Source: Prochlorococcus sp. AG-363-C20
Lineage (GTDB): Bacteria > Cyanobacteriota > Cyanobacteriia > PCC-6307 > Cyanobiaceae
DNA length: 64,000 nt
NCBI GenBank assembly: GCA_003280295.1
Contig: QCFI01000002.1
Coordinates: 1-64,000, forward strand
Direction: 5' to 3'
Part shown: positions 1-64,000 of the stretch, piece after piece
How the letters are laid out: each line of letters starts with the position of its first letter
Numbering within the stretch: position 1 is the first letter of the stretch
Notes under the pieces: generated by a model
Seen by the model: only the letters and a program-made list of their open reading frames with translations
Database searches by the model: none
Told to the model about the DNA's origin: nothing
Made by a program: the position numbers and the translations under genes

Positions 1-583
1 CAAAAATTTCAGGTTCAAAAAGATATATTCCTGTATTAATAGTGTCACTCAAAGCAGCATCTATAGAAGGTTTTTCTTGAAAAGCTTTTACTCGGTTGTT
101 TTCATCAGTAACGACAACTCCATAGCTGCTTACCTGCTCTTTAGAGACCTTTTTAGTAATCAAACTTGCCAAAGCTCCCTTTTCTCTATGCCTCCTTACC
201 GCCTCCGTTAAGTCCAGGTCAATTAAAGCGTCACCGCAAAGTACTACAAAAGTGTCATCAAAAAATTCTTGGAAATCTTGAATTTTCTTCAAACCACCTG
301 CAGAGCCAAGAGCATCTCCTATTAATTCTCCATCTTCAATACGCCCTTCAAAGCTATAAGCAATTTCAACACCAAAGCGTTGACCATCCCGAAAATAATT
401 CTCAATTTCTTCCGCTAGGTGAGAAACATTCACCATAACTTCTTTGAATTGATGTTCCTTCAATAATTCCAACAGAAACTCCATAACAGGTTTCTGAAGA
501 ATGGGAATCAAGGGCTTTGGGATCACATGCGTGATCGGCTGAATACGAGTTCCTTTGCCGGCCGCCAGGATCATCGCCTTCAT
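1..583 (-). CDS. NDP-sugar pyrophosphorylase / nucleotidyltransferase (3' end off window)
   Basis: Reverse-strand translation from ATG at 583: MKAMILAAGKGTRIQPITHVIPKPLIPILQKPVMEF..., the nucleotidyltransferase LAAGxGTR motif; the ORF is open to the window edge. Confidence 0.85.
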   Translation of the reverse strand, partial: MKAMILAAGKGTRIQPITHVIPKPLIPILQKPVMEFLLELLKEHQFKEVMVNVSHLAEEIENYFRDGQRFGVEIAYSFEGRIEDGELIGDALGSAGGLKKIQDFQEFFDDTFVVLCGDALIDLDLTEAVRRHREKGALASLITKKVSKEQVSSYGVVVTDENNRVKAFQEKPSIDAALSDTINTGIYLFEPEIF

Positions 584-626
584 TGGCGTTGTAAGCCTCA
601 GCTAATAAAACAACATAGACACCCTT

Positions 627-1532
627 CTACTTCAGAATGCTCGCAACAGCCGGCGAAGCAGCTGGCACGTTCAAAGTCCTTAATGGAAGCTGAGCCACCG
701 TACCTGGCAAGAGGATACGTTTAAGCAGCAATGGAGCGTAAAGAGACTCTTCTTGGTGTAGCTCCACCTTCCCCTGAGAACAAAGAAAAAGCAAAGCCCA
801 AAAAACACCGACTCGATCTTTATCTAAATCAGAATCAGCTACATTTTCCCAGTTGCTTACAAGTAATTCAAAATCAATCCAATCCAAAGCTGGCTCCCAA
901 GTGTTTAAAAAAATACCTAGAGCCGCTGTTGTTTCTGGCAATTTTTCTCTATGAGCTAAAGCCGTGACCTGTGCAATAGCCTCTCGCTCAGTAAATCGCT
1001 TTTGACGACGACGTCTACGATGCTGCAATTCATCAGAGTCCAATTGATCAGCAATCGATTCAAGCTGTTCTATAAGCTCTCCAAGGGTTACAGGTCTTCT
1101 CAATGGAGGCGGGGCCACCAAACGCCTATAGAGATGCCGCTCAGGATGCAGAGGGAGTGCAAAACTGGGATCAAGCCAACCTTGATCTGAAAGGTCTAAA
1201 TCAAAATCTGCTTCAACTACATTTTCAGGGGGAAAAGTCTCTGACTCAAGCACTTCTGCCTTCAAGCCAACCAAGACAGAAGCAGCAAGAAATGCCTCGC
1301 TACTTTCAGCAAGATCCCTTTCATAAGTTCCTCCATGGCCTTTCAAAGTGTCTGAAACTTGCCTAGGAACCACAATGCGTTGTCTTAGTTGATCAAGAAA
1401 TCCATCGACAACTGGAATTACATCAACGTCCCAAGGATCAAGTTCTCCTTTTTCAGCGGCATCTTGCAAAAGACGGATGGCAAGGCGAGCACCGCCTGAA
1501 TCAACACCCGTTTTCAAAGGGTGAACTTGCAA
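627..1532 (-). CDS. scpA: Segregation and condensation protein A
   Basis: 301 aa ORF with ScpA-type N-terminus (ARLAIRLLQDAAEKGELDPWDVDVIPVVDGFLDQL). Confidence 0.8.
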   Translation of the reverse strand: MQVHPLKTGVDSGGARLAIRLLQDAAEKGELDPWDVDVIPVVDGFLDQLRQRIVVPRQVSDTLKGHGGTYERDLAESSEAFLAASVLVGLKAEVLESETFPPENVVEADFDLDLSDQGWLDPSFALPLHPERHLYRRLVAPPPLRRPVTLGELIEQLESIADQLDSDELQHRRRRRQKRFTEREAIAQVTALAHREKLPETTAALGIFLNTWEPALDWIDFELLVSNWENVADSDLDKDRVGVFWALLFLCSQGKVELHQEESLYAPLLLKRILLPGTVAQLPLRTLNVPAASPAVASILK

Positions 1533-1664
1533 CTTAAATATGACTCTTCAAGCAAGTTATCAATATTAAAGAAAGGATGCCAGGGGGGAATCTCTCAAAT
1601 TTGCTTAAATATTTATTTTAAAACTCTCTTTTTGACTTTAAAATTTATAATTTTTAAAATTGAA

Positions 1665-3338
1665 TTATCCAAGAAGAATAGGGAATTTAAATTGAGTAGC
1701 AGGCGCAATTGCAGGGACAAAATTAATTCTCTTAACTGAAGATATTGACAGTTTATTTAATTTTTCCATAGCATTAAGATCACGTTTTACCAATGCTTCT
1801 ATAGAAGCTCGATAACTATCAGTCATGAGCCTTGGATAAAGGCCAATACCAATAATAGGAACAAGTAAACAACTAATAATGTAAATCTCACGAGGTTCAG
1901 CATCTACAAGTTTCGTGTTTGCAATTAATTCAGAATTCTCCTTCCCAAAGAATATTTCTCTCAACATTGAAAGTAAGTAAATAGGAGTAAGGATTACACC
2001 TATTGCTGCAAGCCCAGCCATTACAATTCTGAAAGGCAAGGTATAAACTTCATCAGTAACAAATCCAGCAAATACCATTAGTTCCGATACAAATCCACTC
2101 ATTCCAGGCAAAGCCAAAGATGCCAAAGAGCAAACAGTCCAAAGGGCAAACATTATTCGCATCTTTTGCCCAACTCCACCCATTTCTTCAAGTTGAAGTG
2201 TATGTGTTCTGTCATAAGTTGCTCCCACAAGAAAGAAAAGGCTAGCCCCTATCAATCCATGACTAATCATTTGCAACATCGCCCCACTTGTTCCTAGAGC
2301 ACTAAAGCTGCCTATACCAATTAAAACAAAACCCATATGACTGATAGAGCTATAGGCAATCTTGCGCTTCAGATTCCTCTGTGCGAAAGAAGTAAGTGCA
2401 GCATAAATAATGTTGACCACTCCTAGGACTATTAATAATGGAGCAAATTGAGCATGTGCTTCAGGCAAAAGTTGAGCATTAAAGCGTAAAAGCGCATACC
2501 CCCCCATTTTCAGAAGTATGCCAGCCAATAACATGTGAACTGGAGCAGTGGCTTCTCCATGAGCATCAGGCAACCATGTATGCAATGGAACAATTGGCAG
2601 CTTGACTCCAAAAGCAATTAATAGGCCTGTATAACAAAGGACTTGGAAACCTGTACCAAAATTTTGTTGAGCTAAATGTGTAAATTCAAAATTTGCAGGA
2701 CCTTCTCCAAAAAAGCCCATAGCAAGAGCTGCTAAGAGAATGAATAATGAGCTACCAGCCGTATAAATGATGAATTTGGTGGCCGCATATTGCCGCTTCT
2801 TACCACCCCAAATAGCTAATAAAAGATATACAGGTAAAAGTTCAAGCTCCCATGCCAGAAAAAAGAGCAACATATCCTGTACAGCAAAAACAGCTATCTG
2901 ACCTCCATCCATTGCCAATAGCAGAAAGAAAAAAAGTTTTGGCTTAAAAGAAACCGGCCATGCAGCCAATACTGCCAAGGAAGTAATAAAACTGGTCAGA
3001 AGGATCAAAGGCATAGATAAGCCATCTGCCCCAACAGCCCATGAAAGGCCTAAATCTGGAAGCCAAGTGACTCGTTCAGAAAGCTGCAAACCTTCTTGAT
3101 TTGGGTCATAACCTTTCAAATAAGCAGCAACGGTTATGAGGAATGTGATTAATGCGATGACTAGCGCAAACCAACGCACTTGTTTGCCTTCTCCTTTATC
3201 AGGGATAAAAGGCACCAAAAATGAACCTACGATTGGAAACAGAATCGAGGTACTTAGCCATGGGAAGTTGACGGTCACCTCTTCTGTCACCATCCCAAAA
3301 ATCGGGTAAAAAGTTGCATTAAAAGCAAACTCCAGCAC
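1665..3338 (-). CDS. ndhD: NAD(P)H-quinone oxidoreductase subunit 4 (NdhD)
   Basis: 557 aa polytopic proton-pumping subunit; motifs [48 protein letters not shown]-like. Confidence 0.93.
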
Positions 3339-3430
3339 TTACATTGGCTTCTGACCTGTGTGGAGTTTAGAAATCCTAAGCCATATGACACCCTCTTTAT
3401 AGCCGTTGAAACACACGAAGGAAGATCGAA

Positions 3431-5446
3431 TCAAGCTGGTGGTGACGTTCCGAGAGCACCAAAAAGAGCAACCAGAGCAATAACACCTCCAAAAACTATT
3501 AATGCATAAAACTGAGCACGACCCGTCTCAAAATATTTAAGGCCCTCCCCGCTACCTAGTGTTAATAATCCCGTGAGGTTAACTACTCCATCAACCACCT
3601 TTGCATCTACCTCTAGGACTTCCCGTGCAAGTTTGCGACTACCTCGAACAAATATTTTTTCATTTATGTCATCTAAATACCACTTATTGATTAAAAAAGC
3701 GTTAATTAGTGGGAACCTTGCTGCTATAACTTTTCCAAGGTCAATACGATTCAAAAAGTAAGCAAAGACCGCCAAAGTGATTCCAGTAGAAGAGATTGCT
3801 ACTGAAGCTCCAGCAAGAGGAAGAAAATCACTCCAATTAAAAGTTTCTATCATTTCAAGCGCCTCCTCAGGATTCAAAAGAGCTGCAAACTTGCTATTCC
3901 AAGGGGCCCCTAGTAAACCAATGAATACAGAAGGAACTGCTAAAACTGCTAATGGAAGAGTCATAGACCAAGGAGACTCATGAACAACGCCTACATGATG
4001 AGATTGATCATCTTCAACTAATCTTCCTGCTGCTTCCAACAATTCAGCTTGAAGTTCTTTATTTTCCCCTCGGAAGGCCCCTTCAAAAGTTAAAAAGTAA
4101 AGTCGAAACATATAAAAGGCAGTCATACCAGCGGTTAAGAAGCCTACAAGCCAAAGGTAAGGGAAAGTATTGAATGCCTGCCCGAGGATTTCATCTTTAC
4201 TCCAAAAACCAGCTAAAGGAGGAATGCCACTAATAGCAATGCACCCAATCAAAAAGGTAATAGCCGTAATTGGCATTTTCTTACGCAAACCACCCATCAA
4301 TCTCATGTCCTGAGCCAAAATCGGCTCATGGCCAACAACATCTTCCATTGCATGTATCACAGAGCCTGATCCGAGAAAAAGCATCGCCTTAAAAAAAGCA
4401 TGGGTAACCAAATGGAACATCCCTGCTAAGGGAGCACCACAACCCATTGCGAGCATCATGTAACCAAGCTGTGAAACAGTGCTATATGCCAAGCCTTTCT
4501 TGAGATCCATTTGAGTAAGAGCGATTGAGGCTCCAAGGAAACAAGTAATTGTCCCAACAACAGCAATGACCAACCCAACCATCGGAAGTTGGCTAAAAAG
4601 CGGATCGAGTCTTGCAACAAGAAAGACTCCCGCAGCGACCATAGTTGCTGCATGAATTAATGCTGATATTGGAGTAGGGCCTTCCATAGCATCTGGGAGC
4701 CATACATGCAGTGGAAACTGAGCAGACTTTGCCATTGGGCCCATGAAAATTAAAAAACACAAAGTGAGAGCAGCCCATGCAGGAACTGCTCCGCTAGCTA
4801 TCGCATTAGCTAGGCCATCAGAAATGCCCTGGAAATCAAAACTTTCTGTAGCCCAAAACAAACCAAGGATGCCAAGCAAAAGTCCAAAGTCACCGACTCT
4901 ATTAACAACAAAAGCCTTCTGGGCTGCATGGGCTGCTCCATCCCTGTCATACCAAAACCCAACTAATAAATAAGAGCACATGCCTACTAATTCCCAAAAA
5001 ACATATATCTCAAGCAAATTGGGGCTCACAATGAGACCAAGCATTGAACTACTGAACAAGGCCAAATATGTAAAGAACCTCACATATCCTTTGTCATGAG
5101 CCATATACCCATGGGAATAAATCATCACCAGAAGTGCGATGGTAGTAACTAAAGACAACATCACAGCTCCAAGAGGGTCCACCAAATAACCCATTGGCAA
5201 AGTGAAATCACCTGCACTCGCCCAAACAAAAAGATGTTCAACGGGTGGTGAACCTGCTAATTGTTCAGCCAATACTGCATAACTCAATATTGTTGAAACA
5301 CCGAGGCAAGTTAGAAGCGTTATCGCTACTGGCTTCCTTAATCGGTTAATGGTGCGGTTAAAACTAATTAAGCCCATCCCAGTAACTACAGCTCCTAGGA
5401 GCGGGAATACTGGGATTAACCAGGCAAGTTCAGCGGCCGAGGACAT
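3431..5446 (-). CDS. ndhF: NAD(P)H-quinone oxidoreductase subunit 5 (NdhF)
   Basis: 671 aa; FWELVGMCSYLLVGFWYDR, AQFPLHVWLPDAMEGPTPISALIHAATMVAAGVFL motifs; adjacent to ndhD. Confidence 0.95.
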   Translation of the reverse strand: MSSAAELAWLIPVFPLLGAVVTGMGLISFNRTINRLRKPVAITLLTCLGVSTILSYAVLAEQLAGSPPVEHLFVWASAGDFTLPMGYLVDPLGAVMLSLVTTIALLVMIYSHGYMAHDKGYVRFFTYLALFSSSMLGLIVSPNLLEIYVFWELVGMCSYLLVGFWYDRDGAAHAAQKAFVVNRVGDFGLLLGILGLFWATESFDFQGISDGLANAIASGAVPAWAALTLCFLIFMGPMAKSAQFPLHVWLPDAMEGPTPISALIHAATMVAAGVFLVARLDPLFSQLPMVGLVIAVVGTITCFLGASIALTQMDLKKGLAYSTVSQLGYMMLAMGCGAPLAGMFHLVTHAFFKAMLFLGSGSVIHAMEDVVGHEPILAQDMRLMGGLRKKMPITAITFLIGCIAISGIPPLAGFWSKDEILGQAFNTFPYLWLVGFLTAGMTAFYMFRLYFLTFEGAFRGENKELQAELLEAAGRLVEDDQSHHVGVVHESPWSMTLPLAVLAVPSVFIGLLGAPWNSKFAALLNPEEALEMIETFNWSDFLPLAGASVAISSTGITLAVFAYFLNRIDLGKVIAARFPLINAFLINKWYLDDINEKIFVRGSRKLAREVLEVDAKVVDGVVNLTGLLTLGSGEGLKYFETGRAQFYALIVFGGVIALVALFGALGTSPPA

Positions 5447-5480
5447 TCAGTCATTTCAGGCTCATGAAAGTGTAGGCATT

Positions 5481-6218
5481 TCATCTCAGTAGTTCAGGTA
5501 ACTGCCATGAGAGAAATTCATTGCTAGCTGTCAAAATAAATTGATGTGCCCACCAAAAAACACCGACAGCAACACAAATACCTAGTTGTGACGGCCTTAA
5601 GAATTCGTTCCATTGCAATTTTTGACGACCATCTATAACTGCTAAAAATGGAAAAATGGATGTACTTCTTCGCAATTCCTCAAAAGCATCTCCAAACTTT
5701 GCTTTAAGTCGACGATCACCATGCCAAACAGCAAATAAATGATGGCAAATAAGACCTACACAAGTAACCATCATAAAGCTGCTACCAATCCAAAGTCCAT
5801 GAGTAAAGCACCAAAGAATTTGACCAATAGCTTGAGGGTGCCTACTAATTCGAATAATTCCTGTTGCATAAAGCCTTACTTCTGGTTTCAACAAAGCAGG
5901 AATTTCTAAAAGATTATAAGTAGCTGGATAAAGAAAGAAAAAGCTAATAGCAGTAAGGGCAAAAATCATTGGAACCATCCCTGGAAGTCCCTGGAGATTC
6001 CAAAGACGCACCCCGTCATAACGATGAGCAAGAAAGTATCCAATCAACACAACAGCTGAAGGAGCACTAGCACCTACAAAGATCAACCTCCATGCTCTTG
6101 CACCTATAAGTGATTCAGCGCGACTACGAATAGCTGCGCCACCACTGTGTATCAACGCAAAAAGCGCTAACAACCCAAGCATTACAAAAGAACTATGATG
6201 AAGATCTGCTGGAAACAT
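5481..6218 (-). CDS. NnrU family membrane protein, candidate 15-cis-zeta-carotene isomerase (Z-ISO-like)
   Basis: 245 aa polytopic protein with NnrU-like motifs (RISRHPQAIGQILWCFTHGLW, HHLFAVWHGDRRLKAKFG). Confidence 0.7.
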   Translation of the reverse strand: MFPADLHHSSFVMLGLLALFALIHSGGAAIRSRAESLIGARAWRLIFVGASAPSAVVLIGYFLAHRYDGVRLWNLQGLPGMVPMIFALTAISFFFLYPATYNLLEIPALLKPEVRLYATGIIRISRHPQAIGQILWCFTHGLWIGSSFMMVTCVGLICHHLFAVWHGDRRLKAKFGDAFEELRRSTSIFPFLAVIDGRQKLQWNEFLRPSQLGICVAVGVFWWAHQFILTASNEFLSWQLPELLR

Positions 6219-6318
6219 TGGTTCCGTCTGACCGCCTCAATAATTATTAAACCCCACCCACTAGATAGTTTCAGTTTAGAGTTTTTCAATATCGTTGCTG
6301 CCGGATCGGCACGTTCAA

Positions 6319-7293
6319 ATGGCCGATCTACCATTTACACTCGACCAGCTAAGAATTCTCCGGGCAATAGTCCGGGAAGGAAGTTTCAAAAAAGCTGCCG
6401 ATAGTCTCTATGTCACGCAGCCTGCAGTAAGCCTGCAAATCCAAAATCTAGAAAAGCAATTAGAAGTATCCCTTTTTGATAGAGGTGGGAGAAAAGCACA
6501 GTTAACTGAAGCTGGAGAAATCTTAATTAATTACTCCGAGAGCATTCTCAGTCAATGCGAAGAAGCATGTAGAGCAATAGAAGACCTACATAATCTCAAA
6601 GGCGGATCGCTAGTAATAGGAGCCAGCCAAACGACTGGGACGTACTTAATGCCTCGAATGATCGGCCTATTTCGACAAAAATATCCTGATATTTCTGTTC
6701 AACTTCAAGTTCATAGCACCAGACGAACAGGATGGAGCGTTGCAAATGGGCAAATTGATCTGGCGATAATTGGTGGTGAACTACCTTCAGAACTCAACGA
6801 ATTGCTCGATGTAATTCCTTACGCAACAGATGAGCTTGCTCTTGTCCTTCCAACAAAGCATCCCTTAGCAAAGCTCAGCGAGCTTAAGAAAGAAGATCTT
6901 TACCGTCTTAACTTTGTCAGTCTTGATGCTCAATCGACTACAAGAAAGGTACTTGACAAGCTTTTAGCAAACTCTGGATTAGATGTTCAAAGACTACGCA
7001 TTGAAATGGAACTTAATTCCCTTGAAGCAATCAAAAATGCAGTGCAATCAGGATTAGGCGCTGCATTACTTCCTGTTGTTGCAATCGAGCGAGAAATAAA
7101 TGCTGGATCACTTCATAAGCCATTAGTTGCTGATCTTGAAGTACGCAGAGAACTCAAGTTAATCAGACATCCAGCTAGATATTGCTCTAAAGCGGCCGAA
7201 GCATTTCTCAATAATATTTTACCTGTCTTTGCAAGTGAAGATAGTTATTTTATTCACCAAAGAAGCTGTCAGAAAATAAATGAACTCAACTAA
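6319..7293 (+). CDS. LysR-type transcriptional regulator (RbcR/CbbR-like)
   Basis: ORF 6295..7293 with LysR HTH ([41 protein letters not shown]); internal Met at 6319 is the likelier start. Divergent from the NnrU gene. Confidence 0.88.
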
Positions 7294-7298
7294 AATAA

Positions 7299-7928
7299 TT
7301 AAAATTGAATAGCCTCTTGGTTTATTCCTACGGCATCTTCAGCATTACCTTTAATAATAAATTTATTTTCACTTATATCAGCTTGATAAACACATCGAAC
7401 TATAGGATTATCCCGAATTGATCCAATATAAGCAAATGTATTCATCCGTTGCTTACATTCTCTAACATCCTCATTAGTAATTGCTCCCTGCTTTTGTAAT
7501 ACTGTCCAATTTTCTCTACGAATGACACATCCAGGTTGAAGTGCAGGTTGCGTTACAAAACTCGTAGAAGGATTAAGAGTGGTATACATCTCCACATCAA
7601 TTACAAAAGCGCTAGCACCCCATTGCCTACAAAACTCAGGATCCGGCACAGCCATATCCAATTGTTGTTGGCTTGCAATATTGCCTTGCCCACCCTGCGT
7701 AGTACTTGTAATAGCGCTACCAATACCCACTCCTACAACAAGCACACCTGCTAAAACAGCAATAGTGCCAGTATTCATTCGAATCCCGCCACCCCCAGGA
7801 GGGCTTGGAGGGCCAGAACGAGAGCCACGTGAATAGTTAGCCCCCCGATATTGATCCCTGGATGGATAGCCAGACTGACTACCAGAATTTCTTGGGCCTA
7901 ATTGCCGTCTATTAGGAAAACGAGTCAC
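7299..7928 (-). CDS. DUF3172 family cyanobacterial protein
   Basis: 209 aa: basic/Gly-Pro-rich N-terminus, one TM, then the conserved [30 protein letters not shown]...GCVIRRENW region. Confidence 0.75.
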
Positions 7929-8278
7929 AATTCCTCAGTAGTTCTAGGAAGACCCATGGAATAATTCAACACACGACAATCAGGGTTATAGCTGAGTTCA
8001 CCTGCCTGAAGTAATTGACGAATGGTTCCTTCCAGCTCTGAACCAATCTTTCGAAGGTTGTAATCAGTAAGTTGTTTTCCTGCTTGCAAGCCAATCAATT
8101 CACGAAATCGATTTTGAATTTTTTTTAAAGCCTCATCATTCCAAAGAAATTCATTATCTGGATCAAGGTCAAGAGTTAGATGCTCTTTGTCTGCCACTAA
8201 AGCATTGTTCTCAACCTTTGCTGTAAACAAACGTACATGACGTGTTGTGCACTTCAGCAAGGTATCGGTCATAACCAT
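7925..8278 (-). CDS. ndhM: NAD(P)H-quinone oxidoreductase subunit M
   Basis: 117 aa; [43 protein letters not shown] matches NdhM; 4-bp overlap with the downstream gene. Confidence 0.9.
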
Positions 8279-8373
8279 AAACCGTTCCAGCTAAAGGGAA
8301 TATTCACCAGATTAAAGAAGACTGAGAGAAGATGGGGAGAGGCTGATCATTAAAGTTGACTTCCTTATTCTAA

Positions 8374-9798
<1,425 letters not shown>

Positions 9799-9801
9799 AA
9801 A

Positions 9802-10743
9802 ATGACCTTGGGATCATCTAATCCATCAATGATGAACACAAAGGCTCCTATAAGTCTTGATAATGCCTATGAAGTCTGTCGAAAAGAAACAGCCAAATGG
9901 GCCAAAACTTTTTATTTAGGAACACTTCTTCTCCCTGCAGAGAAACGCAGAGCAATCTGGGCAATTTATGTGTGGTGTAGAAGAACCGATGAGCTAATGG
10001 ATAGCCCAGACGCAATGAAGCGTCCAGTCAATGAACTTTCAAACCGTCTCGATACATGGGAAGAACGAACTAAAGCCATGTTCGCAGGAGAAATAGCAAA
10101 TGAACTTGATGCAGTAATGGCAGATACATTAAAACGCTTCCCTCAATCAATCCAACCATATTTAGACATGATCCAAGGCCAAAGAATGGATCTAAGTAAA
10201 ACCCGATATGAAACATTTGATGAGCTAGAGCTTTACTGCTACAGGGTTGCAGGAACTGTAGGGTTAATGACTCAAGGAGTAATGGGTTTAGATCCTGCTT
10301 ACACAACAGCTCCTTGGAGTCAAGCTCCAGACCCTTCGGAAGCAGCTATTGCCCTAGGTATAGCTAACCAACTCACAAATATTCTGAGAGATGTTGGAGA
10401 AGACAGAGGACGTGGTCGTATTTATATCCCTCAGGAGGATTTAAAAAGATTTGACTATTCTGAATCTGAACTAATGGCTGGTGTAGTTAACCATCAATGG
10501 AAGGAATTAATGGCATTTCAATTGCAACGTGCAAGAGAATGGTTTAGTAAATCTGAAGCTGGTATTCGCTGGTTATCTGGAGATGCAAGATGGCCTGTAT
10601 GGACCTCTCTAAGGCTTTACAGAGGCATCTTAAACGCCATTGAGAGACTAGATTATGATGTTTTCAATAATCGAGCTTATGTCAGCCGCCTAGCTAAAAT
10701 TGCTGAACTTCCACTTTCCTATCTAATTGCCCAAACAAAATAA
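9802..10743 (+). CDS. crtB: Phytoene synthase
   Basis: 313 aa; WCRRTDELMD and ANQLTNILRDVGEDRGRGRIYIP prenyl-synthase motifs; directly downstream of pds. Confidence 0.95.
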   Translation: MTLGSSNPSMMNTKAPISLDNAYEVCRKETAKWAKTFYLGTLLLPAEKRRAIWAIYVWCRRTDELMDSPDAMKRPVNELSNRLDTWEERTKAMFAGEIANELDAVMADTLKRFPQSIQPYLDMIQGQRMDLSKTRYETFDELELYCYRVAGTVGLMTQGVMGLDPAYTTAPWSQAPDPSEAAIALGIANQLTNILRDVGEDRGRGRIYIPQEDLKRFDYSESELMAGVVNHQWKELMAFQLQRAREWFSKSEAGIRWLSGDARWPVWTSLRLYRGILNAIERLDYDVFNNRAYVSRLAKIAELPLSYLIAQTK

Positions 10744-10793
10744 AGATTAAACATTACCTACTAAAAACTATTAAATTGTTTGGTAAGAATTTA

Positions 10794-11228
10794 TCAAACA
10801 GGCGTTTTTTGATTCGCAAGCAAATCCTTTAATTTGGCAAGCTCACCAGCCCAACGTGGGTCAGGAGCTTCTTGATTTGGAGCATCACTATGAACTACTT
10901 TTTTTGTTTGCTTACGTTTTAAACCTTGTGAATTTCCGTTAGATGAATTGCTATTTCTTCGACCACCTCCATCTTTAGAATCCCGCCTTTCAGATCGTTC
11001 TACACGCAAATTATTTCCATTAAATTCTCGACCATTGAGCTGTTCAATAAAAGTATTTGCAAGTTTTTCGTCTTCAACATTGGCAAAGCCAAATCCTCTA
11101 CAACCACCCGATTCTCTATCAAACACAGGTTTGAACCTGATCCCTTTTCCAACAGATGCAAAGAGATCTTCCAATTCTTTGCTCTCAAAAGTTTGAGGCA
11201 AGTTACCGATGTAAAGGCGAACACTCAT
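10794..11228 (-). CDS. RRM-type RNA-binding protein
   Basis: 144 aa; RNP motifs LYIGNLP and CRGFGFANV followed by a Ser/Asn/Gly/Arg-rich linker. Confidence 0.88.
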   Translation of the reverse strand: MSVRLYIGNLPQTFESKELEDLFASVGKGIRFKPVFDRESGGCRGFGFANVEDEKLANTFIEQLNGREFNGNNLRVERSERRDSKDGGGRRNSNSSNGNSQGLKRKQTKKVVHSDAPNQEAPDPRWAGELAKLKDLLANQKTPV

Positions 11229-11294
11229 GAAAAAGAGGGGGGAAAAAGGGATGATCCTGTCAGGACAATGAAAAGGTTCAGTGCACTAAGTTAA

Positions 11295-12539
11295 TCACAG
11301 AAAGGGCGAATTATGTTTCCACCAGTTACGTGCCTCTTCAAAAGTTTTGTCTAGATTACTCAATCTTCCAAAGGCTCTTTCTTGGCAAAGATGGTTCATA
11401 AGAACACCTAGTTTGGGTCCTGCTGGAAGATCAAGAACTTCTTGCAAAGTATGCCCATCTATAGGGCAAAAAGGATGAAAAAGAGGATCTTCTAAATCCC
11501 TCCAGCGATTAATCCAAACTTCTTGTTGCTTAGAAGAAAGCTGAATTATTAAAGCAGGAAGATCATCTTCTAATTCTTGATGTAATTGCAGGCGATCCCG
11601 TTCATCCAGTGTCTCAAAAGCCAATCCATCATTGAGCTTTAGCCACTTTCTAAGTGATTTACAACGTTCACGTTGCCTTCTACTAAAGCGCAAGTAAGTC
11701 AAGCCAGTATCACTTAATAAATGCGTCAAGCGAGCCAAAGGCAAGGCTAAACATATTTCCTTAGTGTTCAGAAATTTCTGATTTTTGAATGTAGGTGGAC
11801 CACAATTCAAAGAATCAAAATATCCACTCCAAGGGTTCAAAAGGCCTAATTCTTTGAGCAGCTCTATTACTTCATCAGCCTCATGAAGACAAACAATTCG
11901 CTGCAGTTCTAGCTGAATCCTTTCGGGTGCAGCCTTTGGAAGAAGGTTGGAATAAGTGTTTATAAAAGTTCTTGTTTGAGGGTCAAGTGAAAGATTTAAT
12001 TCAGCCACAAATCTCAAAGCCCTAAGCAGCCTCAAAGGATCTTCAATTAAATTTCTCTCTCGAACAGCCACAAGCTGATTTTTCCGTAAATCAGCAATAC
12101 CTCCTGTTGGATCAACAATTTCCGGAATCGATCCCAACCTGAGGGCAATTGCATTAAGCCTGAAATCACGATGCCAAAGGTCCTCCTCCAAGGTAGATCC
12201 AAATTGCTTCGCTAAATCAATAGTCCAGTTTTTAAAAACCAATCGGGCTATATCCCTTTGCTCATCAAGGACTACAAAAGTTGCATCTAGGTTTTTAGCA
12301 ATATCTTGAGTGATTTTTATTGCATTATTCGGGACCACAAAATCCAAATCTGGGTTCTTATTAAGTCTGTTCAACAAACCATCTCGAACAGCACCTCCAA
12401 CTAACGCCGTCCCAACTGGTAACTGAGCAATTGAAATAGGCCATCCCCCAGGGTTGAGAGTTTCCAAAAGCGCATTAGCCAAAAAACTCTTATCACCGTT
12501 CAGAATAGAATTTTCAAAAGAGGTGGAGGGAATGTGCAT
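11295..12539 (-). CDS. cca: CCA tRNA nucleotidyltransferase / poly(A) polymerase family
   Basis: 414 aa; LVGGAVRDGLLNRLNKNPDLDFVV and WHRDFRLNAIALRLG class II nucleotidyltransferase motifs. Confidence 0.85.
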   Translation of the reverse strand: MHIPSTSFENSILNGDKSFLANALLETLNPGGWPISIAQLPVGTALVGGAVRDGLLNRLNKNPDLDFVVPNNAIKITQDIAKNLDATFVVLDEQRDIARLVFKNWTIDLAKQFGSTLEEDLWHRDFRLNAIALRLGSIPEIVDPTGGIADLRKNQLVAVRERNLIEDPLRLLRALRFVAELNLSLDPQTRTFINTYSNLLPKAAPERIQLELQRIVCLHEADEVIELLKELGLLNPWSGYFDSLNCGPPTFKNQKFLNTKEICLALPLARLTHLLSDTGLTYLRFSRRQRERCKSLRKWLKLNDGLAFETLDERDRLQLHQELEDDLPALIIQLSSKQQEVWINRWRDLEDPLFHPFCPIDGHTLQEVLDLPAGPKLGVLMNHLCQERAFGRLSNLDKTFEEARNWWKHNSPFL

Positions 12540-12783
12540 ATGTGTTAACTGCCTCTGGGTTGATCGTTGTCAGACTTATCACTCAGTAGAGCGTCAACAT
12601 GAAGTAACTCATCTAACCGCAACTCCTGACATAGTGCCTATAGATCCATTGATTAACATCAGTATTTTGGAGAAAGCAAATGGAAGTACTGAGGTCGAAT
12701 GGGATGTAAGAGCTTGCAAAAGTTTCCGTAAAGATCAAGGCCGATGGATGAGATTGTGCCCGGGGCAAGAAATCCCAAAATGA
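12532..12783 (+). CDS. ycf34: Ycf34 family protein
   Basis: Internal ATG at 12532 in ORF 12454..12783 gives MCICVNCLWVDRCQTYHSVERQHEVTHL, the Ycf34 Cys-rich N-terminus. Confidence 0.85.
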   Translation: MCICVNCLWVDRCQTYHSVERQHEVTHLTATPDIVPIDPLINISILEKANGSTEVEWDVRACKSFRKDQGRWMRLCPGQEIPK

Positions 12784-12794
12784 ATTAAAAGAGA

Positions 12795-13442
12795 ATGCGA
12801 GAAAAAAGGAAGCACAATGAATCTTTTTTGCTGGCTTTACATAGCAGCACCAATACACTTGGTGTAGCAATATTGAATTCAAAGTCACCAAAAGAAAGCA
12901 TTATCAGTTCTACTTTTCCAATCGGACGATACCTGTCCAACAAGGTAGTAAATTGCATAGAAGAACTATTTCCAGCGTCTTCTTGGCACCAACTCAGTCG
13001 TATTTCAGTCGCCATTGGTCCAGGAGGATTTACCGGAACACGTTTAACAGTTATCTTGGCAAGAACTCTTGCACAGCAGCTGGAGTGTCACCTCGATGGA
13101 ATTAGTAGCTTTGCCTTGATGGCTCCACGACTAGCAAAAGATCTGAGCACTAGGCATGAACCGTTTTGGATTACCCAAGAGCTGCCAAGAAAAGGAATAA
13201 TTGCAGGAAAATATCAAATAATAAATGATTCAAAAATGAACAGTTTTGAAGAAGTATTGGAATTAGAGAAACCTCATCTTTTATCTTCTGAATGCAAAGT
13301 AATACCTACCGTCAAGGCGTCAGAAAATGTAACTTTAGATGTAGTTCGACTTTTAAAAGTTTCTTTATTCGCCCAAAAAACAGGGCAAAAAAAATCATGG
13401 AGAAATGTTTTTCCTATTTACGCAAGCTCACCTGTTAAGTGA
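12795..13442 (+). CDS. tsaB: tRNA threonylcarbamoyladenosine biosynthesis protein TsaB
   Basis: LLALHSSTNTLGVAIL ... ISVAIGPGGFTGTRLTVILARTLAQQL matches TsaB. Confidence 0.85.
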   Translation: MREKRKHNESFLLALHSSTNTLGVAILNSKSPKESIISSTFPIGRYLSNKVVNCIEELFPASSWHQLSRISVAIGPGGFTGTRLTVILARTLAQQLECHLDGISSFALMAPRLAKDLSTRHEPFWITQELPRKGIIAGKYQIINDSKMNSFEEVLELEKPHLLSSECKVIPTVKASENVTLDVVRLLKVSLFAQKTGQKKSWRNVFPIYASSPVK

Positions 13443-13482
13443 ATTCACTAAGTTCTCTTGTAAATATTTGAAGCCATATTAA

Positions 13483-14154
13483 TTATCTAACAAGATCATT
13501 TTCAAGCATCAAATTGATAGTCAACTGTAATTGATTTGTGGTGATTTCTAAATCAAATTTTCGTCGACTAGAAGGGGGTGGTATTGGAGATCCAATCCGC
13601 AAATAAATTGGAACTAAACGAGGCCAAACCATTTTTTTACCAAGAGCTCTATGGCTATTTACTATTGCCACAGGTAATAATGAAGCACCACTTCGTGCTG
13701 CCAATAACGCTGCGCCAGATAAAGGGTTATTTACTCGTCCATCGCTTTGTCGACTACCATCCAGAAAAACTCCTATTGCCGATCCTTTATGAAGTTGTTT
13801 AGTTGCAGTTCTAATTGCTTCACGATCACTTGAACCCCTTTTAACTGGATAGGCTCCACACATTCTAATTATTCGACCTAATAATGGAATCCTAAAGAGT
13901 TCTTCTTTTGCCATAAATGCAATAGGTCGGCCTAATGCATGTCCTAAAAGAGGGGGATCTAAATGAGATCCATGATTTGCAACTACAACTAGAGGACCAT
14001 TCATAGGTACATTTTTATTGCCAAAAGTTCGGCCTCTAAATAAAAGCCTAAACACAGGAAATACAAGGCAATAACTAACTAGCAAATAAGCAAAGGTAGG
14101 TCTTGGCGGAATCAGGGATGCAGGATCTTTTTTCACAGAAAGATTCAAATTCAA
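13483..14154 (-). CDS. plsC: 1-acyl-sn-glycerol-3-phosphate acyltransferase
   Basis: NHGSHLDPPLLG (HX4D) motif and FLDGSRQSDG; part of the lipid synthesis block. Confidence 0.88.
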   Translation of the reverse strand: MNLNLSVKKDPASLIPPRPTFAYLLVSYCLVFPVFRLLFRGRTFGNKNVPMNGPLVVVANHGSHLDPPLLGHALGRPIAFMAKEELFRIPLLGRIIRMCGAYPVKRGSSDREAIRTATKQLHKGSAIGVFLDGSRQSDGRVNNPLSGAALLAARSGASLLPVAIVNSHRALGKKMVWPRLVPIYLRIGSPIPPPSSRRKFDLEITTNQLQLTINLMLENDLVR

Positions 14155-15044
14155 TACCCCAAACCACTAATATTAGATATTTGGCTAATTGTTACACCCT
14201 TAAGAGAACGTTTTGCTAAGCCACTAAGAACATTTCCAGGTCCAATTTCCACTAAGTTCTTGATACCTTGCTCAACCATCGTTTCCATAGTTTCTCGCCA
14301 GCGAACCCCTGTCGTCATTTGTCTCTTTAATCTCTCTTTCAAAAGCTCTCCATCACAAGTAGGGATAGGTTCTGCATTACTTAAAACAGGAAAAAGAGCA
14401 TTCTGAAAGGTCACCTCATCAAGCTCAGTAGCAAAAGCACGAGAAGCATTGTCCATATATGGGGAATGAAATGCTCCAGATACATGTAATGGTATAGCCC
14501 TCTTACAAATCAAAGAATCACTAACAGTCTTTACAGACTGAGGAGTACCTGACAAAACAACTTGGCTAGAACTGTTGTCATTCGCAATAACAACTCCTTC
14601 AGTAGACGCTATAAGCTCATCAAGCTGTTTTCTATCAAAGCCAATTAACGCTGTCATAGCCCCCCCGCCTGCAAGATTCATGAGTTCAGAACGTCGCTTT
14701 AACAAACGCAAAGCAGTGTTTGCATCAAAAACCTGAGCGGCATAGAGAGCCACAATTTCACCCAAGCTATGACCAGCAAGTAATGAAGGGTTCCTACCTT
14801 GTCTCATAAGGTCATCGACTAACAATGACTCAACAACAAACAATGCTGGCTGAGTATTCCTTGTGTCATTTAGATCAGCAGATTCATCTGCATCATTACT
14901 TTGACTACAGATCGATAGAAGATCACGTCCTAATAATTGCGATGCAAAAGCAAATCTTTCTTCTGCACCTGGCAATGACAGTAAATCATCCGCCATACCA
15001 AGTTTCTGTGAGCCTTGACCTGGAAAAACCCAAGCAATCGTCAT
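14151..15044 (-). CDS. fabD: Malonyl CoA-ACP transacylase
   Basis: WVFPGQGSQKLGM and LLAGHSLGEIVALYAA active-site motifs. Confidence 0.95.
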   Translation of the reverse strand: MTIAWVFPGQGSQKLGMADDLLSLPGAEERFAFASQLLGRDLLSICSQSNDADESADLNDTRNTQPALFVVESLLVDDLMRQGRNPSLLAGHSLGEIVALYAAQVFDANTALRLLKRRSELMNLAGGGAMTALIGFDRKQLDELIASTEGVVIANDNSSSQVVLSGTPQSVKTVSDSLICKRAIPLHVSGAFHSPYMDNASRAFATELDEVTFQNALFPVLSNAEPIPTCDGELLKERLKRQMTTGVRWRETMETMVEQGIKNLVEIGPGNVLSGLAKRSLKGVTISQISNISGLGY

Positions 15045-15072
15045 GAAAAATCTTCAATCAATGAAGTAAATC

Positions 15073-16092
15073 TTAAATGGGGCCCTGCCATCGCAATAAA
15101 GCTGCTCCCCAACTCAACCCAGCACCAAATCCACTGCTAGCTATCAAATGTCCTGGCCTTATGCGTCCATCTCTAACTGCTTCATCCAACATTAAAGGGA
15201 TAGTGGCAGCAGAAGTATTTCCATATTTAGAAAGATTGCTTAAAACTTTTTCTTTTGGGATAGAAAATCGATCAGCTACCGCATCCAAAATCCTCTTATT
15301 TGCCTGATGCAAAAGTAACCAATCCAATGAGTCTGGATCAATTTGATTGGCAGTTAAAAGTTCTTCGAGAATAGAAGGGACTTCTCTAACAGCAAACTTA
15401 TAAACCTCTTGTCCATTCATTTTTATAGGCGAGAAACCTCCTCTCTGATGAGTTATCCCATCTACCAACGGAAGAAAATCTTCAATCTGATTCAAAGTCA
15501 AACAATTTCCTCGATTGCCATCAGATTTCAATTTAAAACCAATTAATCCATCATTCTTTTGATCAGTAGCTTCAAGAGCAACAGCCCCTGCTCCATCTCC
15601 AAAAAGCACACAACTTGTTCGATCATCCCAGTCGACCCAACGAGTTAATTGATCAGCACCTATAACCAACACTCTCCGCATTGAACCACTTCGCAAAAAT
15701 TGAGCAGCCGTAATCAAAGCGAATAAAAAGCCACTACAAGCTGCTGTGAGGTCAAAAGCGACTGCATTTGAAGCTCCAATCTTCGCTTGAACTTGAGGTG
15801 CTGATCCAAACAAATCATCAGGAGTAGATGATGCCAATAGCACTAAATCAATAGTTTCTGGGTTCCAACCCGCCATTTTTAAGGCTGATGAAGCAGCCCT
15901 CTGACTCAAAGCAGAAAGAGTTTCTTCTGAGTCACAAACATGTCGTTCAGCAATACCTGTGCGACTTCGAATCCAAGAATCATTTGTCTCAACTCTTAGG
16001 CCGAGTTGTGCATTAGTAAGTGTTTGGTGGGGAGTGGCACTTCCACTGCCTACCAAAGCTATTCCTATATTCATTTGAAACGATTCTGCCAA
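15073..16092 (-). CDS. fabH: 3-oxoacyl-ACP synthase III
   Basis: FDLTAACSGFLFAL active-site Cys motif, WLLLHQANKRILDAV, KYGNTSAATIPL. Confidence 0.95.
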   Translation of the reverse strand: MAESFQMNIGIALVGSGSATPHQTLTNAQLGLRVETNDSWIRSRTGIAERHVCDSEETLSALSQRAASSALKMAGWNPETIDLVLLASSTPDDLFGSAPQVQAKIGASNAVAFDLTAACSGFLFALITAAQFLRSGSMRRVLVIGADQLTRWVDWDDRTSCVLFGDGAGAVALEATDQKNDGLIGFKLKSDGNRGNCLTLNQIEDFLPLVDGITHQRGGFSPIKMNGQEVYKFAVREVPSILEELLTANQIDPDSLDWLLLHQANKRILDAVADRFSIPKEKVLSNLSKYGNTSAATIPLMLDEAVRDGRIRPGHLIASSGFGAGLSWGAALLRWQGPI

Positions 16093-16149
16093 AAGCTATG
16101 AGATTTCCAACTGAATCAGTCAATCACAACCCACAACCCCATTCATAGC

Positions 16150-17505
16150 TCAAACGCTAGCAATGGAAGAATTTTGAAGCTGAACCAAATCATCCATCAC
16201 ACCATGATTTGCTGCAGAGTGAGCAAGACGAAGGGCACTCACAACTGAAAGAGCTTTGCTACTGCCATGACCTATAACACAAATACCATTTACACCAAGC
16301 AAAAGAGCTCCTCCATGTTCCGCGTGATCAAGACGTTTCTTAATCCTTTTGAGATTACTGCGGAGAAATGCAGAGCCAACTTTTCCTCGCCTGCCTCTTG
16401 GCAATTCAGCTCGAAGCACGTCTAACAAAACACTACCTACAGATTCAAGAAATTTAAGTAATACATTCCCTGTAAATCCATCACAAACTACTACATCAAA
16501 TTCACCAGAAAGAACATCCCTACCTTCACAATTGCCAACAAAATGAAAGCGATCTTCTTTACTTAATAATTCATAAGTTTGAATAGAAAGATCATTTCCT
16601 TTGCAAGATTCTTCACCAATATTTAACAACCCTATTCGTGGCTGACTAATTTGTAAAACATCACGAGAATAGATATTTCCAAGTAAAGCAAATTGATGCA
16701 AGTAAGTAGACTTACAATCCATATTTGCACCAACATCAAGAACGAGAACCGGTTGACCAGGATCTTTTGTAGGGAAAAGTGCTCCAATAGCAGGTCGGTC
16801 AATTCCCTGAAGACGACCTAAACGAAAAATTGCTGCAGCCATTAATGCACCAGAGTTGCCTGCTGAATAGACAGCCATGGCTTTATTCTTTTTAACCAAA
16901 TCCATCGCAAGATTGATGCTTGCGTCACGTTTTCTTCTTACTGCAGTGGCTTCTTCATTCATTTCTACCGAAGGGCCACTATTTATCAGCTCTAAATGAC
17001 CAGCCTCTATTGCTTCATCAAGTAATTCATTTAATCCCATTAACTGAGCTGCCTTCAAAACCTTTTCAGATTCACCAACGAAACGGATCCGAATTGGCAA
17101 TCTTTGCAAAGCCTGAAGACATCCATCAAGAATCTGAGCAGGAGCGTTATCCCCACCCATACCGTCAACGGCAATCCAAAGACGTTCAGATTCATCAAAA
17201 ATCGGTTTATCAATCCCACTATCGCCGCTTTGTAAGCGTCGTAGAGGATCAAAAACAAGCGGCTGCAGCATATTTCCTGCCATTGAGCTCGCACTTGTCA
17301 CCACGGACCCTGCACTTGAAACCACTGTCCCAGCAACATTGCCAGCAGCCGAAGCAGAGTTCGTAGCTGTATCCACAATGCTAGTTACAGCCGCATTACG
17401 GCGATACCAAATAACCAAACGCCTGATGGCCTTTGGCCGATTGGCCTTATTACGCAACCCCAAGGCAGCGTTTGTATCAGTGTCCTTCTGAACCAATTGA
17501 ATCAA
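16150..17505 (-). CDS. plsX: Phosphate acyltransferase PlsX with N-terminal extension
   Basis: IAVDGMGGDNAPAQILDGC and AGNSGALMAAAIFRLGRLQGIDRPAIGALFP motifs; start uncertain because about 110 aa precede the conserved core. Confidence 0.9.
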   Translation of the reverse strand: MIQLVQKDTDTNAALGLRNKANRPKAIRRLVIWYRRNAAVTSIVDTATNSASAAGNVAGTVVSSAGSVVTSASSMAGNMLQPLVFDPLRRLQSGDSGIDKPIFDESERLWIAVDGMGGDNAPAQILDGCLQALQRLPIRIRFVGESEKVLKAAQLMGLNELLDEAIEAGHLELINSGPSVEMNEEATAVRRKRDASINLAMDLVKKNKAMAVYSAGNSGALMAAAIFRLGRLQGIDRPAIGALFPTKDPGQPVLVLDVGANMDCKSTYLHQFALLGNIYSRDVLQISQPRIGLLNIGEESCKGNDLSIQTYELLSKEDRFHFVGNCEGRDVLSGEFDVVVCDGFTGNVLLKFLESVGSVLLDVLRAELPRGRRGKVGSAFLRSNLKRIKKRLDHAEHGGALLLGVNGICVIGHGSSKALSVVSALRLAHSAANHGVMDDLVQLQNSSIASV

Positions 17506-18226
17506 CTATGCGCTGGAACAAATAACCCGTACCCCGTGCAGTAAGAATAAGCTCAGGATTGGCTGGGTCATCTTCCAGTTTGGAACGCAACCTTGAAATA
17601 TGTACATCAACAACACGAGTATCAACATGACGTTCTGGTGTATATCCCCAAACTTCCTTGAGAATTTCTCCTCTGCTAAAGGGTTCTCCTGATCTACTAA
17701 CTAACAACTCCAACAAACTGAATTCCATTCCTGTCAGGCGTATACGCTCATCGCCACGAAAAACCTTGCGTTTATTAGTATCGATTCGCAAATTCGTAAC
17801 TTGAATAACACCAGAGTTTGGAATTCCAGCTATGTGCTCTTTCTCAACACGACGCAGAACACAACGAATGCGAGCTTCCAACTCCTTGGGACTAAAGGGC
17901 TTAACTACGTAATCATCAGCTCCAAGCTCAAGTCCTGTGATTCTGTCTGCTACGTCCCCTAATGCTGTGAGCATGACAATTGGCACATCAGACTCCTTAC
18001 GCAATTCTTGGCAAACGCCATAACCATCAAGTTTTGGCATCATCACGTCGAGAACGACTAAGTCAGGTTCACAATTCCGAAACAGTTCAAGTGCCTCATT
18101 CCCATCACATGCTGTAACGACCTGATAGCCGATCATGGATAAGCGGGTTTCAAGAATCCGTCGAATGCTGGCCTCATCGTCAGCTACGAGAATGGTTTCT
18201 TTAGATGCTGAACTGATAGCCGTCAT
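17477..18226 (-). CDS. rpaB: OmpR-family response regulator RpaB (Ycf27)
   Basis: 249 aa; receiver domain (LVLDVMMPKLDGYGVCQELRKESDVPIVMLTALGDVADRI) plus winged helix ([53 protein letters not shown]). Confidence 0.92.
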   Translation of the reverse strand: MTAISSASKETILVADDEASIRRILETRLSMIGYQVVTACDGNEALELFRNCEPDLVVLDVMMPKLDGYGVCQELRKESDVPIVMLTALGDVADRITGLELGADDYVVKPFSPKELEARIRCVLRRVEKEHIAGIPNSGVIQVTNLRIDTNKRKVFRGDERIRLTGMEFSLLELLVSRSGEPFSRGEILKEVWGYTPERHVDTRVVDVHISRLRSKLEDDPANPELILTARGTGYLFQRIVDSIGSEGH

Positions 18227-18331
18227 GTCTTCTTTGGCTGTGGCGGCAAATGAAACTCGATATTAGATAACCCCCGAGAAGGCCCCCAAAGGTCATCTTT
18301 ATTCAAGCAAAGCCAACTTTCTTTACTTTAA

Positions 18332-19747
18332 GTGTCTCGCATTGCCTCTATCTACATCTGTCAAAGCTGTGGAGCACAAACACGACAGTTCTTTGGCAAA
18401 TGCTCCAATTGTGGAGATTGGAATTCAATTATTGAACAGGTTGACTCTTCGCTCAATAATAGGCGAAAAAAAAGCAGCTCTAATTCATGGAAAGAGCCGA
18501 TATCATTACTGTCTGAACCAATCACCTCCCTAAAAGAAACAGTATTAGATCGCCTAACAAGTGGATATAGCGAATTCGATCGTGTGCTTGGAGGAGGATT
18601 AGTCCCTGGCTCACTTGTCTTAGTTGGCGGTGATCCAGGTATCGGCAAAAGCACACTTCTATTACAGAGCGCAACAGCTATGGCTGTTAAACAGTCTGTT
18701 TTATATGTCAGTGCAGAAGAGTCTGCACAGCAAGTGAGATTGCGCTGGAAACGTCTAAAAGGATCTGAATCCAACCTTCATCTACTTGCAGAAACCAACT
18801 TGGAATTGGTTCTCAGAGAACTTGAAGCCTTAAAGCCAGCAGTAGCAATTATCGACAGTATTCAGGCATTAAATAATGAAAATCTCTCTGGAGCGCCTGG
18901 TTCAGTAGGGCAAGTCAAAGAATGTGCTTCTGCATTGCAACAATTAGCAAAACAACAAAACACCTCCTTATTTCTGGTTGGTCATGTAACCAAAGAAGGA
19001 ATGCTTGCAGGACCAAAAGTCCTAGAACATCTGGTTGACGTTGTTCTGACATTTGAAGGCGACAGGCATGCAAGCCATAGATTGTTACGAGCCGTAAAGA
19101 ATCGTTACGGGGCCACTCATGAACTTGGGATTTTTGAGATGGAAGGCGATGGACTTTCCGAAGTAACAAATCCCAGTGAAATATTTCTCAACAGAAAAGC
19201 AACAGTTGGAGTCGCAACAATCGTTGCTTGTGAAGGGAGCAGATGTCTTGCAGTCGACCTACAAGCGCTTATAAGTGCTACAACCTATGCAAGCCCTAGA
19301 CGAACAGCTACTGGAATTGAAATAAACAGGCTTCATCAAATCTTGGCAGTACTTGAAAAACATTTAGGCTTCAGCTTGTCTCGTCATGACTGCTATCTCG
19401 CCGTAGCAGGTGGTTTAACAGTTGAAGAACCTGCCGCAGATCTAGCAATTGCCACAGCAGTTGTATCCAGTCACAAAGGTCTACTTTTACCTCAAGGCAC
19501 AGTTCTTATCGGAGAATTAGGCCTAGGAGGACAATTACGTCCTGTCAGTCAACTGCCACAAAGATTGCAAGAAGCTCAACGGCTTGGATTCGAAAGAGCT
19601 ATTTTCCCCAGTGGAAGTGGCTTAACAAAAATGAAGCCAGAACTGAATTTAGAATTACATGAAGTATCAAATATTGGTGAAGCCTTAAATATTGCTCTAG
19701 GTGTGAATCTTGATATTGATGAAAACTACAGAAATCTATTTAAATGA
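18332..19747 (+). CDS. radA: DNA repair protein RadA
   Basis: GTG start; zinc finger [21 protein letters not shown], Walker [30 protein letters not shown]. Confidence 0.95.
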
Positions 19748-20258
19748 TGTCAATTTTGCTTCGCCGGGTTGTTTTCAGCCAATTCTCAATTTCTAAATAT
19801 CCACCGGGATAAAGTCTTACAGCCTTAGTCCAGACTTCTGCAGCTCTATCAAACCAAATATCAGACTCATCTTGATTGCCTGCTTCTTGCTCAAGTCGAC
19901 CACGTTTTTCATAAATCAAACCCATGTTTTTCAAACATGAAGGTTGTTTAGGGTTTTCTTCAAGTGCCTTGGTGTAAGTCTCGAGTGCTCGATCCTCTTC
20001 CCCATTACTCATATAAATAATCGCCATATTTTTAAGAGTTTCGCTCCTGTCAACTGGATTTTCCTCAAGTCTGAGACTTTCTTCGTAATTTTCAAGAGCC
20101 TCTGAATAATCACCATCATTCTGGGCTGAGAGTCCATCTCGGTAATAAACATAGGCTTTCTTCTGTTGTGAATCGATTGGCATCATCTTGACAATCATCT
20201 CTGCCATCACAGTGAAGGCCTTATCAATAGGATTGTCTTGTTCTCGACTACGAGGCAT
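19740..20258 (-). CDS. ycf3: Photosystem I assembly protein Ycf3 (TPR)
   Basis: [68 protein letters not shown]. Confidence 0.95.
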
Positions 20259-20393
20259 AACTAAGTTTAATCACCAATTCGTGTACCCATCCTGCCGAAA
20301 TTCAAAGCTAGTTGCTTAAGCAATTATATTTTTTGTTGAACATGGCATTTATATCGTTCAAGTAATTAGCTTGGTAGCGCACCTCACAAATCC

Positions 20394-22712
20394 GTGAGTA
20401 CTCACAAAAGTTACTTGAAGCACAAGTCCGTCTTGCTAGATGTAGATGGAATGAAGTGTGGTGGATGTGTTAGCTCCGTAGAGCAAACATTACTTGCACA
20501 ATCAAGTGTTGCTAATGCCAGTGTCAATTTAGTCGCCCGCACTGCCTGGTTAGACCTAAAAGATCCTGAACAACCTCTAGATCCAATATTAAAAGCACTT
20601 GCTGATCGAGGCTTCCCTTCCAAGCTAAGACAAACTTCAGCTCTAAAAGATACTTCAGCAGAAGTTGATGCTGCTAATGAATGGTGGAAGCAATGGCGCC
20701 AAATGGTAGCTGCAATCTTTTTGCTATTGCTTTCAGTACTGGGACATCTTGCAGAAGGCGGCAAGCTTGATTTGCCAATTCTGAGCTCATTACCCTTTCA
20801 TGCCACTCTTGCAACCTTTGCATTACTTGGACCAGGCCTGCCAATCCTTAAAGGAGGTGTCCAAGCTGCATTCGCTTTGACACCAAATATGGACACACTT
20901 GTGGGTTTAGGAGTAACTAGTGCTTATTTAGCAAGCCTTGTTGCCTTGATTTGGCCCACAGTTGGTTGGCCATGTTTTTTTAATGAGCCAGTAATGCTTC
21001 TTGGATTTGTTTTGCTAGGTAGATTCTTAGAAGAACGGGCACGTTTTCGAACAGGTCTTGCAATAAAAGAATTAGCTCAATTACAACCAGAAACCGCTCG
21101 ACTTATTGTTAACCCCAACGAAATCCGTGAAGTTCGAGTTGGTGCATTAAGACCTGGGGAAAAACTGCAATTACTTGCAGGGGATCGAATACCAGTTGAT
21201 GGAATTGTTATTGAAGGTAATTCCGCAGTTGATATATCCAGCCTCACTGGTGAACCATTGCCATTAGAAGCTTCACCTGGAACAGAACTTGCTTCTGGGA
21301 GTCTTAATCTCGAAGCCAACTTAACTCTTCAGGTTCAACGTGTAGGAGCTGAAACAGCATTAGCCCGCATAATTGGTCTCGTCGAAGAAGCACAGGCTCG
21401 AAAAGCACCTATTCAAGGTCTAGCTGATCGGGTTGCAGGAAAATTTTGCTATGGAGTTGTAGGCCTGGCAACAGCTACATTTCTGTTCTGGTGGAAATTA
21501 GGTCCCCGTTTATGGCCACAAGTTCTTTTTATCTCTGAACACAGTCTTCTAGCTGGACATGAACATGGATTGCATTCAACGCTTGGAAGTACTGCAGATA
21601 CTCCATTAGCACTAGCTTTACAACTATCAATAGCTGTCCTAGTTGTGGCATGTCCATGCGCGCTAGGACTAGCAACACCAACCGTAATAACGGTTGCATC
21701 AGGGCAAGCCGCTCGTCATGGGTGGCTATTCCGAGGTGGTGATGTAATTGAGATGGCAGCTTCCCTGAATCAAATTGTTTTCGATAAAACAGGCACTCTC
21801 ACGATTGGTAGACCATTGGTTGTTGGTTGCTTACAAACAAATAATCAAAATCAAATGTTGCAACTAGCAGCCAGTCTCGAACAAAACAGTAGACATCCTC
21901 TTGCTCATGCAATTATCCAAAAGGCAGAAGAAACAGGGCTTGAATTACTAAATGCAGTTAATACTCGCACCTATCCCGGAAAAGGAATTGCAGGAGAGAT
22001 AAATGGAGTTAATGGAACTATTCGTGTAGGCAGGCCAGAATGGCTAATAGATGAAGGTATTAAATATAATTTTGATATTGAGGAAGTGGTTGTTAATGGT
22101 GAAACTATTGTCGCAGTAGCTCAAGAAAATAAACTCTTAGGCCTAATACTAATTGATGATCAAATTCGTCCAAATATTGATATTGCTCTCAATCGATTAA
22201 GAAAAAAGGGGCTAATATTGCATATGCTTAGTGGTGATAGGCGTGAAGCAGTTCTAAAGTTAGGAAGCTTATTGGATTTCCATTCAGATCAACTAGCCTG
22301 GCAACTATTGCCAGATCAAAAACTAAGCCAACTAGAAACACTCAAAAAAGCTGGTTCTATTGCCATGGTTGGTGATGGGATAAACGATGCTCCTGCATTA
22401 GCTGCATCTGATTTAGGAATTGCAATAGGTACAGGAACACAAATAGCCCAAGAATCTGCTGATCTTATTTTGTTAGGTGATCGGCTGGAAAGTTTACCTG
22501 ATGCTCTGTTACTAGCTCGCCAAACTATGAACAAAGTCAAGCAAAACCTCTCATGGGCGTTCGGATATAACTTGATCGCCTTACCCATTGCAGCTGGGGT
22601 GCTATTACCTTCCTATGGATTGTTGTTATCTCCACCAATTGCTGCTCTTTTAATGGCTGTTAGTTCAATAACAGTAGTTCTTAATGCCTTATCACTTCGA
22701 AGCAAAATATGA
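20394..22712 (+). CDS. Heavy-metal (copper-type) P-type ATPase
   Basis: GTG start; N-terminal GMKCGGC HMA motif, CPCALGLATP, DKTGTLT, GDGINDAPALAASDLGIAIG. Confidence 0.93.
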   Translation: MSTHKSYLKHKSVLLDVDGMKCGGCVSSVEQTLLAQSSVANASVNLVARTAWLDLKDPEQPLDPILKALADRGFPSKLRQTSALKDTSAEVDAANEWWKQWRQMVAAIFLLLLSVLGHLAEGGKLDLPILSSLPFHATLATFALLGPGLPILKGGVQAAFALTPNMDTLVGLGVTSAYLASLVALIWPTVGWPCFFNEPVMLLGFVLLGRFLEERARFRTGLAIKELAQLQPETARLIVNPNEIREVRVGALRPGEKLQLLAGDRIPVDGIVIEGNSAVDISSLTGEPLPLEASPGTELASGSLNLEANLTLQVQRVGAETALARIIGLVEEAQARKAPIQGLADRVAGKFCYGVVGLATATFLFWWKLGPRLWPQVLFISEHSLLAGHEHGLHSTLGSTADTPLALALQLSIAVLVVACPCALGLATPTVITVASGQAARHGWLFRGGDVIEMAASLNQIVFDKTGTLTIGRPLVVGCLQTNNQNQMLQLAASLEQNSRHPLAHAIIQKAEETGLELLNAVNTRTYPGKGIAGEINGVNGTIRVGRPEWLIDEGIKYNFDIEEVVVNGETIVAVAQENKLLGLILIDDQIRPNIDIALNRLRKKGLILHMLSGDRREAVLKLGSLLDFHSDQLAWQLLPDQKLSQLETLKKAGSIAMVGDGINDAPALAASDLGIAIGTGTQIAQESADLILLGDRLESLPDALLLARQTMNKVKQNLSWAFGYNLIALPIAAGVLLPSYGLLLSPPIAALLMAVSSITVVLNALSLRSKI

Positions 22713-23350
22713 AGGGAAATTTTCTTGTATTTGAAGGAATAGATGGTTGTGGAAAGACTACCCAAATCAATCAATTAACTAATTGGTTACCAAATAGCGG
22801 GTTAATGCCTGAAGGGGCAATGTTGCACTTAACACGCGAACCAGGCGGAACGGCATTAGGCAATGCTTTACGGGAATTGCTTCTTAATACTCCTAAAGAA
22901 ATGTCTCCTGAACCATTAACAGAGTTGCTGTTATATGCAGCTGATCGTGCACAGCATGTATCTGCAGTAATACTTCCCGCTCTAAACAAGGGGGATTGGG
23001 TCATAAGTGATCGATTTAGTGGGTCTACACTTTCCTATCAAGGTTATGGAAGGAAGCTTAATCTTGACTTAATTAAACAACTTGAACTAATAGCAACTCA
23101 AGGAATCGTGCCAGACATAACTTTTTGGTTTGATTTACCTGTTCAAGAAAGTATCACTCGAAGGAAGAAAAGAGTGAGTGATCGAATAGAAGCAGAAGGT
23201 GATATTTTTTTAAACAGAGTGGCCCAAGGATTTGCAACCGTAGCCAGAGAAAGAAATTGGACACGAATCCAAGCAGATCTGAACAAAGAAATTGTTACTA
23301 AAAAGCTTCAAGAAACAGTAATTGAATATTGTTTGAAACAGAAAAAATAA
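22709..23350 (+). CDS. tmk: Thymidylate kinase
   Basis: FLVFEGIDGCGKTTQ P-loop, TREPGGT, DRFSGSTLSYQGYGR. Confidence 0.95.
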   Translation: MKGNFLVFEGIDGCGKTTQINQLTNWLPNSGLMPEGAMLHLTREPGGTALGNALRELLLNTPKEMSPEPLTELLLYAADRAQHVSAVILPALNKGDWVISDRFSGSTLSYQGYGRKLNLDLIKQLELIATQGIVPDITFWFDLPVQESITRRKKRVSDRIEAEGDIFLNRVAQGFATVARERNWTRIQADLNKEIVTKKLQETVIEYCLKQKK

Positions 23351-23351
23351 A

Positions 23352-24338
23352 ATGAATCAATACGAATCAAAGAATGTATTTGATGATGTAATTGGACAAA
23401 GTGTAGCTATTTCAATTTTAAATTCAGCTCTTATTAAAAATAGAATTGCACCAGCATATTTATTTACTGGGCCTAATGGAGTGGGGCGAAGACTGACAGC
23501 AAATCGATTCTTAGAAGGAGTTATTACAGGAGGATCTACCATAATCCGCGAACGAAGGCGTTTAGAAGCATTAAATCACCCTGACTTAATTTGGGTTGAG
23601 CCAACCTATATACACAAAGGAAATATAATCTCTAAATCAATGGCCAAAAATGAATCTATTAGTAAACGTAGTTTTCCTCAAATTCGTCTAGAACAAATAA
23701 GAAGAATCAAAACATTTCTTAGCAAAAAGCCTTTAGAAGCAAGATTAGGAATGGTAGTGATTGAAGCAGTAGAAATGATTAACGAAGCAGCGGCAAATGC
23801 ACTCCTAAAAACTCTTGAAGAGCCTTGCAATGGAATATTAATATTAATCTCAGAAAGACCTGAAAGGCTTCTTGAAACAATTCGATCTCGCTGTCATAAA
23901 GTTCCTTTTTCTAGACTAAAATTAGAAGAAATTGAAAAAATTTTATCTAACAAACAATTAAATCAATACTCTAAGGACTCGATTGGTCTTAATCAAAAAG
24001 AATTAATAAGTCTTTCCAATGGATCGCCAGGTGCACTAATAGAAAACATGGAAATGTGGCAAGGTATTCCTAATGATATTTGGATTCGTCTGCAAGGTAT
24101 CACTAAGAACCCTATAGATGCTTTATCACTTGCACGAGATATCGCTGAATCAATCGATGAAGAGCAACAAATTTGGTTGATTAACTTATTTCAGTATTAT
24201 CTATGGAATCTAAATAATGACGCAAAACCTATAAAAAGGCTAGAGATTCTTCGATCTCAATTAATGTCTTTTGTCCAACCCAGACTGGCATGGGAGGTTG
24301 CTTTACTTGAACTTACTCAAGAGAAATTTAAGCACTAG
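23352..24338 (+). CDS. holB: DNA polymerase III delta' subunit
   Basis: [27 protein letters not shown]-like motif ([39 protein letters not shown]). Confidence 0.88.
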
Positions 24339-25146
24339 CTCTCTCCGTTCCCTCCTGTGATATTCCTTCCTGACTTCGTCCATCATGACGTTCTTTTCTG
24401 GCTTGAGCCAATACGTCCTGAAGGTCTTGAATCTGAGCGCCCGTCGGTAATTCAAGGCAATATCCAGCTCCATATACAGTTTTGATAAAGCGTGGTTTAC
24501 GAGGGTCTGGTTCTAATTTCGTACGCAAATGTCGCACATGAACTCTAATCGTCTCAATATCATCATCAGGCTCATACCCCCACACTTCTTTAAGAATCAC
24601 AGATGGTGAAACTGTCTGTCCATGCCTCTGCAATAAACAATGAAGCAATTCAAATTCCAAGTGAGTTAACCTAACGGGACGCTCAAACCAAATTGCTTCA
24701 AATCTTTCTGGCACAAGGGTTAAAGGGCCATAATTCAATATTTCTTGTTGACTACTAGTCCCGACAGGAGCTCTATCTGTCCTCCTCAAAAGTGCTTTTA
24801 TTCTGACTTGTAATTCCTCAAGATCAAAAGGCTTTGTCAAATAATCATCTGCGCCTGAATTAAATCCACTAACTTTATCTTTAGTGCCACCTAAGGCAGT
24901 CAACATCAGAATTGGTATCCCCGAAGTCCTTTCATCTCTTCTCAAACGCTGGCAAAGAGTCAGCCCATCGACCTTTGGGAGCATCAAATCTAGAACAATC
25001 AGATCAGGGGAATACTGAAGGGCAAGAGCTTGTCCTTTTATCCCATCTTCTGCCCGTTGCACGTCAAAACCACTGTGTTCTAGATGACCTGTCACCAGAT
25101 CACGCATGTCTTGGTCATCTTCGATCAACAAGATGCAAGGCTTCAT
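24328..25146 (-). CDS. rpaA: OmpR-family response regulator RpaA
   Basis: 272 aa; receiver [23 protein letters not shown], winged helix [55 protein letters not shown]. Confidence 0.88.
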
Positions 25147-25389
25147 TAGATCGGAGGCAGGGCGGAAGGCGTAATCAGCAAAATGCTGTTACACGTACTT
25201 TTACAGATTCTCTCAAGATTTGTGTTGTCTTGCAGAATTTGCTTCGAACACAAGATATCTAATAAATTGACTGCAAGCCTTTCTCTCACAAGTTTTTGTT
25301 GTATCAAGAAGAGAAGTCAGAAGACTCTCTCTTTAGAAAGTCTTCCAAATCTGTCCATGGTCTGTTGCGGATTTTTTAGCGAAATTCCA

Positions 25390-25414
25390 AAACCACAATC
25401 TGTGTTTGTGGTTT
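25390..25414 (-). terminator. Hairpin downstream of tRNA-Asn, possible terminator
   Basis: AAACCACAA-tctgtgt-TTGTGGTTT perfect 9-bp stem immediately 3' of the minus-strand tRNA; only a short T-run follows. Confidence 0.5.
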
Positions 25415-25422
25415 GTAAAAAG

Positions 25423-25494
25423 CTCCCCGGGCGGGATTCGAACCTGCGACCAATCGATTAACAGTCGACCGCTCTACCGCTGAGCTACCGAGGA
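25423..25494 (-). tRNA. trnN: tRNA-Asn(GTT)
   Basis: Reverse strand TCCTCGGTAGCTCAGCGGTAGAGCGGTCGACTGTTAATCGATTGGTCGCAGGTTCGAATCCCGCCCGGGGAG folds as a cloverleaf: 7-bp acceptor TCCTCGG/CCGGGGA, anticodon loop CTGTTAA, GGTTCGAATCC T-arm. Confidence 0.96.
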
Positions 25495-25515
25495 TTGAAA
25501 GTTTGAACCTAACTC

Positions 25516-26229
25516 TCACACCCTCCGACCTGCAAGTGGCTTGAAACGTTGCATTAGCAAATCACCAGACAACCATGGTCCTACTTTGCCTTTTTCCATC
25601 CTTGCTGCACCATCACAATATTGAAGTTCCTCAAGGCGATGAGTGATCCAAAGTGCAGTAATTCGCTTAGAACTGCCCTGGCAAAGTTTTCTCACTGTGT
25701 TCAAAACAACTTTTTGACTTGCAGGATCTAATAATGCAGTGGGTTCATCTAATAGCAGCAAGTTGGCATCACTTGCTAGAGCACCCGCTAATGCTAAGCG
25801 CTGCTTCTGTCCACCACTAAGGGTATGAATAGGTCGAGATCCAATGTCACCCAAATCCACTTGCTGAAGAACTTCTTGAATACGTTTTGTTCTTTGCTGA
25901 AGTGTCAGTTCCTTTGGAAGGCTCAAACACAAATCACTGCTACAACTTGGTAAAAGAAGTTGATGATCTGGATTCTGAAACATCAATGATGGCTTTAAGG
26001 TGCAATGAATTTGCCCATATGTGGGCTTAAGCATTCCACTAATCAAACGAAACAGAGTGCTTTTACCGCTCCCATTTGGTCCTACAAGCATCCAAAGACC
26101 TTCTCTAGGGATAGAAAAACTACACTTATCTAAAACTTTCATTCCAGAAGGCCAAGAAAAACAAACTTTCTCCAAACAAAGTACAGAAGGATTTCTTCTG
26201 ATGTGATCACTAAAATTTAGCCCTTTCAT
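25516..26229 (-). CDS. ABC transporter ATP-binding protein (ECF/CbiO-like)
   Basis: Walker A GPNGSGKSTLF, signature HTLSGGQKQRLALAGALA, Walker B LLLLDEPTALLD. Confidence 0.88.
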   Translation of the reverse strand: MKGLNFSDHIRRNPSVLCLEKVCFSWPSGMKVLDKCSFSIPREGLWMLVGPNGSGKSTLFRLISGMLKPTYGQIHCTLKPSLMFQNPDHQLLLPSCSSDLCLSLPKELTLQQRTKRIQEVLQQVDLGDIGSRPIHTLSGGQKQRLALAGALASDANLLLLDEPTALLDPASQKVVLNTVRKLCQGSSKRITALWITHRLEELQYCDGAARMEKGKVGPWLSGDLLMQRFKPLAGRRV

Positions 26230-26232
26230 TAA

Positions 26233-26496
26233 TCAAGTCTCAAAAGAAAAGCCAGGTCGCTTTGTACCACCAGAGGCTGCCGTTTTCTCATAAATTTGGA
26301 CTGCAAGCACCTCCTGAATCAAAACAGTCACCTTCTTCTCTTCAACTTTTTCGCAGGTCAGTTCGATAAGGTTTGGATGACCTTTTTCCATACATTGGCG
26401 AACTTTGTCATATAGGGCTTGAGCATCCCCAACATTTTTACGTTGTACCGACAACGGTATGGGACTTAATTTAAGAGCCAGCTCGATTACGTACAC
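26233..26496 (-). CDS. UPF0367 family protein
   Basis: Conserved [65 protein letters not shown] at 26496 is the likelier start within ORF 26233..26514. Confidence 0.75.
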
Positions 26497-26648
26497 AAAG
26501 AAATCTAAAAGCACACATTCATTCTTACCAATGAATGGCCACCTCTGCTTCTTTCAATCTCTTTGTCAAAGCTGATCACACTCACTGGATTTCAGTTAGG
26601 CTTTTTGAGCTTTGGCAATAGCGGTGTGACCTTGTTAATTCTTTAATA

Positions 26649-26840
26649 ATGGTCGAATGCATCGTGAATTGTCCTTATCCCCAAAGGAGGAGGTGTCCAT
26701 GGTTGAAAGTTGTATGAATCAGGGTCTGCTGATCGCGGAGAACGCCGACTGATTTCGGCAACTGTCCCTTGATCAAACGGTTCCGAGACATAGCGGACCC
26801 GGCGAGAGCCCCTGCCCCTAATAAGGGCAGGGGCATTGTT
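26649..26840 (+). ncRNA. Candidate structured small RNA, family not assigned
   Basis: Locally GC-rich intergenic stretch; AT-rich -10-like box (ttaataat) at its 5' edge; 9-bp long-range stem GGGTCTGCT (26722-26730)/AGCGGACCC (26792-26800, one G-T pair); internal hairpin GCCGA-ctgatt-TCGGC; ends in a strong terminator hairpin. Confidence 0.6.
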
Positions 26841-26841
26841 T
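26808..26841 (+). terminator. Rho-independent terminator
   Basis: GCCCCTGCCC-ctaataa-GGGCAGGGGC perfect 10-bp GC-rich stem followed by attgttt. Confidence 0.85.
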
Positions 26842-26896
26842 CAAATAGCCGCCAAAGAAAACAATTAAATCTAACTCTTTTTAAAAACTAAAAGCG

Positions 26897-28441
26897 TCAA
26901 TCAATTAATTCATTAATAGGAATAAAGTAGGTGCTGTTAGTTGTAGAATTGCAAATTAAAAAATCATTATTTTTGCATATAATATTATCAAGAAAATTTT
27001 GAGAATCTTTATGATTTAATCTTACATAACTTTCCGCCCAATTTAAACTCCCAACAAGATGAGTAGCGCCTTTACCTGCCCAGTATTTGATAGTCGTTTG
27101 GTTAACATCTTTTATTGAGGTCAACCAACCTTGTCGTCTGGACAAGTTAAGGAAAGTAGGGTCCATACCTGTCACAGAAACTATCCTGGATTCGGGCTTA
27201 ACTTCATTACGAACTCTAGTTGCCAAGGGCATCCAAATTTTAGATTGTGTCTTCTCTACTAAAAAATAATCAAATGTAAGTATAGTGATGCTAATCGTAC
27301 TTATCAGTAAAAGTATAATTGATAATATCAACTTATTCATTCTAAAAGAGTGAATAAGTTGATGCAAACACTTCCAACCTCGACCCATTAAGGGACACAA
27401 GAAAAGCTGAAGAGGTAATTGATAATACTCATGAATAGAACTTGACCCCATGAAAAATATAGTAGTTAAAAGCATGCCAATTAAGCCTGCCCATAAAATT
27501 TGGCCAACTGATTTTTTATAACAATCCCATAAGCCTAAAATAACTAAAGGAAAACCAATTATTGCCATATTTCTCAGAATAATTCTAAGAAATAAATTCA
27601 ACCAAACCTTTATATTCATTAACATATCTAATCTGATCCTATCAGAATTATCTTCCCATGTTAAGAAGCTAAGTCCACTCTCTTGCCCAAGAGAATATGC
27701 ATATTTAAACCAAATAAATGTAATAATAATTGCTGTAGAGCCATAAAGAAAAGGCCCAATTGATTTAAAGATAATAGAGAACCTTCTAAAAATTTCTTTA
27801 AAAGTTAGCGGCTCGTTAATGTCCTCACTATATAGCTGCGCAACAATAAAAGGTATCCCAAGCCATACAATAGGAAGCAACTTTATCAAGCATGCAACGC
27901 AAAAAGAAATCCAACTCAAAAAAAGTGAGGTTCGATTTCTACCTTTTCCCCAAACTAGTAAGCGTTCAATACTCAATGCAGAGGCAAGTATTAACAGTGA
28001 CTCTGCCTGAAATGCACGACCATAATATACATTTAGTGGGAGCAAAGCAAAAAACAATCCGCCCCACCATCCACTCGCCTGATCAAAAATTAAACTTCCT
28101 ATTCTAATTACTAATAAAATAGTAATTAGGCTAAAGAAGATAGAAAGTGACCGACCAATCCATTCATGAATACCAAAAATCTTATACAATTGACCTACTA
28201 TGTATGGAAAGATTGGAAATTCACATTCCACATACCCTTTACTTGCGCCAGCCCAATCAATTTGAGGCAGCCAAATTGGAGAATTTTCTAACGCAAAATG
28301 CCTCGCCATTGCTGCAGTATCTGCTTGGCGCCAACTATGTACTCCTACAATAGGAGCTTGTATATTTATCAGTCGAAAAATTAGTCCTATACAAATTGGA
28401 AACCAAATCGAATATGAAGATGAAATATGTTCCTTTTTCAT
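26897..28441 (-). CDS. Polytopic membrane glycosyltransferase (GT39/ArnT-like)
   Basis: 514 aa, many TM helices; GVHSWRQADTAAMARHFALE...YVECEFPIFPYIVGQLYKIFG N-terminal pattern of dolichyl-phosphate-dependent transferases. Confidence 0.75.
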   Translation of the reverse strand: MKKEHISSSYSIWFPICIGLIFRLINIQAPIVGVHSWRQADTAAMARHFALENSPIWLPQIDWAGASKGYVECEFPIFPYIVGQLYKIFGIHEWIGRSLSIFFSLITILLVIRIGSLIFDQASGWWGGLFFALLPLNVYYGRAFQAESLLILASALSIERLLVWGKGRNRTSLFLSWISFCVACLIKLLPIVWLGIPFIVAQLYSEDINEPLTFKEIFRRFSIIFKSIGPFLYGSTAIIITFIWFKYAYSLGQESGLSFLTWEDNSDRIRLDMLMNIKVWLNLFLRIILRNMAIIGFPLVILGLWDCYKKSVGQILWAGLIGMLLTTIFFMGSSSIHEYYQLPLQLFLCPLMGRGWKCLHQLIHSFRMNKLILSIILLLISTISITILTFDYFLVEKTQSKIWMPLATRVRNEVKPESRIVSVTGMDPTFLNLSRRQGWLTSIKDVNQTTIKYWAGKGATHLVGSLNWAESYVRLNHKDSQNFLDNIICKNNDFLICNSTTNSTYFIPINELID

Positions 28442-28444
28442 AAG

Positions 28445-29551
28445 TCAAGGTGTATTCCAAACGAAACGAGAAGAAGCTGCATAATTCCATATAAACGCAA
28501 CAAATATTCCTGCAAGCTGAGCCCAAAATGTACTGGAAGAAACAGAGTTATAAAAGGCAGTTGCAAGTCCAACATTAGCCAATACAGGCAAAGAGCTAAC
28601 CAAAAGAAATTTCAACAGTCCTTTTAATAGAAATAAATTGTGCAGCCTTTGCGCTCTAAATGTAAGCAAATTATTCATTAAATAGTTAAAAGTTACCACA
28701 AGCAATACAGATATTGGCAATGCTTTCTCAAAAACCAAAGTAAAGATATTCATCAAGAAATATGTTGTCGTCAGTTGCAAAAAAGCCCCTGTTGAGCCTA
28801 CCAAACCAAAGCTAATGGCTCGCCGAGGTAATATTCGAAAAGAAAGTGTATGAATAAATGAGATCAAAAAGTCCCATACAATAGCTAAATCAAGTTTCGA
28901 AGTCCCATGCAAACGAGGCTGAAAAGTCAGTGGAACTTCGGAAATGCTCAACTTCCCACTGCTAACAGCAAGTAATTCATAGAAAAACTTAAATCCATTA
29001 ACATCTACTCTGCGTATATTTGTAAAGCAAGAATTTAAATTAACTACAAAACAACCACTCATATAATCAGTTAAATGGGTGTACTGCTTAGGCAGACTTA
29101 ATCGAGAAAGTCGATTGGCCCATATTGAACTGCCAGTTCTGTGATGACTCAAGCCTCTAATCTTGGCTTCGCTAAGGAATCTACTTCCAACAACAATATC
29201 CAGATTATTATCTTTTAAATGTCTAACAGCATTAATTACATCCAAAGGCTCATGCTGACCATCACTATCCATGACAGCTGCCAAATCAGCAGTCGAATCG
29301 AGCAAGCCTTCCTTAATAGCGCTAGAGAGTCCTGATCTACCTAATCGACGTATCAATCTTATTCTTTTATCTTGTCGTGCCAATTTCTTAACAAGTTCGG
29401 CAGTCCCATCTGTTGAATCATCATCAACTATCAGTATTTCAAGGTCAAATTCTCCACCTATGGATACGAGTTTCTGAAGTAATGGTTCAATATTCTCTCG
29501 CTCGTTGTAAGTAGGAAGAACAACCGAAAGGCGTTCTTGCATTAATGCCAT
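28445..29551 (-). CDS. GT2 polyprenol-phosphate glycosyltransferase fused to GtrA-like membrane domain
   Basis: VVLPTYNERENIEPLLQKL...LEILIVDDDSTDGTAELV...AVMDSDGQHEP dolichol-P-mannose synthase core, then GtrA-like four-TM region. Confidence 0.88.
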   Translation of the reverse strand: MALMQERLSVVLPTYNERENIEPLLQKLVSIGGEFDLEILIVDDDSTDGTAELVKKLARQDKRIRLIRRLGRSGLSSAIKEGLLDSTADLAAVMDSDGQHEPLDVINAVRHLKDNNLDIVVGSRFLSEAKIRGLSHHRTGSSIWANRLSRLSLPKQYTHLTDYMSGCFVVNLNSCFTNIRRVDVNGFKFFYELLAVSSGKLSISEVPLTFQPRLHGTSKLDLAIVWDFLISFIHTLSFRILPRRAISFGLVGSTGAFLQLTTTYFLMNIFTLVFEKALPISVLLVVTFNYLMNNLLTFRAQRLHNLFLLKGLLKFLLVSSLPVLANVGLATAFYNSVSSSTFWAQLAGIFVAFIWNYAASSRFVWNTP

Positions 29552-29600
29552 TTAAATAAATTAGTAAAAAGGGAAATTAATTTTTTCAAAAAATTGAACT

Positions 29601-31274
29601 TTATTTGTTCTGACAGAAGACTAAGGCCCATTCACCATCTTTTTGAACTACTTTACAGTCTTTTTCAAAAGCCAAGCTACTGAGGCGTTTTGTATTTCTG
29701 GTCAAAAGCCATCCAGAATTGGGAAATTTATGAATGGTCTTTATTTTTTTTCCTGCATACCAATCGAGACTGGGACGTTCATAACTGCCTTCAATAAAGA
29801 CCTCAGACCCTTTTGCAGTTAATGCCATTTGAGCTACAGGTCTGACCAACCAATTCTCATTTAACTCCCATAACCAAAAACTTGATCTCATAAGAATACA
29901 AAGAGCTAAAAAACTGCCCCCTATAAGAGCCAAAAATCCAATCGCTCTTTGTTCTGTTAATGAGCTTGTTAATAACCACCCTCCTATCGTCCAACCAAAT
30001 CCAGAGGCAAATAAAATTGAAGTATAAGGTAGCAAAACTGGGGCAAATCCAAAGCTTCCAAATATTCCTAATCCGATCAGCCCAAGCCCAATACTTAACC
30101 ATAAATATGGAACACTCAATAGCAACAATTTTCCTGGATATTTACTAACCCCATCCCGTTTAATTAACCAAGCTAAAGGTCTCGCACATATCAAAGAAAA
30201 AGGAAGCCAAAGCGGATGGCTATACCAAGGAAGTTGAGTTTTAAGAGGAAGTATTGACAAAGCAATGACTAACTGTGTTCCTAAAGCCCATTTCCCCCAT
30301 CGGGTGTGCCTGTCCTGCCAAGCCCATAACATTCCTAAAGGCCAAAGCAATAACCATGGCCAACCTCCCTCAAAAACTTCAATTAAAGGTACTAAGAAAC
30401 CTAGATCACTTCCTTCTCCAGCATCAAAAAGCACTCGAGTTGCTCCATCAGCGCCCCAAAGCCAAAGTGCATTGCTTCCTCTCTGCACTCCATGCCATAT
30501 ATGCCATGAGATTCCTGGAACAAGTCCCACGGCAAAAGGGATTAATAATGAAACACGCCAAAGCTTTTGATTTTTTTCAAACAGTATTGGAAGCGCAGCA
30601 GCGGTAATTGCAGGCAAAAGTACAGGAGCTTTTAACAAAAGCAAAAAGCTACTTGCAATTCCTGCCCCAAATGCTCTTAATTTGTCAATAGAGCTATTAT
30701 CTATAGATACAAGAAACAGCCAAAAAAGAGCAATTACGCTCAATTGCGTTCCATCCAACATGGCCAGTTTCCCATGCCTGGCCAATGGCAAAAGAGTTAG
30801 CAAAATTGCAGCAGTTGAAATACTTAAAGTTGTATCTCTAGGTCTTAAATACCAATTAATCAGTCCTCCTAATGGAACAACCAAAGTTGATAACAAGGCA
30901 GGTGCTAATCGCACCACAAAATCAGAGGGCAACTTCTCCAAGTAATCTCTTCCGTGATTACTTAATTGCATAACTAGCGCAATCATCCAATGAAGTCCTG
31001 GTGCCTTATTTAAGTAGTCAGAGTCCCACAAAGTTGGCAATAATTTATCTAGTCCTTGTTTTTGACTTAGCTCAAAAGCAACTCGTGCCACAGTAGCCTC
31101 ATCAAAATCCCTTAAAGGCAGATCACCTAAGCCAATCAAAGACAATCCACATGCCAACAACCAAATCAGCATTAATCCCAAAAAAGGGGCTTTACTAATT
31201 GATGAACGGTAACTAGCCAATAACACATTCCATTGCTGTTTATTCTTCATAAGAAGAAAATATCTAAGTACCAA
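29601..31274 (-). CDS. ArnT-like membrane glycosyltransferase
   Basis: 557 aa; LGDLPLRDFDEATVARVAFEL...YLNKAPGLHWMIALVMQL motif; start could instead be the internal Met (MKNKQQWN) at 31250. Confidence 0.8.
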   Translation of the reverse strand: MVLRYFLLMKNKQQWNVLLASYRSSISKAPFLGLMLIWLLACGLSLIGLGDLPLRDFDEATVARVAFELSQKQGLDKLLPTLWDSDYLNKAPGLHWMIALVMQLSNHGRDYLEKLPSDFVVRLAPALLSTLVVPLGGLINWYLRPRDTTLSISTAAILLTLLPLARHGKLAMLDGTQLSVIALFWLFLVSIDNSSIDKLRAFGAGIASSFLLLLKAPVLLPAITAAALPILFEKNQKLWRVSLLIPFAVGLVPGISWHIWHGVQRGSNALWLWGADGATRVLFDAGEGSDLGFLVPLIEVFEGGWPWLLLWPLGMLWAWQDRHTRWGKWALGTQLVIALSILPLKTQLPWYSHPLWLPFSLICARPLAWLIKRDGVSKYPGKLLLLSVPYLWLSIGLGLIGLGIFGSFGFAPVLLPYTSILFASGFGWTIGGWLLTSSLTEQRAIGFLALIGGSFLALCILMRSSFWLWELNENWLVRPVAQMALTAKGSEVFIEGSYERPSLDWYAGKKIKTIHKFPNSGWLLTRNTKRLSSLAFEKDCKVVQKDGEWALVFCQNK

Positions 31275-31614
31275 CTTGGCACATGTTTATTAAGCAGTTC
31301 TATCTAAAAAAGAGAAAGTTGTTTTCTCTTGAAATTTAAAGTGCAATTCATGAGTCGATCTTCCGCAAGAAAAGCTTTCATATTTAGTTAAAAGCAAGAA
31401 GCGACAACCTTTAAGGTCAAAAAACTATGCAAAGTATATTTTATAGAATGCTAGTAAACCTAAAGAAAGCCCAACCTAAAAGTCCATCTATTTCGCATTA
31501 AAAAAGTCGCTCTCCTAGCCTGTCATTAGACATTCTGTCACATCCCTTTGTATCAAATGATATTCAATAGTTAATAATGGGTCTGCGCAAAAGCGCTTCT
31601 TACGTGAGGAAACC

Positions 31615-33102
31615 ATGAAACTTTTCCAGCGATTGCTGGTAGCTCCGGCTGCATTGGGCTTAATAGCTCCAATGGCTGCTACGGCTACTGAGCTCAACAT
31701 CAATGAAGTCTCTAACTACTCAGAGACAAGTGCAGAGACTCAAAGCATTTCTGCCTTTTCCGACGTCTACCCTACTGACTGGGCATATCAGGCGTTGAAC
31801 GATCTTCGTAAGCGTAGTGGCTGTTCAGCTGCGACCCCTCGTGGAAGCATGACTCGCTACGAAGCTGCTGCACTTCTAAATAAGTGCCTTAGTAACATTT
31901 CTCAAGTCACCGAAGAAGAGCAGTCTCTCATCGATGAGTTCAGTTCTGAATTGGCTGTTATTCAAGGTCGCTTAGATGTCCTTGAAAACAACCTAGACGG
32001 TGTTGAAGCCGGTGTTTTCTCAACTACCACGAAACTTTCTGGTCTAACCACATTCGTAATTGGTGGTGTCGAAACAAACAACATCGACGACACCAACAGG
32101 ACTGAATCCGTAACATTCAACTACGACACACGAATTGCTTTAGATACAAGTTTCACGGGTGATGACCTGCTGAAAACTGTATTACGTTCAGGCAACTTCA
32201 ATGCGAATGACCCATTTGGCACAAGTGGAATTTCCACACTAGAAACAGCATTTATTTCTGCCGATGATCAACTAGCAGTACATCGTAACTACTACCAGTT
32301 CCCCATTGGAGAGGATCTAACTGCAACTCTTGGTGCCGTAGTCCGTCAAGACGACATGCTTGGTGTATGGCCTAGTGCTTATCCAAGTGAATCAGTTCTA
32401 GACTCATTGACTTATGCCGGTGCTAGAGCTGCCTATAACCTATCCATGGGTCAAGGTGCTGGTCTCACCTACGCAAAAGACAACATAAGCGCCAGCCTAC
32501 TGTTTGTTTCAGAAAACGGTGATCGGGCTATTTCAGATAACACCAATGACGGTGGTCTTTTGACCGCCCAAGGTTCTGATGACCTAACCACTCAAATTGC
32601 TTGGATAGGTGATGAAGGCTTGACATTGGCTGCTGCTTACACAGTTTCCGATGGTGGAAACGACGCAAATGCAGCATTGGAACAAGACTTCACTGCTTTT
32701 GGTCTCAGTGCAGTTTATGAAACCGATTTTGATAGCGACTTAGTTCCAAGTTCTATCAGTGCTGGTATGGGTTGGGAAAGCCCTGACATCAAGGACTCCG
32801 TTGACGAGCCAACCAACAGCATTGAAGACAAAAGAACTTGGACTATTGGTCTTTTGTGGAGTGATGCTTTCGAAGAAGGCAACACTCTGGGCTTCGGTAT
32901 CGGAACATCCGATGCTAACCATGCAAACTCTGGTCACAAAGAAGACGTAGGCTATGACGACCCACTAGCTTATGAACTCTTCTATCAAATGACTATTAGC
33001 GACAACGTCACAGTTACACCTGCGATGTTTGTTCAGCAAAGAGATGGTCAACATCTCGATGATGTTGTAGGTGGATTGGTTAAAACCACCTTCAACTTCT
33101 GA
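31615..33102 (+). CDS. som: Cyanobacterial outer-membrane porin (SLH domain plus OprB-like barrel)
   Basis: Signal peptide, SLH-like FSDVYPTDWAYQALNDLRKRSGCSAATPRGSMTRYEAAALLNKCL, beta-barrel ending in Phe (VKTTFNF). Confidence 0.9.
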   Translation: MKLFQRLLVAPAALGLIAPMAATATELNINEVSNYSETSAETQSISAFSDVYPTDWAYQALNDLRKRSGCSAATPRGSMTRYEAAALLNKCLSNISQVTEEEQSLIDEFSSELAVIQGRLDVLENNLDGVEAGVFSTTTKLSGLTTFVIGGVETNNIDDTNRTESVTFNYDTRIALDTSFTGDDLLKTVLRSGNFNANDPFGTSGISTLETAFISADDQLAVHRNYYQFPIGEDLTATLGAVVRQDDMLGVWPSAYPSESVLDSLTYAGARAAYNLSMGQGAGLTYAKDNISASLLFVSENGDRAISDNTNDGGLLTAQGSDDLTTQIAWIGDEGLTLAAAYTVSDGGNDANAALEQDFTAFGLSAVYETDFDSDLVPSSISAGMGWESPDIKDSVDEPTNSIEDKRTWTIGLLWSDAFEEGNTLGFGIGTSDANHANSGHKEDVGYDDPLAYELFYQMTISDNVTVTPAMFVQQRDGQHLDDVVGGLVKTTFNF

Positions 33103-33138
33103 TCAAGAAGATCTGAAGTTAATTCATCCTGAATTATC

Positions 33139-33168
33139 AACTCCCACTCAATTGAGTGGGAGTTTTTT
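33139..33168 (+). terminator. Rho-independent terminator of the porin gene
   Basis: AACTCCCACTCAATTGAGTGGGAGTT followed by TTTT, 37 bp after the porin stop. Confidence 0.9.
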
Positions 33169-33296
33169 CATGCCATAAAATTTTTGATTTTAAGTAAGAT
33201 CAATTACTTAAAATCAAAACCTTCAATTACTTAATAAATTAGGGTTAAACACATATTGAATTTCTTAATCAACTAACAATCCTTTAAAAGCAACTA

Positions 33297-34265
33297 ATGA
33301 GAATTGCTTCTGATATAACAGCTTTAGCTGGTCGAACTCCTTTAGTTCGACTAAACAGACTTCCCAACTCCTTTGGATGTCGTGCGGAAATATTAGCTAA
33401 ATTAGAAAGCTTTAATCCCACAGCTTCAGTAAAAGATCGAATCGCTGCAGCAATGGTTAAAGCAGCAGAGGATGGTGGGACTATTCAGCCAGGGCAAACT
33501 GTACTCATAGAACCTACTAGTGGAAACACAGGTATAGCCCTGGCAATGGTTGCCGCAGCTAAGGGATACCGGCTCATCCTCACAATGCCAGACACAATGA
33601 GTCAAGAAAGACGCGCCATGCTTCGCGCATATGGAGCCGAGCTTCAACTCACATCAGGGGAGGAAGGAATTCAAGGAGCAATTGATTTAGCCCAAGAGTT
33701 AGTTGCTTCTACACCAAATGCCTATCTTTTGCAGCAATTTGACAACCCTGCCAATCCAGAGATACATGAAACTACAACTGCAGAAGAAATCTGGATGGAT
33801 TGTGAAAAGAATATCGATGGTTTCATCGCAGGTGTTGGAACAGGAGGCACAATTACTGGTTGTGCAAGAGTTTTAAAAAAAAGAAATCCGAAGCTTTTGG
33901 TGATTGCTGTAGAACCTTCATCTAGCGCTGTCCTTTCAGGAGGAAAGCCAGGACCACATCCCATTCAAGGAATCGGAGCTGGCTTTATTCCAAGTGTTCT
34001 AGATCAATCATTAATAGATGAAATCCTCCAAATTAGTGACAATGAAGCAATAGAAATGGGAAGACGGCTTGCAAGGGAAGAAGGCCTTCTTAGTGGTGTT
34101 AGTAGCGGTGCTGCTATTGCAGCAGCACTCAAAATTGGGTCTCGTGAAGAAATGGTAGACAGACGACTAGTTGTGATCCTTCCTAGCTTTGGTGAGCGTT
34201 ATCTCTCTACTTCAATGTTTAGTGCTATTTCATCAATGCCAGCACACCAAAATGGACACCTTTAA
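33297..34265 (+). CDS. cysK: Cysteine synthase A
   Basis: [26 protein letters not shown] (PLP Lys), [26 protein letters not shown]. Confidence 0.95.
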
Positions 34266-34288
34266 AAGATTTACTTAATAGCTCAAAT

Positions 34289-34987
34289 ATGTCAAATAAC
34301 CCTTACAAAATCCTAGGTGTTAGCTCAAGCGCCAACTCAGAAGAAATCAAAGCTGCATATAGACAATTAGTTAAACAACATCACCCCGATACTGGTGGAG
34401 ATAAGCAAACTATCCTTTCACTAAATGCAGCTTGGGAGATTTTAGGAGATAAAGAAAAACGCTTAGCCTATGACAAGAAAAATAATGCAATTGACTCTCT
34501 TAGCAAAGAGTCTAAAAAAAGAGGCATCAGAAATGCCCAGGCTAGTTATGCAGCTAAAAGGGCAAAAAGAAGATCAGTCGCAGAAGATAATGCACTATTG
34601 AAATGGTTACATGAGGTTTATTCCCCAATCGACCTGTTACTAGATCAAGTAATGCATCCTTTTTCTGCTGAGCTGAAAGCTCTGTCAGGAGACCCATACG
34701 ACGACGAACTCATGCAGAACTTTTGCTCTTATCTAGAAAACAGTCAAAAAAAACTTGAGAAAGTTGAACAAATTTATCGTTCAATACCTACGCCAGAAAC
34801 AGTCTATGGTTTTAGTCTAAGTCTCTATCATTGTCTATCTCAAGTAAAGGATGCTTTGAATGAAATTGAGCGATACACAATGGGGTACGTCGATGGTTAC
34901 CTACATGACGGTCATGAGATGTTACGAAAAGCCCAGCAAACACACGAGCAACTCAAACAAGAGCGATTTCGACTGGAAATCTCTTGA
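34289..34987 (+). CDS. J-domain (DnaJ-like) protein
   Basis: NPYKILGVSSSANSEEIKAAYRQLVKQHHPDTGG with the HPD motif. Confidence 0.9.
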   Translation: MSNNPYKILGVSSSANSEEIKAAYRQLVKQHHPDTGGDKQTILSLNAAWEILGDKEKRLAYDKKNNAIDSLSKESKKRGIRNAQASYAAKRAKRRSVAEDNALLKWLHEVYSPIDLLLDQVMHPFSAELKALSGDPYDDELMQNFCSYLENSQKKLEKVEQIYRSIPTPETVYGFSLSLYHCLSQVKDALNEIERYTMGYVDGYLHDGHEMLRKAQQTHEQLKQERFRLEIS

Positions 34988-35020
34988 GCTAATTTAGCTA
35001 TAAGCTTTTCACTTAATAAA

Positions 35021-35266
35021 TCACCTCCAAGCTTCTAATTGATCTATTCGCAACCAAACATCTGGGACAGGCATTCGCCAACGAACTTGACAATAGTCAC
35101 CTTTGATAAGCAATAGTTCTCCTGGACCATCAAAAATGTAATCAGGGGGAAATTGATCGCTAGCAGTTGCCTCGAGACTATTTTGATAAGCCTCACGTTT
35201 AACTCTTACCAAAGATCCTTTCCTCAAGTTTTTCGGAGGCTTGGGAGAAGTGACTTCTTCAGCCAT
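35021..35266 (-). CDS. ndhO: NAD(P)H-quinone oxidoreductase subunit O
   Basis: LRKGSLVRVKREAYQNSLEATASDQFPPDYIFDGPGELLLIKGDYCQVRWRMPVPDVWLRIDQLE matches NdhO; start placed at the internal Met (ORF begins 35275). Confidence 0.9.
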   Translation of the reverse strand: MAEEVTSPKPPKNLRKGSLVRVKREAYQNSLEATASDQFPPDYIFDGPGELLLIKGDYCQVRWRMPVPDVWLRIDQLEAWR

Positions 35267-35471
35267 CAGATACATTCAATATGCCTAAGGATAAATGCTT
35301 GATAGAAGGAAATTCTTTCTTAGTAAAAATGATTCTCCTTTTGACTCGGAAAGTTAAGGTTGATTACTACAAAAACAAATTCGTTTACGCCGCCAACTAA
35401 TTTTTTTCCATTACGGCTTTGTTGAAAGTATAAGAATCGCCTTAACCTCGCAAACATTGCTTTTTTGATCA

Positions 35472-36419
35472 ATGCGCCTACTACTAATTGGCTGCACAGG
35501 TTTTATAGGTCGTGAATTGATCCCTCAACTATTAAATCATGGACATCAATTAACCATTGTTAGTAGAAAAAAAGAGCAAGGGTTTTCATCAGATCAAATC
35601 ACCCAATTGCAACTTAATCCGGCAATAGCCCACAACTGGGATGGAGATGTACTTAAAAAAGCTCTGAATCAAGCAGAAGGCGTAATAAACCTTGCGGGCG
35701 AACCTATTGCTAACAAACGTTGGAGTTCAACTCACTGTCTTGAAATTGAAAATAGTCGTCTTGAAACAACAAAAGCATTGATCAATGCCATGAGAAAACT
35801 ACGCAAACCTCCCCGAGTTCTTGTAAATGCATCAGCAATCGGCTACTACGGAACGAGTCCAGATACTAATTTCACGGAAGACAGCAAAAATGGAAAAGAC
35901 TTTTTAGCAAGTCTTTGTACACGATGGGAAAATGCCGCAATTAAGAAGCCGAAAGCAACACGACTCATAATCTTTCGAATAGGAATTGTACTGGGTTCAA
36001 ATGGAGGTGCACTAGGGAAAATGCTTCCTATTTTTAAAGCTGGCTTAGGAGGCCCCATAGGAGATGGGCAACAATGGATGAGTTGGATACATCGAACCGA
36101 TCTGTGTCAAATGATGGAACAAGCTCTAATAAATAAAAACTGGTCAGGTGTGGTCAACGCTGTTGCTCCACAAACTATTTCTATGAGCAATTTTGCTGCT
36201 GCTTTAGGAAAGTCCCTTGGACGTCCAAGCTTATTACCTGTTCCCGGTCCAATTCTAAAATTGCTATTAGGGGACGGAGCACGTGTAGTTCTGGAAGGGC
36301 AAAAGGTTGAATCTCTCAAGTTAAAGCAACTGGAATTTCAATTCAAATATCCAAAACTCAATCAAGCACTGATTGAAATAACACAACCAAAGGAATCAAA
36401 CAATAGTCAATCTTTCTGA
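35472..36419 (+). CDS. TIGR01777-type NAD-dependent epimerase family protein
   Basis: LLIGCTGFIGRELIPQLLNHGHQLTIVSR, VINLAGEPIANKRWS, ASAIGYYGTS. Confidence 0.88.
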   Translation: MRLLLIGCTGFIGRELIPQLLNHGHQLTIVSRKKEQGFSSDQITQLQLNPAIAHNWDGDVLKKALNQAEGVINLAGEPIANKRWSSTHCLEIENSRLETTKALINAMRKLRKPPRVLVNASAIGYYGTSPDTNFTEDSKNGKDFLASLCTRWENAAIKKPKATRLIIFRIGIVLGSNGGALGKMLPIFKAGLGGPIGDGQQWMSWIHRTDLCQMMEQALINKNWSGVVNAVAPQTISMSNFAAALGKSLGRPSLLPVPGPILKLLLGDGARVVLEGQKVESLKLKQLEFQFKYPKLNQALIEITQPKESNNSQSF

Positions 36420-36523
36420 CAGCTCTCTTAAGCCAAACAAACCAATCAGATATAAATTAAAACTCTACTAAGTAATAACATCCAACCATTCTTAAAAGAA
36501 ACTTGGCATTAAAATTATAAAGT

Positions 36524-37726
36524 TCAACAGAGAGGCAAAGTTAATATCGCTTGCGCTATCCTTTTGGCGCCTCCTTTATTTCCTAATCTTCTTAAAGCTT
36601 CTTGATGACATTTATTTTTTAAAGAAATGTCATTCTGAGTTCTTTCCAACAAATCGAAAATTAAATTCCCTGTATTCCTCAAAATTATTTCTTCTCCCAC
36701 CTTCCCATTTGCACAAAAGATAGTCGGACCTAATAATCGTCTTTGCGCTTCAGCAAAAGAAGCTGTGAACTGAGGCCCATAGCCTGGAAGTTGTAAAACA
36801 GGCTTACCAAGACCAGCTGCTTGCTCAGTAGCCGTACCAGCCATAGACAACAAAACATCACTACTCTGAAGAACTTGTACAAATGAATCACGATGAACAT
36901 TGACCCTGGAATGATTTCGCACTAATTGCACACATGAACCTCTTTCATCAGAATCTCTGACGTCCCAACCTTGGAAAGCAACTAATTTTCTCAAAGCTAA
37001 ATCATCCAATGCAGGTACTAACGCAATATCAAAGCTGATATCAATCCTTTCCATCTTGGCTAATGGTAGACATTCAATGACACGAAGAATTAAAAGAAGA
37101 TTCTCATCTAACTCTGGACGACGACTACCTGGTAGCAAACCCAAGCGAAGATGGCACTTTGGCAAAGCTGGTTGAGGTGCCAAGACTGGATCCATAAAAG
37201 GGTTTCCTAAAAAGTCAACATCGCTAAGTAACTGCATTCTTAGGTCATCTGCAGTCAGTTGATCCCGAGTAAATATCTTGAGAAATCTTTGACTCGATAA
37301 GCAATTTGCACAAGGCCAGGGCAGTCTTAGCTTCCCTTCATAGTGACTGGAGTAAGCCACCAGATAAGTAACCACAGGCAATCTGGTTAACCATGCTGCT
37401 AAAACAGGTACAACATCTCCAATAACTATCAAGAGATCATAATTACGAGCAATTGAAAATAAGTGAAAGAAACGACCAAAAAGGTACAGCAATTGGCCCT
37501 GCAGAAATTCAGTTAATCGACCAGAAAAAGTAGTATAACCAAGCCCACCTGTACTAAATTGTTTTGTCTTACCATGAGTCTTTATTCCTGCTGATAAATA
37601 AGAATAGCCATAACCAACAAGAGGTAAAGCCTCAACTTCTTGGCCAAGTTTTTGTAGAGCTTTTCCTACTAAAGCACCTGAAAGGTCTTCCCCATGACCA
37701 TTACTCAAAATTAAAATTCGCACCAA
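36524..37726 (-). CDS. LpxB-related (lipid-A-disaccharide synthase-like) protein
   Basis: ILSNGHGEDLSGALVGKALQKLG...LGLLPGSRRPEL...SMAGTATEQAAGLGKPVLQLPG. Confidence 0.8.
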   Translation of the reverse strand: MVRILILSNGHGEDLSGALVGKALQKLGQEVEALPLVGYGYSYLSAGIKTHGKTKQFSTGGLGYTTFSGRLTEFLQGQLLYLFGRFFHLFSIARNYDLLIVIGDVVPVLAAWLTRLPVVTYLVAYSSHYEGKLRLPWPCANCLSSQRFLKIFTRDQLTADDLRMQLLSDVDFLGNPFMDPVLAPQPALPKCHLRLGLLPGSRRPELDENLLLILRVIECLPLAKMERIDISFDIALVPALDDLALRKLVAFQGWDVRDSDERGSCVQLVRNHSRVNVHRDSFVQVLQSSDVLLSMAGTATEQAAGLGKPVLQLPGYGPQFTASFAEAQRRLLGPTIFCANGKVGEEIILRNTGNLIFDLLERTQNDISLKNKCHQEALRRLGNKGGAKRIAQAILTLPLC

Positions 37727-37727
37727 A

Positions 37728-38147
37728 CTAGAAATCCAACCAAGTCTTAATTTTTTCTAGAGCCAACCAATTTGGTTTTCGATTCAAGCCATCTTCTATT
37801 GAATTTTTCAATTCTTTTTCTAGATCGGGAACAGCTACTAAAACTCTATTAAGAAAGTCAATATGTTCTCTCACACCTTTGGATTTTGTTTCTAGTAAAG
37901 CCAAACAAAGATTAATTCTTGCTTGAGGATCCTGTCTATTTAATTTCACAGCTCTTCTCGCCGAGCGAAGTGCTTCATCATTCTGATTACAAAGCAATTG
38001 TAACCAAGCAAGACAAGTCCATCCCGCTGCTTGATTTGGAGCTGTTGATGTAATTGTCTCAAAATCCTTGATCAACTCACTAGCTTCAATCCCAGACTCA
38101 TATCTAGCCATTGCCTTATCAAACAAACTCCCTTCAGTAGTCTCCAT
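37728..38147 (-). CDS. Tetratricopeptide repeat protein
   Basis: 139 aa; TPR-like WTCLAWLQLLCNQNDEALRSARRAVKLNRQDPQARINLCLALLE. Confidence 0.75.
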   Translation of the reverse strand: METTEGSLFDKAMARYESGIEASELIKDFETITSTAPNQAAGWTCLAWLQLLCNQNDEALRSARRAVKLNRQDPQARINLCLALLETKSKGVREHIDFLNRVLVAVPDLEKELKNSIEDGLNRKPNWLALEKIKTWLDF

Positions 38148-38207
38148 GAGATGAAAAATTGCTAATTAGGAACTCCCAGTTTCCTACGTTTACATATTTT
38201 TGATAAG

Positions 38208-38606
38208 TCATACAGCAAAAGAACTTCCACATCCACACGTTTGAGTGGCATTAGGGTTCGTGAAATTAAATCCTCCACCAATAAGAGCAGTACTGAAATC
38301 TAATTGCATTCCATAAATATAAAAAAGACTTTTCGGATCACAAACCACCTTAAAAGAATCGCCAATAGGTGTGATGTATTCATAAAGCTCATCATCCTCT
38401 TGCATTTCAGCCGCTGGAACAAAATCCATGGTGTAACTCATGCCACTACAACCTCCGGAACGAACACCCACTCTTAAGAACTTGTTTGCACCTTGCTCTC
38501 GACAAAGTTGGGCCAATTGCTGCATGGCTGCCTCAGAAATCAAAATACCCTTTCCATCCTGAGCTGTATGTGTAGGCTCTGTGATATTTTGCTCGCTCAT
38601 AATCAT
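38208..38606 (-). CDS. HesB/IscA/SufA family iron-sulfur assembly protein
   Basis: LRVGVRSGGCSGMSYTMDF ... TCGCGSSF, three conserved Cys. Confidence 0.92.
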   Translation of the reverse strand: MIMSEQNITEPTHTAQDGKGILISEAAMQQLAQLCREQGANKFLRVGVRSGGCSGMSYTMDFVPAAEMQEDDELYEYITPIGDSFKVVCDPKSLFYIYGMQLDFSTALIGGGFNFTNPNATQTCGCGSSFAV

Positions 38607-38706
38607 TGGTATACCTTAAAACACTTTATTAAAGGATCTTGATTTTTGCCTTCTTGGAATCTATCCATCATATTCATAGAGTTAGAAAGTTGTTTTCTTA
38701 AAGCGG

Positions 38707-40146
38707 GTGAGAGTTGCAATAGTTGGGGCTGGGCTGGCAGGTCTCACTGCTGCTGTAGACCTCGTCGATTCAGGCCACACAGTGGATCTCTACGAAGCAA
38801 GGCCGTTCTTAGGCGGAAAAGTGGCTAGTTGGGAAGATTCAGATGGGAACCACATAGAAATGGGGCTCCATGTTTTCTTTTTCAACTACACAAATCTTTT
38901 CGCACTAATGCGCAAAGTAGGTGCAATAAACCATTTACTACCTAAAGAGCACACTCATTTATTCATAAACCGTGGCGGAGATGTTCGCGCATTGGATTTT
39001 CGTTTCGCAATTGGCGCACCATTCAATGGCCTAAAAGCTTTTTTTACAACTCCACAGCTGGATTGGATCGACAAATTACGCAATGCACTTGCCTTAGGAA
39101 CCAGTCCAATCGTTCAGGGCCTTATTGATTACGAAGGAGCCATGAAAACAATACGAGCCCTGGACTCAATAAGTTTTCAAAGTTGGTTCCTTAACCATGG
39201 AGGCAGCTTACAAAGTATTAATCGCATGTGGAACCCAATTGCCTATGCATTGGGTTTTATCGACTGCGAAGCGATTTCAGCGAGGTGTATGCTCACGATC
39301 TTCATGATGTTCGCCGCAAAAACCGAAGCCTCCAAGCTGAATCTGCTCAAAGGATCACCACATCGATGGCTAACCAAGCCAATTCTGGATTACATCACAG
39401 CCAAAGGAGGCAAACTACATCTCAAACATCGTGTTCGTAAAATTCATTTTCAAGACAGTGAATCTCCCACAGTTACTGGATTAAGCCTTAATACACCTAA
39501 TGGAGAAATTGAAATTAAAGCAGACCAATATCTAGCCGCTTGCGATGTCCCTGGGATGCAAAGACTAATACCAAAGGAATGGCGAAGATTCCCTCTTTTC
39601 GCTGGGATAGACAAGCTACAAACAGTACCAGTTGCAACAGTTCAACTGCGATATGACGGATGGGTTACTGAACTCAATAACAAGTTAGCCAGATTGAATG
39701 TTCAATCTCCAACTGGTTTGGATAATTTGTTGTATACAGCGGATGCTGATTTCAGTTGTTTTGCAGACTTAGCACTCAGCAGTCCGGAAGACTATCGACT
39801 GAAAGGACTTGGCTCTTTACTACAATGTGTATTAACGCCAGGAGATCCATGGATCACAAAATCTGTTGAAAAAATCATTGAACATACTGATAGTCAGGTT
39901 AAAGATCTGTTCCCTTCCTCTCGTGATCTAAAACTAGTTTGGAGCAACGTTGTAAAACTTTCCCATTCTTTATATAGAGAAGCCCCTGGAATGGAACCAT
40001 TCAGGCCGAATCAATCAACACCTATAATAAATTTCTTTTTAGCTGGTAGTTATACACGCCAGGACTATATCGACTCGATGGAAGGTGCAACGATGAGTGG
40101 TCATCTTGCAGCCAAAGAAATGCTTCGTAAAGCTACTGCTCTTTAA
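38707..40146 (+). CDS. zds: 9,9'-di-cis-zeta-carotene desaturase
   Basis: GTG start; [59 protein letters not shown]-terminal [22 protein letters not shown]. Confidence 0.95.
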
Positions 40147-40167
40147 ACAAATTACATCTAATCTGAA

Positions 40168-40638
40168 ATGGGACGCTGGCTCGAACACACTGTCACTTGC
40201 GACATTCAAGCAACTCTTCCAAGAGTATGGGAGATGTGGAATAACATGGAGGCAATGCCCTTATGGATGAGTTGGATTGAATCAGTAAAAACTATTCAAA
40301 AACCTACAAAAACCCTTCCAGATCTTACTGAATGGACATTAGCAGCGAATGGATTTCGCTTTAAATGGAAAGCAAAAATCACTGAACGTGTTGAGACACA
40401 AAAACTCCAATGGGAATCAATAGGAGGACTGCCGACAACAGGCTGTGTTCATTTTTACAATGAAGATAAAGATCGAACCATTGTCAAATTATCAGTTACT
40501 TATGAATTACCTAAATTAATAGCACCAATAATGGAGCCGAACATCTTAGGAGGAATGGTTACTAAAGAGCTTCAAGAAAATCTAGACAGATTTAAAGATC
40601 TTGTTGAAAGCGATTATGGCAAAACTCAGGAAAGGTAA
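40168..40638 (+). CDS. SRPBCC family (cyclase/dehydrase-type) protein
   Basis: 156 aa; RVWEMWNNMEAMPLWMSWIESVK pattern, downstream of zds. Confidence 0.8.
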   Translation: MGRWLEHTVTCDIQATLPRVWEMWNNMEAMPLWMSWIESVKTIQKPTKTLPDLTEWTLAANGFRFKWKAKITERVETQKLQWESIGGLPTTGCVHFYNEDKDRTIVKLSVTYELPKLIAPIMEPNILGGMVTKELQENLDRFKDLVESDYGKTQER

Positions 40639-40732
40639 GCTATAAGTCAATATTTCTCAATGAGATTTTCAATAGAAAAGTTAATTTTTTATTGAAAATT
40701 TAAATCTTTTATTTTTTACTAAAAGATATCAT

Positions 40733-41530
40733 CTATTGATGTTGAAAGGAATCAACACATGCCTTGATCAAGCCATCCAAGTCATGAGGATCAGCTTCTT
40801 GGTCAACTCTATCAAAATATTTCTTACAACTAATACTAGTTTGAGGACCTATTGAAATCAATTTAACACCAACAAGTATTTTTTCCCATGAAGGTCCAAA
40901 CCTCTTCATCATCAACTGTGCAGAATGCAAAGCAGTCTTTCCACTAGTAAAAGTGATTGCATCGACTGCTTTATTTAAGAATGCCTTGGCTGTAATTTCT
41001 GGAATTTCCTTAGGACAAAAAGACTCATAAGCTGCAACTTCAACAACTTTTACTCCCTTCTTTGCAAAAACGTCTGCCAATAAGGTTCTTCCCCCTGATT
41101 GAACTCTTGGAATAAGAATCTTTAACCCTGGTACAAAAACTGGAAAATGCTCAATAAGGCTATCAGCTATGAATTTTGGCGGAACATAATCAGGGTCAAT
41201 TCCTAATTGTTCCAAAGTCAAGCCCGTTTTTCTTCCAACAACAGCGATTTTCAAACTATTAGATCTCCTTGACAAGGTTTTACCAATATTTAGCAATCTT
41301 TCTTCGACTGCTCTAACTCCATTAGCACTAGAAAATACAATCCAATCAAAGCTATCTAAATCTGTCAAAGCGTCATCTAACGGTCCCCATTGATCCGGTG
41401 GACCAATTACAAGTGCAGGCAAATCCAAAACTCTTGCACCTTTTTCTTTAAAAAGATTTTGAGCTTCACTCTGTTGTTCTTGAGAGCGAGTAAGAACTAC
41501 AGTTCTTCCATAAAGAGGCAGATCAAACAA
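40733..41530 (-). CDS. hemD: Uroporphyrinogen-III synthase
   Basis: GRTVVLTRSQEQQSEAQNLFKEKGARVLDLPALVI...DWIVFSSANGVRAV...AITFTSGKTALHS. Confidence 0.88.
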   Translation of the reverse strand: MFDLPLYGRTVVLTRSQEQQSEAQNLFKEKGARVLDLPALVIGPPDQWGPLDDALTDLDSFDWIVFSSANGVRAVEERLLNIGKTLSRRSNSLKIAVVGRKTGLTLEQLGIDPDYVPPKFIADSLIEHFPVFVPGLKILIPRVQSGGRTLLADVFAKKGVKVVEVAAYESFCPKEIPEITAKAFLNKAVDAITFTSGKTALHSAQLMMKRFGPSWEKILVGVKLISIGPQTSISCKKYFDRVDQEADPHDLDGLIKACVDSFQHQ

Positions 41531-41601
41531 GATGGTAAATGCTAAAAATAATTAAAAGACTGAACATTCTTGAACTCACTAATTTGTAAAGATTAAATGA
41601 A

Positions 41602-43254
41602 TCAATCTGTAAAATCACGGAGTGTTTGAGTCTGTAAAACATTTTTCATCTTGTCTGTTGCCAGAAAAGCAGAAAGCACCTGGTTTTGAGCTTCAGGCAT
41701 CTGTCCTGGACTATAAGCAGAGGGGATAGATGGATCTAGCACTTGAATCAACTCATTCCAAAGATAAGGACTTCCATAAACAACTAATCCTGAAAGACGA
41801 TTTTGTTTTTGTAACTGCTGAATCACAACTAGCCAAGGTTCCTGATTATTAAGATCACCTCGAAAAGGATTGCCCCTGCAAAAAAGTTGTAAAAGAAAAG
41901 GTCCATCACCAAATCTTGTTAAGGCGAGAGGCTCATTCAAATCAGTTGCCCAGGGAGAAATTCCTAACTGATGACAAAGGATAGTTCTAAAACCAATTGC
42001 CTCTGGCATACAGCATGCAGGCGAAAGCGGCGTGAGGAATGGACAAGGAAGAACAGAATCCACTCGCAGCAAATTGATGCCGGCATGATTTTTTGCATCT
42101 AAATCCAATTGCTTACGTACAAGTATGGATCTGCGTATGAGCTCATCTGCAAGAGCTCGATCCGCATCACGTTCTATGTCCAAGCTATCAACCTTGCTCT
42201 TTTGATCGAGAGAAGTTGAATTAAAAGCTTCAATTTTAGCTAATGCTTTTCTCCGACGAACTAAAGCCTCTTCAAGCCTTTTCATTGGGATTCGACCAGA
42301 CAACAAAGCGCTGCAGATTGCATTAATAGCCTCATCAGGATTCTCTGGCATCATCAACAAATCAGCACCAGCCTCAAAGGCCAAAACAGCACTTTCAGCT
42401 ACTCCATAGCACTTACTTATTGCTTCCATAACCAAAGCATCCGTAACCAAAAGGCCATCAAAACCTATCTTTTCTCGCAAAAGGGTTGTAAGAACCTTCC
42501 TTGAAAGTGTCGCTGGATGCCTTGAATCTATCTTCCGCAACAAAATATGAGCTGACATCACACTGTCTGCTCCTGCCGCAACCAAAGTCTTAAAAGGGGA
42601 AAATTCTATTTCCTCCAACCTATTCAAATCATGCTCCAAAATCGGTAATTCCAAATGTGAATCAACGGAAGTATCACCATGCCCTGGGAAATGTTTTGCA
42701 CACGACAGAACCCCTTGTGAAGCCAATCCTCTATTAAATGCACAAGTCAATTCAGAGACTGTGGAATGATTCTCACCCCATGCCCGCACATTGATAACAG
42801 GGTTATTAGGGTTGCTGTTTATATCACAAACAGGAGCAAGGATCCAATTAAGACCACAGATACGTGCTTGAAAACCTGTAGAGCTTCCATATTTCTCCGC
42901 AAGCAAAATAGCTTTCTCAGGATCTTTTCTATAAATCTGTCCCACCGCCAAAGGTGGAACAAACCAAGTACCTCCTTGAAAACGTTGACCTAAGCCTTCT
43001 TCTATATCGGCACATAAAAGAAGTGGTTTTGCTGACCAACTACTCAATATTTTAGATCGTTGCTGTAATTCATGAATGCTTCCACCAAGAAGAATAACGC
43101 CTCCAACACCCTCTTCTAAAAGCCTTTTCAGTTCACTATTCTTTAATTCCCATTTTGGATATTGTCTTTGAGTATCGCAAAGATGACCACTAGATCGAAT
43201 AATCAATAATTCCGCTACCTTCTGACGCAAATAATTTTTTTTTAAACTAATCAC
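41602..43254 (-). CDS. Glycoside hydrolase family 3 (NagZ-like beta-N-acetylhexosaminidase)
   Basis: [20 protein letters not shown] NagZ-type signature, [13 protein letters not shown] nucleophile region. Confidence 0.88.
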
Positions 43255-43649
43255 AACTCTTGATCTATATCAAAAGAAGTAGGATTACTAATTTGTCTTT
43301 CTTTCTCCAAGCGCTCCAAAAGGCTTAGAACAGAAGCTCCCTTTTCTATTCCTTTATCTAATTGAAAAACAATTTCTGGCGCACGTCTTAACTTTAAATT
43401 TCTTCCTAAGATCCCTCTAAGAAAGCTTGTAGATGCATTCAATCCAGACATAACAAGTTTTTTCTCACTTTCTTCGCCAAAGATGCTCACAAAAATTTTG
43501 CAGTGCTGCAAATCTCCAGAAACCTCTACATCAGTAATAGTAACCATTCCAAGTTGAACTCTTTCATCTCTAATCCCATTGATTAATAGCTGACTCATTT
43601 CACGCCGAATGAGGGCAGCAACTCTTTCTACTCGACGTCCTTGAGTCAT
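43251..43649 (-). CDS. rbfA: Ribosome-binding factor A
   Basis: [51 protein letters not shown]. Confidence 0.92.
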
Positions 43650-43651
43650 AG

Positions 43652-43858
43652 CTAGCCAAGGGGTACTGGAAAAACCATTGCTCTCACGATAAAAGTCAGC
43701 GTTAGGAAACCACTAATCAATGCCCCAATAATTGATATCGCTGTGATTGGATTGCTACTACGTCTAACTAAAGGCTCTAAAGATGCAGCAAATACTCCGA
43801 GAATGATCGTTATCAGGTATTTGGGATATCTCAGGACATTGGCAAAAAACTCACCCAT
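43652..43858 (-). CDS. DUF751 family small membrane protein
   Basis: [33 protein letters not shown] conserved cyanobacterial pattern, two TM helices. Confidence 0.75.
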
Positions 43859-44400
43859 TGCTCTAACTAGTGGAAAAAATCAAGGGATACGGTGCCTCTA
43901 TTTAGGAGGTTCTGTGAAAAATTGAGATTAAAACAATACCTTAATTTAGATTTCCACCTCAGCATAAGAATCATTTTAAAGACTAATACTAAGTTTTAAA
44001 GTGGTGGAAATTGCTACTAGATTTGCTAAATTCTTCATCTTTTGCATGTCTAGACACAATCAGAACTCACTACAGACTGATAAAGAGAGCATTCTTAATG
44101 ATCTACGTAAGATTTTTGGTCATCCATAAGTCTAGGCAACAAGATGATTAAAAAGCACGGCTAAAACAGGCCAAATTTATCAAAAAAGATAAAGATAAAA
44201 CCAATAAAAAGACTGCTAAAACTCTGATTATAAAGACTATAGATGCAATTTATTTTGATTCTATAATATAGTATATTTAATCACCAATAAACCAAAAAAT
44301 TTAATCCAATTCTTCAGAATTTCTTTCAATCACAATTAACTAATACAATTCCAATTCCAATTCCACCAAAAAATCAAATACCAATCAGAAAAAGTTTCAA

Positions 44401-44664
44401 ATGTCAGATCCTCTAATTCGTGCTTGTGATGACTACATAGTCATGGAACCAGGCAAAGATGAAAAATTCCTTAATAAAGAAGGAACCAAAGAATGGTTAA
44501 TCACTTGGTTAGAGCAACTAGAAGAGCTCCCAAAGGATCTTGAAGACCAACCATCTCTTGATGCTGCAGCTATACGATTACTTGATACTGCTTGTGATCT
44601 AGAAATTAAACCTGGCTTCATCTTGCAGTGGTTTGCAGTGCGTTTGGACCCTCCGAATCCCTAA
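44401..44664 (+). CDS. CRR7-like (chlororespiratory reduction 7) protein
   Basis: [17 protein letters not shown]...LPKDL...[10 protein letters not shown]...[10 protein letters not shown] resembles the CRR7 pattern (vvLEPGk.eeF ... LQWyaVRLe). Confidence 0.6.
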
Positions 44665-45223
44665 GAATTGATGGTAAAGAGTTCAAAATTAACTTTGCGA
44701 CTGCAGCTGGGTCTTCATTCACGACTTGCAAATGCAAGTCTGCTTCAAGGTAAAACTTTTCGCGTTGTATAAAAAGAGATTCTAAAGCTCCTAAAGGATC
44801 ATCATTATTTAGCAAAGGTCGATCTCCTGGATCCGATTTCAACCTCAAAAGAAGTCGATCTAACCCTGGATCTAGCCAAATCACAATCCCTTGATGAAGA
44901 ATCCCCCAATTTTCAGACCTTGTTACTAATCCCCCGCCAGTTGCAACAACTAATGAATGCCTTTGTCCAATAGCGCTTAAAACCTGTGATTCAATATCCC
45001 TAAAGGCTTTTTCACCATCCTGTTCAAAAATCAGTGAAATAGATTGCCCAGAAGCCTTTTCAATAACTTTATCCGTGTCAACAAAAGAATAATCAAGTTC
45101 TTTGGCTAAATAAGGCCCAGTGCAGCTCTTACCAGAACCCATCATTCCTACAAGATAAAGGTTGCGGCCTCCAAGCCATTGCCTCAGAGATGAAGAGGTC
45201 GAAGAAATAGAAGAATCAATCAT
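44618..45223 (-). CDS. aroK: Shikimate kinase
   Basis: [52 protein letters not shown]. Confidence 0.93.
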
Positions 45224-45265
45224 AAAACAAAAATTTTTAGAGCCAATTAGGATGATTACCAGTCT

Positions 45266-46195
45266 GTGCGTGCCATGACTGAAATTTCATCCAAGGCGCG
45301 GCATGGTCAGGGTCGAAACTGTGTTATCACAAGACGTGCCTACTTCAGTGCTAGTCACCGCTATTGGCTGCCTGAGTTATCAGCAGATGACAACGCTTCT
45401 CAGTTTGGTCCATGTTCACTATCTCCAGGGCATGGGCACAACTACGAGTTAATTGTCTCTTTGAGCGGTGGGCTCGATTCAAATGGGATGGTCCTCAATC
45501 TCTCAGATGTAAAGCAATACATCCGTAATGAAATTACCGATCAACTTGACTTTCGCTTCCTAAATGAAGCTTGGCCAGAATTTGATCTCACAAAAGACAA
45601 AGGATGCTTAGCAACCACTGAGGCTTTAGTGAGAATTATCTGGATACGTCTTAAGCCTTATTTACCAATAGTGGCTCTGCGCCTCTATGAACACCCTCGC
45701 CTTTGGGCAGATTATTTAGGAAATGCTATGGATGCCTACGTGACTATTCGCACTCATTTTGCTGCTGCTCATCGGTTGGCAAAAACGGAACTCAGTCAAA
45801 AGGAAAATGAAGCAATCTATGGAAAATGCGCGAGACCAAATGGACATGGCCATAATTATTTATTAGATGTGACCGTACGTGGGACTATCCATGAGCGTAC
45901 TGGGATGGTTTGTGACCTCTTAGCCCTTCAACGCTTAGTAGATGATTTAGTAATAGAGCCTTTAGACCATACGCACCTAAATAAGGACATCCCATATTTC
46001 ACAAATTGCGTTCCTACAGCAGAGAATATTGCCCTTTATATCTCTGACCGTTTAGCAAATCCTATAAAAACAATTGGTGCAAGTCTTCATAAAATAAGGC
46101 TGCAAGAAAGTCCAAATAATGCCGCAGAAGTCTATTTAGAGCAACCACAAATAAATACAACCTCAGAGATACTTGCAGCAATTGAAACTACTTAA
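45266..46195 (+). CDS. Tandem-domain 6-pyruvoyl-tetrahydropterin synthase family protein
   Basis: Two PTPS repeats: YFSASHRYW...[21 protein letters not shown] and FAAAHRLA...[21 protein letters not shown]...HTHLN. Confidence 0.9.
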
Positions 46196-46206
46196 AATTA
46201 TTAAAT

Positions 46207-46899
46207 ATGTCATGGGTTCGACTCGTATTAGCTATTAGCCTTGATGGTCGTCTTGCTCTTCCTGAAGGAGACACAACTCCTCTAGGTAACAAAAGCGATA
46301 GACGAGTGCTTGAAGAATCCCTTGCTTGGTCTGATGGCACTCTTATAGGAGGAGGGACCCTACGTTCTCACAAAAATACATGTCTAATTCATAACAATCA
46401 ATTACTAAAGATAAGGCAATCAGAAGGTCGATCCAAACAACCAATCGCTGTAGTTGTTAGTAGCCAAAAGGGTTTTTGTGCAGACTGGAATTTCTTTCAA
46501 CAACCAATAGAAAGATGGCTTTTATCACCAAACGAAGAATCTATGCAATGTTCTCAAAATTTTAAATATGAACGTCAATTTTATTTGCAGAGGAATTGGT
46601 CAGCAACACTTTCTCAACTAACAAAAGCAGGATTATCACGTCTTCTGCTGCTAGGTGGAGCTCATTTAGTTGGTTCTTTATTGCAGGCTGATCAAATTGA
46701 TGAATTACAGCTTACTTTAACTCCCAAAATAATCGGTGGCAAATACACATGGATGCCTACTGAGATGCAAAATTTATCAAAGAAATTATTGAAACCAAAT
46801 GCGTGGACCCTGAAAGTGCATGAAGAACTAGATGAAAACCAATTATTATTGCGTTACTTTCGCAATCGTTGTTCAAACATAAATCATGAAGCATCTTAG
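46207..46899 (+). CDS. RibD C-terminal-domain (pyrimidine/dihydrofolate reductase-like) protein
   Basis: WVRLVLAISLDGRLALPEGDTTPLGNKSDRRVLEESLAWSDGTLIGGGTLR; LLLGGAHLVGSLLQADQIDELQLTLTPKIIGG. Confidence 0.85.
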   Translation: MSWVRLVLAISLDGRLALPEGDTTPLGNKSDRRVLEESLAWSDGTLIGGGTLRSHKNTCLIHNNQLLKIRQSEGRSKQPIAVVVSSQKGFCADWNFFQQPIERWLLSPNEESMQCSQNFKYERQFYLQRNWSATLSQLTKAGLSRLLLLGGAHLVGSLLQADQIDELQLTLTPKIIGGKYTWMPTEMQNLSKKLLKPNAWTLKVHEELDENQLLLRYFRNRCSNINHEAS

Positions 46900-46998
46900 A
46901 AGCTCATTACCAAAACAAATGCACTTCATTAAAACTGATTATGGGATTGGTCCAACTGAATAATTATGCAAAGAACTTTTAGATATTTTTATTACTAA

Positions 46999-48183
46999 AT
47001 GAGGCAATTAATAATCCGTTGGCACCAATCTATCACTGAAATTTCTGAACCTCAATGGCGCATCCTGACAGAAAATAAAGTCAATCCCTTTTATCAATGG
47101 CAATGGCTTAAAAATCTTGAGAAGTCAGGAAGTATTTGTGCCAATAAAGGTTGGCAACCTCTTCATTTAGGGATATGGCGTGGAAGCCGTCCTATTGCAG
47201 TAGCACCTTTATATCTAAAAGGGCATAGCTATGGAGAGTTTGTTTTTGATCAAGTCTTTGCAGATTTAGCCAGGCAACTAGAACTTAACTATTACCCAAA
47301 ACTAATTGGAATGAGTCCTCTTAGTCCTATAGAAGGATATCGTTTCTTCTATGCCCCTGGTGAAAACAAGGAAGATCTAACAACTTTAATCATGAATACA
47401 ATAGATGAATTTTCACTAAGGAATGGAATCCTAAGTTGCAATTTTCTATATGTAGATTCCGAATGGAAAACTATTGCACAAAAGACAAATTCTGCTGCTT
47501 GGGTCAATCAAAAAAGTCTTTGGATTAGAGACGGTTCAAGTACTTTCTCCGACTATCTTAATAAATTCAATTCCAATCAACGACGCAATATTAAAAGAGA
47601 AAGAAAAGCCGTCGAAAAAGCTGGGATAAAAATCGCTGCTATTACAGGAGCTGAAATAGACATACAAATCATGCAAATCATGCATGATTTGTATGAAAAA
47701 CATTGTTCAAGATGGGGGCTATGGGGCAGCAAGTATCTCTCTGAAGAATTCTTTCACGGGCTTGCCAGCCCAATACAAAGAGATAATGTCGTACTTTTTA
47801 GTGCCCATCGTACAGACCCTAAGGATCCTATCGCAATGTCTATATGTATCAAAAATAAAAACATGCTTTGGGGAAGATATTGGGGCAGCAAAGAAGAAAT
47901 AGACTGCCTACATTTTGAAGTATGTTATTACTCTCCAATTACTTGGGCATTAGATCAAGGCATTACTCGATTTGACCCTGGTGCTGGTGGAATACATAAG
48001 AGAAGAAGAGGGTTCCTTGCAAAATCGACTACTAGCCTGCACAGATGGTATGACAAAAGAATGGAAGTCTTAATAAGAAATTGGCTAGAAAAAGTCAACA
48101 AAATTACGGAACAAGAAATTGAGGCCTCAAACCAAGAATTACCATTTAAAGGTGAAGCACCAAAACTAACTATTCCCAGATAA
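46999..48183 (+). CDS. GNAT/FemAB-like (COG3146-type) acyltransferase
   Basis: 394 aa; NPFYQWQWLKNLEKSGS...LPxYLK-like, RRNIKRERKAVEKAGIKI, WGRYWGSKEEIDCLHFEVCYYSPITWALDQGITRFDPGAGGIHKRRRGF. Confidence 0.85.
   Translation: MRQLIIRWHQSITEISEPQWRILTENKVNPFYQWQWLKNLEKSGSICANKGWQPLHLGIWRGSRPIAVAPLYLKGHSYGEFVFDQVFADLARQLELNYYPKLIGMSPLSPIEGYRFFYAPGENKEDLTTLIMNTIDEFSLRNGILSCNFLYVDSEWKTIAQKTNSAAWVNQKSLWIRDGSSTFSDYLNKFNSNQRRNIKRERKAVEKAGIKIAAITGAEIDIQIMQIMHDLYEKHCSRWGLWGSKYLSEEFFHGLASPIQRDNVVLFSAHRTDPKDPIAMSICIKNKNMLWGRYWGSKEEIDCLHFEVCYYSPITWALDQGITRFDPGAGGIHKRRRGFLAKSTTSLHRWYDKRMEVLIRNWLEKVNKITEQEIEASNQELPFKGEAPKLTIPR
47661..47695. repeat. 15-bp perfect inverted repeat inside the COG3146-like CDS
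   Basis: CATACAAATCATGCA-aatca-TGCATGATTTGTATG. Confidence 0.95.
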
Positions 48184-48447
48184 TTGACTTGCTTTTTATA
48201 CAATTATATTTTTTTATATTTCATCAAAAATAAAAGTCTCAAAACCTTTAAAAGGGTAAGATCTAAAGTTCTTCAGATCAATGCAAAAGCCTTGAGAAAG
48301 GTAATATTCTAAAAAAGGTTGTGTTTAATTGTTCGCAACCAGTATTATTGACCTCTGTTTAATAATTGAATTCTTAGAATGCAGCCTTCATTCATTAAGA
48401 AGTGAGGATATATAATAATTAATGAAAGTTCGTTTTAGGGCAAAGAA

Positions 48448-48852
48448 ATGGCCTTAACAAGCATCATCGATGACGATGCTTTTAATCACATTCCTTTACT
48501 AGATGAAAAGCTCTCTAAACGATTTATATCACTTGATCCAAGTGGATATTTCATAATCAAGTTGGATCACTTATCTAAGGAGCTGGTTGTAGAACATTAC
48601 TCCAATGATATTGACGATCTTGGCAGAGCAATTGATAAAGAAACTGGCAAGCCAATAGGATGTCGAGAAGCACGTACAAAAGCCCCTACCAAAGTTTTCC
48701 GAGGAAGCAGCGCAAAAGAAGTTGGTATAAAGCTCACAGAAGGAGAAGGACCATTGCTACTAAGCAGACTTGACCATGCTCTGTATTTAGGTAGAGAACT
48801 CCAAAAAGCACAGGCTTGTCTAGAGAATACAAAGCACTACGTTCAGGATTAA
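48448..48852 (+). CDS. DUF4346 domain protein
   Basis: DDDAFNHIPLLDEKLSKRFISLDPSGYFIIKLD...HYSNDIDDLGRAIDKETGKPIGC...RLDHALYLGRELQKAQACL. Confidence 0.7.
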   Translation: MALTSIIDDDAFNHIPLLDEKLSKRFISLDPSGYFIIKLDHLSKELVVEHYSNDIDDLGRAIDKETGKPIGCREARTKAPTKVFRGSSAKEVGIKLTEGEGPLLLSRLDHALYLGRELQKAQACLENTKHYVQD

Positions 48853-48917
48853 TATCAAAAGACATCTCCCTATTACAGACGCCATCTGATGTAATAGGTA
48901 TTAGTAATTTTTCTAAA

Positions 48918-49010
48918 ATGGGAATCGTTTTTTATCTGGCCATAGTGGTTAGCGGCCTAGTTGCTGCCTTTGCCATTAACAAAGTGCTCAAAGCTATCAA
49001 ATTGATCTAA
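48918..49010 (+). CDS. petL: Cytochrome b6-f complex subunit PetL-like (30 aa)
   Basis: Internal ATG at 48918 gives MGIVFYLAIVVSGLVAAFAINKVLKAIKLI: single TM with the PetL-type C-terminal K(A)I(K/R)LI; the longer ORF (48816) overlaps the upstream gene and is less likely. Confidence 0.6.
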   Translation: MGIVFYLAIVVSGLVAAFAINKVLKAIKLI

Positions 49011-49112
49011 GCCGCGAAAATTGATGTATTCACCAAATCCCATCAAACAACGAAGCAATCAAGACAAAAATTAAGTATTGCAAAAACTTTAGAAAGTTAT
49101 AAAGGTCCTCAT

Positions 49113-50558
49113 TTAAGTCTTTACAAGACTACTAAGACTTTTCGAAGTTTTTCTGCAAGCAGCAACCATATCTTTAGCTCCTATCAATTCTCCAGTCAAA
49201 TCATATAAATCTGCCCCAGTAATTAAAGCAGGAACCATCATTCCTTCTTTAAGGTTTAATTCCTCCAAGCCATTTTGTAAGCGCACTTCACCATCCACTT
49301 CAGGAGCAAAACGAGCACATCGTCCAGTGGCTTCCCCTGTCTGAGAATTTACTTTCTCAACCAAAACATCCTCTATGCGACCTACCCAGCTATTGTTCTT
49401 TGCCTCGGCAATTGGTTGCTGAATAGTCATTAATTTATCTTTGCGAGCTAATGCCAATGCAGGATCTACTTGGTTAGAAAGTTTCGCGGCTTGAGTGCCT
49501 TCCTCAGCAGAAAACGTAAAAACACCTAAATGATCAAAACATTGGTCTTCCACAAAAGAAACAAGATGATCAAAATGTGCTTGCGTTTCTCCTGGGAAGC
49601 CCACAATCAAAGTCGTTCGCAAAACTGCATCTGGCAATTGATCTCGAATTTGATCTAGAAGCAAAGAGTTCACAGTCAATTGCCATGGACGATTCATAGC
49701 CTTAAGTAAATCTGGATGACTATGCTGCAAAGGCAAATCTAAATATGGCAAAACATTTGGCACTTCTCTAAAAGCAGCTAAGACTTCTGATGTCAGACCT
49801 GTCGGATACGCATAATGAACACGAATCCACGGAATATCTATTTCTCCAAGTGCTCGTAAAAGTTCGGGAAGAGAAGGTTTCCCATAAAGATCTATCCCGT
49901 AATTTGTAGTGATTTGGCTGATCAAGATAAGCTCCTTTACACCCTGCTTTGCTAGTTGCTGAGCCTCTGCAATGATTGATTCGATTGATCGACTACGTTG
50001 ATCCCCACGAAGTTTAGGAATAATGCAAAAAGAACAACGATAATCACATCCTTCCGCAACCTTTAAATATGCAACTGCATCTCTTGTTGTGCGATAGCGA
50101 GGAAGTGTTTCGTCCCCTACAAAAGTTGGTATCTTACTAACTTTGTTAACTCTGTCACCAGCCTCCACTCTTCGAAGGACTTCAACAATATGTTGATAAT
50201 CGCCTGTACCAACAATTGCCTTGGCCTCTGGCAATGAGTCCAGTAGTTCTTGCTGAAAATGTTGAGCTAAACAACCAGCAATGATTAATTCCTTTCCTTG
50301 ATCAGCAAGTCGAACAAGTGTACGAACAGATTCTTCCCGCGCCTCTTGGATAAAGCTACATGTATTAATGACAACAACTTCAGCCTCTTCTGTATTACTG
50401 CTTACCTCATAGCCAGATTCTTGTAACAATCCAAGCATATGCTCAGTATCAACTCGGTTTTTTTCGCAACCTAAGTGCTCGAATGCTACTGATGGCTTCA
50501 CTTTTTGTATTCGATCGAGATTTCTCGGCAAGCCATGCCGAAAATCAAATTTTGTCAT
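49113..50558 (-). CDS. rimO: Ribosomal protein S12 methylthiotransferase RimO
   Basis: [18 protein letters not shown], radical [22 protein letters not shown] domain. Confidence 0.93.
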
Positions 50559-50664
50559 TGAAAGAAAAAATTAAAGTACAAAAGCTAAAGATTCCTTCAT
50601 TAAGCATAAAGATAAGCATTGATTTACCCAAACTGTAAGAATTGAAAAATGATCTAATTAGGAC

Positions 50665-51606
50665 ATGGGCACAACACGCCTAAAAAGTCGACGTCGACAA
50701 GATCAAGGATTGAAATGGCCAAGAATCGCCATGGCAATTCTTGCCACGATAGGAGTAATAGATACAGGCTCAATCACTTTAAATAAATGGGGTTGGATAG
50801 GAGCACTGTCGTGCCCTGGCGGATCAGAAGGTTGCGACAAGGTTCTCAATAGTGCCTGGGGAACAATCTTTGTTGGAAACGGACTGGGTGTTCCCTTGTC
50901 GTTATTGGGGTTAATTAGCTATCTAGCCATCTTAATAATGGCGATTTTACCTTTACTGCCAGGACTTTCAGAAAATAAAAATGATCTCTCACGTAAAACA
51001 TGGTGGGGATTATTTTTTGCTGCCTGTGGCATGGCTGTTTTTAGCCTGCTTTTAATCTGGTTAATGGTCTTCAAGATCGAAGCTTTTTGTTTCTTCTGCT
51101 TTCTCTCGGCATTTATTTCAATAATTCTATTAATTTTAACGATTGTTGGAGGTGGCTGGGATGATCCTCGCGAACTAATTTTTCGAGGGGTACTTCTCTC
51201 TCTTGCTGTGCTATTAGGAGGATTAATCTGGGCTTCAGCTGAAAACCAAAAACAACTCAATAGTGTTGAAATTCTTCAAGGAAATTCCCCAATAGTTCAA
51301 AGTAGAAGCTCTAAATCTAAAATTGCACTAGCCAAACATCTTCAGTCATTGGGAGTTGTAATGTATAGCGCTTACTGGTGCCCTCATTGCCATGAGCAAA
51401 AAGAAATGTTTGGCAGCGAAGCAGTATCAGAACTTGTCATCATTGAATGTGCTGTAGATGTTAAAAATAGTCAAAGTTCTCTCTGCGAAAAAAAGGGCAT
51501 TACTGGATATCCATCCTGGGAAATTGATGGCCAATTAAGATCTGGCATTCAATCACTTAAAGAATTAGCTGATCTAAGTGGATACAAAGGACCTATAGGT
51601 TTCTAA
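50665..51606 (+). CDS. VKOR-thioredoxin fusion protein
   Basis: Polytopic VKOR domain (SCPGGSEGCDKVLNSAWG ... CFFCFLSAF CxxC) fused to a periplasmic-type thioredoxin domain (SAYWCPHCHEQKEMFG). Confidence 0.92.
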   Translation: MGTTRLKSRRRQDQGLKWPRIAMAILATIGVIDTGSITLNKWGWIGALSCPGGSEGCDKVLNSAWGTIFVGNGLGVPLSLLGLISYLAILIMAILPLLPGLSENKNDLSRKTWWGLFFAACGMAVFSLLLIWLMVFKIEAFCFFCFLSAFISIILLILTIVGGGWDDPRELIFRGVLLSLAVLLGGLIWASAENQKQLNSVEILQGNSPIVQSRSSKSKIALAKHLQSLGVVMYSAYWCPHCHEQKEMFGSEAVSELVIIECAVDVKNSQSSLCEKKGITGYPSWEIDGQLRSGIQSLKELADLSGYKGPIGF

Positions 51607-51614
51607 TTCTATTT

Positions 51615-53285
51615 TTAACTATTTACTTTTCTAGTAGATATTCCTTGGCCAAACTTTTGCCTAGAATGACATTTCCAATAAGGTACTGATACAGGCACAT
51701 CAGTTCTAAAATGTCCTCCTCTACTTTCACGACGGAACAAACAAGCCTCAAGCAATAATGAACTACTTTGCTGGCGATTATTTAAATCCAAAAGTAAGTT
51801 AAGATCTCTTCTGGAAATTTCATCAAAACAAGTGCAAGTATCTTTAGATTGATTATTCATTGATTGAAGCAATGGTTGAGAAATTATATTTTCTAAATCT
51901 TTACGGATTGTGCTCAATGCTTGATGCATTCCGCATGATGATCGATTAACTCCTGCCTCACGCCAACATAATTGCCGCAAATCCTTTATAGCAGTGAATA
52001 AAGTCTTAGCAGTTTCCATTTCAGACAATGGCAAAGAAAAATTATGATCATTTTTTTGATGGTTAGGAGTCTTAAGAAGAGCAATATCATTTAACTCAAT
52101 TGTTGCCATTTTTCTAGCAAATACTAAACATTCCATTAATGAATTACTTGCAAGTCTATTGGCTCCATGCAATCCAGTACAAGCAACCTCTCCAACAGCA
52201 AAAAGACCTTTCAATGTTGTTTCTGCTTGCAAATTAGTAGCAACTCCTCCCATCCAATAGTGAGCGGCAGGAGCAACTGGAATTAAATTTTTAAAAGGAT
52301 CTAAGCCCTCTTCTCTACAACGCTGAAGAATTGTAGGAAAATGAGCCTTTACTCTTTCAACAGGGATGGGCTTGATATCAAGACCCATATGATCAACCTG
52401 ATTTCTCTCCATGGCTTGGACAAGAGCTCTGCTGACTTGATCTCTTGGAGCGAGATCAGCTCCATCTAAATGCAATACAGGGCTCTTCCCATATTGATCC
52501 AAAAGAACAGCCCCCTCTCCCCGTAATGCCTCTGAAATTAAAAAGCAAGGGCTCTTTTCTAAATGCAAAGCCGTGGGATGGAATTGTACAAATTCAAGAT
52601 CTTCAATAGCCGCTCCGGCTCGCCAAGCTAAAGCCAAACCTTCCCCACATGCCTGTGCTGGATTCGTAGTATTCGCAAATAAATGACCGCCACCGCCAGT
52701 AGCCAACACAACTGCTCTAGATGCAATCCAATAAAGATGAGGGCCATCTAGGACTTGTACACCAAGACATACATTGGATTCAACCCAAAGCTGAGTGACA
52801 CGCACTCCTCGACAGTGCATAAGATTCTTGCGTTGATCGACTTGATCCTCAAGAACTTCAACAAGTGCACGACCAGTCCGATCTTGCACATGCAAAACAC
52901 GCCTATAGCTGTGCGCAGCTTCGAGAGTTGTAGCCAACTGATTACATTCACGATCAAATTCCATCCCAATCAGTTCAAGCCGATGAACACATTCAGGAGC
53001 TTCTTCCACAAACATTCTTACCGCATCGCCATCACACAAACCTGCGCCTGCTTTCAGAGTGTCTTCAGCATGGCTCGCGATACTGTCCTCAGCACGGATA
53101 GCTGCCGCCATACCCCCCTGTGCCCAACGACTTGAAGAATGTCTACTAGTATTTCGATTGAGCAACAAAACCTTTAAGTGAGAAGGTAATTCAAGGCATG
53201 TCATCAAACCTGCAGCTCCCGCTCCTATAACCACGACATCCCAAGACTCGCTAGGTATAGAACTAGATGAAGTAGGAAGACTCAT
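51615..53285 (-). CDS. nadB: L-aspartate oxidase
   Basis: VVVIGAGAAGLMTCLEL, SSRWAQGGMAAAI, VQFHPTALHLEKSPCFLISEALRGEGAVLLD, GLHGANRLASNSLMECLVFAR. Confidence 0.93.
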   Translation of the reverse strand: MSLPTSSSSIPSESWDVVVIGAGAAGLMTCLELPSHLKVLLLNRNTSRHSSSRWAQGGMAAAIRAEDSIASHAEDTLKAGAGLCDGDAVRMFVEEAPECVHRLELIGMEFDRECNQLATTLEAAHSYRRVLHVQDRTGRALVEVLEDQVDQRKNLMHCRGVRVTQLWVESNVCLGVQVLDGPHLYWIASRAVVLATGGGGHLFANTTNPAQACGEGLALAWRAGAAIEDLEFVQFHPTALHLEKSPCFLISEALRGEGAVLLDQYGKSPVLHLDGADLAPRDQVSRALVQAMERNQVDHMGLDIKPIPVERVKAHFPTILQRCREEGLDPFKNLIPVAPAAHYWMGGVATNLQAETTLKGLFAVGEVACTGLHGANRLASNSLMECLVFARKMATIELNDIALLKTPNHQKNDHNFSLPLSEMETAKTLFTAIKDLRQLCWREAGVNRSSCGMHQALSTIRKDLENIISQPLLQSMNNQSKDTCTCFDEISRRDLNLLLDLNNRQQSSSLLLEACLFRRESRGGHFRTDVPVSVPYWKCHSRQKFGQGISTRKVNS

Positions 53286-53445
53286 TAACCTAAAAACAAA
53301 CCCTGAATGAATCCACGGTTTTTAATTGAACTGGTTTAGAAGAGAAAAAAAATTAATTTCATTTTCTAAGATTCCTTTAAATCTACACAAGTCGGCTAAG
53401 CAAATTCTTTTAGGCATTTTTGAGCAATGTCCACCGCCAAATTTC

Positions 53446-54105
53446 TTAAATTAATCCACTTAAGCGAGGCTCAACAAAAGCTGTTAATAGAAAAAGTCCA
53501 TCAACCCACAAAGTTGTCATAAGTGCGGCACTCGCTACAAGCCATGCACTTCCAGATGGGGAACGCAGAACCGCCCTTTGTCGCATGAGATTAGCTATAA
53601 GAACTATCAGAATTCCGGCAGCTAAAACCAACAAAATTGATTGAGGTTTGAAAATCTCCTGAGCAGTTTCATGCAGCAATTTAGGAGCTTCTAATAAGGA
53701 AGCCTTCACAACTGCAGGCCATGAATTCATTACCCCTGTCAAGAGCATCAAGAAATCAGTAAAAGCTGTCCCTAACAAACAAGACAAATAAAATCCAGCA
53801 CCAATTCTCCAACGGGTCTCAAGTCCAACAAAAGCCAAAGGCAGTGCCAAACCTTCAACGGGCAGATGCATTACAGGGTGTTCACGCAACCAACCCCAAA
53901 ACAAACAACCTCCTAGCCAACTACCACTAACACCCACTAATAACGAACCAGCTCGAGCCCACTTCTCTCCACCAAAGCGAACGAGACCAATTCCAGTACC
54001 CAATAGCACAAAAGTAAATAAACAAGCTGAGAATGGATAAAAATGAACCCATGGAGCCTGAAGGAATACTGGCAATAGAACTAAGGCACTTGCCCAAAAT
54101 TGCAA
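53446..54105 (-). CDS. DUF3120 family membrane protein (start uncertain)
   Basis: 219 aa polytopic ORF from a TTG codon; reading frame stays open upstream (SEVNEGYLSKPRT...), so the true start may be earlier. Confidence 0.65.
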   Translation of the reverse strand: MQFWASALVLLPVFLQAPWVHFYPFSACLFTFVLLGTGIGLVRFGGEKWARAGSLLVGVSGSWLGGCLFWGWLREHPVMHLPVEGLALPLAFVGLETRWRIGAGFYLSCLLGTAFTDFLMLLTGVMNSWPAVVKASLLEAPKLLHETAQEIFKPQSILLVLAAGILIVLIANLMRQRAVLRSPSGSAWLVASAALMTTLWVDGLFLLTAFVEPRLSGLI

Positions 54106-54354
54106 AGTCCTTGGCTTTGAAAGATAGCCTTCATTAACTTCTGAAGACTCTTGGAATAGGAGAGAATTGCTCAGGGGTGTGCTGTAGTAAAAGGTTTAAA
54201 AAGAAGAAAGCTTTTCTAATGAAGCTGATCGATCGATCGTGCCTGCTCCAATCGCAACAAACTCCAAGAACCTTAGAAGATCATCATGCTTGTAATGGAC
54301 TTTTTATGTGAATTAATAGTTTGGAATAGTTTTCTGTCTTCATGAGTTGCCGTA

Positions 54355-55230
54355 ATGACTGAAATTGCAAATGCAAATGAACTATTAGACGCTTGCTTTA
54401 AGTATTTGATTCTTGGTGTAGTACAAGGACTTACCGAATTTCTACCTATTAGTAGTACTGCTCACTTAAAGGTGGTTCCAATGATGATTGGCTGGGAGGA
54501 GCCTGGAATCTCTGCAACAGCCGTAATCCAATTGGGAAGCATAATTGCAGTTATCACTTACTTCAAAAATGATTTCAAAGCAATTTTAAAAGGAATCAAA
54601 TTAGCTATCAAAAATGGCCAATGGCGAGAACAAAATGCACGAATAGGGATTGCGATCTGTACAGGCACCATCCCAATCCTACTAACAGGGATGTCAATAA
54701 AGCTTTTCTGGAATGATTATGGAAATTCTGTTTTACGCAGTATTTCTTTTATTGGATTGATTTCTATTGTGATGGCGCTTTTGCTTGCAATATCTGAGCA
54801 GCTGGGGAGTCAAGAAAAAAGCATGTCAGCAATGACAGGTAAAGATGGATTATTAATTGGTATAGGACAAATACTTGCCCTTATACCAGGTGTCTCTCGT
54901 TCAGGTATCACATTAACCAGTGCTTTGCTTCTTGGATGGAAGCGTCAGGATGCAGCAAGATTTTCTTTTTTGCTTGGGATACCTGCTATAACTTTGGCCG
55001 GCTTATCAGAGCTAAAAAATACATTTAATGACCAGTTTCAATTCAACAACCAAGTATTACCTCTCATGGTTGGAGTTATATCCGCAGCTGTTGTATCATG
55101 GATCGTAATTGACTGGCTTCTACAATATCTACAAAAGCACAGTACTTGGATGTTTGTTATATATAGATTGCTATTTGGCATAACACTACTTCTTTGGTTT
55201 TCCAGTAAATCGTCAAATCAAATCACATAA
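54355..55230 (+). CDS. uppP: Undecaprenyl-diphosphatase
   Basis: GVVQGLTEFLPISSTAHL and IPGVSRSGITLTSALLLGWKRQDAARFSFLLGIP. Confidence 0.95.
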   Translation: MTEIANANELLDACFKYLILGVVQGLTEFLPISSTAHLKVVPMMIGWEEPGISATAVIQLGSIIAVITYFKNDFKAILKGIKLAIKNGQWREQNARIGIAICTGTIPILLTGMSIKLFWNDYGNSVLRSISFIGLISIVMALLLAISEQLGSQEKSMSAMTGKDGLLIGIGQILALIPGVSRSGITLTSALLLGWKRQDAARFSFLLGIPAITLAGLSELKNTFNDQFQFNNQVLPLMVGVISAAVVSWIVIDWLLQYLQKHSTWMFVIYRLLFGITLLLWFSSKSSNQIT

Positions 55231-55244
55231 CCCCTTATTGATCT

Positions 55245-56642
55245 GTGTGGAATAAATCCTCAGCTGGCATACCAGTCTCAACAGTAAATACTAACTCTGA
55301 AAGGCTTATTCCTGCTCCTGCGGTAGTGCAATCGATTCTGCCTGGCTCAATTGGTGAAGAGCTTGGTTTTGAGCCGGGAGATCAACTATTAAGTATTAAT
55401 GGCATGAGACCACGAGATCTCATCGATTACCGTTTGCTAATTGTTGAAGAGAATATACATCTTGAAGTAAATGATCAAGAAGGAAATCTTCATATTGTTG
55501 ATTTTGAAAAGGAGCCTGATGATGACCTTGGACTAATTTTTACAGAAGCTTTATTTGATGGGTTGCGTCAATGCAACAATCAATGTCCATTTTGTTTTAT
55601 CGATCAACAACCCTATGGCCGCAGGCAAAGTCTTTATCTAAAAGATGATGACTATAGACTGAGTTTTCTGTATGGTTCTTATCTAACCCTTACCAATCTG
55701 AATGAGCAAGATTGGGAGAGAATTGAATCACAAAAACTTTCTCCACTGTATGTATCTGTACATGCAACAAATCCAAAAATAAGAAGCAAATTATTGAAGA
55801 ACCCACGCGCGGGACTACTTATGAAGCAATTGGATTGGTTCGCCTCGCGAAATCTACAAATTCATGCACAAGTTGTAGTTTGTCCAGGAATAAATGATAA
55901 GTCTACTTTAAATCAAACACTTCAAGATCTCTCAATATATGCAAAAGGTAACTGGCCTGTAGTTCTTTCTACTGCTGTAGTACCAGTTGGTCTAACACGT
56001 TTTCGCCCAGCTCAAGATAAGTTAATAGCAGTGGATATCAAATCTGCTAAACAAGTTATAGCTCAAGTAGAATTATTACAAAAAGAATTCAAAGTCAATA
56101 TTGGATCAAACTTTGCCTGGCTTGCAGATGAATGGTATCTAATTGCTGGGCTAGAGCTTCCACCTCTCAGCGCATATGAAGATCTTCCACAAGAAGAAAA
56201 TGGTGTTGGAAGTATACGAGCCTTCTTAGAAAATATGGATGTCGCCACATCTTCGCTTCCAAAGCGAATGAAAGGTTCAAAAAGTTGCAGTTGGGTCGTA
56301 GGTCAACTTGTTAAAGAAGCATTAACTCCTTCCTGCAGAAGAATAAATGAAATTGAAGGTTTGAGCTTTCACTTATATGGCCTGCCAAGTCCATATTGGG
56401 GACAAGAGCAAGTGGTCACAGGTCTACTTACAGGTGAAGATCTCGTAAATGGTTTACAAGGACTAGATCTTGGGGAGCAATTGCTCCTTCCATCAGTGAT
56501 GTTGCAACAAGACAAAGCTATTTTTCTAGATGACATGTCCTTAGAAGAACTGGAGCATGCACTTGGAATCCCAATCAGAATTGTGTATGGAGCAGATGAT
56601 GTCGTGGCCGCAGCAATAGAAGAATTAGAAAAAGTTCACTAA
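55245..56642 (+). CDS. DUF512 / TIGR03279-type PDZ plus radical-SAM-like FeS protein
   Basis: GTG start; PDZ-like GSIGEELGFEPGDQLLSINGMRPRDLIDY then CNNQCPFCFIDQQPYGRRQSLYLKDDDYRLSFLYGSYLTLTNL. Confidence 0.88.
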   Translation: MWNKSSAGIPVSTVNTNSERLIPAPAVVQSILPGSIGEELGFEPGDQLLSINGMRPRDLIDYRLLIVEENIHLEVNDQEGNLHIVDFEKEPDDDLGLIFTEALFDGLRQCNNQCPFCFIDQQPYGRRQSLYLKDDDYRLSFLYGSYLTLTNLNEQDWERIESQKLSPLYVSVHATNPKIRSKLLKNPRAGLLMKQLDWFASRNLQIHAQVVVCPGINDKSTLNQTLQDLSIYAKGNWPVVLSTAVVPVGLTRFRPAQDKLIAVDIKSAKQVIAQVELLQKEFKVNIGSNFAWLADEWYLIAGLELPPLSAYEDLPQEENGVGSIRAFLENMDVATSSLPKRMKGSKSCSWVVGQLVKEALTPSCRRINEIEGLSFHLYGLPSPYWGQEQVVTGLLTGEDLVNGLQGLDLGEQLLLPSVMLQQDKAIFLDDMSLEELEHALGIPIRIVYGADDVVAAAIEELEKVH

Positions 56643-56672
56643 ACTATTCAAAGTTACCAATTCTCAATCTCA

Positions 56673-58370
56673 GTGAGAAGGAATACTGCAAAGATCTTTT
56701 TTGTAGTCTACTTGTTCCTTCAAGGGACTAATTCGACCAAAGCGGTTCAAGCTTTGTCAATCAAAGTTGAAGACAACGAACAATTTTTCTATTCTAAAAT
56801 AGAAAGACCAGATAGTTCATATAAAGTCAAGCAAAGCTGGTTTTTAAAAACAATTTTCAAAGAAAAAAAACTGGGCAGATCAAATCAAAGCAAAATAAAA
56901 AAAGGGGAATTTTTATTAAGTAATCTCATCATTAAAGAGCATCTTTCCAATCTTGACTCCCCTCTCAATCTCGCATTACCTCAAAGCAGCTCTGACATAA
57001 CTAATCAACATTTATATCCACTAAAACTTAAAGATTTAGAGAATTTAGTTGAAGCCAATAATCCTAAACTAGAAATTTCCAGAGAGCGTATTAAACAACA
57101 AGAATATAATCTCAAGAAAGCCATTTCCGCATGGTATCCAATAATAGAAATGAATACTGGCCCTCAATATTTACAAGGTGAAAGTTACAACGACTCTTAC
57201 GCTGATACTTCAAGTAAACAATGGAAAACAACACTTTCAGTTGAAGTCAACTGGAATCTCATTGATCCTAAACGTGCCCCAGAAATTGCTGCCGCTCAGA
57301 ATGCCTATGAAAAAGCTAAAAAGTCATACTTAATAGAATTAAGAGATTTGCAATTTGAAGTGAAAAACGCATATTTTTTACTTCAAAATTCTGACGAAGG
57401 CGTTCGTATTGGGAAAGAATCAGTGAATGCCTCTAAAATTAGCTTAAATGATGCACAGGCTCGCTTAAAAGCAGGTTTAGGTACAAGGCTTGAATTATTA
57501 GAAGCAAAAACTCAACTAGCTCGAGATAAAAGACTTTTAACACAAAAGATTGGTGAGCAAAAGGTAAAGAGAAGAGCTCTTGCAACAATCTTAAACTTGC
57601 CATTTGAAATTACACCTATTGCCGATTCACCTCAACAAATAATTGGGGAATGGACTGCTTCACTAGAGCAAAGTATTATTGCTGCATATTCCTTTCGTAA
57701 TGAACTAGATAATATAAAGCTTGATATAGCAATCAATAATAGTAATGCTAATGCAGCTTTGGGCAATTCCCAACCTAGACTAAGTGTCTATAATATATTC
57801 AGTAATGATTATACAAGAGGCGAATTAGCATCTTTAGATAAAGATGGCTCTTCGACAAATAATACTTTCGGTTTAAAAGCAACATGGCGAATTTTTGATG
57901 GCAATAATGCGCGATCCAGATATAATTATAATAAGCAAATTGCAAAAGCTTCAGCTGCAGAGTTTGCCAATAAAAGAAACACAATTCGACAAGAAGTTGA
58001 AGAAGACTACATCCAACTTAAGACGGCAAATCAAGATATTTTAAGTAGCACTCGTGAAGTTGCAGCTGCTAGAGAGTCTCTCAGACTCGCTCGTTTAAGA
58101 TTCAAAGAAGGAATCACAACGCAACGTGAAGTTGTTAATAATCAACGTGATCTCACTCAAGCAGAAGTTGGATACTATGAAGCAATTACTTCTTATAATA
58201 CAAGCATATCAAGATTACACCGTAGAACAGGAATTAACTATATAAAAGATTGCAAATCGCTCAATAAAAATACTGGCACAGATAAAGAAATTGATCCAGC
58301 TAATCTTCCTATAGAGCAATTACAAGCTATAACACCCTGTCCACAATCACCCATAATAATAAAGGAATGA
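56673..58370 (+). CDS. TolC family outer-membrane efflux protein
   Basis: 565 aa; two repeats of coiled-coil/TolC pattern (LKDLENLVEANNPKLEISRERIKQQEYNLKKAISAWYPII; AARESLRLARLRFKEGITTQREVVNNQRDLTQAEVGYYEAITSYN). Confidence 0.88.
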   Translation: MRRNTAKIFFVVYLFLQGTNSTKAVQALSIKVEDNEQFFYSKIERPDSSYKVKQSWFLKTIFKEKKLGRSNQSKIKKGEFLLSNLIIKEHLSNLDSPLNLALPQSSSDITNQHLYPLKLKDLENLVEANNPKLEISRERIKQQEYNLKKAISAWYPIIEMNTGPQYLQGESYNDSYADTSSKQWKTTLSVEVNWNLIDPKRAPEIAAAQNAYEKAKKSYLIELRDLQFEVKNAYFLLQNSDEGVRIGKESVNASKISLNDAQARLKAGLGTRLELLEAKTQLARDKRLLTQKIGEQKVKRRALATILNLPFEITPIADSPQQIIGEWTASLEQSIIAAYSFRNELDNIKLDIAINNSNANAALGNSQPRLSVYNIFSNDYTRGELASLDKDGSSTNNTFGLKATWRIFDGNNARSRYNYNKQIAKASAAEFANKRNTIRQEVEEDYIQLKTANQDILSSTREVAAARESLRLARLRFKEGITTQREVVNNQRDLTQAEVGYYEAITSYNTSISRLHRRTGINYIKDCKSLNKNTGTDKEIDPANLPIEQLQAITPCPQSPIIIKE

Positions 58371-59209
58371 AGAGCCAACCTTTGCCAAATAAGCTAACCA
58401 AACTACAAATCAAAAAAGTCAATGGTCTTATTGACCTTGTAGCTCAACGACAACTGATAGATTTTGGAAATATCATCTCTGATATAAAGGCTGATGGGAC
58501 TTTAATTACAAGCTGTGATAGATGGAGCGACGCCACGATAGTTAAAGGTCTCTCAACAATTACGTCAAAAGAAGGTGTTCTAAGTGAAGAAGGGTGTCAA
58601 AAAGTTCCTAATTCTTCAGCCTACTGGGTTGTAGATCCTTTAGATGGGACAACGAACTTTGCTGCTGGAATCCCTTATTGGGCAATTTCAATGGCTCGTT
58701 TTGTAGACGGGAAACCAGAAACAGCTTTTTTAGATGTGCCAGCCCTGAAGAAAAGAATCCTTGCTATTCGTGGACAAGGAGTTTGGTTAAATGGAAAACA
58801 ACTTACCAATCAAAGTCGCCTATCTTCTAAAAGTGCTTGTGTTTCACTTTGTAGTCGTTCTATTCGAATTCTACAACGAAGGCCTGAAAAACCTTTTCCA
58901 GGCAAAATTCGTTTACTGGGTGTATCAAGTTTAAATATGATAGGTGTTGCAATTGGTCAGACAATTGCCGCATTAGAAGCTACTCCCAAAATTTGGGATC
59001 TAGCATCTGCATGGCTCATCCTTTCTGAACTTGATTGTTCTATTAAATGGTTAGATTTAGACCCGTCAAATCTTAAAGCGGGTCAAGATTTAACAACAAC
59101 AAGTTTTCCTGTCTTAACTGCTAGCTCTGTATACGAATTAGAAAGGTTAATGCCATGGGGAGAAATCTTAATGAGCAGCTGGGTTGATATTCAAGACCAT
59201 ATCAATTAA
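58367..59209 (+). CDS. Inositol monophosphatase family protein
   Basis: VVDPLDGTTNFAAGIPYWAISMA and KIWDLASAWLILSE motifs. Confidence 0.92.
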   Translation: MKSQPLPNKLTKLQIKKVNGLIDLVAQRQLIDFGNIISDIKADGTLITSCDRWSDATIVKGLSTITSKEGVLSEEGCQKVPNSSAYWVVDPLDGTTNFAAGIPYWAISMARFVDGKPETAFLDVPALKKRILAIRGQGVWLNGKQLTNQSRLSSKSACVSLCSRSIRILQRRPEKPFPGKIRLLGVSSLNMIGVAIGQTIAALEATPKIWDLASAWLILSELDCSIKWLDLDPSNLKAGQDLTTTSFPVLTASSVYELERLMPWGEILMSSWVDIQDHIN

Positions 59210-59318
59210 ATATATAAAAATCTACTAAAGAATTAGATTAAAAGATTGATCTTCTTTAATATAAATCAGTCAAAAGTTGAAACAAGCGTTATAAATGGTC
59301 GTGTTTAGTTAATAAAAG

Positions 59319-60260
59319 GTGGCACTTCGTTGGAAGCACAAAGCAAGATCTGTTTTGTTGAGTTTGTGGCGTGCATACGAACGCTGGACACAATGTGATT
59401 GTGTCGATCTAAGTGCTGCTTTTGCCTATTACACACTTCAATCATTCTTCCCAATCCTGTTAATCTCACTTTCTGTCGCCTCTTGGTTTTTAGGCCGACA
59501 AAATGGTTTAGACCAGCAAATTATAAGTTTTACAGCTCAGATATTGCCTCCTTCAGTAGTTGGTCTAGTTGATACAACCTTAGTAAAACTTGTAAATCAA
59601 GGCTTCGGGGCTGGCCTACTAGGTGCAATGTTTCTTATGGTCACAGCTGGCAATGCCTATTTAACTTTGCAAAGAGGAACCGATCGCCTTTGGGAAGATG
59701 TTTTACCTCCGCAAAAAGTTCCAACTACATTTCAAGTGCAAGCTTTCCGATTCATAAGAAGCAGAGTAGAAGCCTTTGTAGTAGTTCTTTTAGTTGGGAT
59801 ATTAGTAGTTATTGACCAGATCAGTGCAAATGTTCGAATGATTCCTGGAGCTGTCTTAGACGACCTAAGCGTTACAAGCCCATGGCTTGCAAAGTCATTA
59901 TCAAGTTTCCCAGTAATCCAAGTAGGACAATTCATAATTCCTGTGCTTGGACTATCAATAATGGCATTATTGCTTCAAGCATTGCTTCCAAGTCGAAGAG
60001 TTCCTCTGAAGCCACTTGTACCTGGGGCACTATTAATAGGGACTCTTTTAACGGTTCTAAATCTCACAGTAAGCAGGAGTATCCTTTCGCTGGGAGCACG
60101 CTTCCAAGCTTACGGATTCATTGGTGGAGTTTTAGTGCTAACCCTTTGGGTTTGGATGATAGGTGTAATTATTTATTTTGGACAATGCTGGAGCGTGGTC
60201 CTAGCGAGTATGCCTTTTCATCGGCAGGGAGATCACTACTCTCAAAAACGCATAAAATAG
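59319..60260 (+). CDS. YihY/BrkB family membrane protein
   Basis: DLSAAFAYYTLQSFFPILLISLSVASWFLG ... GGVLVLTLWVWMIGVIIYFGQCWSVVL. Confidence 0.9.
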   Translation: MALRWKHKARSVLLSLWRAYERWTQCDCVDLSAAFAYYTLQSFFPILLISLSVASWFLGRQNGLDQQIISFTAQILPPSVVGLVDTTLVKLVNQGFGAGLLGAMFLMVTAGNAYLTLQRGTDRLWEDVLPPQKVPTTFQVQAFRFIRSRVEAFVVVLLVGILVVIDQISANVRMIPGAVLDDLSVTSPWLAKSLSSFPVIQVGQFIIPVLGLSIMALLLQALLPSRRVPLKPLVPGALLIGTLLTVLNLTVSRSILSLGARFQAYGFIGGVLVLTLWVWMIGVIIYFGQCWSVVLASMPFHRQGDHYSQKRIK

Positions 60261-60296
60261 AGTTAAATTACTCAAAATTCTTTTACTAAGAGTGAG

Positions 60297-60644
60297 ATGA
60301 CTAGGTCTTCTCCCATACTCTGGTTGACTCTAATAATAATTTTGCTATTGCCTACTGCTGCTGGAAGGTTTCTACTCGATCTGGCAGGTGGATTTATACT
60401 TATTTTATTAATATTGCCATTTTTGGTCACTGGAATTGGTTGGTTAGGTTGGCGTTTTCTTCAAACTAAATTAATACAATGTGAGGTATGTGGTTCAAGC
60501 ATTATTAACACCTCCAATCAATGTCCAGTATGTGGGGCCAATTTATCTGAACAAAACAAAACTAAAGATTCCACTTCCTCTTTCGATAACTCTATTCCAG
60601 CAAGCTCAGCAACTATTGATATTATCGCCAAAGATGCCGAATGA
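60297..60644 (+). CDS. Small membrane protein with zinc-ribbon motif
   Basis: Two TM segments followed by CEVCGSSIINTSNQCPVCGANL. Confidence 0.75.
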   Translation: MTRSSPILWLTLIIILLLPTAAGRFLLDLAGGFILILLILPFLVTGIGWLGWRFLQTKLIQCEVCGSSIINTSNQCPVCGANLSEQNKTKDSTSSFDNSIPASSATIDIIAKDAE

Positions 60645-60694
60645 ATATTATATATAGTCAGTGAGAGTAAGTTTAGGAACTCATTTAAATTCTT

Positions 60695-61033
60695 TTAATG
60701 TTTAATAGTTTCTGGATCTAACTCAATCACTTCTTGTTCAACATTATTGAGCAAGCTATCACAGTGATCAAGATAAATCTTTCCTTGCAAATAATATTGT
60801 TGAAGTTCTTCTAAGGGTACTGTGTCTTTTTGTAAGTTCTCTAAAAGAAGATCAAGAGCTTTTAATGATTCTTCATAGCTTAAAAGTGATATTTCATTCT
60901 TCCACTTATTAATCATATTTTTCAATAAAATTGTTTTTTTCGGATTATTGACTTCGTTAGTGATTTTAGGTGAGTTACTTTTCGAGGTGGCTTTAGAGTC
61001 TTCATTCTTTCTCATTCTAGGAACAGCAATCAA
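60695..61033 (-). CDS. xseB: Exodeoxyribonuclease VII small subunit
   Basis: LSYEESLKALDLLLENLQKDTVPLEELQQYYLQGKIYLDHCDSLLNNVEQEV; overlaps xseA by 4 bp. Confidence 0.88.
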   Translation of the reverse strand: MIAVPRMRKNEDSKATSKSNSPKITNEVNNPKKTILLKNMINKWKNEISLLSYEESLKALDLLLENLQKDTVPLEELQQYYLQGKIYLDHCDSLLNNVEQEVIELDPETIKH

Positions 61034-62184
61034 TGAATTTTATCTACTCTTGAATCAAAGTGCCCATCACTCAATTGAATAATTAGTTTTTCTTGTTCAG
61101 CAATGTCATGAATACTGTGTATTGGTCTTCCAAAGCAATTTCGAACTATTGAAAAACCTCGGGAGAGCCAACGTTCGGGAGACAGAGCTTTTAAGAGTTG
61201 ATACTTCTGAATCAAAGTTTCTCTCTTCTTTTGAATCAGTGATACCGGTGATTGAATTTCCCAAACTTTAGTTCTATCTAATAATCGTTGCCGTTCCCTA
61301 CGAATCAACCAAATAAAATAATCATTTAAGCGTTCTCTCCTCTGCAAGCAATTATCTTGAGCAGTCTTCAAACTAGGCAATAAGTCGACAATGGCAGCAG
61401 TAGGTGTAGCAGCTCGATGATCAGCAACAAGATCCGCAACAGTCAAATCATCCTCATGACCCAAACCAGTAACAACTGGTACTGGGAAATGAGCCAATTC
61501 TCTGCATAGCTCTTCATTATCAAACGACATTAAGTCTTCTCTGCTACCTCCTCCTCTCGCAATCACAATGGCTTCAATTGCTAATACTTTTAAAGAGCTT
61601 GACAAACTCTTTAATACAGATTGAATTTTTTTCGCCCCAGATCCCTGTACAGAAATAGGAATGATAAATAATCTTGTTAAAGGCCAGCGTTCTTTTGCAG
61701 TCCTTAGCATATCTGAAAGAGCAGAGCTAGGTACACTAGTAAGAATGCCTATAGATTTTGGATATCCAGGCAATGCTCTGCGTCTTCCTACATCAATCAA
61801 ACCTTCTTTCAAAAGTAAAGCTTTAACAATCTCAAACTGACGCAAGACAGTTGAAATGCTGGGGCGAAGATCTAACACCTGAACAACCAGGTTTGCCCGA
61901 AGCTCCCAGAAATTCAACTTCCCAACAACAACAATTCCATCTCCTTCACTGGGTCTAAAAGCAATTTTTTGCAGTTGTGAACTCCAAACAACAGCAGTAA
62001 TACTCGCTTCCCCATCGCTCAAAGAGAGCCATAAATGTCCTTTCTTTAACTGTGACTTTGAGACAGAGGCAGTTAACAAAAAGCGAGGAGCAAAGCCTCT
62101 TTCCAAAAGGGTTCCAATAGCTTTATTAAGCTCTCGTACCGAGTAATTTGGTAGGGAGTCAATGTTCAAGGCGGCGATAAGCAA
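61030..62184 (-). CDS. xseA: Exodeoxyribonuclease VII large subunit
   Basis: SKSQLKKGHLWLSLSDGEASITAVVWSSQ, IVIARGGGSREDLMSFDNEELCRELAHFPVPVVTGLGHEDDLTVADLVADHRAATPTAA. Confidence 0.95.
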   Translation of the reverse strand: MLIAALNIDSLPNYSVRELNKAIGTLLERGFAPRFLLTASVSKSQLKKGHLWLSLSDGEASITAVVWSSQLQKIAFRPSEGDGIVVVGKLNFWELRANLVVQVLDLRPSISTVLRQFEIVKALLLKEGLIDVGRRRALPGYPKSIGILTSVPSSALSDMLRTAKERWPLTRLFIIPISVQGSGAKKIQSVLKSLSSSLKVLAIEAIVIARGGGSREDLMSFDNEELCRELAHFPVPVVTGLGHEDDLTVADLVADHRAATPTAAIVDLLPSLKTAQDNCLQRRERLNDYFIWLIRRERQRLLDRTKVWEIQSPVSLIQKKRETLIQKYQLLKALSPERWLSRGFSIVRNCFGRPIHSIHDIAEQEKLIIQLSDGHFDSRVDKIH

Positions 62185-62344
62185 ACCCCCAATAAATGCA
62201 GATCATTAGGCTTATGGCACTTAATAGTTGACCCCAAAAATGATCTAGTTGAGTTGAAGTAATTACAAAAGTCAAAAGAGCACTACTAATCAAACGAGCC
62301 CCATCTCGCCGATTACTCACAAAAAACCTTGTCACAGCCAACAT
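62159..62344 (-). CDS. Small hypothetical membrane protein
   Basis: 61 aa with two hydrophobic segments; overlaps the xseA start by 26 bp in operon orientation. Confidence 0.5.
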   Translation of the reverse strand: MLAVTRFFVSNRRDGARLISSALLTFVITSTQLDHFWGQLLSAISLMICIYWGFAYRRLEH

Positions 62345-62466
62345 AAAGAGTTATATAACTACTCTCGCTGACAATAGAGAAAATGCATATGTCTCCAAAA
62401 GCTTCTCAACAAAACTAATTCTGAACAAGTTGTTCAAGATTGTCGCTATACAAGGAACTTTGGCAG

Positions 62467-62613
62467 TTAGCCAAGGCCTATTTGACCAAGAATGCCTTGC
62501 CCAGTGAGCAGTTCTGTGCTCAATCCAATCAGAATACCCATCATTGCCAAGCGACCATTCCATTTCTCTGCAAAATTAACGAATCCAAAACGAGGCTGAA
62601 TACTCTGAGGCAT
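62467..62613 (-). CDS. hli: High-light-inducible protein (HLIP / one-helix chlorophyll-binding)
   Basis: 48 aa absent from the ORF track: MPQSIQPRFGFVNFAEKWNGRLAMMGILIGLSTELLTGQGILGQIGLG, with the AExxNGRxAMxG chlorophyll-binding signature. Confidence 0.93.
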   Translation of the reverse strand: MPQSIQPRFGFVNFAEKWNGRLAMMGILIGLSTELLTGQGILGQIGLG

Positions 62614-62806
62614 GAAAGCTTTTTTTGATTATTGATACTAACAAAAACATAAAACAACTTTCTATCAAGAAAACATTGAATACAAAGTTGTGTTTCTCAA
62701 TTAAAAACTAGGTTTCACTCCTTAATTTTTGAAAAAAGTCTAAATTTTGATTTAAAGCATAAACAGTCAATAAATCCTAAATAAACATTGCCCTAAACCT
62801 AACCTT

Positions 62807-63124
62807 TCAACGGACATGTCTTGCCCCATCGACTGGGCAATATTCCTCTCCTGTGAGCTCTTCATAAATAATTGCTGGCAAACCTGTCTCAAACATAGTT
62901 TGCAAAGCTTCTTTAAGAAGAGGATTCCAGCCACCTGTACTCACCTTTCCATGACGAACTGTCCAATCCCATGTTCCTTGTAAGTCCCTTGGTATGCGAC
63001 CCTCTCTATCCCTCCTGGCCACTAAATCAAGAGACTCGACCAAACCTACTTGAATTGGTTTTTTTCCATATGCAGGGGTGAGACTTAACTCAAGCCTTAC
63101 TGGATCTTCCTTTAATAGCCTCAA
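62807..63124 (-). CDS. Conserved hypothetical protein
   Basis: 105 aa ORF with well-formed composition; no family recognised. Confidence 0.55.
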   Translation of the reverse strand: MRLLKEDPVRLELSLTPAYGKKPIQVGLVESLDLVARRDREGRIPRDLQGTWDWTVRHGKVSTGGWNPLLKEALQTMFETGLPAIIYEELTGEEYCPVDGARHVR

Positions 63125-63247
63125 GCGAAACCTGGGGGGGCAATTTCACAGTTTTTAGAACTGCAACAACAATGCGGGTTCTTTGTTCCAACATTTACTC
63201 CTCTTATGAGTCATATGATGTACCCATGTGGGCACTCTCTACCTAAC

Positions 63248-63523
63248 TTATTCAGCAGAGGTTTCTGCCGACTTAGGCGGATCAATATCTTCAGAAAAGC
63301 GCACCGTCAACAATTCCTCATCTGTAATTCGACCATCTTTATCCAAAAGCTCTGGGTGAATAGTTAAACGTCCAGTCCGATCTTCCTCAGTATTGCTCCT
63401 TTTTTTTGAGCTAGTTGACTGTCCCTGCTCACTCCAAAAAGCTTTACCCATCACACGAAATGCCTGCCATAGCAACAATAAAACGGAAAGAACATATAAA
63501 AAGATGAAAATGAAGTTCAGCAT
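63248..63523 (-). CDS. DUF2973 family protein
   Basis: N-terminal TM then RTGRLTIHPELLDKDGRITDEELLTVRFSED. Confidence 0.75.
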   Translation of the reverse strand: MLNFIFIFLYVLSVLLLLWQAFRVMGKAFWSEQGQSTSSKKRSNTEEDRTGRLTIHPELLDKDGRITDEELLTVRFSEDIDPPKSAETSAE

Positions 63524-63833
63524 GTCGACGTTGTTAACAAAAAAAAGGCATTAGCTCTAATCAAAAATTGTATTCATCATGGCTTGCTCTTGGCATATGC
63601 TGCATACCCCTATCTTAATGCCTCAAACAAACAGACCCCAAAAGTCGAAGAACAAAATACAAGCATCCATCTGTCACATTATTTTATAAAGAGCCATTTG
63701 TAGCTCTTAAAAAAATGCTCCTTGATTAAAATTGTAAATAATGTTGTATATAAAAACCAAACCAATATCAAAAGGTTTAAAAAGTTTAAATGTTTTTACA
63801 AAAAGCTCTGAGAAATAGTTTCTAACAAAGCAC

Positions 63834-64000
63834 ATGCTTAATCAATCAAACAAAACACTCAAAGTAGATATAGGAGTAATCGAAAAAAGTAGGCAAATTT
63901 TTAAATTGTCTGTCCTAGTATTATTTGGTGCTATTGGGTTGTGCTATATCCCATCCTCTAATAAAATCATCTCTACCCCAATCAAAGCAGAAACTTTATA
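63834..64000 (+). CDS. Partial CDS, membrane-anchored or secreted N-terminus (runs off window)
   Basis: ATG at 63834: MLNQSNKTLKVDIGVIEKSRQIFKLSVLVLFGAIGLCYIPSSNKIISTPIKAETL; hydrophobic helix, no stop before the edge. Confidence 0.45.
   Translation, partial: MLNQSNKTLKVDIGVIEKSRQIFKLSVLVLFGAIGLCYIPSSNKIISTPIKAETL

Follow-up and report, generated by a model that had tools for sequence, protein, structure and literature searches.

Bacterial dual-function RNAs, such as S. aureus RNAIII and SgrS, are structured regulatory RNAs that also hold a short open reading frame (ORF). In cyanobacteria, ncl0160 is an RNA of Synechocystis PCC 6803 that was reportedly described by Mitschke et al. 2011. The passages on ncl0160 in Brenes-Alvarez et al. 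2016 (PMC4734099) report homologues in 83 cyanobacteria, the survey having excluded marine Prochlorococcus and Synechococcus; these homologues have a conserved ORF of 23-25 amino acids with ATG or GTG starts, a ribosome-binding site and TAA (47), TAG (34) or TGA (2) stops, and translation of the ORF is suggested there. In the literature searched, no further paper names ncl0160, and the peptide strings searched for were not found in print. Two other kinds of RNA are close in organism or layout, namely the Downstream-peptide RNAs (including Yfr6; RF01704), which precede ORFs of 17-100 amino acids, and Yfr103 of Prochlorococcus MIT9313 and marine Synechococcus, described as 290-328 nt long with seven paralogues in CC9605.

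Here we analysed a 64,000-nucleotide stretch of the genome of Prochlorococcus sp. AG-363-C20 (the window), in which the initial annotation had placed a small structured RNA of no recognizable class at 26649-26841. Like ncl0160, this element belongs to a set of small RNAs spread across cyanobacteria, with a Shine-Dalgarno (SD) sequence, an ATG or GTG start, three types of stop codon and, in the distant homologues, an ORF of 23-25 codons. In the window variant SD, start and stop are retained, but the ORF has 17 codons, helix P6 is shortened and a new paired 5′ domain is present. By these matching features, rather than by the sequence of ncl0160 itself, the pan-cyanobacterial family is very probably ncl0160, and the window element very probably an already known RNA in a shortened version to which a new 5′ domain has been added.

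For the element, Rfam 15 gave no match at the curated threshold, and the matches at E up to 10 were at chance level, far below the family cut-offs. Like the Downstream-peptide/Yfr6 RNAs, the element has its structured part ahead of an ORF of very few codons, occurs in marine picocyanobacteria and has a similar transcript length, but it differs from them in sequence and fold; neither RF01704 nor RF01739 (the glnA glutamine riboswitch) was matched by cmscan at E up to 10. 6S RNA (Yfr7/SsaA, RF00013) is also of similar size, stand-alone and pan-cyanobacterial, but has a different fold, and the window element contains an ORF; RF00013 did not match at the element, and the 6S RNA of the source genome (G000) lies elsewhere, at G000:C4:82191-82373. 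The two-piece cyanobacterial tmRNA (RF01851) also stands alone and contains a short reading frame. At the element, however, the test against RF00023 and RF01851 gave a sub-threshold 12.7 bits against 47 and ARAGORN found no tmRNA, the genome's own two-piece tmRNA being at G000:C2:109778-110060. Yfr103 is likewise a conserved structured RNA of marine picocyanobacteria, but the element, at a predicted ~233 nt and nearly always in single copy, differs from its published description in length and copy number. Finally, it resembles RNAIII and SgrS in its combination of structure and ORF, but in this case half of the conserved fold is made up by the ORF.

Fold and reading frame of the element

Conservation counts for the window element are based on an alignment of 71 picocyanobacterial homologues, in which the conserved block extends from ~26597 to 26841 on the + strand (Table 1). 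As annotated, the element is rich in G+C (0.51-0.55 at 26650-26849, against 0.20-0.43 in the immediate flanks), and its + strand is more stable than shuffled sequences (z -3.5; 0/200 as stable). Judged from the alignment, the RNA starts upstream of 26649, the annotated start being about 40 nt too late: the "-10 box" placed there lies inside a hypervariable hairpin, whereas a conserved TA...T box is located farther upstream. This TA...T box is probably the -10 box, and G26609, 6 nt 3′ of it and kept in 67/71 homologues, the probable transcription start (+1); when scanned for promoters, the element yielded none of the sigma-70 consensus type with a -35. A promoter-like motif is also present 5′ of the element in 75/115 distant cyanobacterial loci. 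Such upstream motifs argue for an independent transcript, which would begin at its own promoter at ~26609 and end at the P7 terminator. G-U pairs occur often within the helices and A-C mismatches seldom, which identifies the + strand as the structured, functional one; a 53-amino-acid antisense ORF was considered and found unsupported.

Table 1. Features of the element, in positions of the window
Feature	Position	Strand	Evidence or remark
-10 promoter box (probable), TAGGCT, consensus TAnnnT	26597..26602	+	T, A, T kept in 66-67/71 homologues
Predicted transcript, ~233 nt	26609..26841	+	putative ends: conserved G (5′), terminator (3′)
5′ structured domain	26614..26673	+	P1 + P2 + P3, covariation-supported
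P1	26614-26619/26668-26673	+	helix of 5′ domain
P2	26621-26626/26660-26665	+	helix of 5′ domain
P3	26628-26631/26651-26654	+	helix of 5′ domain; hairpin tip variable
Asymmetric internal loop of 5′ domain	U26627 opposite GAAUG 26655-26659	+	bases nearly invariant
Shine-Dalgarno AGGAGGAGGTG	26685..26695	+	near-invariant in 71 homologues
17-codon ORF MVESCMNQGLLIAENAD, then stop	26699..26752	+	start, length, stop kept in 70/71 homologues
P4 (annotated 9-bp helix)	26722-26730/26792-26800	+	5′ strand = ORF codons 8-11
P5	26734-26740/26781-26787	+	5′ strand inside codons 12-14
P6 hairpin	26744-26747/26756-26759	+	ORF stop codon in loop
P7 terminator, whole	26801..26841	+	terminator scan and covariation
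P7 outer helix	26801-26805/26836-26840	+	separated from inner stem by GA/A internal loop
P7 inner stem	26808-26817/26825-26834	+	10 bp, terminator scan

Three features had been missed by the initial annotation: the 5′ domain, the SD and the ORF. In the homologue alignment, 94.4% of the cells in P1-P3 are paired and 14/16 pairs show compensatory changes (174 cells), values reached by 0/500 shuffles; shifting the partner strand by one column lowers the pairing to 34-40%. A covariance model of the 5′ domain has a single match in the source genome, before this RNA, and thus no occurrence of the kind expected of a riboswitch aptamer placed before several genes. In other genomes the model matches only within the same genome family, bar one weak match, and the domain sits only before this RNA. 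On these searches, the 5′ domain is a lineage-specific picocyanobacterial addition to the RNA family.

The 9-bp long-range helix, the GCCG/CGGC hairpin and the 10-bp terminator-like hairpin of the initial annotation reappear in the alignment as P4, P6 and the inner stem of P7, respectively. P4 is conserved, with 95.6% of cells paired and compensatory change in three pairs, and the same helix is present in distant cyanobacteria. P5 is paired in 96.4% of cells and has three compensatory pairs; in the distant homologues, 8/9 of its pairs are compensatory. P6 is present in roughly three out of four homologues (~75% of cells paired) and is longer in the distant ones. For P7 the figures are 97.8% paired and compensatory change in 7/14 pairs; the 3′ end of the transcript forms the P7 outer helix with GGCGA, which accounts for its being conserved and not a plain T run. 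Jointly, P4-P7 have 94.5% of cells paired and compensatory change in 15/34 pairs (0/500 shuffles). The TCCTT/AAGGA hairpin, which had been annotated alongside these helices, is intact in just 2/51 homologues. As P4-P6 and the terminator hairpin have no overlap, a transcription switch is not evident.

On their 5′ side, P4, P5 and P6 are built from codons of the ORF, whose consensus is M-S-x-S-C-x-x-Q/K-G-L-L-I-A-E-N/K-A-x. Its start is ATG in 38 and GTG in 32 homologues, and its stop TGA in 63, TAA in 5 and TAG in 2; such exchange of start and stop codons at constant positions argues for translation. The sole picocyanobacterial homologue with a shortened ORF (10 codons; locus L012) retains the RNA core. 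pN/pS comes to 0.78 over codons 2-8 and to 1.23 over codons 9-17, which points to weak constraint on the amino acids of the ORF; these values are biased, however, by base pairing, which restrains third positions, and the residues S4, G9 and E14 are nearly invariant. As far as these comparisons go, selection preserves the fold and the frame, with its start, fixed length and stop, far more than the amino acids. By inspection, picocyanobacteria have not retained the start-codon hairpin CCCATG/CATGGG seen with the longer ORF, and a second ORF 3′ of the first was weighed by eye and dropped.

Covariation among homologues had been named in the initial annotation as a check on its RNA claim, and it came out in favour, paired columns being conserved and compensatory changes occurring in both the 5′ domain and the 3′ fold. 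The functional structured RNA that it postulated is accordingly strongly backed by conservation and covariation, but not with the proposed start, nor with all of its helices; "small functional RNA" without coding is an incomplete description, given the conserved 17-codon ORF.

Distribution and genomic neighbourhood

BLAST matched the element in 122/201 genomes of the family to which the source genome belongs, nearly always in single copy, and by these comparisons it is conserved far beyond chance. A covariance model of the 3′ domain built on picocyanobacteria (R2) also matched genomes from cyanobacterial families other than that of the source, E being as low as 1e-11. Conversely, a model built without any picocyanobacterial sequence (R3) has matches in 113/292 genomes of the phylum; its match in the source genome is exactly 26668-26800 (E 1.2e-5). 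The matches of R2 and R3 are thus reciprocal between picocyanobacteria and other cyanobacteria, and P4-P5-P6 is common to both; in the distant homologues, 11/25 pairs of this fold show compensatory change (0/500 shuffles). These homologues carry the SD AAAGGAGGTGATG or a sequence near it, and most have a terminator with CTA/TAG flanks. Their ORF usually has 23 codons, with the consensus M-I/T-E/D-S-S-K-x-M-G-H/L-Q/L-V-x-x-S-R-L-C-A-G-A-V-L (113 ORFs of 23, two of 24 and one of 25 codons), and ends in TAA (77), TAG (38) or TGA (1). An ORF of 17 codons, with the stop at codon 18, also occurs outside the source family, at loci L130 and L273-L276. A pattern scan of named genomes returned only cyanobacteria, including Nostoc, Planktothrix, Microcoleus, Fischerella and Spirulina. 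Outside the class there were three weak matches, which were taken as chance, L288 and L289 lacking the family features. A 20-nt core of the element was not matched exactly in any viral contig. Collectively, these searches show that the element is not an orphan but the representative, in picocyanobacteria, of an RNA family that is pan-cyanobacterial and single-copy.

Within the source family, the RNA was not found in small complete genomes (1.6-1.9 Mb), namely G017, G061, G077, G099 and genus g18, and some streamlined lineages may be able to do without it. Genome G056 (locus L055) has two copies ~5 kb apart, at C1:2018485-2018639 and 2023819-2023972, the second of which has diverged.

The C-terminus of psbD, a photosystem II gene, is encoded directly 5′ of the element on the same strand in 80/116 distant loci, and the distance from the end of psbD to the element is 148-1054 nt, mostly 150-350. 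Among the picocyanobacterial loci, psbD is upstream on the same strand in 33/71, 20 of them within 700 nt, these counts being approximate, because for a few rows a longer, near-identical locus in a different genome was read. The presence of this synteny with both forms supports common descent of the short and long RNAs. In the window, the 1.6 kb searched upstream contained no psbD; the neighbours are genes for an ABC transporter ATPase, a small conserved protein and a convergent membrane protein. Downstream genes vary among genomes (porin-like, glycosyltransferase-like and others).

Several further observations concern these surroundings. A tRNA-Asn gene (anticodon gtt) lies at 25422-25494 (-) between genes for an RpaA-like response regulator and the ABC transporter ATPase, both named by eye. 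Three large ORFs (514, 368 and 557 amino acids) occupy 26897-31274 (-), convergent to the RNA; by eye they are membrane protein- and glycosyltransferase-like, and similar genes flank the RNA in some relatives. Many draft contigs stop 200-450 nt 5′ of the element, within psbD (L032, L036, L183, L198 and others). At such contig ends psbD is probably duplicated, breaking the assemblies.

Proposed translation gating and competing explanations

Because frame and fold are kept and amino acids much less so, we propose, with moderate confidence, that the element is a stand-alone dual-function or translation-gated RNA of the ncl0160 type, whose main effector would be the RNA rather than the peptide. 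The strongly initiated micro-ORF would supply the 5′ strands of the P4-P5-P6 fold; a translating ribosome would have to open this fold, and the idle RNA could close again. Passage of ribosomes would thereby act as a gate that sets the RNA to closed or open, and initiation at the nearby SD may be tuned by the lineage-specific 5′ domain. We infer translation and gating, and likewise any target that the RNA might have. A translation-gated RNA would account at once for an invariant frame of set length, for a fold made from the ORF and for amino acids that are only loosely kept.

The main rival is a functional micropeptide, of 17 amino acids here and 23-25 elsewhere, for which the RNA would be the mRNA and the fold would set mRNA stability only. 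The very strong SD and the conserved ORF, the well conserved S4, G9 and E14 and RLCAGAVL of the long form, and the translation suggested in the ncl0160 passages of Brenes-Alvarez et al. 2016 (PMC4734099) all fit such a peptide. Nevertheless, pN/pS is ~0.6-1.2, the C-terminal RLCAGAVL is missing from the 17-codon forms (picocyanobacteria, L130 and L273-L276), and compensatory changes in the helices alter amino acids, so that we regard the micropeptide as somewhat unlikely, though to be taken seriously. We are doubtful of a further reading, in which the element is a previously undescribed free-standing RNA whose fold is switched by translation of a micro-ORF of set length, and not by the peptide, while a picocyanobacterial domain sensing a ligand or protein controls initiation.

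Next among the rivals is a leader in which the 5′ domain would bind a ligand or a protein and thereby control translation of the micro-ORF. Strong covariation and invariant internal-loop bases just 5′ of the SD are in line with it, and the Downstream-peptide RNAs with their short ORFs offer a precedent. Riboswitches usually recur before several genes, however, and this domain is confined to one family and to the position before this RNA, with no Rfam riboswitch match; we therefore consider a controlled leader unlikely. The frequent proximity of psbD could alternatively mean that the element is part of the psbD 3′ UTR and controls psbD mRNA, but this is very unlikely in view of the promoter-like motifs of the distant loci, the conserved -10 box of picocyanobacteria and the 1.6 kb searched upstream of the window element, where psbD was not found. 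An attenuator or leader of the adjacent downstream gene, suggested by a leader-peptide-like ORF followed by a terminator, is hardly credible and largely refuted by the variable downstream neighbours, the next gene in the window being convergent and no antiterminator overlapping P7 having been found by inspection.

Picocyanobacteria are the most abundant phototrophs. The RNA analysed here is ancient and cyanobacteria-wide, with a conserved fold around a micro-ORF; it lacks an Rfam entry and often lies beside psbD. Its picocyanobacterial form, short, divergent and rich in covariation, separates what is kept (frame, length and fold) from what is hardly kept (many of the residues). The link with psbD, together with the absence of the RNA from some small complete genomes, makes a role in photosynthesis or in translation control testable.
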